Assembly (NCBI GenBank): GCA_019747655.1
Contig: JAIEQO010001061.1
Span: forward strand, 1-42,322
From: Gemmataceae bacterium
GTDB lineage: Bacteria; Planctomycetota; Planctomycetia; Gemmatales; Gemmataceae
Length of the DNA: 42,322 bases
Direction: 5' to 3'
In this document: one piece after another, positions 1 to 42,322 of the stretch
Numbering within the stretch: the first letter of the stretch is position 1
How the letters are laid out: each line of letters starts with the position of its first letter
Program-made: the position numbers and the translations under genes
The notes under the pieces: model-generated
Told to the model about the DNA's origin: nothing
Databases searched by the model: none
What the model saw: the letters and a program-made list of their open reading frames with translations, nothing else

Positions 1-52
1 GCGGCCGTCCCGGCCGCTCTTTAACTGAGCCAGGAGCGGCCGGGACGGCCGC
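1..52. repeat. GC-rich inverted repeat, 19-bp perfect arms
   Basis: Bases 1-19 are the exact reverse complement of 34-52, separated by a 14-base AT-richer loop. The window begins at the first base of the left arm, so the stem may extend outside. It could be the terminator of a gene lying to the left or a dispersed palindrome; it resembles the other gene-end palindromes of the window in form but not in sequence. Confidence 0.75.
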
Positions 53-489
53 GGTCCCAGGGAGGCGCCGGCCCGGCGAAGGCGCCCAGACACACTCCAA
101 CCCCACCGGTCGGCCAGGGGTGGGACAGGCAGACCGGCCGACCCCACCAACCGGGCTTGCCCTCAGACAGTAATTATGACAATATGTACACTATGAGCCA
201 CGGGGGCGCTCCGGGCGTATAGGGGATGAGGGACCGTGACGCCTACCCGGCACGCTCAGGTCGGTGCGGAAGTAATGACCCGAAAACAGGTTCGGCCGAA
301 TTCGACGACCGAGCGATGCAAACCCTACCGGCTGGAATGCGGGCTCTGTAACACGGAAGCCGATGGGCGACAACGGTTTAAGCGGATGGGGTTGGGTGAG
401 TAAAAACGAGGGGGAGGGGGTAGGCCAAAAACTCGGCTCAAACCGACACGGAAGTCCGGCGTAATCCACATCCGAATCACGAGTTAGAC
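53..489. other. Intergenic stretch, no supported gene
   Basis: I see no convincing gene in these 437 bases. The only open frame, on the minus strand at 191-469, lacks the strong G/C third-position bias of neighbouring genes and shows no recognisable domain. Around 165-200 there is a locally AT-rich patch with a TACACT hexamer at 187-192, which could be a -10 element, but no clear -35 lies at the right distance. Confidence 0.5.
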
Positions 490-2334
490 ATGCCCCGCCC
501 CTTCCGTGTCGCCCTGGTGCTCTTGCCGCTCATGGCGGGGTTGGCCGCCGGGGCGTGGTTCCTCCTCGAATCGCCGGACGCACCGACCCCGGCCGACACC
601 CCCCCGCCGGTCGCCACCGGCCCCGGCCCAGCCCCGACTCCACCCCCATCACAGCCCCCGGCCGGCAAGCTGGTGGTGCTCCTCATCTTCGACCAGATGC
701 GGGGCGACTACCTCGCCCGCTGGGCGTCGGCGTTCGGCCCGGACGGGTTCGAGCGGCTCAAGCGGGAGGGCGTCTGGTTCGCCGACTGCCACCTCCCGTA
801 TGCCTGCACCTCGACCGGCCCCGGGCACGCCTCGCTCGTCGCCGGGGCTCCGCCGTCGGTCCACGGGATCGTCGAGAACGACTGGTACGACCGGAAGGAC
901 GCGGCCCGGGTGTACAGCGTCCAGCCGACCCGGCCGTACGACCGGGTGCCGCCGCTCCCGGGGGCGGCCGGCCCGCCCGTCCGCGGGGTCGTCACCGGGT
1001 TCACCCCGGAGCGGCTGTTGGCCGAGACGGTCGGCGACAAGCTCAAGGCGGCGACCGGCGGCAAGGGCCGGGTGGTGTCGCTGTCGGTCAAGGACCGGGC
1101 CGCGGCTCTCATGGGCGGGAAGAAGCCGGACGCGGCCTACTGCTTCGACTACCGGGACGGCCTGTTCACCACCAACAGCTACTTCCGCGACCGGCCCCAC
1201 CCGTGGGCCGAGGCGTTCAACGCCGGCAAGCCGGCCGACGCCTGGGTGAACAAGCCGTGGTTGCCGTTCAAGGCGGACGCCGGGCTGTACGACAAGCTGG
1301 CCGGGCCGGACGACGCCCCGGGGGAAGCCCCCGGGGTCGCCCAGGGGCTGACCTTCCCCCACCCGATGAGCGACCTGACCAAGCCCGGGCCGGCGTACTA
1401 CGGGGCCGTCGAGACCTCGCCGTTCGGCAACGAACTGCTGCTCGGGCTGGCCAGGCGTGCGGTGGCCGACGAGAAGTTGGGCCACGGCCCGGCGGCCGAC
1501 CTGCTGTGCGTCAGCTTCTCGTCCAGCGACCTCGTCGGCCACGCCTGGGGGCCGGACTCGTGGGAGGTGCTAGATGTCACCCTCCGGGCCGACCGGCTGA
1601 CCGCCGACCTGCTCAAGTTCCTGGACGAAACCGTCGGCAAGGACCGGTACACGGTGGTCCTGGTCGGCGACCACGGCGTCTGCCCGATCCCCGAACAGAA
1701 GCGGTACCCGGAGCAGTACCCCGGGGCCGCCCGGGTGCCGGACGTGGCCTTCCTCGGCGGGCTGATGGAGGCCCTGGACGAGGTGTACGGCGTCCCCCCG
1801 GCCGGCCCGACCCGGTGGATCGAGCCGGCCCCGGCCGACGCCCTCCGGGTGCTGCCGTGGGTGTACCTGAACCGGGCGGCGATCACGGCCCGGGGGCTCG
1901 ACCCGGCGGCCGTCGCCCTCGTCGCCGCCCAGTGGTGCGGGAACCGGCCGTACATGCTGACCGCGTTCACCCGCAAGCAGATCGAGACGGGCGAGCTGCC
2001 GCCGCACGGGTTCGGCAGCCGGAACCAGGTGCGGGACGCGGCCGCCCGGGCGAAGCTGTCGTACCACCCGGACCGCTGCGGCGACTTCCTGGTAGTCCCC
2101 AAGCCGGGGGTGCAACTGACCGGGTACGCCGGCGGCACCGGTCACGGCAGCCCGCACCCCTACGACACCCACGTCCCGCTGGTGGTGTCCGGGGCCGGTG
2201 TCCCGGCGGCGGGCAAGATCGACCGGCGGGTTTCGGCCCTGACGGCGGCCCCGGTCCTGGCCCGGGCGCTGGGCATCGACCCGCCGGCCGGGGCCGCCGA
2301 GAAAGTACCGGACGAACTCGGGAAGGTGAAATGA
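490..2334 (+). CDS. PafA-like alkaline phosphatase / type I phosphodiesterase, exported
   Basis: A 614-residue member of the alkaline phosphatase superfamily, closest in layout to PafA-type phosphomonoesterases. It starts with a hydrophobic signal or anchor (about 6-27) and a Pro/Thr-rich linker (about 30-55). The catalytic domain opens with a metal-ligand Asp in LLIFDQMRGDY. The presumed nucleophile Thr is in CTSTGPGHASL, followed by ENDWYDR. Later metal ligands appear as VGDHG near residue 395 and HGSPHPYDTHVPL near 555. All expected ligand motifs are present, so I infer an active enzyme cleaving phosphate esters outside the cytoplasm. Its stop overlaps the start of the next gene (ATGA), so the two are probably co-translated. 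Substrate cannot be told from sequence; a phosphodiesterase is the alternative. Confidence 0.85.
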   Translation: MPRPFRVALVLLPLMAGLAAGAWFLLESPDAPTPADTPPPVATGPGPAPTPPPSQPPAGKLVVLLIFDQMRGDYLARWASAFGPDGFERLKREGVWFADCHLPYACTSTGPGHASLVAGAPPSVHGIVENDWYDRKDAARVYSVQPTRPYDRVPPLPGAAGPPVRGVVTGFTPERLLAETVGDKLKAATGGKGRVVSLSVKDRAAALMGGKKPDAAYCFDYRDGLFTTNSYFRDRPHPWAEAFNAGKPADAWVNKPWLPFKADAGLYDKLAGPDDAPGEAPGVAQGLTFPHPMSDLTKPGPAYYGAVETSPFGNELLLGLARRAVADEKLGHGPAADLLCVSFSSSDLVGHAWGPDSWEVLDVTLRADRLTADLLKFLDETVGKDRYTVVLVGDHGVCPIPEQKRYPEQYPGAARVPDVAFLGGLMEALDEVYGVPPAGPTRWIEPAPADALRVLPWVYLNRAAITARGLDPAAVALVAAQWCGNRPYMLTAFTRKQIETGELPPHGFGSRNQVRDAAARAKLSYHPDRCGDFLVVPKPGVQLTGYAGGTGHGSPHPYDTHVPLVVSGAGVPAAGKIDRRVSALTAAPVLARALGIDPPAGAAEKVPDELGKVK

Positions 2335-3131
2335 CGACGATCCACCACATCAACGCCGGCACCCTCCAGGCCCCGGGCGGGCCGGTGGCGGTCTGCCACT
2401 GCCTCCTGCTCGAAGACCCGGCCGGCCTCGCCCTCGTGGACGCCGGGATCGGGCTACTGGACTGCCGCGATCCGGCCGGGCGGATCGACCAGCAGATCAT
2501 CGACATCGGCGGCTTCCGCTTCGACCCGGCCGACACCGCCGTCCGATCGGTCGAAGCCCTGGGCTTCCGGCCCGGGGACGTGACGGATGTCCTGCTCACC
2601 CACGCCGACCCGGACCACGCCGGCGGTTTGGCCGACTTCCCGCACGCCCGGGTCCACCTGTCGGCCGAGGAGTTGGCGGCGGTCGGGGTTGGGCACTTGC
2701 GGTATCAGCCGGCCCAGTTCGCCCACGGGCCGAACTGGCAGCCGCGCCCGCCCGCCACCCGGGACTGGTTCGGGCTGCCGGCCCGGCCGGTGCCGCTCGG
2801 GTTCGCGTCGGAGGTGCTGTTGGTGCCGCTGTTCGGCCACACCCTCGGCCACTGCGGCATGGCCGTCCAACAGGGCGACCGGTGGGCGCTGCACGTCGGC
2901 GACGCCTACTTCCTGCGGGTCGAGCTTTCGACCGACGACCACCCGGTCTCGGCCCTGTCCACCGCCCGGGCCGTCGACGACCCCAACCGCCGGGCCACCC
3001 TGGAGCAGGTCCGCCGGCTGCACCGCGACCACGCCGACCGGATCGACCTTTTCGGCTACCACGACCCAACCGAACTCCCGCCCGGCGGGAGTTCGGGAAT
3101 GACGAATGACCCACCAATGACCCACCAATGA
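2331..3131 (+). CDS. Metallo-beta-lactamase-fold hydrolase
   Basis: 266 residues, starting at the ATG that overlaps the preceding stop. The MBL fold is shown by THADPDHAGG near residue 86, where the usual HxHxDH has Asp for the second His, as in some lactonase-like branches. LFGHTLGH near 169, the bridging Asp in HVGDAY near 187, and GYHDP near 242 complete the metal site. No signal peptide is seen, so it is probably cytoplasmic. It forms a two-gene unit with the phosphatase. The last dozen residues and the stop fall inside a 37-bp inverted-repeat arm, so the native C-terminus may have been altered by that repeat. Substrate unknown; lactonase-like or glyoxalase-II-like activity are possibilities. 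Confidence 0.82.
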   Translation: MTTIHHINAGTLQAPGGPVAVCHCLLLEDPAGLALVDAGIGLLDCRDPAGRIDQQIIDIGGFRFDPADTAVRSVEALGFRPGDVTDVLLTHADPDHAGGLADFPHARVHLSAEELAAVGVGHLRYQPAQFAHGPNWQPRPPATRDWFGLPARPVPLGFASEVLLVPLFGHTLGHCGMAVQQGDRWALHVGDAYFLRVELSTDDHPVSALSTARAVDDPNRRATLEQVRRLHRDHADRIDLFGYHDPTELPPGGSSGMTNDPPMTHQ

Positions 3132-3194
3132 CGAAGGAATGCGGGGTTTCTTGTCCCTCGTCATTGGTGGGTCATTGGTAGGTCATTCGTCATT
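3098..3194. repeat. 37-bp inverted repeat between convergent genes (bidirectional terminator-like)
   Basis: Arms 3098-3134 and 3158-3194 are complementary at 36 of 37 positions, with a 23-base loop. Each arm contains internal short direct repeats built from ATGACCCACCA and ATGACGA units. The stop codon of the MBL gene (3129-3131) lies in the left arm and that of the carboxypeptidase (3190-3192, minus) in the right arm. Transcription from either side would give the same hairpin, so a bidirectional terminator or 3'-end protector is a reasonable inference. Confidence 0.8.
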
Positions 3195-4764
3195 GGTCGT
3201 AGATGATCTCACACAGCTTGCCCAGCACCTTCCCCTCCCGGGTCGCCATAACGCCCTTCGGCAGCGGGACGTTGTTCACGAACAGGGCGAACTGGAGTTC
3301 CGTCCCGGCCTTCGTCGTCATCACCCCGGCCAGGGCCTTGCTCCGGAGCAGGAACCGCTCGTTGGCGTTGTCGAACCAGATCAGCGTCCCGGTCTTGGCG
3401 TGGACCTTCCCCCGGGCCGGGCTGTCGGTTCCGACCGTCTCGGCCAGCGTCCCGTCCACCCCCAGCACCGGCAGCCCGGCCTTGTACACCTCCCACTCCG
3501 GCCGCTTGGCCATCCCGCGCAGGAGTTGGACGGTCGCCCGGGCCGAGACGGCGTCGGCGTTCGCCCCGCCGGCCCCGCCGCCGAACGAGAACGTCCCCGG
3601 GTCGACCCCGAGGCTTTCCAGCACGCGGCGCTCCTCCCGCAGCCCGGCCTCGGCCGTCCGCTCCCCCTTCGCCACCGCCACCAGGCACGGCAGGGTGCTG
3701 GCGTACAGGTTGTGGCTGACCTTGAGCGTCACCCCCACCGCCTCGTGGAACGGGGCCGAGGTGAACGCCGCCACCTTCGGCAGTTTGTCGTACTCCCCCT
3801 TCCCCGGCAGCGACCCGCCGGCCGGACGGACGACCGGGGCCGCGGCCGCCACCCCGGCCCGCCGCAAGGCCTCGACGAACAGCGCCCGGGCGAACAGGCT
3901 CGGGTCCTCGACCGGGTAGATGCGGACCAGCGGCTTGGCGTCCTTGGCGATCCGCCCGCGGACGGCGAACTGGGTCGGCCCGACCCCGGACAGGGTGATC
4001 TCCGGGGCCGACCCGGCCGGCCCGGTGGCGACCAGGGCGTCGACCTGGGCGAACGCCGTTTCCGGCCGGGTCCGGACCCGAGCCGGCTTCCCCTCGCCCT
4101 CGCCCGGCTCGATGATGACATCGACCAGGTTGTCGTTCACCGTGATGGCGGACACGGCGTCCGGGCCGCTGCCGCTCCCCCGGGCCCGGGCGAACAGCCG
4201 GTCGTCCACCAGGACCTCGCCCTCGACCCGGTTGATCCCGGCCGCCTTCACCTGCCTGGCGAGTGCGTCGAGCCCGGCCAGCGGGTCGGTGTCGGTCAGC
4301 TCGGCTTCCATCAGCCCGCTGTTGGCGTAGGTGTGGTCCTTGTCCTTAAAGACCGTCTTGCCCGACTTGTCGGCCCGCCCGCCGAGGGTCAGGTCGCCGG
4401 CCGCGACCAGGACGAGGTCGCCGAGTAAGGTGCCCTTCAGGACCAGGCCCCGCTGATGCACGGCCGTCTCGAACCGGGTGTCCGGGCCGACCGCGACCAG
4501 GGCGGCGGCGCACGAGAACAGCTTGGTCACCGACGCCGGGGCCAGCAGGGCGTCCGGGTTGCGGGCGTAGACGGTCTCGCCGGTCTTGGCGTCGACGACC
4601 AGGACGCCCCAGGTGGCGTGCTTGTAGTCCGGCCCGTCCAGCACCGCGTCCAGCTTTTTGCCCAGGGACGATGGCCCGGCCTGGTCGGCGGCCGGGGCCG
4701 GGACGGCGACGAGCCCGGCGGCCGCCGCGACCGCCCACACGCACGGGAACAACGCCTGACGCAC
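3190..4764 (-). CDS. dacB: D-alanyl-D-alanine carboxypeptidase/endopeptidase (PBP4, S13 family)
   Basis: 524 residues. It has a signal peptide (about 1-25, ending in AAD) and the three penicillin-binding motifs of peptidase family S13: SVTK at 78-81 (nucleophile Ser78), SHN at 350-352 and KTG at 457-459. Family members trim peptidoglycan stem peptides and cleave cross-links in the periplasm. An intact SxxK/SxN/KTG set supports peptidoglycan metabolism in this organism, which matters for a planctomycete. Upstream, on the minus strand, a TACAAT hexamer at 4806-4811 could be the -10. The gene converges on the MBL gene and its stop lies in the right arm of the 3098-3194 palindrome. Confidence 0.9.
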   Translation of the reverse strand: MRQALFPCVWAVAAAAGLVAVPAPAADQAGPSSLGKKLDAVLDGPDYKHATWGVLVVDAKTGETVYARNPDALLAPASVTKLFSCAAALVAVGPDTRFETAVHQRGLVLKGTLLGDLVLVAAGDLTLGGRADKSGKTVFKDKDHTYANSGLMEAELTDTDPLAGLDALARQVKAAGINRVEGEVLVDDRLFARARGSGSGPDAVSAITVNDNLVDVIIEPGEGEGKPARVRTRPETAFAQVDALVATGPAGSAPEITLSGVGPTQFAVRGRIAKDAKPLVRIYPVEDPSLFARALFVEALRRAGVAAAAPVVRPAGGSLPGKGEYDKLPKVAAFTSAPFHEAVGVTLKVSHNLYASTLPCLVAVAKGERTAEAGLREERRVLESLGVDPGTFSFGGGAGGANADAVSARATVQLLRGMAKRPEWEVYKAGLPVLGVDGTLAETVGTDSPARGKVHAKTGTLIWFDNANERFLLRSKALAGVMTTKAGTELQFALFVNNVPLPKGVMATREGKVLGKLCEIIYDQ

Positions 4765-4805
4765 GGGCGGCCGCCTTTCGGGATGCGGAAATGGGACGCG
4801 GGACG

Positions 4806-4811
4806 ATTGTA
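4806..4811 (-). promoter_or_regulatory. Candidate -10 (TACAAT) for dacB
   Basis: TACAAT on the minus strand, ending 42 bases before the dacB ATG. The -35 region at 17 bp spacing is only a weak match (TGGTAG), so this is a tentative call. Confidence 0.35.
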
Positions 4812-4900
4812 CCTGCCCCGGCCGGTCGCTACCACCGCCCGACCGCCAGGCCGGCGTCGATCCGACCGAAACTTGTTCGGTTTCGGGCGGATGCGTTCGG

Positions 4901-4954
4901 GTCGGAACCGGATGAGTTCGGACCCGGTGTGTGTGTTCCGACCGAACTCATCCG
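4901..4954. repeat. Interleaved inverted repeats (A B A' B') in the dacB-purA gap
   Basis: Element A (4901-4908) is complementary to A' (4935-4942), and B (4909-4921) is complementary to B' (4942-4954). The order is A-B-A'-B', so the two pairings cannot nest: a folded strand would form either hairpin or a pseudoknot. The block lies upstream of the predicted purA promoter and between divergent genes, so an operator-like role is as plausible as an RNA role. Confidence 0.55.
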
Positions 4955-4978
4955 CCGGCGGGGGTTGGCCCGGTTCCC

Positions 4979-5007
4979 TTGACGCCCTCCGGCGGCGGCA
5001 CTAGCGT
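4979..5007 (+). promoter_or_regulatory. Predicted sigma70-like promoter of purA
   Basis: TTGACG (4979-4984) and TAGCGT (5002-5007) are separated by 17 bp. The -10 ends 39 bases before the purA start. Confidence 0.5.
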
Positions 5008-5046
5008 GAACGGGGTTGTCCGGACCCGAGTTAGGGCGGCTCACCG

Positions 5047-6351
5047 ATGCCCGGGACGTGCGTGGTCGGGTTGCAGTGGGGCGACGAGGCGAAGGGGAAG
5101 ATCGTCGACCTGCTCGGCGACCGGTTCGACCTCGTCGTCCGGTACAACGGCGGGGCCAACGCCGGCCACACCGTCGTCGCCAATGGCAAGACCTTCAAGC
5201 TGTCGCTGCTCCCCACCGGGGTGATCCGGCCGAACGTCCGGTCGGTCATCGGCAACGGGGTGGTCGTCTACCCGCCGAAGTTCCTCGAAGAGGTAGAGAA
5301 GCTGAGGGAGGGGGGCATCGATCCGGCCGGGAACCTCGTCCTGTCCGACCACGCCCACGTCATCTTCCCGTACCACATGGAGGAGGAACGGCTGGCCGAG
5401 AGCGAGTCCTCGGGCAAGATCGGCACGACCGGCCGGGGGATTGGCCCGTGCTACCAGGACAAGGTCGGCCGGCGGTTCGGCATCCGGGTCGGCGACCTGC
5501 TGCACGCCGACCACCTCCGCGACCGGCTGCGGTACGTCGTGCCGTTCAAGAACCGGCTCCTGACGACGTTCGCCAACGGCCACGCCGACGCCCTCAAGCC
5601 CCTCGACCCGGACCGGGTGGCCGACGAGTACCTGGGGCACGCCGAGGCCCTGCGGCCGTTCGTGACCGACACCTCGCGGCTCTTGCAGGACGCCTTCCGG
5701 GACGGCAAGCGGGTGCTGTTCGAGGCGGCCCAGGGGAGCCTCCTGGACGTGGACCACGGGACGTACCCGTATGTGACCAGTTCGAGCAGCCTGCCGTCGG
5801 GGATTCCCGGCGGGGCCGGGGTGCCGGCGAAGGTCGTGCAGCGGGTGATCGGCGTGGTGAAGGCGTACACCACCCGGGTCGGCCGGGGCCCGTTCCCGAC
5901 CGAACTGGACGACGGCCCGGACGGGACCGGCGAGCGGATCCGCAAGATCGGGCGTGAGTACGGGACCGTGACCGGCCGGCCGCGGCGGGTCGGGTGGTTC
6001 GACGCGGTGGCGGTCCGGTACACGGCCGCCCTGGCCGGGGCCGACGAGATCACCGTCATGCTGCTCGACGTGCTCAGCGGCCTGCCGGAATTAAAGCTCT
6101 GCACCGCCTACGACTGCGACGGCACCCGAACCACCCACTTCCCCAGCGACTCGTTCCAACTGGAACGCTGCCGGCCGGTGTACGAGACGCTTCCGGGCTG
6201 GTCGGAAGACCTTACCGCGGCCCGGAAGCTGGCCGACCTGCCGGCCGCCGCCCGGCGGTACGTCGACCGCGTGGCCGAGTTAGTCGGGCTGCCGGTGTCG
6301 GTCGTGTCGGTCGGCCCGGACCGGGCACAAACCATTTTGGTAAAGAGTTAA
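5047..6351 (+). CDS. purA: Adenylosuccinate synthetase
   Basis: 434 residues, the usual length. It forms adenylosuccinate from IMP, aspartate and GTP, the first committed step to AMP, in the cytoplasm. The N-terminal nucleotide-binding segment GLQWGDEAKGK (8-18) holds catalytic Asp13, and NAGHT places the second catalytic residue at His41, matching E. coli numbering. The usual GDEGKGK has Ala at position 15 here. RVGRGPFPTE, DAVAVRYTAA and the C-terminal VSVGPDR motif are also family-typical. It is preceded by a good promoter and followed by a 130-base imperfect palindrome whose left arm starts within the last codons. Confidence 0.95.
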   Translation: MPGTCVVGLQWGDEAKGKIVDLLGDRFDLVVRYNGGANAGHTVVANGKTFKLSLLPTGVIRPNVRSVIGNGVVVYPPKFLEEVEKLREGGIDPAGNLVLSDHAHVIFPYHMEEERLAESESSGKIGTTGRGIGPCYQDKVGRRFGIRVGDLLHADHLRDRLRYVVPFKNRLLTTFANGHADALKPLDPDRVADEYLGHAEALRPFVTDTSRLLQDAFRDGKRVLFEAAQGSLLDVDHGTYPYVTSSSSLPSGIPGGAGVPAKVVQRVIGVVKAYTTRVGRGPFPTELDDGPDGTGERIRKIGREYGTVTGRPRRVGWFDAVAVRYTAALAGADEITVMLLDVLSGLPELKLCTAYDCDGTRTTHFPSDSFQLERCRPVYETLPGWSEDLTAARKLADLPAAARRYVDRVAELVGLPVSVVSVGPDRAQTILVKS

Positions 6352-6475
6352 CCACAGAGAGGGTCCCCGCGGGGCGGGGGTAGAGGACACCGAGCAGAGG
6401 AAAACCGAGTATCGGTTCGGACGAAATGAATCTGTCTGTTGCTGCTCCGTGTTCTCTGTGACTCTGTGGTTAACT
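6346..6475. repeat. Long multi-segment palindrome, CACAGAG/ACACGGAG repeat family, between purA and uppS
   Basis: Outer arms 6346-6359 and 6462-6475 are perfectly complementary over 14 bases. A second pair, 6383-6397 with 6442-6456, matches at 13 of 15. An inner hairpin pairs 6403-6408 with 6412-6417. A GC-rich insert with its own CCCCGCGGGG palindrome interrupts the left side. The purA stop (6349-6351) is inside the outer arm and the uppS ATG is only 8 bases past the right arm. It may attenuate or terminate purA transcription. Confidence 0.7.
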
Positions 6476-6483
6476 TGATTTCC

Positions 6484-7251
6484 ATGTCCCCGCACGATCC
6501 AGAAGTCTACGCCCGGTCGGTCGGGCTCGACCCGGCCAAGCTGCCGCGGCACGTCGCCGTCATCATGGACGGGAACGGCCGGTGGGCCCGGGCCCGGGGC
6601 AAGGAGCGGGTCGAGGGCCACGCCCGCGGGGCCAAGTCGGTGGACGAGGTGACGGAGGAGTGCTGCCGGCTCGGCATCGGCCAACTGACGCTGTACTGCC
6701 TCAGCTCGGAGAACTGGAAGCGGCCGAAGCCCGAGCTCGACTTCCTGATGGCCCTGCTCAAGCAGTACCTGCTAGCCGAGCGGGCGAGAATCCTGGCCCA
6801 GAACATCCGGTTCGCGGTGATCGGCCGGCGGGAGGGGCTGCCCGACGAGGTCCTGGCCGAGATCGACGAGAACGTCCGGCTCACCCGCGGCAACACCGGG
6901 CTGACCCTCTGTTTGGCCATCAACTACGGCAGCCGGGCCGAGATTCGGGACGCCCTGGCGGCCATCGCGGAACGGGCGATGCGGGGCGAGTTGACCCCGG
7001 CCGACATCACCGAGGACACGATCTCGGACGCCCTAGACACGGCCGGAATGCCCGACCCTGACCTGCTCATCCGGACGGCCGGGGAGATGCGGGTGTCGAA
7101 CTACCTGCTCTGGCAAATTTCCTACGCCGAGCTATGGGTGACGCCGCGGTTCTGGCCCGAGTTCGGGGCGGCCCTGTTGCACGACGCCTTCCGCGACTTC
7201 GCCGGCCGGGAGCGGCGGTTCGGCGGCCTCACCCCCGGGGGGGCGGCGTGA
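6484..7251 (+). CDS. uppS: Isoprenyl transferase (undecaprenyl diphosphate synthase)
   Basis: 255 residues. It condenses isopentenyl diphosphate onto farnesyl diphosphate to make the lipid carrier for cell-wall glycans. VIMDGNGRWAR (catalytic Asp29) is the family hallmark. YCLSSENWKRP follows in the middle, and near the C-terminus PDLLIRTAGEMRVSNYLLWQ carries the substrate-binding Arg/Ser and the LLWQ(I/L)SYAE signature. I start at 6484; a frame extension to 6439 would begin within the palindrome and adds no conserved residues. No strong Shine-Dalgarno precedes this ATG. It is followed 13 bases later by cdsA, a widespread pairing. Confidence 0.95.
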   Translation: MSPHDPEVYARSVGLDPAKLPRHVAVIMDGNGRWARARGKERVEGHARGAKSVDEVTEECCRLGIGQLTLYCLSSENWKRPKPELDFLMALLKQYLLAERARILAQNIRFAVIGRREGLPDEVLAEIDENVRLTRGNTGLTLCLAINYGSRAEIRDALAAIAERAMRGELTPADITEDTISDALDTAGMPDPDLLIRTAGEMRVSNYLLWQISYAELWVTPRFWPEFGAALLHDAFRDFAGRERRFGGLTPGGAA

Positions 7252-7264
7252 CCCGGTTCGCCCG

Positions 7265-8140
7265 ATGATCCGGACGCGGGTGGTGGTCGGCACCGCCCTG
7301 GCCGCGGCCGGGGCCGGGGTGCTGGTCGGGGACCGGCACCTGGCCCCGTGGTACCCGGTGTTCGCCGGGCTGCTCGTGGTCGCCGGGGCGGTCAGCGCCC
7401 GCGAACTGGTCGGCCTCTTCCCAGCGGCATACCGCCCGCCCGTCCCGCTCGCCGTCGCGGCCGTGTTGCTGCCGATCGCGGCCAACTGGTATCCTGTCAT
7501 CCGGGTCGAGATCACCCCCGGGCTACCGGCGGTCGCGTCCCCGTGGGAGCCGGTACTGTTCGCGTTCGCCGGCGTGGTGATCGGGGCGTTCCTGGTCGAG
7601 ATGGCCGGCTACCGCGAGCCGGGCACGGCCGTCCCCCGGCTGGCCCTGACGGTCCTGGCGGCCGCCTACCTGGGCGTCCTCGGCAGCTTCCTGGCCCGGG
7701 TCCGTTGGCTCGACCCAGACCCCGACCGGTCCGGGCTGATGCTGGCCCTGGCCATCTTCGTCCCGAAGGCCGCCGACGTCGGCGCGCTGTTCGCCGGGAT
7801 GGCCTTCGGCCGGCACCGGATGACGCCGGTGCTCAGCCCGAAGAAGACGTGGGAGGGGTTGGCCGGCGGGCTGCTGCTTGCGGCTTTGGTGGCCGTCGGC
7901 ATCGACCGCGTGAACCCGGTGTTCCCCGGCGGCGTCCTGGAGGCGGCCCTGTTCGGCGTTGCCGTCGGCGGGGCCGGGGTGGTCGGCGACCTGGCCGAGT
8001 CGATGGTCAAGCGGGACGGGCTGGCGAAGGACGCGGCCGCCAGCATCCCCGGGTTCGGCGGGCTGCTCGACGTGGTCGATTCCGTCCTGTTCGCCGCCCC
8101 CGTCGCGTACCTCTGGTTCCGCCTCTCCAACGCGGGGTAA
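7265..8140 (+). CDS. cdsA: Phosphatidate cytidylyltransferase
   Basis: 291 residues with about seven or eight hydrophobic spans. It makes CDP-diacylglycerol from CTP and phosphatidate in the inner membrane, the entry to phospholipid headgroup synthesis. SPKKTWEGLAGG near residue 192 and the C-terminal block SMVKRDGLAKD followed by IPGFGGLLDVVDS match the CDP-OH cytidylyltransferase signature. The usual His of PGHGG is Phe, and the Arg of LDRxDS is Val, variants I believe are also found in some other bacterial CdsA branches. It sits between uppS and phoH with gaps of 13 and 3 bases, so co-transcription is very likely. Confidence 0.93.
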   Translation: MIRTRVVVGTALAAAGAGVLVGDRHLAPWYPVFAGLLVVAGAVSARELVGLFPAAYRPPVPLAVAAVLLPIAANWYPVIRVEITPGLPAVASPWEPVLFAFAGVVIGAFLVEMAGYREPGTAVPRLALTVLAAAYLGVLGSFLARVRWLDPDPDRSGLMLALAIFVPKAADVGALFAGMAFGRHRMTPVLSPKKTWEGLAGGLLLAALVAVGIDRVNPVFPGGVLEAALFGVAVGGAGVVGDLAESMVKRDGLAKDAAASIPGFGGLLDVVDSVLFAAPVAYLWFRLSNAG

Positions 8141-8143
8141 CCG

Positions 8144-9121
8144 ATGTCCGACCAACCGACGGCCGCCCGCACCCTGACCCTGGACAGCCGGGAGGAGGCG
8201 GTCATCCTGTTCGGGCCGCGGGACCAGTACCTGCGGGCCGTCCGGGACGCCCTCGGGGTGCGGCTGGTGGCCCGCGGCGACCTGCTCCAGATCGACGGCC
8301 CGGCCGACGCCGCCGAGCAGGCCGAGCGGGCGTTCGCCCAACTCCGGCTGGTCCTCCGCAAGCACGGCAAGCTGACCGCCGAGGACGTGCGGACGGTGAT
8401 CGAGGTGGTCCGGACCGGCGGCGGGCCGGACCGGGCGGCCGGCGGCGTGACGACCCTGGAATCCGGCCGAAACCTCCGCCCGCGGACCGACGGCCAGGGG
8501 CGGTACGTCCAGGCGATGAAGGCCCACGACCTGGTCATCTGCGTCGGCCCGGCCGGGACCGGGAAGACGTACCTGGCGGTCGGCTGGGCGGTCAGCCTCC
8601 TACGGTCGGGGGCGGTGAAGAAGATCGTTCTGGCCCGGCCGGCGATCGAGGCCGGGGAGCGGCTCGGGTTCCTGCCCGGCGACTTCGCGGCCAAGGTGAA
8701 CCCTTACCTGCGGCCGCTGTTCGACGCCCTGAACGACATCATGGACCCGGACGCCGTCCGCCGGTACATGGACAGCGACGTGATCGAGATCGCCCCGCTG
8801 GCGTACATGCGGGGGCGGACCCTTAACCAAGCCTGCATCATCATGGACGAGGGGCAGAACGCGACGGTCCCGCAGATGAAGATGTTCCTCACCCGGATGG
8901 GGAACAACTCCCGGGTGGTGGTGACCGGCGACCTGACCCAGACGGACCTGCCGAAGACGATCCCGAGCGGGCTGGCCGACGCCGTCCACCGGCTCCGGAC
9001 CGTCGAGGGGATCGCCCTCGTCTACCTGGACGAGACCGACATCGTCCGCAACCCGCTGGTGTCCCGGATCGTCAAGGCCTACGAGGACGAGGCCCCGCGG
9101 CCGAAGCGGCCGGGGGCCTGA
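8144..9121 (+). CDS. PhoH-family ATPase (YbeZ-like)
   Basis: 325 residues. An N-terminal KH-like segment (about 15-75) precedes a PhoH P-loop ATPase domain. Walker A is GPAGTGKT at 135-142 and Walker B is IIMDEGQN near 232-239; VVTGDLTQTDLP and the terminal IVKAYE are also typical. YbeZ proteins are thought to act with the endoribonuclease YbeY in rRNA maturation. No ybeY follows here: the next gene is a convergent fasciclin gene 13 bases on. It is the last gene of the uppS-cdsA-phoH run. Confidence 0.9.
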   Translation: MSDQPTAARTLTLDSREEAVILFGPRDQYLRAVRDALGVRLVARGDLLQIDGPADAAEQAERAFAQLRLVLRKHGKLTAEDVRTVIEVVRTGGGPDRAAGGVTTLESGRNLRPRTDGQGRYVQAMKAHDLVICVGPAGTGKTYLAVGWAVSLLRSGAVKKIVLARPAIEAGERLGFLPGDFAAKVNPYLRPLFDALNDIMDPDAVRRYMDSDVIEIAPLAYMRGRTLNQACIIMDEGQNATVPQMKMFLTRMGNNSRVVVTGDLTQTDLPKTIPSGLADAVHRLRTVEGIALVYLDETDIVRNPLVSRIVKAYEDEAPRPKRPGA

Positions 9122-9134
9122 CGGGTGGCGAAGC

Positions 9135-9614
9135 CTACTTGGCCGGGACGAGGACGGTGTCGATCACGTGGATGACGCCGTTCGACGCCTTGATGTCGGC
9201 CTTCGTCACCTTCGCGTCGCCGATCATCACCTTCCCGTCCTCGGCCTTGATCTCGAACCCGTTCACCTTCTTCCCGCTCATCTTCGCCGCGTCGGCGGCC
9301 GTCGCCTCCTTGCCGACGATCACGTGGGCCAGCAGCACCTTCTTCAGCAGCTCCTTGTCGGCCACGACCGCCTCCAGCTTCTCCTTGCCGAGCTTCTTGA
9401 ACGCCTCGTCGGTCGGGGCGAAGACGGTGAACGGCCCCTTCCCCTTCAGCGTCTCGACCAGCCCGGCCTCCTTCACCGCCTTGACCAGGATGGTGTGGTC
9501 CTTCGAGGCGACGGCGATGTCCACGATGTCCTTCTCGTCGTCCCGGGCCGAGGTGGCGGACCCGAACGCGACCAGCAGGGCGAGGGCGGAACCGGCGAGC
9601 AGCTTGGCCTTCAT
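9135..9614 (-). CDS. Fasciclin (FAS1) domain exported protein
   Basis: 159 residues. The ATG at 9614 is chosen because a GGAG lies 8 bases upstream and the protein then opens with a clean signal peptide (MKAKLLAGSALALLVAFGSA). One FAS1 domain follows: IVDIAVASKDHTILVKAVKEA, FTVFAPTDEAF (H1-like) and the closing NGVIHVIDTVLVP (H2-like). A GTG three codons upstream (9623) is possible but less likely. FAS1 proteins are extracellular adhesion modules; the small single-domain bacterial form is usually secreted. Partner unknown. It converges on phoH. Confidence 0.9.
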   Translation of the reverse strand: MKAKLLAGSALALLVAFGSATSARDDEKDIVDIAVASKDHTILVKAVKEAGLVETLKGKGPFTVFAPTDEAFKKLGKEKLEAVVADKELLKKVLLAHVIVGKEATAADAAKMSGKKVNGFEIKAEDGKVMIGDAKVTKADIKASNGVIHVIDTVLVPAK

Positions 9615-9680
9615 GTGCGGCACTCCGACGGGGTGTGGGCCGTGTCGCGGCCCGGGGGAGGTCCCGGACCGGCGAACGCA

Positions 9681-9711
9681 TTGATAGGTCTGGGGCGCGC
9701 GGCCGGGTCAA
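9681..9711 (-). promoter_or_regulatory. Candidate promoter of the fasciclin gene
   Basis: Minus-strand TTGACC (9706-9711) and TATCAA (9681-9686), 19 bp apart; the -10 ends 66 bases before the ATG. Spacing is long, so moderate support only. Confidence 0.4.
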
Positions 9712-9824
9712 CCGAATCCGGACTTTTTCCTTGACATTTCGCCGCGCGGCGGGTGGAAGCCGGCTGCCCGATTCCCGGTCTTCGCCGGCCGGGCCGGTGC
9801 GGATTCACCCTCCGGCCAACGGGC

Positions 9825-9854
9825 TTGGATCGGTCCGCCTCGTACCGGTAGAAT
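9825..9854 (+). promoter_or_regulatory. Predicted promoter of the UvrC-like gene
   Basis: TTGGAT (9825-9830) and TAGAAT (9849-9854) with an 18-bp spacer; the -10 ends 35 bases before the chosen ATG, which supports that start over longer frame extensions. Confidence 0.5.
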
Positions 9855-9889
9855 CGACCGTCTCCGCCCGGCCCGCCGAGACCTCGTCG

Positions 9890-11086
9890 ATGCCCCCGCG
9901 CCCCACGGACGGGCCCGCCCACCCGCGACTCTTCCCGGCCGACCCGTTCGTCGGGTTCGGGCCGAGCCTCTTCCGCGTACCCGACGAGCCCGCCATCGGC
10001 CGGGGCCTCCGCTCGAAGCGGCCGGCCCGGCTACGGCTCGGAGTCCGCGAGTACGCCCCGCGGCTACCGGGCGTGTACGGGATGCTCGACGCCAAGGGCC
10101 GGGTCGTCTACGTCGGCAAGGCCAAGAGCCTCCGCTGCCGGCTCCTGAGCTACTTCCGCGAGAACAGCCGCGACCCGAAGGCCGGGAAGATTCTCGAACA
10201 CACCCGGACGCTGGTGTGGGAGGAGGCGGCCGACGAGTTCGCGGCTCTCCTCCGCGAGCTGGAGCTGATCCAGCGACTCGGGCCGCGGTTCAACGTCCTC
10301 GGCCGGCCGGGGCTGCAGCGTTACCACTACGTCTGCGTCGGCAAGGGGCCGGCGGCCTACGCCTACGTCGCCAAGTCGCCCACCGGTAAGGAACTCGGCT
10401 GCTACGGGCCGCTGGTCGCCCGGCACCGGTCGGAGGACGCCGTCCGCCGGCTGAACGACTGGTTCAAGCTCCGGGACTGTCCGCAGACGGTGCCGCTGGC
10501 CTTCGCCGATCAGGCCGAGCTGTTCCCCGAGGACCGCGGGCCGAAGTGCCTGCGGCTGGAACTGGGCACTTGCCGGGGGCCGTGCGCTGCGGCCTGCACC
10601 CGGGCCGAGTACGCCGAAGGGGTCCGCGGCGTCAAAGCCTTCCTGTCGGGCCGGGATCGGGGCCTGCTCGGGATGATCCGGGAGCAGATGGCGGCGGCCG
10701 CAGCCAACTTCGAGTTCGAGCGGGCGACCGCCCTGCGGGACCGGTTGCAGTCGCTCGAATGGCTCGACGACCGGCTGGCCCTGCTCCGCCGGGCCCGCGA
10801 CCGGAACTCGTTCGTCTACCCCCTGGCCGGTCACACCGGGGCCGAGCGGTGGTATCTGATCCATCGCGGGCAGGTCCGGGCGGTGATGCCGGCCCCGCAA
10901 ACCCCGGCCGACTTCGACCGGGCCGCGGCCCTCATCCGGGCCACCTTCACCGACACCCCGGCCCCGCTGCTGCTCACCGGCGGGGCGGTCGATAGCGTTC
11001 TGCTGGTAGCCGCGTGGTTCCGAAAGAACCCGACCGAGAAGGCCCGGTTGCTGACGAAGGTAGCGGCGCTGGGGCAGGTGTCGTAG
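9890..11086 (+). CDS. GIY-YIG nuclease related to the UvrC N-terminal half (Cho-like)
   Basis: 398 residues from the ATG at 9890. The GIY-YIG domain has GVY at 61-63, YVG at 74-76, the catalytic-type Arg in SLRCRLLSYF, and Glu/Asn in ELELIQRLGPRFN. A cysteine group C-x7-C-x3-C-x3-C (near residues 220-235) resembles the Fe-S ligand region of UvrC. A UVR-like helical motif (NFEFERATALRDRLQSLE, near 270-290) follows. The C-terminal RNase H-like endonuclease and helix-hairpin-helix domains of full UvrC (about 600 residues) are missing. So this is a 3'-incision-only, Cho-like DNA repair nuclease by inference. A complete uvrC should exist elsewhere in the genome. Confidence 0.82.
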   Translation: MPPRPTDGPAHPRLFPADPFVGFGPSLFRVPDEPAIGRGLRSKRPARLRLGVREYAPRLPGVYGMLDAKGRVVYVGKAKSLRCRLLSYFRENSRDPKAGKILEHTRTLVWEEAADEFAALLRELELIQRLGPRFNVLGRPGLQRYHYVCVGKGPAAYAYVAKSPTGKELGCYGPLVARHRSEDAVRRLNDWFKLRDCPQTVPLAFADQAELFPEDRGPKCLRLELGTCRGPCAAACTRAEYAEGVRGVKAFLSGRDRGLLGMIREQMAAAAANFEFERATALRDRLQSLEWLDDRLALLRRARDRNSFVYPLAGHTGAERWYLIHRGQVRAVMPAPQTPADFDRAAALIRATFTDTPAPLLLTGGAVDSVLLVAAWFRKNPTEKARLLTKVAALGQVS

Positions 11087-11094
11087 GGCCGGAC

Positions 11095-11517
11095 CTACTG
11101 GGTGTACGCGGCCGGGACGTACTGCCAGCCGTAGACGGCGACGATCATGCACCCGGCGACGACCGCCGACAGCCCCCCCACCATGATGGCGAACACCGCG
11201 GGTAGACTGCCCGAGTACCGCCGTGGGTTGGCGTCGATCCGCCGCATGGCGTCGCCGCCGAGCAGGGCGGCCGTGATGCCAAGTGCGAACGGCACGAAGT
11301 AGGACCCGACCTGGACCCACACCCGCTTGGCCTTCGACTCCCGGAGGGCCTCCAGCCCGGGCTCCCCGCGGGCCACGTTCAGCCGGCTGCCGGGCAGGTG
11401 CGACTCCGACAGGAACGATCCGTACAAGGCCAGCCCGGCGGCCACGGCGGCCGTCATCAGCGCCGCCACCGCCACCGGATGCACCGGCCCCCGTCGGTTC
11501 GCCGCTTCCGGGCCCAT
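11095..11517 (-). CDS. Hypothetical membrane protein, three predicted spans
   Basis: 140 residues from the ATG at 11517, chosen because GGAGG sits 6 bases upstream. I do not recognise the family. Hydrophobic segments lie at about 15-35, 70-90 and 105-130, separated by a loop with LPGSRLNVARGEPGLEALRESKAKR. The short N-terminus and polar loops give no catalytic motif. It converges on the UvrC-like gene with an 8-base gap. Base composition is like its neighbours. Confidence 0.6.
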   Translation of the reverse strand: MGPEAANRRGPVHPVAVAALMTAAVAAGLALYGSFLSESHLPGSRLNVARGEPGLEALRESKAKRVWVQVGSYFVPFALGITAALLGGDAMRRIDANPRRYSGSLPAVFAIMVGGLSAVVAGCMIVAVYGWQYVPAAYTQ

Positions 11518-11945
11518 CGCCGCCCTCCGTTCGGGGCCGGGGTGGTGTACCCCCCTCCCCCTCTTTTTCACCCCACCACCGCTTACCCACCGGAACCGTT
11601 ACTCGACAAGGGTTTACGTCTGGTTTTCCGCGACCGTGACCACGACCATACGGCAACGGCCGATCAGTTCTTCTGACCCAACCTGTTGCCCCTACATGTC
11701 TTCCGGTTTACCCCGGCCGTTGCCGTACCCGGCTACGGTCGCCACAACCCACCCGGCGGCCGGACAAACCCGATCGCCAGTGGATGAGCATATCATAATG
11801 TACATCCGTTCTCAATCCTCGTAGTTGACATTTCGTCTTCGGCCTTCGTCCCGAGAGTTTACGGCCGGGGCTTCCCCTTGACCGGCCGGGGACGGCCGAG
11901 TTACTTTCCTCGGCTTGCTCCATTCCCGCGGCCACGGAGGGCCGG
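11518..11945. other. Divergent intergenic region, 428 bases
   Basis: No gene is supported. An inverted pair around 11652-11661 and 11715-11724 (GGCAACGGCC and its complement) is the only symmetry seen. An AT-rich patch lies near 11780-11830. A weak promoter for the downstream epimerase could be TTGACC (11878-11883) with TTACTT (11901-11906), 17 bp apart. GGAGG at 11936-11940 is the ribosome binding site for the gene starting at 11946. Confidence 0.45.
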
Positions 11946-12836
11946 ATGACGCACGAGCCTTCCCCGTGGGCCGGCCGGCGGGTGCTGGTGACGGGCTGTA
12001 CCGGGTTCCTCGGGTCGGCGGTCACCGGCGAGCTGCTGGCGGCCGGGGCCGGGGTGGTCGGGCTGGTCCGCGACCGAGCGGCGGCTGAGCGGTTCGCCCG
12101 CCACGCGGTGACTGGCCGGGTGTGGGCGATCCACGGCCGGGCCGAGGACCTCTTCCGCATCCACTCGGCGTTGGCCGTTCACGAGGTCGGGGCCGTCTTC
12201 CACCTGGCGGCGACCAACCCCCACCGACCCGACCCGGGGGCCGCGGCGGTGGTCGAGGCGGTCCGCCGGTACGACCCGCGGACACCGGTGGTGATCGCGC
12301 GTCTTGAACTGGCGAGCGGGGGGCGTCAGCCCCCTGATGGTCGGACGCATCAGGGGGCTGACGCCCCCCGCTCGCCAATACCCGTGGGGGTAGCCCGGTT
12401 CGGCGAGTTGTTCGGCCCCGGCGACCGCAAGACCTTCCCGATCGTCTCGGCGACCGTCCTCGGCCTGCTCGCCGGCAATCCGACCCCGCCCTCAGCCGGC
12501 GACACGCCCCGCGACTTCGTTCACGTCACGGACGCGGCCCGGGCCTGCCTGTTGCTCGCCGAGCACTTGATGGTGCGGCCCGACGCGCAGCGGAAAGACG
12601 TGACCTTCCGGTCGGGCTGGGTGTTCACCGACCGGGCGATGGCGGCGGCGGTCCGGGAGGCGTTCGCCGGCCGAGCGGTGCCGCCGACCGGCCCGTCCCC
12701 GGCGAACCCGCTCGGCTGGTCGCCGGCGACCACCTTCGCCGACGCCCTGGCTGAGACGGCCGCCTGGTACCGGAAGTCGGCCGGTCCGCGGCTCGCCGAG
12801 CCGGCCCCGGCCGACGCCCCCCGCCGGGCCGCTTAG
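11946..12836 (+). CDS. NAD-dependent epimerase/dehydratase, catalytic segment replaced by a palindrome (probably non-functional)
   Basis: 296 residues. An extended short-chain dehydrogenase: VLVTGCTGFLGS (14-25) is the NAD-binding glycine motif, VFHLAATNP follows at the end of strand 4, and the C-terminal half VARFGELFGPGDRKTF ... PRDFVHVTDAARACLLLAEHL is intact and resembles sugar-nucleotide dehydratases. Between them, where the (S/T)SDKxYG and catalytic YxxxK should be, the ORF instead reads about 22 codons of an inverted repeat (12311-12376). There is no YxxxK. The loop after VFHLAA is also short. The frame is kept because the palindrome is 66 bases. I infer a former sugar-nucleotide dehydratase/epimerase that has lost catalysis. 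The ORF itself is open, so a translated remnant or a binding-only role is possible. Confidence 0.75.
   Translation: MTHEPSPWAGRRVLVTGCTGFLGSAVTGELLAAGAGVVGLVRDRAAAERFARHAVTGRVWAIHGRAEDLFRIHSALAVHEVGAVFHLAATNPHRPDPGAAAVVEAVRRYDPRTPVVIARLELASGGRQPPDGRTHQGADAPRSPIPVGVARFGELFGPGDRKTFPIVSATVLGLLAGNPTPPSAGDTPRDFVHVTDAARACLLLAEHLMVRPDAQRKDVTFRSGWVFTDRAMAAAVREAFAGRAVPPTGPSPANPLGWSPATTFADALAETAAWYRKSAGPRLAEPAPADAPRRAA
12310..12377. repeat. Perfect 30-bp inverted repeat inside the epimerase ORF
   Basis: Arms 12310-12339 and 12348-12377 are exactly complementary around an 8-base loop. The same palindrome family, with one changed base per half-stem, begins again at 42273 and runs off the window. Copies read in either direction in this frame stay open. 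Confidence 0.9.
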
Positions 12837-13588
12837 GAGCCCATGTGCGGGTAGATTAGGTTCTTCTCTGGGAAGTAGAGTAACCGCTCGATCCACAGGT
12901 CGGACAGGTCGTGACCCCAGATGCCGTACCGCTCGGGCTGCTCATAAATGCGGGCGTACTGGTCGGCGAAGGCGGAGCAGATGTCCCAGATCGACCACGG
13001 CTCCGCACCGACCTCGATCGCGAACAGGCACGGCCGCTCCAGAGGGTAGTCGATGAGCCCGCGGACTGTGGCGGGAAGTCCCTCGTCTTCCATCGCGATC
13101 CCGTCGCCCGCCCGGATGTCCCCGGCCTCGTCCTGGGTCAGTCGCTCGCCGTCGCGGACGATGACGGTGCGGCCGCCGAAGAACCCCCCGACCCGCCGGC
13201 GGGCCACCTCGAACGCCGGGAAGTCCTGCATCATTTCGCGGGCCGACCCCTCCTCCGTTTCGGCGTACTCCACCAGTTCCGCCGCCTCGGCGTCGGCCTC
13301 CTCCGTCCCGGCAGCGGCGGGTTCGACCGCCCCGCCCCAGCCGTTCTCGGGGCGGTTCAGCGGGAGCGGCCCGGCCTGCCGGTTCAGGAACTCGACCAGC
13401 GGCCCCCGATTCGGGCCGGCGGTGTCGGCCAGCCGGGCGATCCGCACGGCAAGCGGGTCGTCGCCGTCGTCGGGCCGTGGAAGCCCCAGCGCCCGATACG
13501 CCCCGGCGAGGGCTTCCTCCGGGTCGTTCCCGGAGCGGATGAGTTGTGCCGCGTGTACGGCCACCGTCAGTACGTCCACAGGGTCCAT
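12833..13588 (-). CDS. Hypothetical protein, unrecognised
   Basis: 251 residues from the ATG at 13588; a longer open frame to 13885 runs into the divergent MmgE gene and is rejected. I do not recognise the family. The N-terminal 70 residues look helical (DVLTVAVHAAQLIRSGNDPEEALAGAYRALG). A Glu/Ala-rich linker lies near 105-135. The C-terminal half is compact with many aromatics (EPWSIWDICSAFADQYARIYEQPERYGIWGHDL). No signal peptide or membrane span, so cytoplasmic. Minus-strand TTGCAG (13662-13667) and TACGGT (13639-13644), 17 bp apart, could be its promoter. Its stop overlaps that of the epimerase by three bases. Confidence 0.6.
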   Translation of the reverse strand: MDPVDVLTVAVHAAQLIRSGNDPEEALAGAYRALGLPRPDDGDDPLAVRIARLADTAGPNRGPLVEFLNRQAGPLPLNRPENGWGGAVEPAAAGTEEADAEAAELVEYAETEEGSAREMMQDFPAFEVARRRVGGFFGGRTVIVRDGERLTQDEAGDIRAGDGIAMEDEGLPATVRGLIDYPLERPCLFAIEVGAEPWSIWDICSAFADQYARIYEQPERYGIWGHDLSDLWIERLLYFPEKNLIYPHMGS

Positions 13589-13638
13589 CGGCGCCTGCCA
13601 GTTTGGGGGGCGGGCCGGCTGGCGGCCCGCTGGGGCCA

Positions 13639-13667
13639 ACCGTACCCGACGGCGGTGCCGACTGCAA
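13639..13667 (-). promoter_or_regulatory. Candidate promoter of the 12833-13588 gene
   Basis: Minus-strand TTGCAG and TACGGT hexamers with a 17-bp spacer, 50 bases before the ATG. The -10 is a modest match. Confidence 0.35.
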
Positions 13668-13751
13668 GCGTGTGCCCGGCCGCCGGCGGCAGCCCGCCTC
13701 CCGGCCCCGTAGAACATCACCTGACCGTTCATCCGCCTTCGGGGACCGCAG

Positions 13752-15131
13752 ATGGCCGCTCCGCCGCTCGCCGCCCGCCTCGCCCGGTACGCCGCCGGGC
13801 TCTCCTTCGACAAGCTCACCCCCGAGGCCGTCCACGAGGCCAAGCGGCGGTTCATCGACTCGTTCGCCACCGCCGTTGGGGCCATGTCGGCCGACGCCTA
13901 CGCCGTCGCCAAACGCTGCGCCCTCCGGGTCAGCGGCAACCCCGGGGCATCCATCCTCGGCGGCGGCCGCAGCAGCCCCGAGTGGGCGACGTTCGTCAAC
14001 GGCCTGCTCATCCGCTACCTCGACTTCAACGACACGTACCTGTCGAAGGAACCCGCCCACCCGAGCGACAACCTCGCCGCCGTCCTCGCCGCCGGCGAAG
14101 CGAGCGGGAGCGCCGGCCGCGACCTCATCACCGCCGCCGTCCTGGCCTACGAGGTCCAGTGCCGGTTCTGCGACGCCGCCAGCCTCCGGGCCCACGGCGT
14201 CGACCACGTCACCTACGGGGCCATCTCGTCGTGCCTGGCGGCCGGCAAGCTGATGGGCCTGACCGAGGACAAGCTCGTCCACGCCGTCGGCATCGCCGGG
14301 GTGTGCAACGTCGCCCTCCGGCAGACCCGCAGCGGCGAGTTGAGCGAGTGGAAGGGGTGCGCGTTCGCCAACGCGGCCCGCAACGGCGTGTTCGCCGCGA
14401 CCCTGGCCGGGGAGGGGCTGAGCGGCCCGGCCCCGATCTTCGAGGGCGACCTCGGGTTCTTCCAACTGGTCACCCGGACGCCGTTCGACCCGGCCCCGTT
14501 CGGCGGCGAGTTCGGCAACACCGACGGCTACATGATTAACAAGACCTACATCAAGTTCTGGCCGGCCGAATACCACTCGCAGAGCGCCATCGACGCCGCC
14601 CTGACGCTCCGCAAGGAGCTGAACGGCGACGTGTCGCAGGTGAAGGGCATCGACATCGACACGTTCGAGGCGTGTTACAACATCATCGGCAAGTACCCGG
14701 AGGCGTGGGCCCCGAAGACCCGCGAGACGGCCGACCACAGCCTGCCGTACTGCACGGCCGCGGCCCTGATGGACGGGGACGTGTACCTGCCGACGTTCGA
14801 CGAGGGGCGGTTCACCGACGCGGCGTTGCTCGACCTGACCGCGAAGGTGCAGGTGCATCTGGACAACGCCCTGTCGCAGCGTTACCCGAAGGGCATCCCG
14901 AACCGGATCACGGTCACGCTGGCCGACGGCCGGAAGCTGGTGAAGGAGGTCGAGTTCCCCCGCGGCCACGCCGGCAACCCGATGACGGATCAGGAGGTCG
15001 AGGCGAAGTTCCGGCTGGCGGTCGAGCCGCGGTACGGGAAGGACCGGGCGAGCCAGGTGCTGGCCCGGTGCTGGGACCTGGAGAACCTGACGAGCGCGAC
15101 CGACCTGATCGGGCTGTTCGACCCGGCTTGA
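13752..15131 (+). CDS. MmgE/PrpD family protein (2-methylcitrate dehydratase-like)
   Basis: 459 residues, a full-length MmgE/PrpD protein. The helical domain begins LARYAAGLSFDKLTPEAVHEAKRR. FVNGLLIRYLDFNDTYLSKEPAHPSDNL near 80-115 and HGVDHVTYGAISSCLAAGKL near 140-160 are characteristic. GYMINKTYIKFWPAEYHSQSAI near 260-285 marks the second domain, and SLPYCTAAALMDGD follows. Relatives dehydrate 2-methylcitrate in propionate breakdown or act on related acids such as itaconate/aconitate-type substrates. No prpB or prpC is nearby, so the substrate is not set. No signal peptide. It is followed at once by a 190-bp palindromic repeat. Confidence 0.88.
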   Translation: MAAPPLAARLARYAAGLSFDKLTPEAVHEAKRRFIDSFATAVGAMSADAYAVAKRCALRVSGNPGASILGGGRSSPEWATFVNGLLIRYLDFNDTYLSKEPAHPSDNLAAVLAAGEASGSAGRDLITAAVLAYEVQCRFCDAASLRAHGVDHVTYGAISSCLAAGKLMGLTEDKLVHAVGIAGVCNVALRQTRSGELSEWKGCAFANAARNGVFAATLAGEGLSGPAPIFEGDLGFFQLVTRTPFDPAPFGGEFGNTDGYMINKTYIKFWPAEYHSQSAIDAALTLRKELNGDVSQVKGIDIDTFEACYNIIGKYPEAWAPKTRETADHSLPYCTAAALMDGDVYLPTFDEGRFTDAALLDLTAKVQVHLDNALSQRYPKGIPNRITVTLADGRKLVKEVEFPRGHAGNPMTDQEVEAKFRLAVEPRYGKDRASQVLARCWDLENLTSATDLIGLFDPA

Positions 15132-15136
15132 TCCTC

Positions 15137-15326
15137 GCCGCCCCGAAGGGGCGTCCGGGAATAGCCCGGGGTGAAACCCCGGGTACACGGCCACCACGGA
15201 CCCGGAGCCCCGATGGGGCGACCCGCCGGCGGGTGAGGATCGCCCCTTCGGGGCTCGGCATTCTTTCGTCGCCATCCACCCGGGGCTGGCGCCCCGGGCT
15301 ATTCCCGGACGCCCCTTCGGGGCGAC
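15137..15326. repeat. 190-bp compound palindrome, copy 1
   Basis: The outer arms (about 30 bases each, beginning GCCCCGAAGGGGCGTCCGGG) are complementary, and an inner pair around 15200-15275 again ends in GCCCCGAAGGGGC-like hairpins. A second copy of the same unit lies at 37270-37462. Both copies fill the gap between convergent genes, just past a stop codon. Confidence 0.85.
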
Positions 15327-15347
15327 AGGAAGCACGGCCGCGGTGGC

Positions 15348-17033
15348 CTACTTCGGCCGGACGAGCTTGTACACCTTCACCTTCGCCTGCTCGACCGGAA
15401 CGTCCTCCGGCCAGTGGTAGACCACCACCGACCGGCCGTCCTCCTTCACCGCCCGGGCGTCCTTCATCCGCGGCAGCCGGGCGTGGTCGCCGTCGTGCTC
15501 CTTGTCGTCCACCACCGCGTAGGTGACCTCCGGGTCGGGCGGGTCGGCCGGGATGAAGTACAGCGTCCGCCAGCCGTAGAACGCCGCCCACTCGAACGGG
15601 TCGATGACGCAGTCCTTGTCCCGGTCGGTGTTGGCCAGCAGCCACCGGCCGGCGTGCTTGTGCCCCTCCCGGTTGGCGTGGAGCGGCTTGAGGGTACTCG
15701 GCAGGGCGGTCGCCACCAGCACCGCCGCGACCGCCGCCGGGGCGTACCGGGCGGCCCCGCCGCGGGCCCGGCTCCACCCGGCCAGCCGCTGCACCCCGGC
15801 CGCCGCGAACACGCAGCCGATCAGCACGAGCAGCAGCGTGTGCCGCTCGGAGACGTAGTGGAAGCGGTCCTGGTTGACGGCGTACCCGCGGGCCCCGAGC
15901 CCGACCAGCACGACGAAATTCACCCCGGCCAGGACGACCAGGAGGGCCACCCCCGGGTCGGCCGCGACCCGCCGGCGGACGGCGATCACCCCGATGACGG
16001 CCAGCCCGGCGGCCAGGTAGTGCAGCCCCTTCACGGCCTCCTCGGCGGCGGCCCGGGCGGCCGGCTTGGCCAGCCCGACCAGCCCGGCCCCCTCCGGGAC
16101 GGGCCACGACTTGGCGAAGAGCGGCCCGCCGACGGCAGCGTCCGCCTTTCCGCCGCGGAGGATCTCGCCGGGGGTCCGGAACGGCTTGAGCATCTCGGTC
16201 GGGGTCGGCTTGTTGGTCAGCTTGCCGATCATGATCACGTAGGGCCCGGCCACCAGCCCGACCCCGACCGCGAGGGCGACCAGCCGGCCGGCGGTCAGGT
16301 CGCGGGGCCACCGGCCGGTCAGCCCGAGCCACCCGCCGACCAGCCCGACCGCGGCCGCCACCATCAGCCCTTCGAGCCGGACCAGGTACGCCCCGCCGAC
16401 CGCCAGCCCGCACAGGAGGAACCCCCCGACCCCCGGCCGGCGGAGGGCCCGGGCCCCGAGCAGCACGGCGGTTGACACGGCCAGCAGGTACGTCCCCTCG
16501 GTCAGGGCGTCGCTGGTCAGCCGGGCCGGGACCGGCAGTACCTGGACCAGCAGGGCGGCCAGGAACCCGACCCCGCGGCCGAAGAGCATCCGCCCGAGCA
16601 GGTAGGTCGGGACGACGAGCAACAGGGCGGCCGCCCCGCTGGCCAGTTGGGCGGCGAGGAGGTAATTCTCGGCCACGAGCGTGTCGTCGGGGTAGACCGC
16701 CCGGACGAACTTCCCGGCCAGCCAGACGGCGGCCGGGTAGCCGGGCGGGTGCTCGGCCGACATGATGACCGCCCGCGGCCCCTCGACCGGCGGGGGCGGG
16801 TTCTCCCGCTGCCTGAGGTGGTCGGGCGGGTTGGCCGCCTCGGGGGACTGGAGCCGCAGGGCGTACCGGGCGAACCCGAGCCCGTCCCGGGCCGTCACCG
16901 CCGTGTGGGCGATCAGCCAGCCGTGGACGGCCACCGAGACGGCCGCCAGGATCAGCAGCCGGAGGTAGTCCGGGCCGAACAGCGACCGCCGCCGCTCCAC
17001 CGCCACCAGCCGCCCGCCGACCGCTGCCGCCAT
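15348..17033 (-). CDS. Membrane glycosyltransferase, ArnT/PMT (GT39/GT83)-like
   Basis: 561 residues from the ATG at 17033; upstream frame extension runs through the ArfB gene and is rejected. About ten to twelve hydrophobic spans. The first periplasmic loop carries an acidic motif (HTAVTARDGLGFARYA, Asp50) in the position of the catalytic acidic residue of GT-C enzymes, followed by EHPPGYP. The C-terminal 100 residues are a soluble periplasmic domain (HKHAGRWLLANTDRDKDCVIDPFEW). GT-C enzymes transfer sugars from a polyprenyl phosphate donor to lipids or proteins. The acceptor is unknown. Probable promoter at 17072-17101. Confidence 0.75.
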   Translation of the reverse strand: MAAAVGGRLVAVERRRSLFGPDYLRLLILAAVSVAVHGWLIAHTAVTARDGLGFARYALRLQSPEAANPPDHLRQRENPPPPVEGPRAVIMSAEHPPGYPAAVWLAGKFVRAVYPDDTLVAENYLLAAQLASGAAALLLVVPTYLLGRMLFGRGVGFLAALLVQVLPVPARLTSDALTEGTYLLAVSTAVLLGARALRRPGVGGFLLCGLAVGGAYLVRLEGLMVAAAVGLVGGWLGLTGRWPRDLTAGRLVALAVGVGLVAGPYVIMIGKLTNKPTPTEMLKPFRTPGEILRGGKADAAVGGPLFAKSWPVPEGAGLVGLAKPAARAAAEEAVKGLHYLAAGLAVIGVIAVRRRVAADPGVALLVVLAGVNFVVLVGLGARGYAVNQDRFHYVSERHTLLLVLIGCVFAAAGVQRLAGWSRARGGAARYAPAAVAAVLVATALPSTLKPLHANREGHKHAGRWLLANTDRDKDCVIDPFEWAAFYGWRTLYFIPADPPDPEVTYAVVDDKEHDGDHARLPRMKDARAVKEDGRSVVVYHWPEDVPVEQAKVKVYKLVRPK

Positions 17034-17071
17034 GGCGCACCCCCGTGCCCGGTACAAACCCCGGGCGGGGG

Positions 17072-17101
17072 ACGATAGGCTACCCCCACGCCCGGCGTCA
17101 A
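17072..17101 (-). promoter_or_regulatory. Predicted promoter of the GT-C glycosyltransferase
   Basis: Minus-strand TTGACG (17096-17101) and TATCGT (17072-17077) with an 18-bp spacer, 38 bases before the ATG. Confidence 0.45.
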
Positions 17102-17115
17102 GCCGGGTCGTCCGC

Positions 17116-17135
17116 CACAGGCAAGAATGCCTGTG
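17116..17135. repeat. Short hairpin upstream of the ArfB gene
   Basis: Eight-base perfect arms (17116-17123, 17128-17135) around AGAA, within the divergent gap. It contains an ATG (17127) in frame with the ArfB gene, which I do not take as the start. Confidence 0.6.
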
Positions 17136-17153
17136 CCACCACCCGGGGCACCG

Positions 17154-17576
17154 ATGATCCAGGTGACCGACGCGATCGCCGTCCCGGACGCCGAGCTGGA
17201 CTGGAGTTACGCCCGGTCCGGCGGCCCCGGCGGGCAGAACGTGAACAAGGTGTCGTCGAAGGCGGTGCTGCGTTGGGCGGCGGCGACCAGCACAATCGCC
17301 ATCCCGCCAGCGGCGTGGGCCCGGATGAAGGTCCGGTTCCCGAGCCGGTACACGGCCGACGGGGATGTGGTGATTTCGTCCCAGGAGTACCGGGACCAGG
17401 AGCGGAACCGGCAGGCGTGCGCGGACAAGCTGGCCGAGATGATCCGGGCGGCCCTGGTCGAGCCGACCCCGCGGAAGCGGACCAAGGTGTCGAAGGGGGC
17501 GAAGAGGCGGCGGGTGGCCGACAAGCGGCAGCACTCGGCCAAGAAGCAGGGCCGGCGGGGGCCGGCGGACGAGTAA
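17154..17576 (+). CDS. arfB: ArfB-like peptidyl-tRNA hydrolase (class I release-factor domain)
   Basis: 140 residues, the normal length for ArfB/YaeJ. The catalytic GGQ is in YARSGGPGGQNVNKVSSKAV (residues about 22-41). Class I release-factor codon-recognition domains are absent. The C-terminus is a basic tail rich in Lys/Arg (PRKRTKVSKGAKRRRVADKR), which in ArfB enters the mRNA channel of stalled ribosomes. It releases peptides from ribosomes lacking a stop codon. The ATG at 17154 gives the family's start; the upstream ATG in the hairpin adds only Pro-rich residues. Its stop lies at the base of a perfect 34-bp palindrome. Confidence 0.9.
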   Translation: MIQVTDAIAVPDAELDWSYARSGGPGGQNVNKVSSKAVLRWAAATSTIAIPPAAWARMKVRFPSRYTADGDVVISSQEYRDQERNRQACADKLAEMIRAALVEPTPRKRTKVSKGAKRRRVADKRQHSAKKQGRRGPADE

Positions 17577-17647
17577 GGAACGGGGCAAAAGGAAGAAGGA
17601 ACACGGAGATGAACTCCGTGTTCCTTCTTCCTTTTGCCCCGTTCCTT
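17575..17647. repeat. Perfect 34-bp inverted repeat between convergent genes
   Basis: 17575-17608 and 17614-17647 are exactly complementary with a 5-base loop. It starts inside the ArfB stop codon and ends 5 bases before the stop of the minus-strand gene at 17652. The core (GAACACGGAG) is shared with the repeat between purA and uppS. A bidirectional terminator is likely. Confidence 0.9.
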
Positions 17648-17651
17648 GTCC

Positions 17652-19142
17652 TTACTGGTCCTTGAGGTCGTCGGTGACGGTCCCGGCGACCCACCGGACG
17701 AGCGGGGCGGCCGGCTTGCTGGGCTGCTGGTACCCGGTCATCGTCCGCAGCAGCTCGAACCCCATCAGGGTGCCGAGCAGGGTCAGCACCACGGTCGGGA
17801 AGAGGATCAGGGCCGGGACGACGCCCCACGGCCGGGGCCTGGCCGGGGCCGCCGGGACGGTCACCGGCTCGTCCTCGTCGGCGACCCGGCGGGTCGCCCG
17901 GACCGGCTCGTCCTCCTCCGTCCCGAGGTCGACGACCGGCTCGACCGCGTCCGCCTCCTCCTCGATCTCGACCACCTGGCTGCCGGTGTCGTCCCCGTCC
18001 TCGACGACCACCCCGACCCCCTCCTCGATGTCGGTGTCCGAGTCGACGGCCACCGCCTCGGACCCGGACCCGTCGGCCATCGGCGGGATCTCGAAGTCGG
18101 TCTCGAAGATGTCCCCCTTGTCCGCCTCGGCGCTCTCCAGGGCGGCCGACTCCAGGCTCGACCCGCTCCCGGACCCGTCCAGGGTCAGCTCGAACTCGCT
18201 GTCCGAGTCGGACGTGACCGGGGCCTTGCCGCCGGACTTCGGCCCGCCGGTCAGCCGCACCCCGCTGGCCGGGCCGGGGTCGAGGGTCAGCTCGAAGTCC
18301 AGGTCCGGGTCGCTGTCGGCCACCCCCCGGGGGGCGGCCGGCGGGACCTTCCCGGACGCCGGCTTCTTGGCCCCCTCCAGCGGAATGCCGCTGTCGGCCG
18401 GGTCCCGCAGGTTGATCCCGCTCCGCCCGGCCCCCCCGGTCTCGACCGGAGAGCTGCCCAGGTCCACCTCGTCCGACGAGTCGGCGTTGAGCTGCAGCTC
18501 GAAGTCGTCGCTGTCGGCGTCCAGGCTCAGCTCGAACTCGCTCGAGTCCCCGCCCCCGCCGGCGCTCGACAGGTTCTTCGCCCCGTCGCCGCTGAGCCCG
18601 CCGGACAGCTTCTTCCCGCTGTCCGGGGCGGACAGCTTGCCGGACGACGGCGGGGGCGTCAGCTTGGCCCCGCCGCCGCCCTTGATGACCGCGCTGCCCG
18701 GCCCGGCCAGGTCGAGGGCGATCTCCTCGGTCGGGACGTGCTCCGCCGGCTTGCCCTTGCGGCCGGGGGCCTCCAGCCGCACGTCGCTGTCCCCCTTCCC
18801 GGGCTTCCGGGTGCCGCCCGGCTCGTCCCCGGCGAGGGAGAAGATGTCGTCGTCGGTCCCCTCGAACACCAGCGGGTCGTCGCCCCCACCGCGGGCGGCC
18901 GGGGGGACCTTGAAGTCGTCCGACCCGGGGACCGCGGGGGCGTCGGCCAGCGGCAGGGCCGGGTCGCTGGCCCCGCCGAGCTGGCGGGACAGCTCGTCCA
19001 CCTGGGCGGCCCGGAACCGCAGCGTCGGCCCATCCCGCATCGGGACGACGTGGGTCCACTCGGTCTTCAGCCGCCGCTTCAGGTCGTCGGCCGACAGCCC
19101 GAGCCGTTGGGCCGCCTCTTCCAGGGTGATGTACTGGGCCAT
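17652..19142 (-). CDS. Putative membrane-tethered DNA-binding protein with acidic repeat region
   Basis: 496 residues from the ATG at 19142. The N-terminus (about 1-55, YITLEEAAQRLGLSADDLKRR) looks like an excisionase/MerR-type winged helix. Residues about 60-420 are low-complexity and rich in Ser, Asp, Gly and Pro. Four copies of an F-E-L-x-L-(D/N) motif occur in it (EFELSLD, DFELQLN, DFELTLD, EFELTLD), with interspersed S-G-(I/V)-x-L motifs (SGINL, SGIPL, SGVRL). An acidic Glu/Asp stretch precedes one hydrophobic span (about 440-465, VVPALILFPTVVLTLLGTL) and a short tail. I infer a single-pass inner-membrane protein with a cytoplasmic DNA- or protein-binding head. Possible promoter at 19211-19238. 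Function unknown. Confidence 0.65.
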   Translation of the reverse strand: MAQYITLEEAAQRLGLSADDLKRRLKTEWTHVVPMRDGPTLRFRAAQVDELSRQLGGASDPALPLADAPAVPGSDDFKVPPAARGGGDDPLVFEGTDDDIFSLAGDEPGGTRKPGKGDSDVRLEAPGRKGKPAEHVPTEEIALDLAGPGSAVIKGGGGAKLTPPPSSGKLSAPDSGKKLSGGLSGDGAKNLSSAGGGGDSSEFELSLDADSDDFELQLNADSSDEVDLGSSPVETGGAGRSGINLRDPADSGIPLEGAKKPASGKVPPAAPRGVADSDPDLDFELTLDPGPASGVRLTGGPKSGGKAPVTSDSDSEFELTLDGSGSGSSLESAALESAEADKGDIFETDFEIPPMADGSGSEAVAVDSDTDIEEGVGVVVEDGDDTGSQVVEIEEEADAVEPVVDLGTEEDEPVRATRRVADEDEPVTVPAAPARPRPWGVVPALILFPTVVLTLLGTLMGFELLRTMTGYQQPSKPAAPLVRWVAGTVTDDLKDQ

Positions 19143-19210
19143 GGGGGGGTCTCGGGGCGGCCGGTCGGGGGAATGGCGGGGCGGCGGGGGCGCCCCGGGC
19201 CCATACCTGG

Positions 19211-19238
19211 ATTGTAAACCCTGTCCGGCCGGGCACAA
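19211..19238 (-). promoter_or_regulatory. Candidate promoter of the HTH/acidic-repeat gene
   Basis: Minus-strand TTGTGC (19233-19238) and TACAAT (19211-19216), 16 bp apart, 68 bases before the ATG. Confidence 0.4.
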
Positions 19239-19383
19239 GTGCCGGCCGCCCGCCCGGCCCGGCCGGTCGGTCCCGGGGCGCCGCCGGCACCGGTCGTGCC
19301 GGCCGGCGGGGGGCCGGAATTGCGGGCTAGAATGGTCGTACCCCCGGGCCGGCCGGGGGAGACCAGCCGCCCGGGACCGCCCG

Positions 19384-20007
19384 ATGAAGTTCGACCTCCA
19401 CCTGCACACGTCCCGCCACTCCCCGGACAGCGTGACCGACCCGTTCGACCTGCTCCGGGCGGCCGAGCGGGCCGGGCTGGACGGGGTGGTCCTGACCGAG
19501 CACGACTACCTGTGGGAGGAGCGGGAACTGGCCGAGTTGCGGGCGGCGACCAAGATGGTGGTGCTGGCCGGGGTCGAGGTGGCCGGGCGGGGCGGGGACG
19601 TGCTGGTGTACGGCATCACCGACCCGTTCCGGGTGCCCAAGGGGACCGGCTGGGGCGAGTTGTGTCGGGAGGTCCACCGCCAGGGCGGGGCGGCGGTGGC
19701 CGCCCACCCGAACCGGTGGGGCCAGCCGTTCGAGAAGGTCGTCCGGGACAGCCGGGCCGAACTCGACGGGATCGAGGTGTTATCGAACAACATGGACGAC
19801 GACCTGCGGGCCCGGGCCGCCGACCTGCTCGTCAAGTACCCGCACTTCGCCCAGCTCGGCAACAGCGACTCCCACGCCCCGGAAACGGTCGGCGTCTGCT
19901 ACACCGACTTCGGTTGCGAGATTCGGTCGAACGCCGACCTCGTCCGGGCAATCCGCGAGCGGCGGGGGGTGGCCCGGGCCAACCCGCGGTTCGCCGGTGG
20001 GGCGTGA
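19384..20007 (+). CDS. PHP-domain phosphoesterase
   Basis: 207 residues, a minimal PHP domain. Metal-binding motifs in order: HLHTSRHSPDS (6-16), LTEHD near 38-42, GVEVAG near 61, AHPNRWGQP near 102-110 and GNSDSHA near 160. All expected ligands are present, so a metal-dependent phosphoesterase is likely; relatives include histidinol-phosphatase-like and nuclease-like enzymes. The N-terminal Met follows a TAGAAT hexamer (19328-19333) that could be its -10, though no -35 is clear. No signal peptide. It converges on the DUF1559 gene with a 6-base gap. Substrate unknown. Confidence 0.85.
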   Translation: MKFDLHLHTSRHSPDSVTDPFDLLRAAERAGLDGVVLTEHDYLWEERELAELRAATKMVVLAGVEVAGRGGDVLVYGITDPFRVPKGTGWGELCREVHRQGGAAVAAHPNRWGQPFEKVVRDSRAELDGIEVLSNNMDDDLRARAADLLVKYPHFAQLGNSDSHAPETVGVCYTDFGCEIRSNADLVRAIRERRGVARANPRFAGGA

Positions 20008-20013
20008 GCCGGG

Positions 20014-20889
20014 TCACTCGGGCACCACGTCCCCGGCCGCCCGGGAGGCCAGGGCCGGCATGACGGGGTCCGCCTCGTAGGCGAGGAACCGGGCCGACCC
20101 GTCGCAGAAGACGAAGTGGGCCCCGCCGGGGTGGGTGGACCAGAAGTGGAAGGCGGCGCACGGGTCGTCGACCGCCCCCGGGCCGAAGTGGTACGGGCCG
20201 GGCCGGCACCCGGGGGCGTAGGCCCCGGTGTTCCGGGCCCGCACCCCGAGCAGTACATCCGCGTCCCCGTCCCGGTCTTGCCCCCACCCGGCGTACCACC
20301 ACCCGAACACCATGTCGTGGCTCGGCGGCCGCTCGCCGACGGCCAGCGTCTGCGAGGTGCCGTCGGTGACATCAGTCAGCCGGACGGCCGACCCGGGGAA
20401 CAACACCCCGTCCTTCCGGGCGACGGACCGGCCGGCGACCCCGAGGTACGAGGTGAGCCCGCGGGTGAGGGTGCCGGCGACCACTTGCGGGTCCGCGGTC
20501 CGCCCGTCGGCCGGGCAGCCGAACACGGGGACGACCCGCTCGAGGCCGGGGTGGGGCGGGTCGACCGTGAAGTCCGGGTTGGCCTTGAAGGCCGCGTCGG
20601 CCTCGGCCCAGAGGGCGTCGTGGTCGAGGTGGGGCAGGAGCCGGGCCTGCCAGGACAGGAACGGGTACGGCTCGCCGGGGGCCGGGAGGGCGACCCCCGG
20701 GGGCAGGCGGCCGGCGGCCCCGTGGTACGAGTGGAGGGCCAGCCCGACCTGTTTCAGGTTGTTCAGGCACCGGGCGCGGGCGGCGGCGGCCCGGACCCGC
20801 TGGACGGCCGACAGCGTCAGCCCGACGAGGACGGCCATGATCGCCAGTACGACCAGCAGCTCGATCAGGCTGTACGCACGCCGACGCAT
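20014..20889 (-). CDS. DUF1559 pilin-like protein
   Basis: 291 residues. It starts with a type IV prepilin-like leader, MRRRAYSLIELLVVLAIMAV, in which YSLIE replaces the usual FTLIE: a prepilin peptidase would cut before YSLIE, with Glu at +5. The DUF1559 (SBP_bac_10) domain follows: CLNNLKQVGLALHSYH, then the conserved C-terminal THPGGAHFVFCDGSARFL. These proteins are greatly expanded in planctomycetes, and their role is thought to be as surface or pseudopilus-like proteins. It is the last gene of an operon of exported proteins (from 23647), 31 bases after the Cys-rich gene. GGGAGGGG lies just before the ATG. Confidence 0.88.
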   Translation of the reverse strand: MRRRAYSLIELLVVLAIMAVLVGLTLSAVQRVRAAAARARCLNNLKQVGLALHSYHGAAGRLPPGVALPAPGEPYPFLSWQARLLPHLDHDALWAEADAAFKANPDFTVDPPHPGLERVVPVFGCPADGRTADPQVVAGTLTRGLTSYLGVAGRSVARKDGVLFPGSAVRLTDVTDGTSQTLAVGERPPSHDMVFGWWYAGWGQDRDGDADVLLGVRARNTGAYAPGCRPGPYHFGPGAVDDPCAAFHFWSTHPGGAHFVFCDGSARFLAYEADPVMPALASRAAGDVVPE

Positions 20890-20920
20890 CGGGTTACCCC
20901 TCCCGGGGCCGGCGGTCCGT

Positions 20921-21415
20921 CTAGGGGTTCGCCTTGAACCAGACCTTGCACACCCAGCGGGTGGCACCGACCGGCTCTTCGTTTACGGAATCCGTATTCC
21001 GAATCGCTTGCTCGCTCTTGAACTGAGGTGTGTTGTTACAGCGCCGACCACAGGGCTGCGTGGACTTCGGACCGGGGACGACTGGGTACCGGAGGGTCAT
21101 CCCCTCGGGAGTCGGGACGATGGGCCCCTCCTGCCCGTTCTGTCGGTCGAACTCCACGCAGTCCGGCTTGTCGACCGCGCCGTCGCGACAGCCTTGATCC
21201 GGGTTGCCCTTCTTGCAGTCGTTGCAGACCGGGTCCTCGTACTCCCAACAGGGCGCGTAGACGAGGGGCGCGACCCACTTGTTCGTGAACGGGCCCTTCA
21301 GCTCGCGACACTCCTTGTTGTCACAGTTGATGGCCGGGACCGGGGTGGCCATAGCCATCGTGGCGATACCGCCGACCAGCAGGGCCAGGCTCAAGCCGTA
21401 GCGGATCCGGAACAC
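20921..21415 (-). CDS. Secreted cysteine-rich hypothetical protein
   Basis: 164 residues, GTG start at 21415. An upstream in-frame GTG (21433) exists, but AGGAGG falls inside that extension, 6 bases before the 21415 GTG, so the shorter start is chosen. A signal peptide (about 1-28, GLSLALLVGGIATMAMATPVPA) is followed by a mature region with ten cysteines (for example NCDNKEC, VCNDCKKG, PCGRRCNN), compatible with five disulfides. The codon choice is a little less GC-saturated than in neighbours. I know no family. It lies third in the DUF1573-LolA-like-Cys-rich-DUF1559 operon and may be secreted or assembled together with the pilin-like protein. Confidence 0.65.
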   Translation of the reverse strand: MFRIRYGLSLALLVGGIATMAMATPVPAINCDNKECRELKGPFTNKWVAPLVYAPCWEYEDPVCNDCKKGNPDQGCRDGAVDKPDCVEFDRQNGQEGPIVPTPEGMTLRYPVVPGPKSTQPCGRRCNNTPQFKSEQAIRNTDSVNEEPVGATRWVCKVWFKANP

Positions 21416-21461
21416 GGTCGACCTCCTGAGCACGAAGGAACCAAGGCGTGCATCACCGGCC

Positions 21462-22601
21462 TCAAGGTTTCGGGAGCCGACGCCGGCGGGCCACCCCGAT
21501 GAGCCCGGCCGCCCCGGCTACCGCGGCCCCGGCCCCGGCGATGAACATCCAGTTGCGGCCCCACCACGACCGGACCGGCCGGTCCAGCGGCTCGCCCGGC
21601 TCGGTCCGCACGAGGACGTCGAACGGTTGGTTCCGCTCGTCGGGCAGAACGTCCCGCCGTGAACCGTCGGGGCGTACCACGAACCGCGACACGTCGTCGG
21701 GCCCGGATGAGTCCTCGACCCGGGTATTGGGCGGGGGTTCTGTCGAGAATTCACCGGACGAGACCCTCTCGCCGACCGCGCACTCGGTCACGCTGGCCTT
21801 GACCCGCCGGTAGAGGTGGCCCCCCTGGAGTTGGAAGATCGACACCCACCCGGCCGGTCGCCACCGCCCGGGGGCGTCCGCGGTGTAGTCGATGTCGTAC
21901 TGGGTGAGCGCGTACTGACCCGACCCATACTGTTGATAGCGGACGAGGTGGTAATCGCGACCCGGGTCGAGCCACAGGGTTGTGCCGGCCGTCGGCGTGG
22001 TACCGATGAACCCGACCTCGATGCACTGTGCGCCGTTGACGAGGGCGGTCCGCCCGGTTACCCGGAGTTCATTCGGATCCCAACCACCGAATCCGACACC
22101 GAGCGGCCGGAAGGCCGGTAGGAACGGGCTGGTGTTCGTCGTGACGAGCATCCGCGGGCTCGGGTCCGGTTGCCGGCTCATCCGCTTCGGGGCGGACCCG
22201 CTGTCGTGCAGGAGGGCCCCGGTTTTGCCGTCGTAGGTGGCCAGGATGTCGAGGTCGGAAAACGATTTCGTGACCGTGTTCACGATCTTCATGTGATTTT
22301 CCAGCCTGGCCTTCTCCCCGTCCATTACGACCGACCCGTGGCCCGGGAGGGTCGTGTCGGTCGGCGGAAACACCTCTCCGACGCCGTAGTCCTTCGGGGA
22401 CGCCTTCGAGCAAGCCCCCTTCGGGAAGAGCACCGACTGTGTCCACCTGATCCGGAACGTCTTGCTGGCGTCCTGCCGCTGCTGCAAGCGGGCCGTGATC
22501 TCCTCGATCGTCGGCACCTTCGGGGCCTGGGCCCCGCCCCGCCCCGGCCACAACGCCAGGGCGAGAACCCCGGCCGCCGCGATCACCCGGGTCGTCTTCA
22601 T
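21462..22601 (-). CDS. LolA-like exported protein with C-terminal membrane anchor
   Basis: 379 residues from the ATG at 22601, with AAGGAGA 5 bases upstream. A signal peptide (1-24) precedes a region (VPTIEEITARLQQRQDASKTFRIRWTQS) resembling the start of LolA/LolB-like or outer-membrane lipoprotein-sorting folds found in many planctomycete proteins. Strand-rich motifs such as GTTLWLDPGRDYHLVRYQQY support that fold. The C-terminus has one hydrophobic span (about 345-368) followed by ARRRRLPKP, which suggests an anchor with a cytoplasmic basic tail. Fold assignment is by pattern only. It starts 10 bases after the DUF1573 stop. Confidence 0.6.
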   Translation of the reverse strand: MKTTRVIAAAGVLALALWPGRGGAQAPKVPTIEEITARLQQRQDASKTFRIRWTQSVLFPKGACSKASPKDYGVGEVFPPTDTTLPGHGSVVMDGEKARLENHMKIVNTVTKSFSDLDILATYDGKTGALLHDSGSAPKRMSRQPDPSPRMLVTTNTSPFLPAFRPLGVGFGGWDPNELRVTGRTALVNGAQCIEVGFIGTTPTAGTTLWLDPGRDYHLVRYQQYGSGQYALTQYDIDYTADAPGRWRPAGWVSIFQLQGGHLYRRVKASVTECAVGERVSSGEFSTEPPPNTRVEDSSGPDDVSRFVVRPDGSRRDVLPDERNQPFDVLVRTEPGEPLDRPVRSWWGRNWMFIAGAGAAVAGAAGLIGVARRRRLPKP

Positions 22602-22611
22602 CGCCGTCTCC

Positions 22612-23647
22612 TTACGGCACGATCGTGACCGCGACCGGCACCGCCCGGACGCGGATCCCGACCCAGAAATAGGCGACCACAACTTCCCGGCGGACGACCG
22701 CCTCGTCCGGCGGCCGCCGCACCACCAGCCGCAGTTGGTCCGGCCCGTCGACGTGGACGGCGACAGGGACGCCGTCCGGGGCCGTCGCCGCGATCAGGCA
22801 GACCGGCCGGCCCGACACGGAGGCGAAGGCGACCGTCTCCTCCCGCACCTCGCCGGCCGCCAGCCCGGCCACCGCGACCTCGGTCGGCGACGCCCGCAGG
22901 TCCGGGACGACCGACACGGCCCCGGTCAGCCGCTTCCGGAACGCCGGCCCGGCCGGGGCGAACCGCCCGGTCAGGTCGAGGACGAACGAACGGGTCCCAT
23001 GCGGGGCGGTAGCGTCGGCCGTCAGGTTCAGGGCAACGGCCCGCCCGTCAGCAGCCAGCACGGGCTCACAGCGGACGATCGGCTGATCCGTAGTCGCGGT
23101 CAGTTCGGCCGCGGGGACGGCGAGGGACAGGTCGAACCGAACGGCCTGAAACCGCGGCCCGGCGTCGGACGCGACGACCACGAGGTCGGGGGGCGGGGCG
23201 GCGAGCAGCGGCCGGGCGACCCCCTCGACCGTCCACGCCGGGCCGACTCGGCCGCCGACCACCGGGGCGAACCCGACCGCCACGGGCACCGGGGCCGTCG
23301 ATGGTCCGACCTTGTCGCCGAGGTCGATCCGAACCGTCACCGACCGCGTCTCGCCCGGTTCGAGGCGGAGGGCGTCCGGCGACACCCCGAGGCAGTTGCA
23401 CGACGCCTGCCACCGCTCGACCACGACCGCGGCCGGGCCGGGATTGTGAACGGGCACGGCCCACTCGAACCGCGGGTCTTCCCAGACCGTGCCGAAGTTC
23501 AGTGCTGCCGGCTCGACGTGCAGGATAGGCGCGCTAGCGGGGGGGGGGGGGCGCAGTGGACGACGCCCGGTCTGCGGCGTACCGGCCGGCAACGACTGCC
23601 GCCGCGCTGCCGACGATTGCGAAGACGAGCGCCGTGCGCTGTGACAC
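22612..23647 (-). CDS. DUF1573 exported protein, reading frame broken at a C13 tract
   Basis: The body (about 300 residues) has a DUF1573 domain: LNFGTVWEDPRFEWAVPVHN and QASCNCLGVSP with the conserved Cys-x-Cys, an Ig-like exported module. Its reading frame has no suitable start of its own. The signal peptide (VSQRTALVFAIVGSAAAVVAG) is encoded just upstream in another frame, from a GTG at 23645-23647, and that frame stops at 23534-23536. The two frames meet at a run of 13 C on the coding strand (23539-23551). Twelve C would give one continuous 344-residue protein through APPPPASAP. A canonical promoter lies 34 bases upstream. It is the first gene of a four-gene operon. Either a sequencing slip, a pseudogene, or slipped-strand phase variation. 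Confidence 0.75.
23539..23551. repeat. Homopolymer: 13 G (13 C on coding strand)
   Basis: The only mononucleotide run of this length in the window. It lies between the signal peptide and DUF1573 domain and shifts the frame by one base. Confidence 0.95.
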
Positions 23648-23680
23648 CGGCGGCCCCCGTGTGACCACCCATCCCAAACG

Positions 23681-23710
23681 ATCATAAACATCGGCCACAA
23701 GGGGTGTCAA
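23681..23710 (-). promoter_or_regulatory. Strong sigma70-like promoter of the DUF1573 operon
   Basis: Minus-strand TTGACA (23705-23710), 18-bp spacer, TATGAT (23681-23686); the -10 ends 33 bases before the GTG at 23647. This is the closest match to consensus in the window, and its position supports the signal-peptide frame as the true gene start. Confidence 0.65.
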
Positions 23711-23748
23711 CAGCCTGCCGGACTTTTTCCCGGGAGCTATCAACCGGC

Positions 23749-25155
23749 TCAGGTCAGCACCTCCTTCACCACCCGGCCGTGGACATCGGTCAGCCGGAAG
23801 TCCCGGCCGGCGTACCGGAACGTAAACTTCTCGTGGTCGAACCCGAGCAGGTGCAGGATGGTCGCGTGCAGGTCGTGGACGTGGACCGGGTTTTCCGCCG
23901 CCTTGAACCCGAACTCGTCCGTCGCCCCGACGGCTTGGCCGCCCTTCACCCCGCCGCCGGCCAGCCACACCGAGAACCCGTAGTGGTTGTGGTCCCGGCC
24001 GTTCACCTTCCCGGCGTTCGACCCCGGGACGGACAGCTCGACCACCGGCGTCCGGCCGAATTCCCCGCCCCAGATGATGAGCGTGCTGTCGAAGAGCCCG
24101 AGCCGCTTGAGGTCGGTGATGAGGGCGGCGATGGCCCGGTCCACCTCCCCGGCCAACCGGCGGTGGTTCACCTCCAGGTCGTCGTGGCTGTCCCACGGCT
24201 GGACCGGGCCGTGCGACACCTGGACGAACCGGACGCCCCGCTCGACCAGCCGCCGGGCCAGCAGGATCGACCGGGCCTGGTCGCCGGGGCCGTAGGCCTC
24301 CAGGACGTGCTTCGGCTCGCGGGACACGTCGAACGCCTCGGCGGCCTCGGTCTGCATCCGGAAGGCCAGCTCGAACGACCGGATGCGGGCCTCCAGTTGC
24401 GGGTCGCCGGGGCGGTCGTGTTGGTGCATGGCGTTGAGCTTGGACAGCAGGTCGAGCTGCTTCCGCTGGTCGGCCGGCGACGTGGTCTTGCTGCGGACGT
24501 GTTCGACCAGCTTCTCCACGTCCTTGTGCTTGGTGTCGACGTAGGTGCCCTGGAAGACGCCGGGGAGGAACCCGGCCTGCCAGTTCTGCGACTCCAGGAG
24601 CGGCATCCCGCCGGGGCAGAGGGCGATGTACCCGGGCAGGTTCTGGTTCTCGGTCCCGAGGCCGTAGGTCACCCAACTGCCGACGCTCGGGCGGATCAGC
24701 CGGCTCTCGCCGGTGTTCATCAGGAGGAACGACGGCTCGTGGTTGGGCACCTCGGCGTGCATCGACCGGATCACGCACAGGTCGTCGGCGTGCTTGGCGG
24801 TGTGGGCGAAGATTTCGGAGACTTCGAGGCCGGACTGCCCGGACTTGTGGAACTTGAACGGGGACGGGAAGGCGGCCCCGGTCCGCCGCTCGGTCTTGAG
24901 GCTGTTCGGCAGCGTCTTCCCGGCGTGTTTAGCCAGGGCCGGCTTGGGGTCGAAGGTGTCGACCTGGCTCGGTCCGCCGTTGGCGAACAGGTGGATGACC
25001 CGCTTCACCTTGGCGGGGAAATGCGGGGCCCTGGGTGCGAGCGGGTTGGTGTCGGCCGGGGCGTCCCCGGCGTCGGCCAGGAGCGGGGCCAGGCCGACCA
25101 GGCCCATCCCCATCCCGCACCGGGCGAGCATCTGGCGGCGGTTCAGCGAGGTCAT
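23749..25155 (-). CDS. DUF1501 protein (alkaline phosphatase/sulfatase superfamily), Tat-type leader
   Basis: 468 residues. The leader MTSLNRRQMLARCGMGMG carries twin arginines and a hydrophobic stretch, suggesting Tat export. The DUF1501 domain follows: RVIHLFANGGPSQVDTFDPKP (about 50-70), a central VIRSMHAEVPNHEPS, LARRLVERGVRFVQVSHG, and the late IIWGGEFGRTP and GRDHNHYGFSVWLAGGGVKGG with the metal-type residues of the superfamily. In planctomycetes DUF1501 genes are commonly next to DUF1549/DUF1553 genes, and here the partner (26521-29067) lies upstream in the same operon with two Uma2 genes between. Enzymatic activity unproven. 3 bases separate it from the preceding Uma2 stop. Confidence 0.9.
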   Translation of the reverse strand: MTSLNRRQMLARCGMGMGLVGLAPLLADAGDAPADTNPLAPRAPHFPAKVKRVIHLFANGGPSQVDTFDPKPALAKHAGKTLPNSLKTERRTGAAFPSPFKFHKSGQSGLEVSEIFAHTAKHADDLCVIRSMHAEVPNHEPSFLLMNTGESRLIRPSVGSWVTYGLGTENQNLPGYIALCPGGMPLLESQNWQAGFLPGVFQGTYVDTKHKDVEKLVEHVRSKTTSPADQRKQLDLLSKLNAMHQHDRPGDPQLEARIRSFELAFRMQTEAAEAFDVSREPKHVLEAYGPGDQARSILLARRLVERGVRFVQVSHGPVQPWDSHDDLEVNHRRLAGEVDRAIAALITDLKRLGLFDSTLIIWGGEFGRTPVVELSVPGSNAGKVNGRDHNHYGFSVWLAGGGVKGGQAVGATDEFGFKAAENPVHVHDLHATILHLLGFDHEKFTFRYAGRDFRLTDVHGRVVKEVLT

Positions 25156-25158
25156 TGG

Positions 25159-25737
25159 TCACTCCGTCACGGGGACGCCGCGGAAGAACTCGGCCACCGG
25201 GCAGGTGAAGCCGGCCAGCACGTCGCCGCCGGTGAGGGTGTCGTCCTCCCACAGGACGGTCCCGCCGCCCGGCCGGGTGTAGACCGTCACGCTCCGGTCG
25301 TCCGGATCAGCCACCCAGACGAGCCGGACGCCTGCGGCGAAGTACTCGCGGAGCTTGTCCCGCACCTGCCGACGGGTGTTGCCGGGGGACAACACCTCGA
25401 CCACCAGGTCGGCGGCCACCGCCGGGTAGACGCCTGGGTCGTGTCCGGCGGGCACCCGCTCGAAGCTCCAGAACGCCACGTCCGGGCCGCGGACCGTGTC
25501 CGAGTCCCGTTCGGTGACCAACCCGCTCTCGACCGTGACGTGACCGGCCGATCGGGCACGGTTGTGGGTCTCGAGTGCGTAGTAGACGTTCCCCTGAACC
25601 TTCCCGTGGGCGAAACTCGGCGGCGGCATCGTTACCACCTCCCCTTTGACGAGTTCCTGCTTCGACCCGTCGGGCGGGTCGGGCAGGCGGGCGAACTCCT
25701 CGGCGGTCAACAGCTTCGTCGCCGTCGCGGCGGACAT
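25159..25737 (-). CDS. Uma2 family (DUF820) PD-(D/E)xK nuclease-like protein
   Basis: 192 residues, a complete Uma2 protein. The order is LTAEEFARLPD, then GSKQELVKGEVV, then VRGPDVAFWS (Asp), DLVVEVLSPGN (Glu) and RRQVRDKLREYFAAGVRLVWVAD (Lys). This matches the PD-(D/E)xK restriction-endonuclease-like core. The family is hugely expanded in planctomycetes and cyanobacteria and has no settled role. It lies in the operon between DUF1549/DUF1553 and DUF1501, with gaps of 20 and 3 bases. The catalytic set looks complete, so nuclease activity is possible. Confidence 0.88.
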   Translation of the reverse strand: MSAATATKLLTAEEFARLPDPPDGSKQELVKGEVVTMPPPSFAHGKVQGNVYYALETHNRARSAGHVTVESGLVTERDSDTVRGPDVAFWSFERVPAGHDPGVYPAVAADLVVEVLSPGNTRRQVRDKLREYFAAGVRLVWVADPDDRSVTVYTRPGGGTVLWEDDTLTGGDVLAGFTCPVAEFFRGVPVTE

Positions 25738-25757
25738 GGCATCCCTCCCCGGGCGGG

Positions 25758-26495
25758 TTACTTCTTCCGTGGCTTCTTGGCGGCCTTCCGGCGGGCGGAC
25801 AGTTCGGCCACGAACGCCTTGTGTTCCGGGCTGGCGACACCCTGCCGGAGGGCGGCCACTACCTTACGGGGCTGATCGGCGAGGAAGGCCGCCGGGTCGA
25901 GCCACAGCCCGGGGAACGCGGCCGACCGGAGCAGCCCGTCCGGTGCGGCCTTCTGCTCGGCGAACTTGCCCCGCCGGCGGACGAACCACCGGACCGCCCC
26001 GGCGGTCACGTCGACGACGAGGTATTCTTGCACTCCGGCCGCCTCGTAGTCGTCCTTCTTCGGCCCGAGGTCGAGGGCCGCGGTGGTGTTGGCAATCTCG
26101 ACCACCAGTTCCGGCGGGCCGACCAGGTACTCGTCGGCGTCGGCCCGGGTCCGGCCGCCACACTCCGGCCGGATGAGGAGTACCGCGTCGGGTTGCGGCT
26201 CGCGGTCCTCGCTCAGGATGTCCGTGACCTCGGCCAGGGCCTCGACCCCGGGGGTCCGCTCTTCGTACCGGCACAACCAGGCGATCAGCCGGATGTACGG
26301 CTTGCCGTGCCGGCGGGAGACGGGCGAGGCCACGTGAACGACTCCCCCGATCAACTCGGCTTTGAACCCGTCCGGGGTCTTCAGGTACAGGGCGTGGAAT
26401 GTCTTCTGGTCCATCCGGGCGCCGTCGACCAGGACCGACCGGGCGTCGAACGCCGGCGGCTCCCGGGTGACGCGCTCCGCCGCGGCCGGTCGCAT
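25758..26495 (-). CDS. Uma2 family (DUF820) protein, second copy
   Basis: 245 residues from the ATG at 26495, with GGAGG 9 bases upstream. The Uma2 core is PDGFKAELIGGVVHVASP, EPQPDAVLLI, PPELVVEIANTT and KKDDYEAAGVQEYLVVD, keeping Asp, Glu and Lys positions. The C-terminus adds about 60 residues and a basic tail (ARRKAAKKPRKK) that could contact nucleic acid. It is clearly diverged from the neighbouring copy, so the pair is not a recent tandem duplication. It follows the DUF1549/DUF1553 gene by 25 bases. Confidence 0.87.
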   Translation of the reverse strand: MRPAAAERVTREPPAFDARSVLVDGARMDQKTFHALYLKTPDGFKAELIGGVVHVASPVSRRHGKPYIRLIAWLCRYEERTPGVEALAEVTDILSEDREPQPDAVLLIRPECGGRTRADADEYLVGPPELVVEIANTTAALDLGPKKDDYEAAGVQEYLVVDVTAGAVRWFVRRRGKFAEQKAAPDGLLRSAAFPGLWLDPAAFLADQPRKVVAALRQGVASPEHKAFVAELSARRKAAKKPRKK

Positions 26496-26520
26496 GGCCG
26501 ATCCCTCCGTGCCCCGCGGG

Positions 26521-29067
26521 TCAGTCCACGAACGCGAACTCGTTGCTCAGCATCAGCACCTGGGCGAGCTGCGGCCACGGGCCGAAGTCGCCCGCCCCCC
26601 CGCCGGCCACGAACTCCACCCCCAACGCCCGCTCCTCGGCCGTCGGGCTGCGGCCCAGGACGGCCCGGTACAGGGCCACCACCTTCTCCCCGTCGGACTT
26701 CGCCCCGGCCACCGCCGGCCGGGCCGCGGCCGCCCGCGCCTGCTCGGCCACGAACGGGCTGTTCAACAGGTACAGGGCCTGCGGTGGCACCGTCGTCTGG
26801 AACCGCTGCGGGCTGTGCTGGTCGTGGCTCGCCACGTCGAACACCCGGAACGTCCCCGGTAGGTTCGACCGGTCGAGCAGCCCGTACACCGTCCGCCGGG
26901 TCGGGTACGGGGCCTTGAACAGGTCGACCGGCTTGCCCCCGGGGGTGAGGTCGAGCCGACCGGCCGCGACCAGGAGCGAGTCCCGCAGGGCCTCGAAGTC
27001 GAGCCGCCGGCGGTTCTGCCGGGCCAGCAGCTTGTTCTCCGGGTCGGTCGTCGCTGGTAGCGAAACCTGCCGGTAGGTGGCCGAGAGCATGACCAGCTTG
27101 TGGAGCTTCTTCAGGCTCCAGCCGTCGGCCACGAACCGGCCAGCCAGCCAGTCCAGGAGTTCTGGGTGCGTGGGCGGGTCGCTGCGGACGCCGAGGTCGC
27201 TCGGGGTGCGGACGAGGCCCTGGCCGAAGTGCCCGACCCAGACCCGGTTGACCAGCACCCGGGCGGTCAGCGGGTTGTCCTTCGAGGCGATGGCCTTCGC
27301 CAGCTCCAGCCGGCCACTGCCGCCGGCGAACGGCTTGCGGTCCCCACCGGCCGCGACCGACACGAACTGCCGGGGGACGGCCGGGCCGCGGTTGCCCGGG
27401 TTGCCGCGGAGGAAGACGTAGGGGTCGAATGTCGGCCCGTCGACGAGCACATGGGCCCGCGGCGGGGCGTGCGGGCTGGCCGCCACGAAGGCGTCGATCT
27501 TCTTCCGCACCTCCCGCAGCTTGTCCCGGTCGAGCCGGTTGAACAGCTTCAGGGCGTCGGCCGGCGGGATGTCGGTCGGCCCGCCGGGACCGAGCACGGC
27601 CGCCAGGTCCGGCCGGACGAGGGGCGGGTCGGCCAGCCGCCGGGCGGCCTCCTTCGCCGCCTCCCGGATCGCCTCGGGCGTGTCGCCCCACGCGGCAAGG
27701 GCCGGCGACCCGGCCAGGAAGTCCCGCCACCGGTCGAACGCCAGCCGGTTCAGGTCCCGCTGGCGGAGCAGCCCCTGGACCTGATCGGCCGGCTTGTCCC
27801 GGGCCTCGACCACCGCCACCAGGTAGTCGGCCACCACCTCGGGCGTCCGCAGCTTGGCCACGGCCGCCGCGTGCCGGTTGGCCACGTCGGCCGCGTACTC
27901 GGCCTCCTTCCCGGTCAGCTCCCGCTCGAACGCCTCGGTCTCGGCCGACTTCTTCGCCCCGCCGATCAGCGGCAGCTCCTTCGGCTCCTCCGACGACGCG
28001 AACACCCCGTAGAGCGAGTAGTAGTCGGCGATCGGGACCGGGTCGAACTTGTGGTCGTGGCAGCGGGCGCAGCCGACCGTCAGGCCCATCAGCCCGCGGG
28101 TGACCACGTCGATCCGGTCGTCGATGATGTCCGGGGTGTTGTTCAGGAACCGCCGGCCGAGGGTCAGGTAGCCCATCGCCGCCAGCGGCCGCTTGTCGTC
28201 GCCCAGGTCGAGCTTGTCGGCCGCGAGCTGCTCCAGGACGAACCGGTCGAACGGCTTGTCCTCGTTGAACGAGCGGACGACGTAGTCGCGGTAGGTGTAG
28301 GCGTAGGGGAAGCTGCGGTCCTCGTTGAACACGTACCCCTTGGTGTCGGCGTACCGGGCGACATCGAGCCAGTACCGGCCCCAGCGCTCGCCGTACTGCG
28401 GGGAGGCGAGTAGCCTGTCGATCAGCTTCTCCCAGGCGTCGGGGGATTTGTCGGCGGCGAACGCCTCGACCTCGGCGGCCGCCGGCGGCAGCCCGACGAG
28501 GTCGTAGTAGGCCCGGCGGATGAGGGTCCGCGGGTCGGCCGGCGGGGCCGGCTTCACCCCCTGCCCTCCCAGCTTCGCCAGAACGAAGCGATCGATCTCA
28601 TTCCGGATCGGATACTCCGGACTCCGGACGTCCGGAACGGTGACCGGCCGGACCGGCTGAAACGCCCAGTGCTTCGTCGCGTCCGGCTTGGCCTGGGCCG
28701 CGACCGCCTTCGGGAACGCCGCCCCCTGCTTCACCCACTCCGTCAGCGCGGCGACCTCCCCGGCCGCGAGCGGGTGCTTGGGCGGCATCGGGTAGTCGCC
28801 GGTCCGGCCGACCGAGGCGATGAGCCGGCTCTTGGCCGGGTCGCCGGGGGCGACGACCGGGCCGTTGTCGGCACCGGCCTTGAGGCCGTCGGCGGTGTCC
28901 AGCCGCAGCCCGGCCGACTGCTTCTTCGCCCCGTGGCACGAGTAACACTTCTCGGCCAGCACCGGCCGGACCTTGTTCTCGAAGAACTCGACCTGCTCGG
29001 GCGAGGGGTCGGCGGCGGACGCCGAGAGCCCGACCGTGGCGAAACCGAGGGCGAGGAGCCAGCGCAT
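26521..29067 (-). CDS. PSCyt1-DUF1549-DUF1553 cytochrome-like exported protein
   Basis: 848 residues from the ATG at 29067; the longer frame to 29139 overlaps the promoter region. A signal peptide (LLALGFATVGLSASA) precedes a planctomycete cytochrome C domain with heme motif CYSCH near residue 40 and PMPPKHPLAAGE near 110. DUF1549 follows (IDRFVLAKLGGQGVKPAPPAD; RWGRYWLDVARYADTKGY; GCARCHDHKFDPV with a second CxxCH), then DUF1553 (LTARVLVNRVWVGHFGQGLVRTPSDLG; DFEALRDSLL; NSPFVAEQA). Family function is unknown; a role in envelope-located breakdown of complex substrates has been suggested in planctomycetes. It heads the operon with two Uma2 genes and DUF1501. Confidence 0.92.
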   Translation of the reverse strand: MRWLLALGFATVGLSASAADPSPEQVEFFENKVRPVLAEKCYSCHGAKKQSAGLRLDTADGLKAGADNGPVVAPGDPAKSRLIASVGRTGDYPMPPKHPLAAGEVAALTEWVKQGAAFPKAVAAQAKPDATKHWAFQPVRPVTVPDVRSPEYPIRNEIDRFVLAKLGGQGVKPAPPADPRTLIRRAYYDLVGLPPAAAEVEAFAADKSPDAWEKLIDRLLASPQYGERWGRYWLDVARYADTKGYVFNEDRSFPYAYTYRDYVVRSFNEDKPFDRFVLEQLAADKLDLGDDKRPLAAMGYLTLGRRFLNNTPDIIDDRIDVVTRGLMGLTVGCARCHDHKFDPVPIADYYSLYGVFASSEEPKELPLIGGAKKSAETEAFERELTGKEAEYAADVANRHAAAVAKLRTPEVVADYLVAVVEARDKPADQVQGLLRQRDLNRLAFDRWRDFLAGSPALAAWGDTPEAIREAAKEAARRLADPPLVRPDLAAVLGPGGPTDIPPADALKLFNRLDRDKLREVRKKIDAFVAASPHAPPRAHVLVDGPTFDPYVFLRGNPGNRGPAVPRQFVSVAAGGDRKPFAGGSGRLELAKAIASKDNPLTARVLVNRVWVGHFGQGLVRTPSDLGVRSDPPTHPELLDWLAGRFVADGWSLKKLHKLVMLSATYRQVSLPATTDPENKLLARQNRRRLDFEALRDSLLVAAGRLDLTPGGKPVDLFKAPYPTRRTVYGLLDRSNLPGTFRVFDVASHDQHSPQRFQTTVPPQALYLLNSPFVAEQARAAAARPAVAGAKSDGEKVVALYRAVLGRSPTAEERALGVEFVAGGGAGDFGPWPQLAQVLMLSNEFAFVD

Positions 29068-29142
29068 CAAGATGATCCTCGTCGGTCCGAGGAAGGGCCG
29101 GCGGTTGGCGGGGATCGGGCGGCCGGCCCGGTGGGTCACGAG

Positions 29143-29171
29143 ATTCTACACCGCGGCCGGGGGCCTGTCGA
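29143..29171 (-). promoter_or_regulatory. Predicted promoter of the DUF1549/Uma2/DUF1501 operon
   Basis: Minus-strand TCGACA (29166-29171) and TAGAAT (29143-29148), 17-bp spacer, 75 bases before the ATG at 29067. Confidence 0.5.
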
Positions 29172-29219
29172 ACCCGGCAGCGGTGAGACGAACCCGGCGG
29201 CGGGCAGGTTCCTTCCTCG

Positions 29220-29248
29220 TTGAACCGGGAGGCCGGGTCGGTTATCAT
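29220..29248 (+). promoter_or_regulatory. Predicted promoter of the plus-strand DUF1501 arm
   Basis: TTGAAC (29220-29225) and TATCAT (29243-29248) with 17 bp between, 55 bases before the ATG at 29304. Together with 29143-29171 it makes a back-to-back divergent promoter pair. Confidence 0.55.
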
Positions 29249-29303
29249 TTCCCCCAGCCCCCGCCGTAGACCCACGCCCCGACGCGACTTCCGGAGCCCT
29301 CCC

Positions 29304-30674
29304 ATGATCCGGCTGGACGCCGCCCGGCCCGCCACGTTTTGCGACGGGCTCAGCCGCCGCGACTTCCTCCACGCCGGTGCGATCGCCCCGCTCGGGCTGA
29401 CCCTGCCGGCCTTCCACCGGGCCACGGCCGCCGGTGCCGGCAAGGACGGCGATGTCAACTGTATCATGCTGTTCCTGGTCGGCGGCCCGAGCCAGATCGA
29501 CACGTTCGACCCGAAGCCGAACGCCCCGGCGGAGATCCGAGGCCCGTTCCAGCCGATCCAAACGAACGTAGCCGGGACGCAGATCAGCGAGATTTTCCCC
29601 GAACTGGCCAAGCACGCCGACAAGTTCAGCGTCGTCCGGTCGGTGTACCACACGGCCACCGCCGTCCACGACACCGGCCACCAGATGATGCAGACCGGGC
29701 GGCTGTTCGCCGGCGGCATCGAGCACCCACACGTCGGCTGCGCCCTGGGCTACCTGAAGGGCGGCCGGGGCGAACTGCCGGCCCACGTCCTGCTGCCCAA
29801 GCCGATCGGCCGGACCGGCGGCAACCTGCCCCACGGCCACACGGCCGGCTACCTCGGCAAGCCCTACGACCCGTTCATCCTGAACGCCGACCCGAACGCC
29901 CCGGGGTTCAAGGTCCCGGACCTGCTGCCGCCGGACTACATCACCGGCGTCCGGGCCGAGCGGCGGCAGAAGCTGCGAGAGGCGGTGGACGGGGCGACGG
30001 CCGCGTTCGAGCAGAACGCCGCGGCGAAGCAGCTCGACGACAACTTCGCCCTGGCCTACAAGCTCATGTCGTCGGCCAAGGCCCGGGAGGCGTTCGCCCT
30101 GGAGAAGGAGCCGGACAAGACCCGGGACCGGTACGGCCGGACGCGGTTCGGGCAGTCGTGCCTGATGGCCCGGCGGCTGGTCGAGGCCGGGGTCCGGTTC
30201 GTCACCGTCAACATGTTCGAGACGGTGTTCGACGAGATCACCTGGGACATCCACGGGTCCCGCCCCTTCACCGACATCGAGGAGATGGCCAAGCAGGTGG
30301 CCCCGAACTTCGACCGGGCGTACACGGCCCTGCTGACCGACCTGGCCGACCGCGGCCTGCTGGGGAGCACGATGGTGGTGGCCCTGGGCGAGTTCGGGCG
30401 GACACCGAAGGTGAACCCGGCCGGCGGCCGGGACCACCACCCCGGGGTGTGGTCGATCCTGATGGGCGGGGGGCCGCTGCAGGGCGGCCGGGTGGTCGGA
30501 GCGTCGGACGAGCTGGGGTACGTGCCGAAGGCCCGGCCGGTGACCCCGGCCGAGGTGGCGGCGACGTTGTACAAGGGGCTGGGCCTGGACCCGCACCACG
30601 AGCTGCCCGGCCCGCAGAACCGGCCGCTGCCGCTGGCCGACTACAACGCCAAGCCGATCGCCGAGCTGTTCTGA
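29304..30674 (+). CDS. DUF1501 protein, Tat-exported
   Basis: 456 residues from the ATG at 29304. The leader has GLSRRDFLHAGAIAPLGLTL, a canonical Tat motif. The DUF1501 domain includes IMLFLVGGPSQIDTFDPKPN, FSVVRSVYHTATAVHDTGHQ, LMARRLVEAGVRFVTVNM, and MVVALGEFGRTPKVNPAGGR followed by DHHPGVWSILMGGG. It is a distant paralogue of the minus-strand DUF1501, with a shorter region after the leader and a different C-terminus. It is the first gene of the plus arm and is followed 19 bases later by a Uma2 gene. Confidence 0.9.
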   Translation: MIRLDAARPATFCDGLSRRDFLHAGAIAPLGLTLPAFHRATAAGAGKDGDVNCIMLFLVGGPSQIDTFDPKPNAPAEIRGPFQPIQTNVAGTQISEIFPELAKHADKFSVVRSVYHTATAVHDTGHQMMQTGRLFAGGIEHPHVGCALGYLKGGRGELPAHVLLPKPIGRTGGNLPHGHTAGYLGKPYDPFILNADPNAPGFKVPDLLPPDYITGVRAERRQKLREAVDGATAAFEQNAAAKQLDDNFALAYKLMSSAKAREAFALEKEPDKTRDRYGRTRFGQSCLMARRLVEAGVRFVTVNMFETVFDEITWDIHGSRPFTDIEEMAKQVAPNFDRAYTALLTDLADRGLLGSTMVVALGEFGRTPKVNPAGGRDHHPGVWSILMGGGPLQGGRVVGASDELGYVPKARPVTPAEVAATLYKGLGLDPHHELPGPQNRPLPLADYNAKPIAELF

Positions 30675-30693
30675 CCCACGGAGGGCGTCATTC

Positions 30694-31470
30694 ATGACCA
30701 CGGACACGACGACGCAGAAGCGGGCTAACCCGGAGATCGTGCCGGACTTTAGTGCCCTCGACCGGCTGCCGACCGACAACGACCTCCCCTACGACGACGG
30801 TGAGCCGTTGGAAACCGCCTGGCACCGCCCGGCCATGAACCTGTTGATCGAAAGTATCCGGTCGTACTGGCGGGATCGGACCGACTTCTATGTCGGCGGC
30901 AACATGTTCATGTACTTCAGCGAGGAGCGGGTCTTCAACACCGACTTCCGCGGCCCAGACTTCTTCGTGGTTAAGGACGTGGACCGGCACAAGCCGCGGA
31001 ACTCGTGGGTGTCGTGGAAGGAGGGCGGCCGGCTCCCCGACGTCATCATCGAGCTGGCGTCGGAGTCCACGAAGAGAAGGGACCGGGTCGAGAAGAAGGC
31101 GCTCTACGGCAAGCGGATGAAGGTCGCCGAGTACTTCATCTACGACCCGGAGGACGAGTCGCTGATCGGCTGGCGGCTGACCAACGGCGGCTACGACGAG
31201 CCGCTGGAGGTCGAACCCGGGGGCCGCGTCTGGAGCAAGCAGTTGGAGATGTACGTCGGCCCGTGGGAAGGCGAGTACGCGGGCGAGACGTTTCGCCGGT
31301 GGGTCCGGTTCTTCGACGTCCACGGGAACGTGATCCCGGCGTTCACGGAACAGGTACGGCAGGACGCCGATGCCGCGCGGGCGGCACGGCTCGCCGCCGA
31401 GGCCGAACTCGAACGCATGAAGGCCGAACTCGCCGCCCTCCGCGGGCGGCTCCCCCCGAACACCCCTTGA
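30694..31470 (+). CDS. Uma2 family (DUF820) protein with C-terminal coiled coil
   Basis: 258 residues. The Uma2 core is NTDFRGPDFFVV (Asp), RLPDVIIELASEST (Glu) and RDRVEKKALYGKRMKVAEYFIYD (Lys). It is a different subgroup from the two minus-strand copies: the N-terminus reads DNDLPYDDGEPLETAWHRPAM. The last 45 residues (DADAARAARLAAEAELERMKAELAALRGR) are predicted coiled coil, suggesting oligomerisation. It lies between DUF1501 and the Big_2/DUF1549 gene, 19 and 20 bases from them. Confidence 0.87.
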   Translation: MTTDTTTQKRANPEIVPDFSALDRLPTDNDLPYDDGEPLETAWHRPAMNLLIESIRSYWRDRTDFYVGGNMFMYFSEERVFNTDFRGPDFFVVKDVDRHKPRNSWVSWKEGGRLPDVIIELASESTKRRDRVEKKALYGKRMKVAEYFIYDPEDESLIGWRLTNGGYDEPLEVEPGGRVWSKQLEMYVGPWEGEYAGETFRRWVRFFDVHGNVIPAFTEQVRQDADAARAARLAAEAELERMKAELAALRGRLPPNTP

Positions 31471-31490
31471 CCCACACCGGGACCAACCCG

Positions 31491-33953
31491 ATGCCTGTTC
31501 GGCTCCTCTCCGCGCTCGCCCTGCTCGTCACCGCCGGGGTTGCCCCGGCCGGCGAGCTGAAGGTCTACCCGCCCGAGGTGGCCGTCAGCGGGCCGAACCG
31601 GGTCCAGCAGCTCCTCGTGGTCGAGGAGGAGGCCGGCCGGGTCGTCGCCGACCACACCGCCGCGGCCAAGTTCACCTCATCGTCCGAGGGGGTGGCGAAG
31701 GTCGACGCCGCCGGCCTCGTCACCGCCGCCGGCACCGGCGAAGCCACCATCACCGCCACGGTCGGCGACCGCACCGCGACCGCGAAGGTGACGGCCGGCC
31801 CGGCCGCGGGGTGGTCGTTCCGCAACCACGTCCTCCCGACCCTGACCAAGACCGGGTGCAACTCCGGGGCCTGCCACGGGGCGCTGGCCGGCAAGGGGGG
31901 GCTCAAGCTCTCCCTCCGCGGGTACGACCCGGACACCGACTGGTTCGTCCTGACCCGGCAGGCCGTCGCCCGCCGGGTCGATACCGCCAAACCGGCCGAC
32001 AGCCTCGTCCTCAAGAAGGCCACCCGGGCCATGCCCCACGCCGGCGGCACCCGGTTCGAGGCCGGGTCGGATCACCACGAGGTGCTGCTGAAGTGGGTCG
32101 CCGCCGGGGCCGCCGGGCCGTCCGAGGGTGACGCCAAGCTGACCGCCATCGAGGTCTTCCCGAAGGCCGCCCTGCTCAAGCCGAAGGAGAAGCTGCGGGT
32201 GGTCGTCCGGGCCGTGTACGCCGACGGCCGGCGGGAGGACGTGACCCGGTGGGCCAAGTTCGGGTCGAGCGAGGAGTCCGTCGCCACCGTGACCGAGGAC
32301 GGCGTGGCCACCGTCGCCGGGCCCGGCGAAGCGGCCGTGACGGTCGGGTTCGGCACACAGGTGGCGGCCGTCCCGGTCACGTCCCCGTTCCCGAACGCGG
32401 TGGACCCGAAGGTGTTCGCGGCGGCCCCCCGCAACAACTTCGTGGACGACCTCGTCCTGAAGAAGCTCGAACTCTTGCGGCTGCCGCCGTCCGGCCCGTG
32501 CTCCGACGCCGAGTTCGTCCGCCGCGTGTTCCTGGACACCTGCGGCGTCCTCCCGAAGCCGGAGGAAGTGGCCGCGTTCCTGGCCGACGCCGATCCGCAA
32601 AAGCGGGCCAAGCTGATCGACAAGCTGCTCGACCGGCCGGAGTACGTCGATTACTGGGCGTTGAAGTGGTCGGACCTGCTGCTCGTCTCCAGCCGCAAGC
32701 TGCCGCAGCCGGGGATGTGGGCCTTCTACCGGTCGGTCCGGCACGCCGTCGCGGACAACCAGCCGTGGGACCGGTTCGCCCGCGACATCCTGACCGCCTC
32801 GGGTAGCACCCTCACGAACGGCGCGGGCAACTACTTCGTCCTCCACAAGGACATCAGCGACCTGGCCGAGTCGTCGGCGGTGACGTTCCTCGGGATGTCG
32901 CTGACCTGCTGCCGGTGCCACAACCACCCGCTGGAGAAGTGGACCCAGGACGAGTACTGGGCGTTCGCCAACCTGTTCGCCCGGGTCGGGCTCAAGAACG
33001 GCGACCGGCCCGGCGAGGTGCTGGTCCAGTCCCGCCCCGACGGCGACGCCCTCCACCTCCGCCGCGGCACCGCCATGCCCCCCGCCCCGCTCGATGCGAA
33101 GGCCATCGCCGTCGACGGCCCGCAGGACCGGCGGGCCTATCTGGCCGACTGGCTGACCGCCCCGGACAACCCGTACTTCGCCAAGGCCCTGGTGAACCGC
33201 GTCTGGAAGAACTACCTCGGCCGCGGGCTGGTCGAGGCCGAGGACGACCTGCGGGCCACCAACCCGCCGACCAACCGCGACCTGCTCGACGCCCTGGCCG
33301 CCGACTTCGTCAAGCACAAGTACGACGTGAAACACCTGACCCGGGTGATCCTCAACTCGGCGGCCTACCAGCGGTCGTCGAAGCCGCTGCCCGCGAACGC
33401 CGCCGACGACCGGTTCTACTCCCGGTACCTGCTCCGCCGGCTGCCGGCCGAGGTCATCCTCGACGCCTACTCGGATGTCACCGCGGTGCCGACACCGTTC
33501 ACCCGGTTGAAGACGGCGGCCGGGGACAGCGAGTCGCCGACCGACACCTACCCGCCCGGCACCCGGGCGGTGCAGCTCCCGGACTCGCTGGCCGCGTCCC
33601 GGTTCCTCGAAGCCTTCGGCCGGGCCGAGCGGGTGCAGACCTGCGCCTGCGAGCGGACCGCCGACGCCAGCGTCGGGCAGGCGTTGCACCTGAACAACGG
33701 CCAGACGCTCAACGACAAGCTGCGGGACAAGGCCTCCGTCGTGTCGAGGTGGTTGGCGGCCGGCCGGACCGACGCCGAGGTGGTGGACCGGCTGTTCCTG
33801 CTTGCCCTGAGCCGGCCGCCGACGGCCGACGAGAAGGGGAAGTTCCTGGCGATCCTGGCCGAGGGCGGGAAGGACGGCCCGACCCGCCGGGAGGCGCTGG
33901 AGGACTTCGTCTGGGCCGTGCTGACCGGCCGCGAGTTCCTCTTTAATCATTAA
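31491..33953 (+). CDS. Big_2 Ig-like, cytochrome-like, DUF1549-DUF1553 exported protein
   Basis: 820 residues from the ATG at 31491. A signal peptide (1-19) is followed by a Big_2-like Ig domain (KVDAAGLVTAAGTGEATITATVGD). Then comes a cytochrome-like segment with TGCNSGACHG, where the two Cys are four residues apart instead of two. A second Ig-like repeat follows (ESVATVTEDGVATVAGPGEAA), then DUF1549 (VRRVFLDTCGVLPKPEEVAAF; LTCCRCHNHPLEKWTQDEYW) and DUF1553 (FAKALVNRVWKNYLGRGLVEAEDDLR; AEVILDAYSDVT; LLALSRPPTADEK). It is the partner of the plus-strand DUF1501. An extracytoplasmic location is likely. Family function unknown. Confidence 0.9.
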   Translation: MPVRLLSALALLVTAGVAPAGELKVYPPEVAVSGPNRVQQLLVVEEEAGRVVADHTAAAKFTSSSEGVAKVDAAGLVTAAGTGEATITATVGDRTATAKVTAGPAAGWSFRNHVLPTLTKTGCNSGACHGALAGKGGLKLSLRGYDPDTDWFVLTRQAVARRVDTAKPADSLVLKKATRAMPHAGGTRFEAGSDHHEVLLKWVAAGAAGPSEGDAKLTAIEVFPKAALLKPKEKLRVVVRAVYADGRREDVTRWAKFGSSEESVATVTEDGVATVAGPGEAAVTVGFGTQVAAVPVTSPFPNAVDPKVFAAAPRNNFVDDLVLKKLELLRLPPSGPCSDAEFVRRVFLDTCGVLPKPEEVAAFLADADPQKRAKLIDKLLDRPEYVDYWALKWSDLLLVSSRKLPQPGMWAFYRSVRHAVADNQPWDRFARDILTASGSTLTNGAGNYFVLHKDISDLAESSAVTFLGMSLTCCRCHNHPLEKWTQDEYWAFANLFARVGLKNGDRPGEVLVQSRPDGDALHLRRGTAMPPAPLDAKAIAVDGPQDRRAYLADWLTAPDNPYFAKALVNRVWKNYLGRGLVEAEDDLRATNPPTNRDLLDALAADFVKHKYDVKHLTRVILNSAAYQRSSKPLPANAADDRFYSRYLLRRLPAEVILDAYSDVTAVPTPFTRLKTAAGDSESPTDTYPPGTRAVQLPDSLAASRFLEAFGRAERVQTCACERTADASVGQALHLNNGQTLNDKLRDKASVVSRWLAAGRTDAEVVDRLFLLALSRPPTADEKGKFLAILAEGGKDGPTRREALEDFVWAVLTGREFLFNH

Positions 33954-33966
33954 GACCGAATAAAAT

Positions 33967-34050
33967 AGCCGCACGATGAACACAAAAAAACACGATCCGG
34001 ACAAAATGTTCGGTTCTGATCGTGTCTTCTTCGGCGTTCATCGTGCGGCT
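33967..34050. repeat. Imperfect palindrome between the Big_2/DUF1549 and WD40 genes
   Basis: Outer arms 33967-33981 and 34036-34050 pair perfectly over 15 bases, and inner arms 33990-33997 and 34018-34025 over 8. A run of seven A makes the left side locally AT-rich. It lies 13 bases after a stop and 18 bases before the next ATG, so it may reduce read-through into the WD40 gene or stabilise the upstream 3' end. Confidence 0.65.
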
Positions 34051-34068
34051 CCTCCGAAGGGCACCCCG

Positions 34069-37000
34069 ATGACCCGGCTCGCTCTCCCGGCCGCGGCACT
34101 CTTCGTTACGCTGGCCCAGTCCGCCGCCGCCCCCCCGCCGGTCACGGCCGTGGCCATCCCGCCGGACGGCCACCGGGTCGCGTTCGGGGTCGGGGGGCAC
34201 GTCCGGGTGTTCGGCACCGGCGGCGAGCGGGTGTTCGGCACCGGCGGCGTGCCGGTCGTCCCCGTTCCCGAGGGCCGCGTGACGGCCCTGGCCTACTCGC
34301 CCGACAGTAAGTGGCTGGCCGTCGCAAGCGGCGAGCCGGGCAAGTCCGGGGTCGTCCGGCTGTACGACGCCTCGTGGTTCGGCCAGCCGAAGGGCCAGCC
34401 GTCGCCCGCCTTCGACGGCCACAAGGACGCCGTCTACGCCGTCGCCTTCTCGCCCGACGGCCGGACCCTGGCCACCGCCGGGTACGACCGGGTCATCCAC
34501 CTGTGGGACATTCCCCACCGGCGGCCGACCGACCCGAAGGTCGAGATCGTGCCGAAGAAGACGCTCAAGGACCACAGCGACGCGATCTACGGCTTGTCGT
34601 TCCACCCGTCCGGTAAACTCCTGGCCTCGGCGTCGGCCGACCGGACGGTGAAGGTCTGGGACCCGGCCGCCGGCACCCGGCTCTACACCCTCGGCGAGCC
34701 GACCGACTGGGTGTACGCCGTGGCGTGGTCGCCGGACGGTAAGCACCTGGCGGCCGGCGGGGTGGACCAGAACCTCCGGCTGTGGGCCGCCGACGCGGCC
34801 GGCGGGCGGCTCGTCAAGGGCGTCTTCGCCCACCAGAAGCCGCTCCTGCGGCTCGGGTACACGAAGGACGGCAAGACGCTGTTCACGGCCGGCGAGGACC
34901 GGGTGGTGAAGGCCTGGGACGCCCTCAAGCTGACCGAGAAGAAGGTGTATCCGCCGCACCCCGACTCGATCCTAGACCTGGCCGTCCACCCGTCCGGCGA
35001 GTGGTACGCGGCGGCCCGGTTCGACGGGGTCGGGAACCGGTTCGAGGCGGCCGACGGCAAGGCCCTGGCGAACCAGATGCTGCCGCTCGCGGCCGGCCCG
35101 CCGAAGCCGAAGGCCGTCGCCCCGGCCGCCGTCTCGCCGGCGTGGACCACCGTGGTCGTCACCGGCGAGGAGCTGTTCCACGTCCGCCGGGCGACGACCG
35201 ACCGCCCCGAGATCAAGGCGGCCCTCCGGGTGGTCGACACGAACCGCGTCGAGATCGATGTCGAGGTGCCGTTGGGAACCCCGGCCGGGGCGGTCAAGCT
35301 CGTGCTGGAGAACGAGGTCGGGAAGTCGGCCCCGCTGACGCTGGCCGTGGACCGGCACAAGGCCATCCCCGAAGCCGGCACCACCGACTCGGCCCGGGCC
35401 GGGATGGCGGTCGACCGGGACGCCACCGTGGCCGGGGCGATCGACCGGGCCGGCGACGTCGACTACTTCCGGTTCAAGGGGTACAAGCGGCACCCGGTCG
35501 GGGTGCAGGTGGTCGCGGCCGAGGTCGGGTCGAAGCTCGACCCGGTGCTGGTGCTGACCGACGCGGCCGGGCAGGTGCTGGCCGAGGGCGGGGCGGTCCT
35601 CGGGTTCACCCTCCCGGCCGACGGGGACTACGCCGTCGGCGTCCGCGACCGGGAGTACCGCGGCGGCCCGGACTTCACCTACCGGCTCAACATCGGCAAG
35701 GTGCCCGTCATCACCGGCGTGTTCCCGCTCGGGGTCCAGCGAGGCAAGACGACGGCGGTCCGCGTCGGCGGGGTTCACCTCGGGCCGGCCGCGGCCGAGC
35801 CGGTGATGGTGGCGGTCCCGGCCGACGCGGTTCCGGGGTCGAAGGTCGCGGTGCCGCTGCCCGGCATGAGGGAGCCGCCGCTCGGCAAGGCCGAGGTGGT
35901 GGTGGACGAGTTCCCGGCGGCGGTCGTCGCCCCGGACGGCACCGAGCTGGAGGTGCCGGGAACGGCCGACGGCATCCTGGCGAAGCCGGGCGACGCCCAG
36001 ACGGTGCGGTTCGCCGCCAAGACGGGCGAGCGGCTGGTCATCGAGACGCACGCCCAGCGGCTCGGGTCGCCGGTCGATCCCGTCATCGAGGTGCTGGATG
36101 TCGCGGGCAAGCCGGTCCCGCGGGCCGTCCTGCGGGCGACGGTCAAAATCTACACCACCTTCCGCGACCACGACTCGGCCGGCCCGAACATCCGGTTGGA
36201 AACCTGGAACGACCTGGCCATCGACGACCTGATGTACGCGGGCGGCGAGGTGATGAAGATTCTGGCCATGCCCCCGACCCCGGACGACGACTGCCGGTTC
36301 TACCAGTCCGGAGGCCGGCGGCTCGGGTTCCTGGACACGACGCCGGTGCAGCACGCCCAGGGGTGCCCGATGTACAAGGTCGAGGTCCACCCGCCGGGGA
36401 CGACGTTCCCGCCGAACGGGCTGCCGACGTTCCCGCTGGTCTTCCGCAACGACGACGGCGGCCCGGGCTACGGGAAGGACGCGCGGGTGTTCTTCGAGGC
36501 CCCGGCCGACGGGGTGTACCAGGTCCGGGTGGCCGACGCCCGCGGGGCCGGCGGCCCGCAGCACGCCTACCGGCTGACGGTCCGCCCGCCGCGGCCGGAC
36601 TTCGCGGTGAGCGTCGGCCCGGTGTCACCGGGCGTGTGGAAGGGTGGCGGCGTCCCACTCACTGTCACCGCCGACCGGAAGGACGGGTACGACGGCCCGA
36701 TCGCGGTGAAGCTCGACGGGCTCCCGGCCGGCTTCTCGGCCCCGGAGACGACGATCGAGGCCGGCCAGACGACGACCGCCTTCGCACTGTCCGCGGCGGC
36801 CGATGCCGTCGTCTCGCCGAACACCCAGCCGAAGCTGGTGGCCCGGGCGACGATCGGCGGCAAGGAGGTCGTCCGGGAGACGCCGTTGGGGACGCCGAAA
36901 CTGCTCGACGGCGGCGACATCGTCACGGCGACGAACCTCGCTGCCGTGTCGGTCAAGCCGGGCGGGGAAACCAAGCTCGTCGTGAGCATCGAGCGGAAGG

Positions 37001-37236
37001 GCGACTTCAAGGGCCGGGTGCCGGTCGAGGTGCGGGGCCTGCCGCACGGGGTCCGGGTGCTGGACATCGGGCTCAACGGCATCCTCTTGACCGAGCGGGA
37101 CACGACCCGCGAGTTCGTGATCTACGCCGAGCCGTGGGTGCCGCCGGGGGACCACCCGATCGCGGTGGTGGCCAAGTCGGAGCGGAAGGGGACCGACCAC
37201 GCCGCCAAGTCGGTCCTGCTGACGGTCGGGAAGTAG
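34069..37236 (+). CDS. WD40 seven-blade propeller with PPC and Ig-like domains, exported
   Basis: 1055 residues from the ATG at 34069; the longer frame begins in the palindrome. Signal peptide 1-20. Seven WD40-type repeats fill about 22-330 (AYSPDSKWLAVAS, AFSPDGRTLATAG, SFHPSGKLLASAS, AWSPDGKHLAAGG and others), enough for one closed propeller. A bacterial pre-peptidase C-terminal (PPC)-like domain follows near 440-545 (GDVDYFRFKGYKRHPVGVQV; ADGDYAVGVRD) with a second such block near 640-840 (GVYQVRVADARG). The rest is Ig-like beta sandwich (VSIERKGDFKGRVPVEVRGLP). This layout occurs next to planctomycete DUF1549/DUF1553 genes. I infer a surface scaffold or binding protein. Blade 1 has an 8-residue tandem duplication. 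Confidence 0.85.
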   Translation: MTRLALPAAALFVTLAQSAAAPPPVTAVAIPPDGHRVAFGVGGHVRVFGTGGERVFGTGGVPVVPVPEGRVTALAYSPDSKWLAVASGEPGKSGVVRLYDASWFGQPKGQPSPAFDGHKDAVYAVAFSPDGRTLATAGYDRVIHLWDIPHRRPTDPKVEIVPKKTLKDHSDAIYGLSFHPSGKLLASASADRTVKVWDPAAGTRLYTLGEPTDWVYAVAWSPDGKHLAAGGVDQNLRLWAADAAGGRLVKGVFAHQKPLLRLGYTKDGKTLFTAGEDRVVKAWDALKLTEKKVYPPHPDSILDLAVHPSGEWYAAARFDGVGNRFEAADGKALANQMLPLAAGPPKPKAVAPAAVSPAWTTVVVTGEELFHVRRATTDRPEIKAALRVVDTNRVEIDVEVPLGTPAGAVKLVLENEVGKSAPLTLAVDRHKAIPEAGTTDSARAGMAVDRDATVAGAIDRAGDVDYFRFKGYKRHPVGVQVVAAEVGSKLDPVLVLTDAAGQVLAEGGAVLGFTLPADGDYAVGVRDREYRGGPDFTYRLNIGKVPVITGVFPLGVQRGKTTAVRVGGVHLGPAAAEPVMVAVPADAVPGSKVAVPLPGMREPPLGKAEVVVDEFPAAVVAPDGTELEVPGTADGILAKPGDAQTVRFAAKTGERLVIETHAQRLGSPVDPVIEVLDVAGKPVPRAVLRATVKIYTTFRDHDSAGPNIRLETWNDLAIDDLMYAGGEVMKILAMPPTPDDDCRFYQSGGRRLGFLDTTPVQHAQGCPMYKVEVHPPGTTFPPNGLPTFPLVFRNDDGGPGYGKDARVFFEAPADGVYQVRVADARGAGGPQHAYRLTVRPPRPDFAVSVGPVSPGVWKGGGVPLTVTADRKDGYDGPIAVKLDGLPAGFSAPETTIEAGQTTTAFALSAAADAVVSPNTQPKLVARATIGGKEVVRETPLGTPKLLDGGDIVTATNLAAVSVKPGGETKLVVSIERKGDFKGRVPVEVRGLPHGVRVLDIGLNGILLTERDTTREFVIYAEPWVPPGDHPIAVVAKSERKGTDHAAKSVLLTVGK

Positions 37237-37269
37237 CCGGGCGCAAAGACGGGGCGGGTTAGCCTCATT

Positions 37270-37462
37270 GCCGCCCCGAAGGGGCGTCCGGGAATAGCCC
37301 GGGGTGGCAACCCCGGGAACCGGGTCCGCATATAAATTCGTAGCCCCGAAGGGGCGACCCGTCCGCGAACACGGTCGCCCCTTCGGGGCTACAGGGCTGT
37401 TGGCAAATCATCCACCCGGGGCTTTCGCCCCGGGCTATTCCCGGACGCCCCTTCGGGGCGAC
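37270..37462. repeat. 193-bp compound palindrome, copy 2
   Basis: Same unit as 15137-15326: outer complementary arms beginning GCCCCGAAGGGGCGTCCGGG and inner arms at about 37343-37362 and 37372-37392. The left end and right end sequences match copy 1 nearly base for base, while the loop differs. It fills the convergent gap and overlaps the 3' end of the next gene. Confidence 0.85.
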
Positions 37463-37761
37463 GCGACCGGCTCCGTCCCCGACATCTCGACAACAAACGG
37501 CTTGTCAGCGGCCAGAACGGAGCGGGCGTGGGCTTGGAGGATGGCGATCAGGTTTAGCGCGGACACCAGCGCCCCGTACTCGTCCTGCTCGTCCGGGGTC
37601 AGCGTGCCTTCGCCGTTCTTCTCGGCGAAGTCGTCGAGCTTGGCCTGGGTCGCCGCGTCGGCCCGGAGGGCGGCGGTCCTGGCCGCCACCTCGGGGGTCA
37701 GGCAGTCCCGGATCGGGTCGAGCAACCGGCCCAGGGTGGACCGCTCAAGTGTGGCGTTCAT
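37435..37761 (-). CDS. Small conserved-looking hypothetical protein, C-terminus in a repeat
   Basis: 108 residues, soluble and helical (LDDFAEKNGEGTLTPDEQDEY, then LNLIAILQAHARSVLA). I recall similar short proteins in planctomycetes and cyanobacteria but know no function. The last ten residues (ASPRRGVRE) and the TAG stop are encoded by the right arm of the 37270-37462 repeat, so the repeat probably replaced the native end. Upstream, TTGACG (37793-37798) and TATACT (37768-37773) with a 19-bp spacer put the expected transcription start at the A of the ATG, so the mRNA may be leaderless. No Shine-Dalgarno is visible, in line with that. Confidence 0.65.
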   Translation of the reverse strand: MNATLERSTLGRLLDPIRDCLTPEVAARTAALRADAATQAKLDDFAEKNGEGTLTPDEQDEYGALVSALNLIAILQAHARSVLAADKPFVVEMSGTEPVASPRRGVRE

Positions 37762-37767
37762 AACGGG

Positions 37768-37798
37768 AGTATACCACCCGGCGGGCGGGGGGCGTCAA
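37768..37798 (-). promoter_or_regulatory. Predicted leaderless promoter
   Basis: Minus-strand TTGACG (37793-37798), 19 bp, TATACT (37768-37773), then six bases, then ATG at 37761. The -35 occupies the loop of the 37779-37812 hairpin. Confidence 0.5.
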
Positions 37799-37812
37799 CC
37801 CCCCGCCCGCCG
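37779..37812 (-). terminator. 14-bp perfect GC hairpin after the PEP-CTERM gene
   Basis: Arms 37779-37792 and 37799-37812 are fully complementary with a 6-base loop. It lies 11 bases past the PEP-CTERM stop on the minus strand. No U-run follows, so intrinsic termination is possible but not certain. Confidence 0.55.
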
Positions 37813-37822
37813 AGACCGCAGG

Positions 37823-38515
37823 TCACGTCCGGCTCGCACGCCAGCGGCGGGCGTACCCGAGCAGCCCGGCCGCCCCGGCCGCCAGCAGCCCGACGCTCGT
37901 CGGCTCCGGCACCGCCGCCGGAGCGACGTAAGCGATGTAGTCGAACTGGTAGCCGTCCGGGTTCCCCGAGGTTGTGAACTTGATGCTCTCGATCAGTGGG
38001 TCGCCCTGGTCCGCGGTGATGACCAGATAGCCGTTCCGGAAGGTGAAAGTGAAGCTGAAGTTGGGTAGGGTCGCGGCGGTCAGCTCGATGGGAGCCTCGC
38101 CGTTGATCGACAACGAGGTGAGACTGCCGCTCGTACCGGACTCGAACGCGCTGAACCCGATCCCGAGTACCGGGGTGCCGCCGTTGATGAGGATCGAGGC
38201 GGACTGCGTGGGGGGGGTGGTGATCCGAAGGAAGTTGCTGCTCGACAAACCCCAGCCGTTGCTTCCCTGCGGGACGACATCGATCACGCCACTGCCGGTG
38301 AACGAGAGGACACCCGTCGGGATCGTCGGACCCGTGAAATCCTCGATCATGAGCCCCGCGATGCCCAGATTGGCGTTCATCACGGCGAGTTGCGCGGGCG
38401 TGCCACCCAGGTACTCGCTTGCCGCGAAGTCCTGGATGGTGTAGCCCGCGTCGGCGGCGGACGAGCCGGCGACCAGCAGGGCGATCACGAGCAGGCAGCG
38501 GCGGGCGGCGGACAT
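37823..38515 (-). CDS. PEP-CTERM sorting-domain protein
   Basis: 230 residues from the ATG at 38515; the longer frame runs into a palindrome. Signal peptide 1-24 (CLLVIALLVAGSSAADA). The mature part is Ser/Thr/Gly-rich beta structure with no known enzyme motif. The C-terminus is a clear PEP-CTERM signal: VPEPTSVGLLAAGAAGLLGY then ARRWRASRT, that is PEP motif, hydrophobic span and basic tail. Such proteins are processed by an exosortase and exported to the cell surface or matrix. No exosortase gene is in the window. Function of the mature protein unknown. Confidence 0.88.
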   Translation of the reverse strand: MSAARRCLLVIALLVAGSSAADAGYTIQDFAASEYLGGTPAQLAVMNANLGIAGLMIEDFTGPTIPTGVLSFTGSGVIDVVPQGSNGWGLSSSNFLRITTPPTQSASILINGGTPVLGIGFSAFESGTSGSLTSLSINGEAPIELTAATLPNFSFTFTFRNGYLVITADQGDPLIESIKFTTSGNPDGYQFDYIAYVAPAAVPEPTSVGLLAAGAAGLLGYARRWRASRT

Positions 38516-38555
38516 GGGCGTTCCTCGGTGCCCGTGCAGACCCACGATGAGAACG

Positions 38556-38636
38556 TGCCGCTTGCCAGCAAGGGCCGTCCCGGGGTGGGACCGAGGCGCG
38601 GTAGCATACCCGGACGGCCCTTGCTGGCAAGCGGCA
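38556..38636. repeat. Perfect 25-bp inverted repeat upstream of the PEP-CTERM gene
   Basis: 38556-38580 is the exact complement of 38612-38636 with a 31-base loop. It lies between the M16 peptidase stop (38701) and the PEP-CTERM ATG (38515), all on the minus strand, so it is placed to end M16 transcripts. Confidence 0.85.
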
Positions 38637-38700
38637 AATCCGCTCACACAAGAAATTCACACGCCGGACGTGAACAGCCAGCCGGCACGCGATGCGTGCC

Positions 38701-39954
38701 CTACACGACCTTCCCCTCGACGTCGTCCAGCGACTGAGCCGGGCCGAAGGCAATCGTTGTGTGCCGGTCGAGCGGGTAGCGGTCCAGGAACGCCCGCACG
38801 TCGGCCAGCGACACCGCGTCGAACCGGGCCAGCTCGGTGTCCACGTCCCGGTACTCGCCGGTGTACGTCCAGGCGGCCGCGATCGCCTGCATCCGGCCCA
38901 TCGGCCGCTCGCTCCCCCGCACCACCCGGGACAGGATTTTCGACTTCGCCTGCCGCAACTCGGCCTCGGTAATGCCGTCCCGCTGCACCTCGGCCAGCAC
39001 CTTCCGGACGACCGCCAGGTTCCCCTCCGCCTCGTCCGGCTCGCAGCTGTACGACGTGTACACGCAGCCGCTGCCGTCGTTCTCGTAGAAGCTGCAATCG
39101 GCCGACTCGGCCAGCCCCGGGTCGACCAGCGCCCAGTACAGCCGGCTGCCGCTGTCGTCCCCGACCGCCAGGGCCAGGGTGTCGGCCGCGTACCGCAGCG
39201 GCGAGTCGGCCGGCGGCCCGCCCGCCAGGAGCATGACGTGCTCCTGCTGGACCTTCTCCCGGGTCAGGACGTGCAAGCCCCCCACCCCGGCCCACTCGGA
39301 CCGCTCGGGCCGGCCGGCCTCGACCCGCTCCCACCCGCCGCACGCCTCCGACACCAACTTGACCAGGTGCTCGAAGTCGAGGTTCCCGGCGGCCGAGACG
39401 ACGATGTTGGTCGGCGAGTACCGGCGGGAGAAGTAGCCGTGCATCTGGTCCCGGGCGAGGGCGGTAATGCTCTCCTTCGACCCGAGGACCGAGTGGCCGA
39501 GCGGGTGCGGGCCGTAGTAGATCCGCCGGGCGTGGTCCGACGCCGCCCACCCGGGCTGGTCGTCGTACATCCCGATCTCTTCCAGGATCACCTGCTTCTC
39601 GGTGTCGAAGTCCTCCTGCCGCAGGCTCGGGCGGAGGATGTCGGCCAGGATGTCCACCGCCTTCGGCAGGTACTCGGGCAGCACCGCGGCGTAGTAGACG
39701 GTGTTCTCCTCGCTGGTGTAGGCGTTGTAGCTGGCCCCGATCCGGTCGAAGTCGAGGTTCACGTCCAGGGCGGTCCGCCGGGGCGTCCCCTTGAACAGCA
39801 TGTGTTCGAGGAAGTGGGAGACGCCGGACTCCGGGCCGGTCTCGTCCCGGCTGCCGGTCCGGACGAAGAACCCGAGGGCCGCCGACCGGGCCGACGGGCT
39901 GGTCTCGGCGATCACCCGCAGGCCGTTCGGGAGCGTGTGCGTGTGGAAGGGCAT
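38701..39954 (-). CDS. M16 family zinc metallopeptidase, catalytic subunit
   Basis: 417 residues, a single-unit M16B peptidase. The inverted zinc motif HFLEH is at 47-51, with the downstream Glu in EKQVILEEIGMYDD near 120. NAYTSEENTVYYA and the C-terminal domain (SYSCEPDEAEGNLAVVRKVL) are typical. No signal peptide: cytoplasmic, unless exported another way. Two tiny membrane proteins and a second M16 gene lacking the zinc motif lie upstream on the same strand, so a heterodimeric processing peptidase is likely. A perfect 30-bp palindrome separates it from the small genes. Confidence 0.92.
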   Translation of the reverse strand: MPFHTHTLPNGLRVIAETSPSARSAALGFFVRTGSRDETGPESGVSHFLEHMLFKGTPRRTALDVNLDFDRIGASYNAYTSEENTVYYAAVLPEYLPKAVDILADILRPSLRQEDFDTEKQVILEEIGMYDDQPGWAASDHARRIYYGPHPLGHSVLGSKESITALARDQMHGYFSRRYSPTNIVVSAAGNLDFEHLVKLVSEACGGWERVEAGRPERSEWAGVGGLHVLTREKVQQEHVMLLAGGPPADSPLRYAADTLALAVGDDSGSRLYWALVDPGLAESADCSFYENDGSGCVYTSYSCEPDEAEGNLAVVRKVLAEVQRDGITEAELRQAKSKILSRVVRGSERPMGRMQAIAAAWTYTGEYRDVDTELARFDAVSLADVRAFLDRYPLDRHTTIAFGPAQSLDDVEGKVV

Positions 39955-39969
39955 GCGGGAGGTCCTGTC

Positions 39970-40041
39970 CGGGCGAACCCCGAGCGTCAGCGAGGGGGTG
40001 GAGCCGAAATAACCCCCTCGCTGACGCTCGGGGTTCGCCCG
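39970..40041. repeat. Perfect 30-bp inverted repeat between the tiny membrane genes and M16
   Basis: 39970-39999 and 40012-40041 are fully complementary with a 12-base loop. It starts 15 bases upstream of the catalytic M16 ATG and ends 4 bases from the stop of the 46-residue gene, so it could reduce read-through into the peptidase gene. Confidence 0.85.
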
Positions 40042-40045
40042 TCGG

Positions 40046-40186
40046 TCAGGCGTAGCCGCGGAACCAGAACACCCACAGCAGGACGGCCGCCAGCCAGCCG
40101 ACCACGCCGAGGGTGTACAGGCCCACGAACGGAGCGGCGGTCTCGTCGGCCTCGGCCGGGTCGGCGGGGGCGGGGGTACTCGTCAC
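40046..40186 (-). CDS. Tiny single-span membrane protein, 46 residues
   Basis: GTG start at 40186, overlapping the stop of the preceding small gene as GTGA. An acidic, Pro/Ala-rich N-terminus (about 1-20) precedes one hydrophobic span (about 24-42, VGLYTLGVVGWLAAVLLWVF) and the ending WFRGYA. A longer frame start upstream exists but would overlap the 41-residue gene heavily. I know no family. The overlap pattern suggests that it is translated by coupling with the two genes before it, so it is probably a subunit or anchor of the M16 system. Confidence 0.6.
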   Translation of the reverse strand: MTSTPAPADPAEADETAAPFVGLYTLGVVGWLAAVLLWVFWFRGYA

Positions 40187-40308
40187 AGCCGGCTCCACAG
40201 GATGGCGGCCGCCCCCAGGGCCCACACCACCACCCCGGCCACGATCACCCACTTGAAGGAGGTCGCGGGCTCGGTCTGGGGTTGTTCGGGTGCGTCGTCC
40301 ACGGTCAC
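40183..40308 (-). CDS. Tiny single-span membrane protein, 41 residues
   Basis: GTG start at 40308, sharing GTGA with the stop of the upstream M16-like gene. Acidic, Pro/Thr/Gln-rich N-terminus (TVDDAPEQPQTEPATS), then one hydrophobic span (about 18-38, FKWVIVAGVVVWALGAAA) and the end ILWSRL. It has the same design as the following 46-residue protein (short acidic head, single C-terminal span) but little sequence identity. Too short for usual gene calling. Support comes from the two four-base overlaps and consistent third-position GC. Confidence 0.6.
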   Translation of the reverse strand: MTVDDAPEQPQTEPATSFKWVIVAGVVVWALGAAAILWSRL

Positions 40309-41585
40309 TCCGGCATGGCCAGCGGGTCGGGGCCGAGCGTCACCAGGGTCATCCCCCGGACCGGGTGGCGGCCGAGGTGGGCCAGCACCCCCGCCGGGGT
40401 CAGCCCGTCGATGGCGGCCTGGATTTCCTCGAACGGCCGGACCCGGCCGAGGTAGTACCAGTCGGTGGCGATCGCCCCGGCCCGGGCCGAGGTCGACTCC
40501 TCCTGCATGATCAGCGACGACTTCAGCCCGGCCTTCACCCGGTCGACCTCGTCGTCGGTCACGCCGTCGGCCAGCCGCCGCAGCTCGCCGACCGTCACGT
40601 CCAGGGTCTCCTGGGCCCGCTCGGCCCGGGTCCCGGCGTAGGCGATCATCGTCCCCCGGTCCTTGAACGTCTCGTGGGAGGCGTACACCGAGTAGCACAG
40701 CCCCCGCTTCTCCCGCACCTCGGTAAAGAGCCGGCTGCTCATCCCCCCGGACAGGACGCTGGCGGCGGCCCGGGCGGCGTAGTAGTCCGCGTGGCCCAGC
40801 GGCACGCTCGGGTAGGCCAGGGCGATCTGCGTCTGGGTGGTGTCCTTGTGCAGGTGCTCGGACCGCGGGGCCGGGGCCGCCGGCGTCACCGCCAGCTCCT
40901 CCCCCTTCGCCCAGTCGCCGAACAGCCGCTCGACCTGGGCCTTGAGCGGCTCCCATTCGACGGCCCCGGCGACCGACAGGATGGCCCCGTTCGGCCGGAA
41001 CAGCCGGCGGTACTGCCGCCGCACGTCTTCGGCCGTCAGCCCCTCGATGTCCTCGGCCCGGCCGCGGCGGTCCTGGTTGAGCGGGTGCGGGTAGTACCGC
41101 CGCCGCAATTCGACCATCACCTTCTGCTGCGGGCTGTCCTCCAATCCCTGGATGTCTTGCAACGCCAGCGCCTGGACCGGCTCCAGCTCCTCCTCGGGCA
41201 GTCGGGGGCGGCGGAGGATGTCGGCGTACACCTCCAGGCCGGCCGGCAGGTTGCGGGCCAGGGTCGAGCCCCAGAACCGCATGTTCAGGGCGCCGACGCT
41301 CTCGTCCCGGTCCAGCCCGAGGTTGTCCAGGGCGAGTGAAAGCTGCCGGCTGTCCCGGTCGCCGGCCCCGCGGGTGATGAGGTCGGCCAGGACGGTCGCC
41401 GTCCCGAGCCTCCCCGGCGGGTCGAACGCGCACCCGGCCGGGACCAGGAAGTTCATCGCCGCCGACCGGACGTGGTCCATCCGCTCGGCGAGCAGGACGA
41501 GGCCGTTCGGCAGGACGTGCTGGTAGACCTGTTGACCCACGGCGGCCTCGGCGGGGCGGCGGCCGTCCGGCCGCGTCCGGTGCAT
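40305..41585 (-). CDS. M16 family protein lacking the zinc motif (non-catalytic partner)
   Basis: 426 residues with M16 N- and C-terminal folds: VLPNGLVLLAERM, then TTQTQIALAYPSVPLGHADYYA and the substrate-binding Arg/Tyr pair in REKRGLCYSVYAS. In place of HxxEH it has ATVLADLITRG, so it cannot bind zinc in the usual way. This matches the inactive subunit of two-component M16 enzymes (as in mitochondrial processing peptidase). ATG at 41585 is used, but residues 1-15 are outside the fold and a GTG at 41540 with an upstream GAGG is a good alternative. It follows the GNAT gene by 18 bases. Confidence 0.85.
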   Translation of the reverse strand: MHRTRPDGRRPAEAAVGQQVYQHVLPNGLVLLAERMDHVRSAAMNFLVPAGCAFDPPGRLGTATVLADLITRGAGDRDSRQLSLALDNLGLDRDESVGALNMRFWGSTLARNLPAGLEVYADILRRPRLPEEELEPVQALALQDIQGLEDSPQQKVMVELRRRYYPHPLNQDRRGRAEDIEGLTAEDVRRQYRRLFRPNGAILSVAGAVEWEPLKAQVERLFGDWAKGEELAVTPAAPAPRSEHLHKDTTQTQIALAYPSVPLGHADYYAARAAASVLSGGMSSRLFTEVREKRGLCYSVYASHETFKDRGTMIAYAGTRAERAQETLDVTVGELRRLADGVTDDEVDRVKAGLKSSLIMQEESTSARAGAIATDWYYLGRVRPFEEIQAAIDGLTPAGVLAHLGRHPVRGMTLVTLGPDPLAMPE

Positions 41586-41603
41586 TCTACGACCCCGGGC
41601 CGG

Positions 41604-42197
41604 CTACGACCCGGCCCCGACCGACTCCCGGGCCGGGACCGCCTTGTAGATCGTCCGCGTGCAGCGGAACCCGAGCCCGCGGTACATCCGCACGGCCGGG
41701 GCGTTCTGGGCCGTCACCTCCAGGAACGCCCGCCGGGCCCCGGCCGCCGCGAACCCGGCCAGGGCCTTCACCAAGAGCGCCCGGCCGATCCCCCGGCCCC
41801 TGCACTCGGACACCACCCCGACGTTCTGGATTGCCCCGTGTCCGCTCTCGTCGATCACCCCCTGGATGGTGGCTACGCACCCGCCGGCCGGCCACGCCCC
41901 GTCGGCCGCCGGGCCGAGGACGAGCCACGTCGCCCGCGGGCAGAACCCCGGCCGGCCGCGGATCGCCCACATCAGGTCCCGGCACCCGATCAGCGACCCC
42001 AGCGACGGGAAGACGACCGAGTCCAACTCGTCGGCGAAGCTGAGGGCCTTGACCTCGGCGTGGGTGTCGAGCAGCCGGTCGTGCCACGGGACCCACAGGA
42101 ACCCGGGCGGCAGCGGCGCCGGGCCGAGCCCCCCGGCCGGCGGGAGGCGGAGGTCGACCTCCATCCGGTACCGCTTGAAGTAGGTGAACTTCCGCAT
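41604..42197 (-). CDS. GNAT family N-acetyltransferase
   Basis: 197 residues. A GNAT domain occupies the C-terminal two thirds: GCVATIQGVIDESGHGAIQN (beta4), NVGVVSECRGRGIGRALLVKA with the acetyl-CoA pyrophosphate loop (R/Q)xxGxG/A, FLEVTAQNAPAVRMYRGLGF (beta6-alpha4). The N-terminal 70 residues (FTYFKRYRMEVDLRLPP; PGFLWVPWHDRLLDTHAEVKA) are an extra region of unknown role seen in some planctomycete relatives. Acceptor unknown. Cytoplasmic. It is likely first in an operon with the M16 genes. Promoter at 42234-42262. Confidence 0.88.
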   Translation of the reverse strand: MRKFTYFKRYRMEVDLRLPPAGGLGPAPLPPGFLWVPWHDRLLDTHAEVKALSFADELDSVVFPSLGSLIGCRDLMWAIRGRPGFCPRATWLVLGPAADGAWPAGGCVATIQGVIDESGHGAIQNVGVVSECRGRGIGRALLVKALAGFAAAGARRAFLEVTAQNAPAVRMYRGLGFRCTRTIYKAVPARESVGAGS

Positions 42198-42233
42198 CGG
42201 GCACCCACCCGGGCCGGCGGGACAAGCCGCCCC

Positions 42234-42262
42234 ATCGTAACCGCCGGCAGCAGACGGGTCAA
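42234..42262 (-). promoter_or_regulatory. Predicted promoter of the GNAT-M16 operon
   Basis: Minus-strand TTGACC (42257-42262) and TACGAT (42234-42239) with a 17-bp spacer, 36 bases before the GNAT ATG. Confidence 0.5.
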
Positions 42263-42272
42263 AACACCCGTC

Positions 42273-42322
42273 TTGGCGAGCGGGGGGCGTGAGCCCCCTG
42301 ATGTGCCGGATCAGGGGGCTCA
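42273..42322. repeat. Partial copy of the palindrome family found in the epimerase
   Basis: 42273-42302 matches the left arm at 12310-12339 with the first two bases TT and G for C at the central CGT(C/G)AGC position; a 7-base loop and the start of the complementary right arm (42310-42322) follow before the window ends. Confidence 0.8.

Follow-up and report, generated by a model that had tools for sequence, protein, structure and literature searches.

The window, the whole 42,322-nucleotide stretch of Gemmataceae DNA analyzed here, probably contains a contingency (phase-variation) locus of the slipped-strand type, as judged from its sequence. A homopolymer of 13 C separates the N-terminal frame of a DUF1573 gene (gene 1) from its body, and on the best reading this copy would be OFF in the assembly consensus. 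Three features of contingency loci are found. First, a G/C tract of at least nine bases, the threshold of a Neisseria survey (PMC5953494), lies within the reading frame. Secondly, a change of one unit shifts the frame, and both states are present among paralogues and homologues. Third, the tract is commoner at this site than chance predicts (9 against 0.023).

In the proposed mechanism, the head gene of a predicted exported-protein operon carries a C/G homopolymer just past its membrane anchor, and slipped-strand mispairing during replication would gain or lose single bases. A tract length that fits the frame would give a complete anchored DUF1573 protein, and other lengths would lead to a stop a few codons past the tract, leaving a short anchor peptide only. 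The OFF state may also be polar on genes 2-4. We infer replication slippage as the cause, as well as switching within a population, surface location and polarity.

The tract and reading frames of gene 1

The features of the locus are as follows.

23705..23710, minus strand: -35 box TTGACA, part of an element that recurs among subfamily genes
23681..23686, minus strand: -10 box TATGAT, with an 18-nt spacer to the -35 box
23534..23647, minus strand: N-terminal frame of gene 1 (from a GTG start through a membrane anchor and a proline linker to a TAG stop); similar anchors in relatives
23539..23551, minus strand: C13 tract (G13 on the plus strand), the point where the frames part; tracts at the equivalent place in relatives
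22612..23538, minus strand: body of gene 1, an open frame next to the N-terminal one, matching DUF1573 (PF07610, E 3e-7); stop at 22612-22614
21462..22601, minus strand: gene 2, exported protein with a C-terminal membrane helix; the paralogous operon C581 has a homologue of 65% identity
20921..21433, minus strand: gene 3, a small secreted protein rich in Cys; C581 and G019 have homologues
20014..20889, minus strand: gene 4, DUF1559 protein with a prepilin-type N-terminus and an H-X9-DG C-terminus (PF07596, E 5e-36; TIGR04294)

A sequence-only reading of this DNA had described a frame that begins at GTG 23647 and ends at TAG 23534, with the DUF1573 body in the adjacent frame, and both were seen. 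The N-terminal frame translates as VSQRTALVFAIVGSAAAVVAGRYAADRASSTAPPPPR before its stop, and its 37 codons encode a membrane-anchor-like segment and then the proline linker. The junction had been given as 13 C, and a recount gave the same length at 23539-23551 (G13 on the plus strand, C13 on the coding minus strand). The length of 344 residues claimed for the product once in frame agrees with the coordinates. This tract is the sole run of at least nine bases within the 42-kb window, for which base composition alone gives a chance expectation of about 0.09 runs of at least 13.

The body of gene 1 (22615-23538, 308 open codons) matches DUF1573 with 30.7 bits against a curated cut-off of 26.1. 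A single-sequence structure model of the body has a mean pLDDT of 44 and is confident in the first domain only, a beta-strand-rich region of about 110 residues. The near-consensus promoter that had been proposed at 23681-23710 has both boxes, and the element TTGAC-N16..18-TAnnnT precedes 17 of 37 subfamily genes, whereas shuffled sequences gave 0.16 on average.

The order DUF1573, gene 2, often the Cys-rich gene 3, and DUF1559 is conserved across most loci compared, and gene 2 homologues come after gene 1 in most loci. Gene 2 itself had no Pfam or NCBIfam match, and its single-sequence structure model has a mean pLDDT of 34.9. Gene 1 had been described as the head of an operon of surface-type proteins. 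The comparison bears out a conserved operon headed by the DUF1573 gene, while the surface location of its proteins is something we infer from the anchors, the signal peptides and the pseudopilin-like DUF1559.

Tracts and frame states in homologues

Subfamily members were found with a profile of 16 bodies (A1). A protein search of the genome contigs with the window body as query gave no match, and whole-genome searches did find relatives. The DUF1573 subfamily is marked by the motif LDFGEVWE and a CxC pair, and is present across many Gemmatales genomes. For each of 48 unique subfamily genes from Gemmatales, the tract was taken as the longest run of C or G within the 60 nt preceding the body. 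Runs of at least nine were present in the linker of 9 of these 48 genes, against 0.023 expected from the per-genome number of such runs (P ~5e-21, although the genes share ancestry and such P values overstate their independence). When two genomes rich in noisy runs were removed, six were observed against 0.010 expected. The runs were C13 in the window, C19 in G000:C581, G12 in G004, C9 in both G019 and G053, G11 in G056, and C13, C12 and C13 in three genes of G025. Shorter linker runs (C7-C8) were present in G065, G067, G000:C909 and G025:C756. The sequence-only reading had proposed a comparison of tract length in close relatives, and in homologues this linker indeed has C/G runs 7-19 bases long, in both frame states.

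Most subfamily genes are without a tract, and none of 30 general DUF1573 genes had a linker run of at least nine. All tract-bearing subfamily members come from draft genomes; in G015, a complete genome, the subfamily member examined lacks one. On the tree of bodies, the tract label changes at least seven times on well-supported branches. The base is not conserved, being C in some genes (C9-C19) and G in two (G11 and G12). Thus, it is the homopolymer that is kept rather than proline. In addition, 84,980 species genomes were scanned for a C8 run followed 25-55 nt on by a DUF1573 motif, a collection from which the window's genome is possibly absent. All four matches fell in subfamily genes, from two draft genomes of Planctomycetia (SXHE01000204.1; JAKEEV010000930.1 and JAKEEV010000285.1), and the same scan had no match among viral contigs. 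As a separate observation, gene G009:C27 has a G11 inside its body (L150:1088-1098), and the parts on either side of it differ in frame, which gives the family a second tract position.

Frame states were assigned from start codons and from homology at the N-terminus. Automatic choice of the anchor frame by hydrophobicity was rejected, as it failed for G025 C1345a, G025 C1345b and G056, where the alternative frame is hydrophobic too. The genes of G004, G019, G053 and G056 and two genes of G025 (C13 and C12) are in frame, and the window gene, G025:C602 (C13), G065 and G067 are out of frame. In C581, the contig has only 48 bases of sequence upstream of the tract. Among tract carriers, 4 of 12 genes were out of frame, against 1 of 17, an excess that was not significant (p 0.13) and was given no weight.

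That a single C may toggle the gene is supported most directly by a natural pair of paralogues in G025. The C12 gene (C1345b) is in frame and a C13 gene (C602) is out of frame, and their flanks are near-identical. The three G025 genes have in common a 5' stretch of about 270 bp that spans the promoter, start, anchor, tract and beginning of the body. Identity is about 90% around the tract and drops to 30-55% beyond this stretch, as if the 5' end had been exchanged or converted between paralogues. These 5' cassettes (L202:60-340, L202:6204-6483 and L203:1-268) precede bodies as different as unrelated DNA. The 7.5-Mb genome of G025 has only eight runs of at least ten bases, three of which are at subfamily genes. 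The recurrent tracts in homologues and the one-C difference between paralogues fit a contingency tract rather than a one-off assembly indel, and they support the frameshift or phase switch first raised for the window.

Other explanations of the frame break

The most serious alternative, which we consider unlikely, is an assembly or base-calling error, in which case the real tract would keep the frame and the gene would always be on. The draft is fragmented into 1113 contigs whose ends dissolve into poly-G/C that looks false, and homopolymers of 13 bases are prone to error. However, the tract is interior to a 42-kb contig, and tracts lie at the same place in other assemblies, so the position is a homopolymer site regardless of its exact length. 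The count of 13 may be off by one in a short-read assembly, and the tract and its recurrence would still stand.

Long homopolymer runs can promote slippage, and the site is conserved. Programmed slippage by RNA polymerase or the ribosome would give a fixed mixture of full-length and truncated products from one DNA length, and long runs such as these could promote it. This class of event is discussed in PMC3711429. However, the tract differs widely between members in both base and length (C7-C19, G11-G14), and several of them need no slippage to be in frame. Both points make such slippage less likely; similar runs also occur in promoter-like spacers, where frame is irrelevant. We regard it as an unlikely explanation.

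A chance frameshift in a decaying copy is the least probable reading, for although the family does lose members, as frame-broken relatives without a tract indicate (G026:C361, G048 and G000:C909; L152, L151, L121 and L158), the window body is open across 308 codons, it has a dN/dS of about 0.4 when compared with the C581 paralogue, the promoter and downstream genes are intact, and the sole lesion sits in the tract.

Known systems and other tracts

Homopolymer on/off switches are best known from pathogens, and homopolymer phase variation has been studied almost solely in host-associated bacteria. In Neisseria pilC, a homopolymer of 9-20 within the reading frame of an exported protein likewise switches it on and off (PMC5953494). 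However, pilC belongs to another protein family and phylum, encodes a pathogen pilus protein for which switching is demonstrated, and has no DUF1573/DUF1559 operon. When gene 1 was checked for PilC/PilY1 homology no model matched, and DUF1573 was the sole Pfam family above cut-off. The window locus would thus work like pilC but is not a PilC/PilY1 member. The Chlamydia pmpG family, also of the PVC group, consists of paralogous surface proteins with variable C/G tracts, in which in-frame and out-of-frame members occur together (PMC6740158). Those proteins are autotransporters of a host-associated organism with tracts mostly deep in the gene, and the window gene is not of that protein family. 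Mononucleotide runs were also proposed as a cause of phase variation in Akkermansia muciniphila, another PVC-group bacterium, but that proposal concerns capsule genes of a single genome and no gene family in which runs recur at the same site (PMC3048395).

The proposed mechanism is known from Neisseria pilC and Chlamydia pmp; the gene family is new, and the phylum apparently so. A survey of frame transitions (PMC3711429) included just two planctomycete genomes. No report of phase variation in planctomycetes or Gemmata was found in the open-access literature, which is weak evidence of novelty as most subscription papers lie outside that scope, and no paper on DUF1573 in planctomycetes was found there. 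If the switch is real, bet-hedging by recurrent tracts at one site would exist in Planctomycetota, and the abundant DUF1559 and DUF1573 proteins would gain a handle on their role, as exposed proteins under shifting selection. Automatic annotation would also be missing or truncating the genes that bear tracts.

A broader and tentative proposal is that Gemmataceae have a phase-variable set of exported proteins around DUF1573/DUF1559 operons, with tracts after anchors, in signal peptides and in promoter-like spacers, and with a 5' cassette (promoter, anchor and tract) common to paralogues whose bodies have diverged. Such a set would resemble antigenic variation, here in environmental bacteria and perhaps directed against phages or predators. 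The wider set of tracts is a selection and a lead only, since other internal runs have no such setting and lie in intergenic sequence or in stretches rich in Pro/Gly. Runs in intergenic repeats of the CCCTCCC type or in Pro/Gly-rich proteins were not counted as switches. Contigs of the window's genome (G000) often end in messy poly-G/C beside GGYGAGCGTCGGGGGG, a dispersed hairpin repeat (L048-L071). Such contig-end runs, which are most of the long runs of the window's genome, look like sequencing or assembly noise and were left out of the analysis.

Several tracts in the window's genome lie near the start of genes for exported proteins. For example, C770 has a G14 after the anchor of a second DUF1573 gene, which is out of frame and is followed by a predicted exported protein. 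In C1068, the signal peptide of a small secreted protein contains a G11; this gene is also out of frame and is followed by a DUF1559 gene. In C899, a PEP-CTERM protein has a C11 within its signal peptide and is in frame. Upstream of a Cys-rich secreted protein in C580, promoter-like boxes flank a G11. In G025, a G13 lies upstream of a large repeat-bearing surface-type protein. Runs of G8 and G7 also lie between the -35 and -10 boxes upstream of a DUF1573 gene in L125 and L037. A homopolymer in the spacer between these boxes is a known arrangement of phase-variable promoters. Lastly, an exported-protein gene of the complete genome G015 has a G16 in its signal peptide (L235, near 1496-1511, minus strand); this gene is in frame and overlaps the end of a DUF1559-like gene.
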